A stretch of 11,397 nt of DNA from assembly GCA_019308705.1 (NCBI GenBank), contig JAFDHW010000037.1:1-11397 (forward strand), read 5' to 3'. This DNA comes from Deltaproteobacteria bacterium. Its GTDB lineage: Bacteria > Desulfobacterota > Desulfobacteria > Desulfobacterales > Desulfatibacillaceae. A model generated the notes under the pieces. The model did not search any database, was not told where the DNA came from, and worked only from the letters and a program-made list of their open reading frames with translations. This document shows positions 1 to 11,397 of the stretch, piece by piece; the first letter of the stretch is position 1, and the number at the start of each line of letters is the position of its first letter. A program made the position numbers and the translations under genes.

Positions 1-44
1 ATTCTGCCATTCGGGCAAAATTCCTCACCCTTCGGGCTCGCCCG

Positions 45-123
45 ATTTCCGCGCTGGCCGCGTTATCGGGGCTCGGCGTACCAAAGTACGCCTTCACCCC
101 TCTAGCCTTGCCAGTACGGAAAT
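45..123. repeat. Nested imperfect inverted repeat (structured intergenic element)
   Basis: Four pairs of arms nest symmetrically: 45-51 with 117-123 (ATTTCCG/CGGAAAT), 54-58 with 110-114 (CTGGC/GCCAG), 68-71 with 97-100 (GGGG/CCCC) and 75-81 with 86-92 (GGCGTAC/GTACGCC) around a CAAA loop. The internal loop at 59-67 faces 101-109, nine bases on each side. The nesting gives 23 Watson-Crick pairs. No credible ORF covers it. It may be a dispersed extragenic repeat or a transcribed hairpin from an upstream gene. The flanking bases 1-44 contain TCGGGC (11-16) that can pair with GCCCGA (40-45), so the element may extend past the window edge. Family and strand are unknown. Confidence 0.55.
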
Positions 124-164
124 CAGGCTTCGTGAATAATCCGGGCTAGGCCATCCCTGTTTTG

Positions 165-203
165 CCCCGAAGCGGCCCGCCGGTCCGGCGGGCCGCTTCG
201 GGG
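165..203 (+). terminator. Long perfect GC hairpin, probable intrinsic terminator
   Basis: Arms of 19 bases (165-183 and 185-203) are perfect reverse complements around a single central T, so the real hairpin has about 18 pairs with a 3-base loop. It starts CCCCGAAGCGG and ends with the complement. On the plus strand it is followed by TTCCTT, a weak U-tract. On the minus strand the 3' side is CAAAACAGG, which is not a U-tract. It most likely terminates a plus-strand transcript entering from the left and insulates glgA from it. The imperfect U-tract lowers certainty. Confidence 0.6.
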
Positions 204-443
204 TTCCTTGCCGACTTCGGCCTGCCATCCCAATCACCTGAAAATTTTCGCAAAACGCACCATTTGGCCTGTCCCTGGAAAAATCTTGCCCCTTGATGCG
301 GTTTTTCTCTTTTCAACCCCTTGGCTAGTTGTTAACTTTTTTCGAAACGGGCTCCAGGGGGGAGACCACAGCAGGATTTTTTTCTCACCGCCGAACTCTT
401 TTTCCGCCCCTTCCCGCCTTCCGGCGAGTCTTTTCGAGAGGCC
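204..443 (+). other. glgA upstream region, no gene seen
   Basis: This stretch between the hairpin and glgA is more AT-rich than its surroundings, with several T-runs (302-306, 337-342, 377-383, 400-404). It should contain the glgA promoter and 5' leader. I tested TTGATG at 293-298 and TTGGCT at 321-326 as -35 boxes and found no matching -10 at 16-18 bp. Short ORFs here have no ribosome site or recognisable product. Just before glgA, GAG at 436-438 inside GAGAGG (436-441) is the only Shine-Dalgarno-like sequence. Confidence 0.5.
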
Positions 444-2018
444 ATGAAAAATCCCAAAATCCACCGCATCAAGAAGCCCCGCGTGCTCATCGTGACCCCG
501 GAAGTGACCTACCTGCCGGACGGCATGGGGAACATGGCCAACTACTTTTCCGCCAAGGCGGGCGGCCTGGCCGACGTTTCCGCGGCCCTGGTCTCCGCGC
601 TTTTTCGTGCGGGCGCGGACGTGCACGTGGCCCTGCCCGACTACCGGGCGGAATTCTCCCGGCATTTCGACCCGGTCATCCGCCGCGAGCTTTCCCGCAT
701 CCGCAGCTCCATGCCGGACGACCGCGTCCACCTGGCCGAGGACCGCGCCTTTTTCTACCTTCGCGGCGTGTACTCCAACTACCAGGCGGAAAACATCAAG
801 ATATCCCTGGCCTTCCAGCGGGAGGTCATCAACCACATCGTGCCCCAGGTGAACCCGGACCTGATCCACGCCAACGACTGGATGACGGGGCTTATCCCCG
901 GCATGAGCCGGTTCCTGGGAATCCCCTGCCTGTTCACCGTGCACAACATCCACACGGTGAAGGCCACGCTTGCCCACATCGAAGACAGGGGCATCGACGC
1001 GGCCACTTTCTGGCAGGGGCTGTTCTATGAATGGCCGCCGACCAACTATGAGGAAACCCGCGACACCACCCCCGTGGACTTTCTGACCTCGGGCGTGTTC
1101 GGGGCCCATTTCGTGAACACGGTCTCGCCCACCTTCCTCATGGAGATCATCGAGGGACGTCACCACTTCGTGGAGGAGAACTTGCGGCGCGAGCTGGCCA
1201 ACAAGTGGCACGCCCAGTGTGCCACGGGCATCCTGAATGCGCCGGACCCCTCCTACAACCCGGAGACCGACCCGGCCCTGGTGCGGCAATACACGCCCGA
1301 AGACGCGGCCGTGGGAAAGGTGCAGAACAAGCGGTACCTGCAGAAGATCTGCGGGCTCAAGGAGGACGACCAGGCCCCTGTCTTCTTCTGGCCCTCCCGG
1401 TTGGACCCGGTGCAAAAAGGCTGCCAGCTGCTCACCGACATCCTGTACAAGGTGGTGGACAAGTACTGGGGCCAGAACCTGCAAGTGGTCCTGGTGGCCA
1501 ATGGTCCTTATCAAAAACATTTCCGGGACATCGTGGAGATGCACGGGCTGTACGACCGGGTGGCTATCTGGGATTTCGAGGAGAGGATCCACCGGCTGGC
1601 CTTTGCAGCAACGGACTTCGTGCTGGTGCCATCGCGCTTCGAGCCCTGCGGCCTGCCTCAAATGATCGCGGCCCTCTACGGCGCGCTTCCCGTGGTCCAC
1701 GACACCGGCGGGCTCCATGACACGGTGGAGCACTTAGACGTGCGCCGCGGAACGGGCAACGGGTTCGTGTTCAAGTTCTACGATTCCCAGGGGCTTTTCT
1801 GGGCCATAGACGAGGCCATGCGCTGGTATTCCCTGGACCAGGGCACCAGGCAGGCCACCGTGCGCCGGGTCATGGAGGATGGGACGGCCCGGTTCAACCA
1901 CGAAGTGTGCGCCAGGCAGTACATGGACTTATACGAACGCATGCTCCAGCGGCCTTTGATCGGCACCGTGCCCATGCCTCAGAAGACCGATCAAAAGAAA
2001 AAGGTCGCCGCAACCTGA
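444..2018 (+). CDS. glgA: Glycogen/starch synthase (GT5 family)
   Basis: Transfers glucose from an NDP-glucose donor (ADP-glucose in typical bacterial GT5 enzymes) to the non-reducing end of an alpha-1,4-glucan in the cytoplasm. The 524-residue protein has the two-domain GT-B layout. The N-terminal domain carries the donor-binding K-x-G-G-L signature as KAGGLADV (residues 38-45). The C-terminal domain carries PSRFEPCGL (396-404), with the conserved glutamate at 400, followed by the TGGL loop (421-424). The length is close to the usual 470-530. The N-terminus has a DGMGNMANYF segment (26-35) before KAGGL, longer than in E. coli-type GlgA and in line with a separate synthase subgroup. The ATG at 444 is placed correctly before the first beta strand (VLIVTPE), although its Shine-Dalgarno is weak. 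The branching-enzyme gene follows after 34 bp, which fits a shared glycogen-making role. No glgC or phosphorylase gene lies in the window. Confidence 0.93.
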   Translation: MKNPKIHRIKKPRVLIVTPEVTYLPDGMGNMANYFSAKAGGLADVSAALVSALFRAGADVHVALPDYRAEFSRHFDPVIRRELSRIRSSMPDDRVHLAEDRAFFYLRGVYSNYQAENIKISLAFQREVINHIVPQVNPDLIHANDWMTGLIPGMSRFLGIPCLFTVHNIHTVKATLAHIEDRGIDAATFWQGLFYEWPPTNYEETRDTTPVDFLTSGVFGAHFVNTVSPTFLMEIIEGRHHFVEENLRRELANKWHAQCATGILNAPDPSYNPETDPALVRQYTPEDAAVGKVQNKRYLQKICGLKEDDQAPVFFWPSRLDPVQKGCQLLTDILYKVVDKYWGQNLQVVLVANGPYQKHFRDIVEMHGLYDRVAIWDFEERIHRLAFAATDFVLVPSRFEPCGLPQMIAALYGALPVVHDTGGLHDTVEHLDVRRGTGNGFVFKFYDSQGLFWAIDEAMRWYSLDQGTRQATVRRVMEDGTARFNHEVCARQYMDLYERMLQRPLIGTVPMPQKTDQKKKVAAT

Positions 2019-2036
2019 ATCCTGCGAACAACCATC

Positions 2037-2055
2037 GGGGGGAAAACCGGTCTTG
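2037..2055 (+). promoter_or_regulatory. Ribosome site and TTG start of the branching enzyme
   Basis: GGGGGGA (2037-2043) lies nine bases before a TTG codon at 2053-2055. No in-frame ATG or GTG lies between the glgA stop and this point. The next candidate starts are inside sequence aligned with the conserved N-terminal region of the family (DPCLAPYKK, residues 22-30). The TTG is therefore the best start, and it may keep translation of the branching enzyme below that of glgA. Confidence 0.6.
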
Positions 2056-4080
2056 CTCCAGAACGGACAAACGGAAACCGACCCTGCCCGGCTGGCGGAA
2101 CAGCGCGCCGCGCACGACCCTTGCCTCGCGCCCTACAAAAAAGCCATCGAGCACCGCATCCGCCACGCCCAGCAGACCGAACTGCGGCTTACCGGCGGCA
2201 AGATCACCCTTGAGGATTTCGCCTCGGGCCATGAATTTTTCGGCATGCACAAAACCGCCGAGGGCTGGGTGTTCCGCGAATGGGCCCCCAACGCCACGGG
2301 CATCCACCTGATCGGGGATTTCTCCGGGTGGGAACAGAAAGACGAGTTCGCCCTCACCCGCTCGGAAAACGGGGTGTGGGAGATCCGGCTGCCGCGGGAG
2401 GCGCTATCCCACCTGGATTTGTTCCGCTTAAAAATGCACTGGGGCGAGGGCTCGGGCGACCGCATCCCGGCCTACGCCCGCCGGGTGGTCCAGGACCCGG
2501 ACACCAAGATCTTCAACGCCCAGGTGTGGGCCCCGCCTGAGCCTTATGCGTGGAAGCACGCGTTCACCCGGCCGGACCGGCCCCTCCTGGTCTACGAGGC
2601 CCACGCGGGCATGGCCCAGGAAGAGCCCAAGGTGGGCTCCTGGCGCGAGTTCGCCCAAAACGTGCTGCCCCGCATCCACCGCCTGGGATACAACGCCATC
2701 CAGCTCATGGCCGTGCAGGAGCACCCCTACTACGGGTCCTTCGGCTACCAGGTGTCCAACTTCTTTGCCGCCTCCTCCCGGTTCGGCACGCCCAAGGGCC
2801 TAAAGGAGCTCATCGACACGGCCCACGGCATGGGCATCGCCGTGATCATGGACCTGGTGCACTCCCACGCCGTGGCCAACGAGGTGGAAGGCCTGGCCAG
2901 GTTCGACGGCACCCCGTACCAGTATTTCCACGAGGGCGGCCGGGGCCGCCACCCGTTGTGGGACTCCATGCTGTTCGACTACTCCAAGCCCCAGGTCCTG
3001 CATTTTTTGCTTTCCAACTGCCGGTTCTGGCTGGACGAATACCGCGTGGACGGGTTCCGGTTCGACGGGGTGACCAGCATGCTGTATCTGCACCACGGCA
3101 TGGGAAAGGCGTTCACCTCCTACGACGACTACTTTGACGGGTCCGTGGACGAAGACGCCCTGGCTTACCTGCGCCTGGCCAATAAGCTCATCCACGCCAT
3201 CCGGCCCGACGCGGTGACCGTGGCCGAGGACGTTTCGGGCATGCCGGGCCTGGCCTGCCCCCTCGAACAGGGCGGCACCGGGTTCGATTACCGCTACGCC
3301 ATGGGCGTGCCGGACTACTGGATCAAGCTGTTGAAGGAGATGCGCGACGAGGACTGGCCCATGGGCCATTTGTGGTTCGAGCTCACCAACCGCCGGACGG
3401 ACGAGAAGACCATCTCCTACGCGGAGTCCCACGACCAGGCCCTGGTGGGCGACAAGACCATCATGATGTGGCTGGCGGGAAAAAACATCTACGACCACAT
3501 GAACGCCGACGATCCGGACATGGTCGCCCAGCGCGCCGTGGCCCTGCACAAGGCCATCCGCCTGGTCACCCTGTCCACGGCCCAAAGCGGGTATTTAAAC
3601 TTCATGGGCAACGAGTTCGGCCACCCGGAATGGATCGACTTTCCCCGGCCGGGAAACAACTGGTCTTGCTGGTACGCCCGCCGCCAGTGGTCTTTGGCCG
3701 ACAATCCCAAGCTCAAGTACCACTACCTGGAGAAGTTCGACCAGGCCATGGTGCGCGCCTGCCGCGACCGCGGCTGGCTGGCCCAGCCCGGCCCTTACCT
3801 GCTCCACCTGAACGAAGGGGACATGGTCCTGGCGTTCGTGCGGGGCTTCGACGTGTTCGTGTTCAACTTCCACCCCACCCGATCCTTCACGGACTACCGC
3901 ATCCTGGCCCCCGCCGGGGTCTACCAATACCTCCTGGACTCCGACGACCCCGAATTCTTGGGCCACGGCCGCCTGGATCATTCCGTGGAACACCACTCCT
4001 CCCCGGACGACCAGGGCCGCGTGGGCATGTACCTGTACATCCCCAACCGCACGGGGTTTGTTTTGAAGAGGAAAGAATAG
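2053..4080 (+). CDS. glgB: 1,4-alpha-glucan branching enzyme (GH13, eukaryotic-like type)
   Basis: Cuts an alpha-1,4-glucan and rejoins the piece by an alpha-1,6 bond, making branch points on the polymer extended by the adjacent glgA. The 675-residue protein has a CBM48-like N-terminal domain (WVFREWAPN from residue 72, GDFSGW after it) and a GH13 barrel. The catalytic regions are all intact: DLVHSH (267-272), DGFRFDGVTSM with nucleophile Asp338, VAEDVSG with acid/base Glu392, and AESHDQALVGDK with transition-state Asp461. The wording of these motifs, plus NFMGNEFGHPEW and GNNWSCWYARRQW, is close to plant and animal branching enzymes (GH13 subfamily 8) rather than the E. coli type (subfamily 9). 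That subfamily assignment is from memory of the families, not a search. A C-terminal all-beta domain ends in YIPNRTGFVLKRKE. Translation starts at TTG. Confidence 0.94.
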   Translation: MLQNGQTETDPARLAEQRAAHDPCLAPYKKAIEHRIRHAQQTELRLTGGKITLEDFASGHEFFGMHKTAEGWVFREWAPNATGIHLIGDFSGWEQKDEFALTRSENGVWEIRLPREALSHLDLFRLKMHWGEGSGDRIPAYARRVVQDPDTKIFNAQVWAPPEPYAWKHAFTRPDRPLLVYEAHAGMAQEEPKVGSWREFAQNVLPRIHRLGYNAIQLMAVQEHPYYGSFGYQVSNFFAASSRFGTPKGLKELIDTAHGMGIAVIMDLVHSHAVANEVEGLARFDGTPYQYFHEGGRGRHPLWDSMLFDYSKPQVLHFLLSNCRFWLDEYRVDGFRFDGVTSMLYLHHGMGKAFTSYDDYFDGSVDEDALAYLRLANKLIHAIRPDAVTVAEDVSGMPGLACPLEQGGTGFDYRYAMGVPDYWIKLLKEMRDEDWPMGHLWFELTNRRTDEKTISYAESHDQALVGDKTIMMWLAGKNIYDHMNADDPDMVAQRAVALHKAIRLVTLSTAQSGYLNFMGNEFGHPEWIDFPRPGNNWSCWYARRQWSLADNPKLKYHYLEKFDQAMVRACRDRGWLAQPGPYLLHLNEGDMVLAFVRGFDVFVFNFHPTRSFTDYRILAPAGVYQYLLDSDDPEFLGHGRLDHSVEHHSSPDDQGRVGMYLYIPNRTGFVLKRKE

Positions 4081-4110
4081 ACCCACGCTTCGCGGACCGC
4101 GTGCGGCGAT

Positions 4111-4953
4111 TCAGGGCTTCCCGGGCAGGGACGCCCCCCAGGCGGTTCCCAGGAAACATCCCCCTTCGTCCCCTATCCCGGCGGAGCCGCTTTGGGCCGG
4201 GGCCGGCGGAGGGGTGTAGGTTCCCACGGGGTAGGACGCGCCGCCGGACACGCCTACGGCGTCTATGTCGAATCCCGCGCTGCCCGTGGTGGGATAAGGG
4301 TCGTAGATGGGACGGCCCGAGGAATCCTTTTGCGAGCCGTCTCCGACCACGTCGATGATCCGCACCCTGGTGATGGCGGAAAGGTCCACGGTCCCGGCGG
4401 CCACCAGCGGGGCCGCGGCCAGGTCCGAAAGGTCGAAGGGCGTGCCATATCCCTGGCGGTACTTGCCCGCCAGCCCGTCGACGTCGGTGGGGTCCAGGGC
4501 GCCGAACGCCGACACGGGCGCGGCGGTGAGCGAAGTTGCGGGAAACCGGGCGAAGTTCACCCCGTCCGAGGACACCTCCACCCGGGCAAGCTCCAGGAAG
4601 GTGTCGGAAAACCCGTTCTCGAACACCGCGAAATCCCACCCCGGGCCGTCGGAAAAGGGCGCGAACACCAGGGTGATCTCCCCTGCCCTGCCCAGGGACA
4701 CCACGTCCAGGGAGTTGCCCTCGGCCGGTCCCAGGGCCTTGGCCGGGTCGGCGTAGGCCGGGTCCAGTTCCGCGCCCATGACGAAGTTCTCCCATCCCGC
4801 GGCCCAGGCCACGAACGCGGCGGAATCCTTGGGAATGGCCGTGGTGCCCGGGGTCCCGGCCGCCGGGGCGTAGGGTCCGGCCCAGGCGGGAAAGCACCCG
4901 AGGACAAGGGTTAGGGCCAACAAGCTGAACCAACGCTTTAAGGAAACGTCCAC
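4111..4953 (-). CDS. Secreted surface-type protein of the B12 operon, CF-box C-terminus
   Basis: A 280-residue exported protein of unknown biochemical function. A signal peptide (1-25) ends in AWA before Gly26. A less typical lipobox, VLGC with Cys20, is also present, so a lipoprotein is possible. The core has the look of a beta-rich family often called 'cell surface protein': [42 protein letters not shown] and [11 protein letters not shown]. After a Pro/Ala/Ser linker the tail has [12 protein letters not shown], with Cys266 the only cysteine besides Cys20. This resembles the CF-box C-terminal motif (CFIATAAYGS-like) of other secreted deltaproteobacterial proteins. The start is GTG with GGAGG six bases upstream. 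Its first 16 bp overlap the receptor gene, suggesting translational coupling. Its place in a riboswitch-controlled operon suggests a role in surface capture of corrinoids, which is inference. Confidence 0.8.
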
Positions 4954-6926
4954 GTTACGCCTCCACGGAAACTCCTGCCCGGCATGGGGTAATGGGCCTC
5001 GGAATAGGCCAGGCTGGAGTATTCCTGGTCAAAGATGTTGTTCACCCCCACGAAGGCCGAAAGATTGTCCGCGCGGTACTGCACCCCGGCCCCGGCGGTG
5101 AGGTAGGAGTCCAGTTTCTCATAGCGGGTGTTGTCCATGTCGTTGCCGTCGTAGCGCTCGCCCACCCAGTCTGCGTACGCGGTGAGAAGCCATTCCGGCC
5201 GGGGCGCGTATTCCACGCCCGCGGAGGCCGTTTGTTCCGGCACCAGGGGGATGGTGGCCTCGTCCTGGTTTTCGAACGTGGCCCGCAGGATGGTGGCGTT
5301 GGCCCAGATGGAGAGGCCGCTGGCCGGCCACGCGCGAACGCGCGCTTCCACGCCCCGGCGCAGGGTGTCATCCTCGAAGTTCCGGTTGGCCTGGAGCGAC
5401 TGGTCAAAGAAGATCTCGTCCTCGGTGTGGATATCAAACACCGTTACGCTGGTTTCCACCCATGATCCCAGGCGCAGCCGAACGCCGGCGTCCAGGTGCC
5501 GCGAGGTCTGGGATTCAAGGGTCCCGGCGGCGAAGGCCAGCTCGTCCACGTTGGGCACCCGGAAACTTGTGGCCCCGTTGAAATACAGCTCGGACCAGTC
5601 CGCGGGCGACCACACCACCCCGGCCTCCCAGGCCGTGTTGTCAAAGTCCCGTGTGGCCTCGGGGCCGTTCACCCAGTATGGAACCCCGCCGAAGTCCTTC
5701 AGGGCGTCGTCGCGGAAGGTCACCTCCTGGACGTCCGTGCGGCCGCCCGCGCGCAGGGTCAGGACCCTGGCCGGGGAGATGTTCGCCAGGGCGTAAAGTC
5801 CCAGGGTCTCCACGTCCGCGTTGGACCGGCGGTTCCGGGAGTTCTCCTGGCGGATGTAGTCCGTCTTGCGGTGGTCCAGGCCCAGGGTCAGGGACTGGTC
5901 CAGCCCGCCCACCACGCGGGACAGCCGCCAGGAGGCGTCCAGGAACCGGGAGTTTTCCTCGATGGTGTCGGTCTGGTCCTCCCCGGGCACCAGGGGCGAA
6001 AACCCGATGATGTAGGAGTCGTCCCGCACCCGGTAGGAGCGCTTGACCTTGAGCGTTCCCCACGGCCCCAGGTCCGCTTCCGCGCCCAGGGACGCGGACA
6101 CGTCCTCGGTGTGGGAGAAGTCATTCGGGTTCCTGGTGCCGTCGCGCAGGTCCGGGTCGTAGGCCCAGGCCGCAGGCACGGCTCCGGGCAGGCCCTGGTC
6201 CGCCTCGTACCACGAGCCCCGGGCGTCCAGGACCAGGCAGTCCCCCAGCCGGCGGGAGATCTTGGCCGCCGCGTCCTTCTTGCGCAAATACCCGTTGTCG
6301 CGGAACCCGTCGGAGTCGTAGTATCCCGCCGTGGCCCCGTAGGCCCATTTTTTCGTCCGGCCGTCCGAGGAAACCCGGGCATCCAGGGTGCCGAAGGAGC
6401 CGTAGGAGGTCGAGGTGCGCACCCGGGGCGGACCGTCGGGCCTTTTGGTGATGATGTTCACCACCCCGCCCACGGCCCCGGAGCCGTAGAGCACGCTCCC
6501 CGCCCCCCGCACGATCTCCAGGGACTCCACCTGGTCCAGGGACACCAGGGACAGGTCCGCGCCCCTGAGGTCCGCGAAGTTCCGACGCACGCCGTCCACC
6601 ATGACCACCACGTTGGAGGCCGCCGTGTCGCCCATGCCACGGATGTCCACCGCGGCCTGGCGGTCGTTGCCCAACGGGCTTCGGATGGTCACCCCTTCCT
6701 CCCTGGAGAGTAGTGCGGACACGGAGTCCGAGGCCGAGTCCTCGATATCCTGCCGGGAGATAACCGTGACGTTTCCGGGCACCTCGCCCGCAGTCTGCTC
6801 GGTCTTGGAGGCCGTGATCACCAGTTCCTCCATCTCGTAGCGCAGGGCGGGCTCGTCCTCCCCTTCCCCGGCGGACACCGGGGAAGGCAGGGAAAGCAGG
6901 ATGAGCAGCAATGCAATCTTTTTCAT
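4938..6926 (-). CDS. btuB: TonB-dependent outer-membrane receptor, BtuB-like (cobalamin)
   Basis: Energy-dependent outer-membrane channel, probably for cobalamin or other corrinoids. The 662-residue protein starts with a signal peptide (about 1-19, PSPVSA). The TonB box is ELVITA (34-39), similar to E. coli BtuB. The plug domain follows, with [12 protein letters not shown] (93-104), [10 protein letters not shown] (107-116) and [17 protein letters not shown] (138-154), then NIITKRP. The rest is a beta barrel ending in GGVTWTFP, an aromatic-containing terminal strand as usual for porin-like receptors. The length fits the vitamin B12 class (about 600-680). Cobalamin as substrate rests on the riboswitch and btuFDC upstream; sequence alone cannot exclude another ligand. 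No clear Shine-Dalgarno precedes the ATG, and a strong hairpin lies 11 bases upstream. The 3' end overlaps the next gene by 16 bp. Confidence 0.88.
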
Positions 6927-6937
6927 GAAGCATACGA

Positions 6938-6960
6938 GGCGGCCCCTGGATGGAGCCGCC
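6938..6960 (-). other. Stable intercistronic hairpin before btuB
   Basis: On the minus strand GGCGGCTCC pairs with GGGGCCGCC around ATCCA: nine pairs, one of them G-U. It ends 11 bases before the btuB ATG in the 72-bp gap after the DUF4465 gene. A second small hairpin (GGGC TTTT GCCC) lies further upstream in the same gap. There is no U-tract, so it is not a normal terminator. It could stabilise the mRNA or set the ratio of receptor to upstream proteins by occupying the ribosome-binding region. Confidence 0.45.
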
Positions 6961-6998
6961 CCGTCCTTTTTGATGCAAGGGGCAAAAGCCCGTGGGGG

Positions 6999-7823
6999 TT
7001 AGTCAAACAGCCGGTTTAGCAAGGTTGTGAGCAGGGAGCCCTGTCCCGCCGCGCCCACAAAGCACCCGGAAGAATCATCCGAGTCGGCTCCCACCTCAAG
7101 GGGCACGCCGTTTAAGCTGTCCAGGGCGAAATACGCGGGCGTGTTCATGCCCCAGTCACCATTGTCCGAGGAGGACAGGGAAAACTCCAGGGTCGCCGTT
7201 GAACCGAAGGCGGCCAGGTCCACCCATTTCCACTTGTCCAGGATGTAATCCTTGGTATTGTCGGAGAATCGGAAGTCCGCCAGGTAGACCTCCGTGGTGC
7301 CGGTGACCGCGCCCTGGGCGTCCCTGCCCGTGATGGTCAACAAAAACCAGTCCGGGTCCGTGCCGTCCGCTCCGCCGAACTTCTTGGCGAACGCGTTGCC
7401 CTCTTTCATGGTCCAGTAGGCGTAGGCCGTGTTGGTCACGTACAGGCCGCTGATGGGGGCGGCCCCCGTCGTGTTGGTTGCCACCGGAGGTCCGGCCATT
7501 CCCTGGTAGGCCACGCCGTAGGTGGCGGACCCCCGCACCCCGCCGCCGGTGATGGCGGCGTACTGGTTGGAGTAATCCTTGGTGGTGGTGTCCGTGACAT
7601 TGGAATAGGCGAAACCCTCCCAGGAACCCCAGGTGGCGTTGTAGATGTTGGCGAAATTCCAATCCCCGCTGGTGTAGGAGCCGGAGCCGTCCGCGCCGTT
7701 CCAAAAGGTTTCCGGGGACAAGACCGCGCCCACGTCCTCGAAATCCGCGGGCTGCGGCGCACGCAGGGCCAAAGCCGGCGTGGCCAGCAGAAACGCCAGG
7801 GCCAGGATCATCGGTTTTTTCAT
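6999..7823 (-). CDS. Secreted DUF4465-type protein with CF-box C-terminus
   Basis: A 274-residue exported protein. The signal peptide (1-19, ending TPALA) precedes a domain with the hallmarks of DUF4465: ADFEDVGAVLSPETFWNG (26-43), GSYTSGDWNFANIYN (48-62), WGSWEGFAYSN (65-75), then DYSNQYAAITGGGVRGS and AYFALDSL near the end. DUF4465 proteins are secreted beta-sandwich proteins seen beside TonB receptors for B12 in other phyla; this link is from memory. The tail is acidic (GADSDDSSG), then CFVGAAGQGS with Cys254, the only cysteine in the protein. A short hydrophobic end (LLTTLLNRLFD) follows. A strong GGGAGG lies six bases before the ATG, and btuC ends 16 bp upstream, so it is in the same operon. 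It may bind corrinoid at the surface and pass it to the receptor, or act in assembly; neither is shown by sequence. Confidence 0.85.
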   Translation of the reverse strand: MKKPMILALAFLLATPALALRAPQPADFEDVGAVLSPETFWNGADGSGSYTSGDWNFANIYNATWGSWEGFAYSNVTDTTTKDYSNQYAAITGGGVRGSATYGVAYQGMAGPPVATNTTGAAPISGLYVTNTAYAYWTMKEGNAFAKKFGGADGTDPDWFLLTITGRDAQGAVTGTTEVYLADFRFSDNTKDYILDKWKWVDLAAFGSTATLEFSLSSSDNGDWGMNTPAYFALDSLNGVPLEVGADSDDSSGCFVGAAGQGSLLTTLLNRLFD

Positions 7824-7839
7824 CGCAAACCTCCCTTTT

Positions 7840-8862
7840 TCAATCCCGCTTCTTGAACAGGATGCGCAAGAAAACCGGCCCGCCGATCATGGCGGTGATG
7901 ATGCCCACGGGCATTTCCGTAGGAGCCACCACCGTGCGGGCGAACAAATCGCACAGGGTCAAAAATCCCCCGCCAGCCAAAAAGGAGGCGGGGAGCACCA
8001 GCCGCTGGTCGTGGCCGGAGAGCCTTCGCACCGCGTGAGGCACCACCAGCCCCACGAATCCGATGGGCCCGGCCATGGTCACGGCCGCGGCCGTGGCAAG
8101 CCCGGTGCCCAAAAACACCTGCTTGTGCACCTTTGCCACGTCCACCCCGTGGCCCGCGGCCATCTCCTCGCCAAAAGCCAACTGATTCAAGGCAGGCGCG
8201 TGGATGAACAAGAGAAAAACCCCGGGCACGGCCAGGGGCAGAAGCCCGGCCAATTCCCTGTAACCCACCACGTCCAGGCCGCCCATCATCCACCGGTCCA
8301 TGGTCACCAACAGGTGCGGGCTCACCAGGTAGCGCAAAAGCAGGATGGCCGCGCCGCACAGCACGTTGAACGTGACCCCGGCGAGCAAAATGGTGTTCAT
8401 GGAAACACCCGTGGCGCCCGAGGCCAGAAAGTAGATGGCCGCCATGCAGGCCAGGCACCCGGCCAGGGTGAACACGTGCACCGTGGAAAAGGGCCCCGCC
8501 GTGATCATGAGCGCGGGTACGGAGATGGCGAACACCGCGCCCACGGCTCCGCCCCCGGCGATGCCCAGGATGAAGGGCTCGGCCAGGGGGTTTCTGAGCA
8601 CCACCTGGAGGGAAGCGCCGGAAACCGCCAGGGACCCGCCCACCAGGAAAGCCAAAAGCACTCGTGGCAGCCGGTGGAGGAAAAAGATGTCCGCGCCCAC
8701 GCCCGCGCTCTTGCCCAGGACGGCGTGAAGCACCACGCCCGGGTCCAGGGGCTCGGCCCCGAAGAAGGGAGCCAGGATGAGCACCGCGACGGCCAAGACC
8801 GCGTACACGGCCAGCCGGGCCATGAAGCGCCCGGGGCTCTGGACAAGGGTTGCGCTGGTCAT
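7840..8862 (-). CDS. btuC: Cobalamin ABC transporter permease (FecCD/BtuC family)
   Basis: Inner-membrane permease that forms the cobalamin channel with BtuD and receives substrate from BtuF. The 340-residue protein is hydrophobic throughout, consistent with about ten membrane helices, the first near 17-34. FecCD-family motifs are clear: HRLPRVLLAFLVGGSLAVSG (63-82) followed by LQVVLRNPLAEPFILG (85-100), then a glycine-rich turn. The late GPIGFVGLVVPHAVR motif, the coupling-helix region that contacts the ATPase, is also present. The length matches BtuC/FecD (320-350). The ATG overlaps the btuD stop in ATGA, and GGAGG lies six bases upstream, so the two are translationally coupled. By sequence alone iron-siderophore permeases look similar; the riboswitch decides for cobalamin. 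Confidence 0.9.
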   Translation of the reverse strand: MTSATLVQSPGRFMARLAVYAVLAVAVLILAPFFGAEPLDPGVVLHAVLGKSAGVGADIFFLHRLPRVLLAFLVGGSLAVSGASLQVVLRNPLAEPFILGIAGGGAVGAVFAISVPALMITAGPFSTVHVFTLAGCLACMAAIYFLASGATGVSMNTILLAGVTFNVLCGAAILLLRYLVSPHLLVTMDRWMMGGLDVVGYRELAGLLPLAVPGVFLLFIHAPALNQLAFGEEMAAGHGVDVAKVHKQVFLGTGLATAAAVTMAGPIGFVGLVVPHAVRRLSGHDQRLVLPASFLAGGGFLTLCDLFARTVVAPTEMPVGIITAMIGGPVFLRILFKKRD

Positions 8863-9662
8863 GGCGCGCCTCCGGGGTCCGGCACCACCAGGGGCCCGGC
8901 CGCGTCGGGCGAGTCCAGCACCCGGATGCCCTCGCCGTACACGGACGCCAGAACTTGTTGGGTGATGAGCGCCGCGGGTGGGCCTTCCTGGATCACCCGC
9001 CCGTCCTTGAGCAGCAGCAGGCGGTGGGAAAACCGGGACGCCAGGTTCAGATCATGGGTCACCACCACCGCGGAAAGCCCCTGGCTGCACAACTTTCTCA
9101 CCAGGCGGAAGAACCGCACCTGCTGGTGGATGTCCATGGCGCTGGTGGGTTCGTCCAGAAGGAGCACCCGCGGCTGTTGGGCCAGGACCGAGGCCAAAAG
9201 CACCCGCTGGCGTTCGCCGCCGGAAAGCCGGGAAAAGGAACGGCCCGCCAGGCCCAGGACGTCCGCCTGCTCCATGGCGCGCTCCACCGCGGCCACGTCC
9301 TCCGGGCCCAGAAACCCCGCCCCGCGGCAATGGGGAAACCGGCCCATGGACACCGCCTCTTGAACGGAAAAGTCCAGGCGCGCCGGGGCCTGCTGGGGAA
9401 GGTATCCCAGGATCCGTGCGCGGGCCTTTCGGCTCAGGGCGGACAGGTCCCCGGCCAGGGCCAGCACCCGGCCCGAGGAAGGAGCCATGATCCCCGAGGC
9501 AATGCGCAAAAGGGTGCTCTTTCCCGACCCGTTGGGGCCGATCACCCCCAGCACCTCGCCCTTTTCCACGGCAAAGGAGACTTGTTTAAGGGCGAAGTTG
9601 GCCCGGGGGTAGGAGAAGCACACCTCCTCCACGGAAAGCAGGGCCTTTTTCCAGCTATTCAT
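8859..9662 (-). CDS. btuD: Cobalamin ABC transporter ATPase (BtuD type)
   Basis: Cytoplasmic ATPase that drives the BtuC permease. With the start chosen here it has 267 residues: Walker A GPNGSGKST (42-50), Q-loop PQQ (89-91), signature LSGGERQRV (146-154), Walker B VLLLDEPTS (166-174) and H-loop His203 in VVVTHD. All catalytic residues are intact. The open frame extends upstream to 9788, but the extra 42 residues overlap btuF and look like out-of-frame translation. The ATG at 9662 is preceded by GAGGAGG and begins directly before the first strand (LLSVEEVCFSY). It overlaps the last 8 bp of btuF (ATGAATAG). The C-terminus after about residue 235 is Pro/Gly-rich and not conserved in the family. 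Confidence 0.92.
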   Translation of the reverse strand: MNSWKKALLSVEEVCFSYPRANFALKQVSFAVEKGEVLGVIGPNGSGKSTLLRIASGIMAPSSGRVLALAGDLSALSRKARARILGYLPQQAPARLDFSVQEAVSMGRFPHCRGAGFLGPEDVAAVERAMEQADVLGLAGRSFSRLSGGERQRVLLASVLAQQPRVLLLDEPTSAMDIHQQVRFFRLVRKLCSQGLSAVVVTHDLNLASRFSHRLLLLKDGRVIQEGPPAALITQQVLASVYGEGIRVLDSPDAAGPLVVPDPGGAP

Positions 9663-10587
9663 GGGCCTCCTCCCCGTGGAGCACTTCGGCGAACCGCTGG
9701 GTGGCCAGGCCGACCCGCGGGCCGGGGACCAGGAGAAAATCCCGGGTGAGCACGTGGATCTCGCCGTTCTCCACCGCGGGCACGCCACGGAGCACCTTCC
9801 ACGCGGCCTTGAGCTTTTGGGCCTGTTCCGGAGAGATGTCCCGGCCCAGGCGGATGTCCAGGATCACTTCGGGCGCGCGGCGGATGAGCACCTCCTTGGA
9901 GGCTTCCGGGTAAGGGTGGTTCACGTCCGCAAAGATGTTGTCGCCGCCGGCGATTTCCACCAGCTGGCTAACGAAGCTGTTGCCTCCGGTGGTGTACAGG
10001 CTGGCGACCCCGCCCGGCTCCCGGCCGATGCAGATGAACACGCTCCGGCGCTTCTTGCCCGCGATGCGCTTTTTCACCTCGTCCAGGCGGGCCTGGATGT
10101 CTCTGATGAGGGCCTCGCCCCGGTCCACGCAGGAAAGGGTCTTCGCGATGGTGCGGATGCCCTTGTAGATGGTGGGGATGGAGTCCATATCCACGAACAG
10201 CATGGGAATGCCGCGCTTTTCGCAGAACCGGGCGGTCTTTTCGCTTTTGCCCTGGAGGATGACCAGATCGGGCCCAAGCACGGTGATGCGCTCGGTGTTG
10301 GGGTTCAGGTGCCCGCCCACGCTGGGCTTTTCCAGGGCCTCGGGGGGGTAGGTGCAGAAATCCGAGACCCCGGCCACCCGGTGGCCCTGGCCCAGGGCGA
10401 ACACGATCTCCGTGATGGAAGGTGCCATGGTGATGATGCGGGAGGGAACGGGTCCGGAAGCCCGGGGGAGCTTGGAATCCACGGCCTGCGGGCCGGAAGG
10501 CAGCCCAAGCAAGACCGCCAGGGCGGCGAACAGAAAGGACCCTGCCAGGGCGGCTTTTCTGCGGAAAAATGTCCGTTTTCCAGGCAT
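9655..10587 (-). CDS. btuF: Periplasmic cobalamin-binding protein (BtuF-like)
   Basis: Captures cobalamin in the periplasm and delivers it to BtuCD. The 310-residue protein has a basic N-terminus (KRTFFRRK) and a hydrophobic signal segment (about 11-29), cleaved near GPQA. The class III binding-protein fold begins with RIITMAPSITEIVFALG (50-66), then VAGVSDFCTYP and GPDLVIL. Later come LYTTGGNSFVSQLVEIAGG and EVILDIR, and the C-terminal PAVENGEIHVL and PGPRVGLATQRFAEVLHG. The two-lobe pattern with a joining long helix fits BtuF/FhuD-type proteins. This is the first gene after the cobalamin riboswitch. Its ATG touches the U-tract of a terminator, and the only Shine-Dalgarno (AGGA) lies in the terminator stem. 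An internal alternative start is unlikely because the signal peptide would be lost. Confidence 0.92.
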   Translation of the reverse strand: MPGKRTFFRRKAALAGSFLFAALAVLLGLPSGPQAVDSKLPRASGPVPSRIITMAPSITEIVFALGQGHRVAGVSDFCTYPPEALEKPSVGGHLNPNTERITVLGPDLVILQGKSEKTARFCEKRGIPMLFVDMDSIPTIYKGIRTIAKTLSCVDRGEALIRDIQARLDEVKKRIAGKKRRSVFICIGREPGGVASLYTTGGNSFVSQLVEIAGGDNIFADVNHPYPEASKEVLIRRAPEVILDIRLGRDISPEQAQKLKAAWKVLRGVPAVENGEIHVLTRDFLLVPGPRVGLATQRFAEVLHGEEAHE

Positions 10588-10620
10588 AAAAAAATCCTCG
10601 GGCCGATACGCCCAAGGATT
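10588..10620 (-). terminator. Riboswitch-controlled intrinsic terminator overlapping the btuF ribosome site
   Basis: On the minus strand AATCCTTGGGC (10610-10620) pairs with GCCCGAGGATT (10593-10603) over 11 pairs, one of them G-U, around a six-base loop. Seven U follow (10588-10594, two of which also pair). The U-tract is directly followed by the btuF ATG (10585-10587). AGGA at 10595-10598, seven bases before the ATG, is the only usable Shine-Dalgarno and is buried in the 3' arm. One hairpin could therefore stop both transcription and translation. Confidence 0.85.
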
Positions 10621-10642
10621 GCACCCAGCTTCTTCATCCTTG
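10613..10642 (-). promoter_or_regulatory. Candidate anti-terminator pairing
   Basis: CAAGGAT at 10636-10642 (minus strand) is a perfect seven-base complement of ATCCTTG at 10613-10619, which is the 5' arm of the terminator. Pairing these would break the terminator and free the AGGA ribosome site. The loop would be 16 bases. This is a prediction from base pairing only, but its position between the aptamer and terminator is where the switching element should be. Confidence 0.5.
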
Positions 10643-10644
10643 CA

Positions 10645-10678
10645 CGGGAAGCTTCCGGTTCGTCCGGGGAGCTTCCCG
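10645..10678 (-). other. Stable hairpin in the riboswitch expression platform
   Basis: On the minus strand CGGGAAGCT (10670-10678) pairs perfectly with AGCTTCCCG (10645-10653), nine pairs. Inside, CCGG pairs with CCGG around ACGAA. No U-tract follows. It begins two bases before the anti-terminator strand (10636-10642) and may separate aptamer from terminator or pause the polymerase. Confidence 0.5.
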
Positions 10679-10721
10679 GCCTCCCTTTCCCGGTGACCGC
10701 GCCGGATGGGAAGGGCTTCTG

Positions 10722-10901
10722 CCGGGCAGGTTTTCTGGCTCGCGGATCATCCTACTCGCCGCGCCTTCCCATTCTGCTTTGTTCAGGACAGTGGCTTTTG
10801 CGGCTTTCGTCCCCGCTCACAGCGGCGGGACCACGACGGATTTACACCGTCTTCCCTTTCCCGGCAGACCAAGTTGTCTGTCCGCCCTCATAACCCGCCG
10901 G
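10722..10901 (-). promoter_or_regulatory. Cobalamin (AdoCbl-type) riboswitch
   Basis: The minus strand carries the conserved cobalamin aptamer in order. GGGAAGACGGTGTAAATCC falls within 10834-10856. CCCGCCGCTGTGAGCGGGG-ACG (10808-10829) and GAAAGCCGC are next, and CCACTGTCCTGA follows. GGGAAGGCGCGGCGAGTAGG lies within 10735-10770, and the B12 box GAGCCAGAAAACCTGCC is at 10725-10741. A P2-like hairpin (CAGAC/GTCTG) lies at the 5' side. The outer limit was set by a possible P1 stem, CCGGCGGGTT (10892-10901) with AACCTGC-C-CGG (10722-10732, one bulged C). If the promoter at 10887-10915 is used, the RNA starts near 10881 and this P1 cannot form. High B12 should reduce expression of the six genes downstream. 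Confidence 0.95.
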
Positions 10902-10915
10902 TATGGGAATGTCAA
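10887..10915 (-). promoter_or_regulatory. Candidate sigma70-type promoter for the B12 operon
   Basis: On the minus strand a perfect TTGACA (10910-10915) is followed after 17 bases by TATGAG (10887-10892), four of six matches to TATAAT. A likely start is the A at 10881. It lies seven bases beyond the trkH stop, the only intergenic space available upstream of the riboswitch. The -10 and spacer coincide with the possible riboswitch P1 strand, so one of the two readings is incomplete. Confidence 0.6.
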
Positions 10916-10922
10916 GAGGGGC

Positions 10923-11397
10923 TTATTTGCGCCAGAACTCGGGGACCAAAAGGATGATCACCGTGTAGATTTCCAGGCGGCCGAGCAGCATGGCGAAGAT
11001 GAGGAGCCATTCGCCCGCGTAGGGAATGGCGGCGAAGTTGTCCATGGGGCCCACGGCTCCCAGGCCCGGGCCGATGTTGCCCATGGTGGCTGCCACCGCG
11101 GCCACGCTGGTCACCAGGTCCACCCCCATGGCGGACAGGGCTACGGAAATGAGCGCGAAAAGCCCCACGTAGGCCAGGAAGAATCCGGCGATGGCAGACA
11201 GTACCGGCTCGGGCACCGCCCTGCCCCCGAGCTTGACCGGGGACACGGACCGGGGGTGCACCAGACGGAACAGCTCGCGGTAGGCGTACTTGAAAAGGAG
11301 CAGGACGCGCAGACACTTTATGCCTCCGCCCGTGGACCCGGCGGACGCGCCGATGAACATGCACAAGACCAGGATGATCTGGGAAAACGCGGGCCAG
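10923..11397 (-). CDS. trkH: TrkH-family potassium uptake protein, C-terminal part
   Basis: Inner-membrane K+ channel subunit of a Trk/Ktr system. The gene is cut by the right window edge, and the last 157 residues are visible with the TAA stop at 10923-10925. The frame stays open to the edge (WPAFSQIILVL before the segment shown next). Two of the four selectivity-filter repeats can be seen: the third near GASAGSTGGGIK and the fourth near ATMGNIGPGLG, followed by the last membrane helix and the usual end LEIYTVIILLVPEFW. The usual full length is about 480 residues, so roughly two thirds lies outside. A partner TrkA gene is not in the window. It runs in the same direction as the B12 operon and ends 22 bp before the riboswitch, so read-through is possible, but the functions are not obviously related. 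Confidence 0.93.
   Translation of the reverse strand, partial: WPAFSQIILVLCMFIGASAGSTGGGIKCLRVLLLFKYAYRELFRLVHPRSVSPVKLGGRAVPEPVLSAIAGFFLAYVGLFALISVALSAMGVDLVTSVAAVAATMGNIGPGLGAVGPMDNFAAIPYAGEWLLIFAMLLGRLEIYTVIILLVPEFWRK

Follow-up and report, generated by a model that had tools for sequence, protein, structure and literature searches.

The window, by which we mean the whole stretch of 11,397 nucleotides analyzed here, is an entire contig (C219) of a 2.84 Mb genome in 500 contigs that is 95.7% complete. On its minus strand, a cobalamin riboswitch scoring above the gathering threshold of its family is followed, in this order, by btuF-, btuD- and btuC-like genes, a DUF4465 gene, a TonB receptor gene and a BtuH-like gene:

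10707..10904 (-), cobalamin riboswitch RF00174 at the operon head (cmscan, 100.5 bits vs. a gathering score of 31.5)
9655..10587 (-), btuF-like periplasmic binding protein (PF01497, E 2.3e-30)
8859..9662 (-), btuD-like ABC ATPase (PF00005, E 5.2e-31)
7840..8862 (-), btuC-like permease (PF01032 FecCD, E 3.4e-80)
6999..7823 (-), DUF4465 (BtuJ-type) secreted protein, 274 aa (PF14717, 192.7 bits)
7416..7433 (-), NTAYAY of its DE loop; Y134 aligned with BtuJ1 Y146
7128..7145 (-), NTPAYF, its HI-loop motif; Y231 aligned with BtuJ1 Y245
7002..7067 (-), its C-terminal CF tag, G253-D274, with Cys254 (sequence; NF041763)
4938..6926 (-), TonB-dependent receptor, BtuB-like (PF00593 and PF07715)
4111..4953 (-), BtuH-like secreted protein ("VFENG" protein), 280 aa, GTG start, 16-base overlap with btuB
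4609..4626 (-), its VFENGF motif, residues 110-115; N113/F115 aligned to the B12-contact residues N399/F401 of BtuH2
4114..4161 (-), its C-terminal CF tag, G265-P280, with Cys266 (conservation, sequence)

The start of the btuD-like gene, the ATG at 9662, was picked by hand, as the open frame extends beyond it. The top NCBIfam match of the btuF-like protein is BtuF PRK03379 (119.4 bits, under the 234 cut-off). The receptor scores higher on TIGR01783 TonB-siderophor (201.6 bits, under its cut-off of 223.5) than on TIGR01779 TonB-B12 (171.9 bits, under 599.7), and we name it BtuB-like because of its operon context. The frames on either side of it encode the two secreted single-cysteine proteins that a preliminary description of this DNA had placed there. 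On the plus strand lie glgA-like and glgB-like genes, with a long GC-rich inverted repeat 5' of glgA (169-205, by eye), possibly a terminator; a partial trkH is located past the riboswitch.

The two secreted proteins and their relatives

The DUF4465 protein far exceeds the gathering score of PF14717 (25 bits), matches the solved DUF4465 structures 9hmu (E 8e-27) and 9fct (E 6e-26), and in the alignment to BtuJ1 keeps both conserved B12-binding tyrosines, one in the DE loop and one in the HI loop, where the NTPAYF motif has been described (PMC13398666; here and below, PMC13398666, PMC12751083 and PMC11980579 are cited from the accessible parts of their text). As those parts report B12 binding for eight divergent DUF4465 members, the six new ones being those that expressed well (PMC13398666), and tight B12 binding with activity on vesicles for BtuJ1 and BtuJ2 (PMC12751083), this half of the finding is largely known at the family level. 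The remark that DUF4465 genes adjoin other DUF families resembling the accessory proteins of B. theta (PMC13398666) also partly anticipates what we describe. The window protein shares with BtuJ1, BtuJ2 and other DUF4465 proteins, as presented there, the Pfam domain, the tyrosine-bearing loops and a riboswitch-regulated B12 operon; it differs in its C-terminal CF tag, its signal peptidase I-like leader in place of an N-terminal lipobox, and a host lineage outside Bacteroidota.

The BtuH-like protein belongs to a family of 7941 homologues, without a Pfam match. Its own sequence searches against Pfam, NCBIfam and PDB gave nothing over cut-off, a viral library search gave no useful match, and phmmer detected no similarity to BtuH. 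A HMMER profile of the family retrieved the BtuH entry 8blw from PDB with weak similarity (E 0.16), which is why we use the label "BtuH-like" rather than BtuH; a narrower family profile did not return 8blw at E 10. In the structure model, the protein has the fold of the C-terminal B12-binding domain of BtuH. BtuH2 led a Z-scored structure comparison by 3 units, and 8blw was absent among the 50 matches listed in it. Foldseek gave no match below E 0.001 for either model, and no B12 protein in the top 50 for either. The hhalign match to BtuH spans just 44 columns; in the profile alignment, the BtuH2 contacts N399 and F401 are both matched (N113, F115). A third contact, Q333, would correspond by motif to T34 in the window protein and is Q in 33 of 69 relatives; the mapping covers these three contacts of a set that also includes H476, Y510, W511, W577 and L578. 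BtuL was rejected as the counterpart, the family profile scoring -0.6 bits on B. finegoldii BtuL vs. 12.4 on its BtuH2. The one weak hit that kept recurring was the Leptospira lipoprotein family LIC_13355 (NF033170), similar to 45 of 48 family members with a best E of 1.8e-4; on that model, whose cut-off is 120, the window protein itself reaches 13.4 bits.

Compared with BtuH2 of B. thetaiotaomicron (7biz; PMC8941943), the window protein is 17% identical, has neither PKD domains nor an N-terminal lipid, and carries a shorter domain, 190 model residues spanning 275 of 7biz. Its relatives also occur in several phyla, whereas the BtuH paper, covering 313 gut species at a BLASTX similarity level of E up to 0.03, found BtuH in Bacteroidetes and three Firmicutes (PMC8941943). 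Among the matches listed in our literature search on BtuH, BtuG, BtuB and DUF4465, there was no BtuH-like protein outside Bacteroidetes and Firmicutes. The main domains of the two window proteins do differ, as had been claimed, but each belongs to or closely resembles a described class of B12 binders.

The sole cysteine of the DUF4465 protein is C254. The BtuH-like protein has C266 and, within the signal peptide, C20, which closes a lipobox-like LVLGC (16-20). Relatives show AxA|GPY at this site without a conserved cysteine, so we prefer, by eye, signal peptidase I cleavage, after which each mature protein would carry just the cysteine of its tag, in line with the preliminary description.

We surveyed the loci of the best 80 of 181 relatives found in species genomes, together with the window (81 loci). 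By record titles, they come from Desulfobacterota, Pseudomonadota, Planctomycetota, Verrucomicrobiota and kin, Spirochaetota, Myxococcota and Bacteroidota. With the window included and many contigs short, a TonB receptor is present in 52 of 81 loci and a DUF4465 domain (> 90 bits) in 53. A Cobalamin or AdoCbl riboswitch lies upstream on the same strand in 42 of the 59 loci (out of 80) that were scanned for RNA, and is absent in 17. Nine loci of the window's own phylum were fetched, one of which (L152) is apparently the L023 locus; all seven scanned for RNA have the riboswitch, even where the family match was as weak as E about 1e-17 to 1e-19. The family is sporadic there (10 of 198 phylum genomes, the window's included). 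In six loci (L043, L067, L069, L074, L080, L090), a single open frame encodes both the DUF4465 and the BtuH-like domain; judged by eye, the proteins P0171 and P0225 are fused in the same way.

The C-terminal CF tags

The DUF4465 protein ends in SGCFVGAAGQGSLLTTLLNRLFD. In the full-length model of the BtuH-like protein, residues 259-280 have pLDDT < 50. Among its 120 best homologues (of 7941), 119 carry C[FVL][ILVFM] no more than 60 residues from the C terminus, and in 114 of these the cysteine is followed by 5-18 residues; GCF occurs within the final 30 residues of 113 of the 120. These frequencies argue that the tag is not a chance feature. G265, C266 and F267 are invariant in all 48 aligned members, which were hand-picked from the 120. 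By contrast, this loose motif matches just 14 DUF4465 proteins among the 120 top homologues, and of those 14 at least P0155 has a PEP-type tail by eye; simple patterns identify 50 PEP-CTERM-like tails and 8 of a PxP variant in this set. The tag is therefore near-fixed in the BtuH-like clade, whereas DUF4465 proteins have it as one of several alternatives.

Both proteins stand in separate complete frames in 45 of 81 loci; the other 36, in which the pair is not in separate frames or a frame is cut, were left out of the tail count. A rule-based classifier (CF, exosortase-type, other) assigned the partners the same class in 34 of 45 loci vs. 18.5 after shuffling, and by-eye correction of three tails (L030, L070, L076; L028 is unpaired) raised this to 37, including one locus (L073) where neither protein has a CF or exosortase-type tail. 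Five of the eight discordant loci (L024, L038, L054, L059, L061, L064, L093, L094) come from Verrucomicrobia and kin. Since loci within one lineage do not count as independent observations, we take this concordance as support rather than proof. It supports the earlier proposal that a C-terminal tag may replace the N-terminal lipoprotein anchor of Bacteroides.

By eye, CF tails take three forms: a full CFI-box domain (L024, L038, L052, L083), a cysteine followed by a helix and a basic end (L020, L032, L035, L044, L088), and the short form of the window pair. In L151, from the same order, one operon combines the helix form on the DUF4465 protein with the short form on the BtuH-like protein.

That the tag is particular to the B12 pair was not supported. 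GGNTGYTTYVTN occurs at 48 sites in the genome, all read in frame, most of them by chance given that a reversed-pattern control yields 30. By eye, a similar tail ends three further secreted proteins: an S8 peptidase on contig C30 (PF00082 at 172 bits), a multicopper-oxidase-like surface protein of very large size, also on C30 (PF07732 at 65 bits), and a protein on contig C36; a further candidate site, on C50 (L105), is doubtful. We conclude that the tag is general, and we rejected its specificity for B12. Occurrence on most unrelated secreted proteins, away from B12 loci, had been named as what would undo the proposal: for the tag, these three proteins go part of that way, and they leave the B12 role untouched. 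The locus on C30 (L144, 7939-16449) encodes a secreted protein of 2836 residues with multicopper-oxidase matches. Within it lies a single internal GGGCF-helix segment, and its tail reads GGGGGGGCF-helix-Arg, which gives it the look of two tagged proteins fused together.

NF041763, the CFI-box putative sorting motif, shares a short GCF[IVL] with the DUF4465 protein, which scores 14.0 bits by hmmscan at the protein level and 17.1 in the genome search (cut-off 15.9); the BtuH-like protein has no match at E 1. This weak 14-position model exceeds its cut-off in 7 of 99 phylum genomes, the window's included, and also in the control genome B. subtilis. The window tags resemble MYXO-CTERM (myxosortase) tags (PMC11980579) in having an invariant cysteine in a C-terminal motif of secreted proteins. 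Some CF-tailed relatives (L020, L032) have the full layout of cysteine, helix and basic end, whereas the window tags, 21 and 15 residues counted from the cysteine and read from sequence, lack the transmembrane helix and the basic end after it. For MYXO-CTERM, the accessible text proposes that the cysteine is lipidated, that a CPBP protease cuts on its far side and that type II secretion exports the protein (PMC11980579). The present genome encodes GspD and two Rce1-like (CPBP) proteins with no visible link to the tag, and no exosortase was matched at E 0.001; a dedicated sorting enzyme was not found. In the literature searched, no paper mentions the CFI-box, and the single one to mention both the cobalamin riboswitch and PEP-CTERM does not connect them.

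A candidate surface corrinoid-capture system

We think it probable that the locus is a riboswitch-controlled corrinoid uptake operon with two surface capture proteins held by a general CF tag. When B12 is scarce, the riboswitch would permit expression; the exported BtuJ-type and BtuH-like proteins would bind corrinoid beyond the outer membrane and hand it to the TonB receptor encoded between them, and BtuF and BtuCD would then move it over the inner membrane. The tag would keep both proteins on the surface, most likely through modification of the single cysteine, and so serve as the N-terminal lipid does in the Bacteroides proteins. That the pair are corrinoid capture proteins is likely and the firmer part of the proposal; corrinoid capture outside Bacteroides, as first suggested, is favored by the BtuJ type of one protein and by the fold, profile match and riboswitch linkage of the other. 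The weakest step is surface anchoring by the cysteine of the short tag, by analogy with MYXO-CTERM, to which we give slightly less than even weight. With so little following the cysteine, we propose that a cut after it would be unnecessary.

Four other explanations have to be weighed. The second protein could be a B12-regulated adhesin or glycan binder of the discoidin/CBM32 type that does not bind B12, but we consider this unlikely given the lead of BtuH2 in the structure comparison, the BtuH profile match with its aligned contact residues, and the in-frame fusion of the domain to DUF4465 in six loci. For a capture pair whose lone cysteines form a disulfide, with each other or each with another partner, and carry no lipid, one can point to the single cysteine per mature protein and the linked genes. 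The occurrence of this tail on further secreted proteins encoded in the genome, the many relatives with PEP-CTERM-like and mostly cysteine-free tails, the mixed forms of the L151 partners and the additional cysteines of some relatives make it quite improbable.

The transporter BtuM uses a cysteine as a cobalt ligand, and the invariance of the tag cysteine in the 48 chosen BtuH-like members would suit such a role in B12 chemistry. We nevertheless hold this to be very improbable: relatives with PEP-CTERM-like tails (such as L036, L049 and L055) keep the riboswitch without the cysteine tag, the tag occurs on proteins lacking a visible B12 link, and the tail is modeled with very low confidence, as for a disordered end. 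There is also a small chance that the two proteins act as helpers in the periplasm and encounter B12 once it has passed the receptor, with tags holding them on the periplasmic side, but the operon's BtuF already has that role, and sister loci carry PEP-CTERM-like tails, a system generally taken to direct proteins outward. In favor of such helpers, the accessible part of PMC13398666 assigns periplasmic targeting signals to the minority of DUF4465 proteins that are not lipoproteins.

If surface capture is correct, high-affinity B12 scavenging at the surface, mostly studied in gut Bacteroides, would extend to several other phyla; thousands of unnamed secreted proteins would gain a function; and B12 uptake would offer a clean way to assay C-terminal sorting tags of a class for which our search returned no paper. 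A broader and rather doubtful extension is that a BtuJ/BtuH-like cassette spans many phyla with a matched swap of anchors (N-terminal lipoprotein, PEP-CTERM, T9SS, CF) according to the sorting machinery of each lineage, and that the helix-less GCF tail, with 5-18 residues after the cysteine, might be an undescribed minimal surface anchor, its cysteine being modified with no intramembrane sorting protease involved.

Some surveyed loci are arranged differently from the window. In L068, L091 and L150, the BtuH-like gene is the first match after the cobalamin riboswitch, and the stretch has no DUF4465 match; a weak receptor match (37 bits) lies further along in L091, and neither a receptor nor a DUF4465 gene was detected within 19.9 kb in L150, though the riboswitch is present. 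L043 and L069 have three DUF4465 copies each. In L042, a c-di-GMP riboswitch (7412-7487) lies directly upstream of the DUF4465 and BtuH-like genes, after two cobalamin riboswitch matches.
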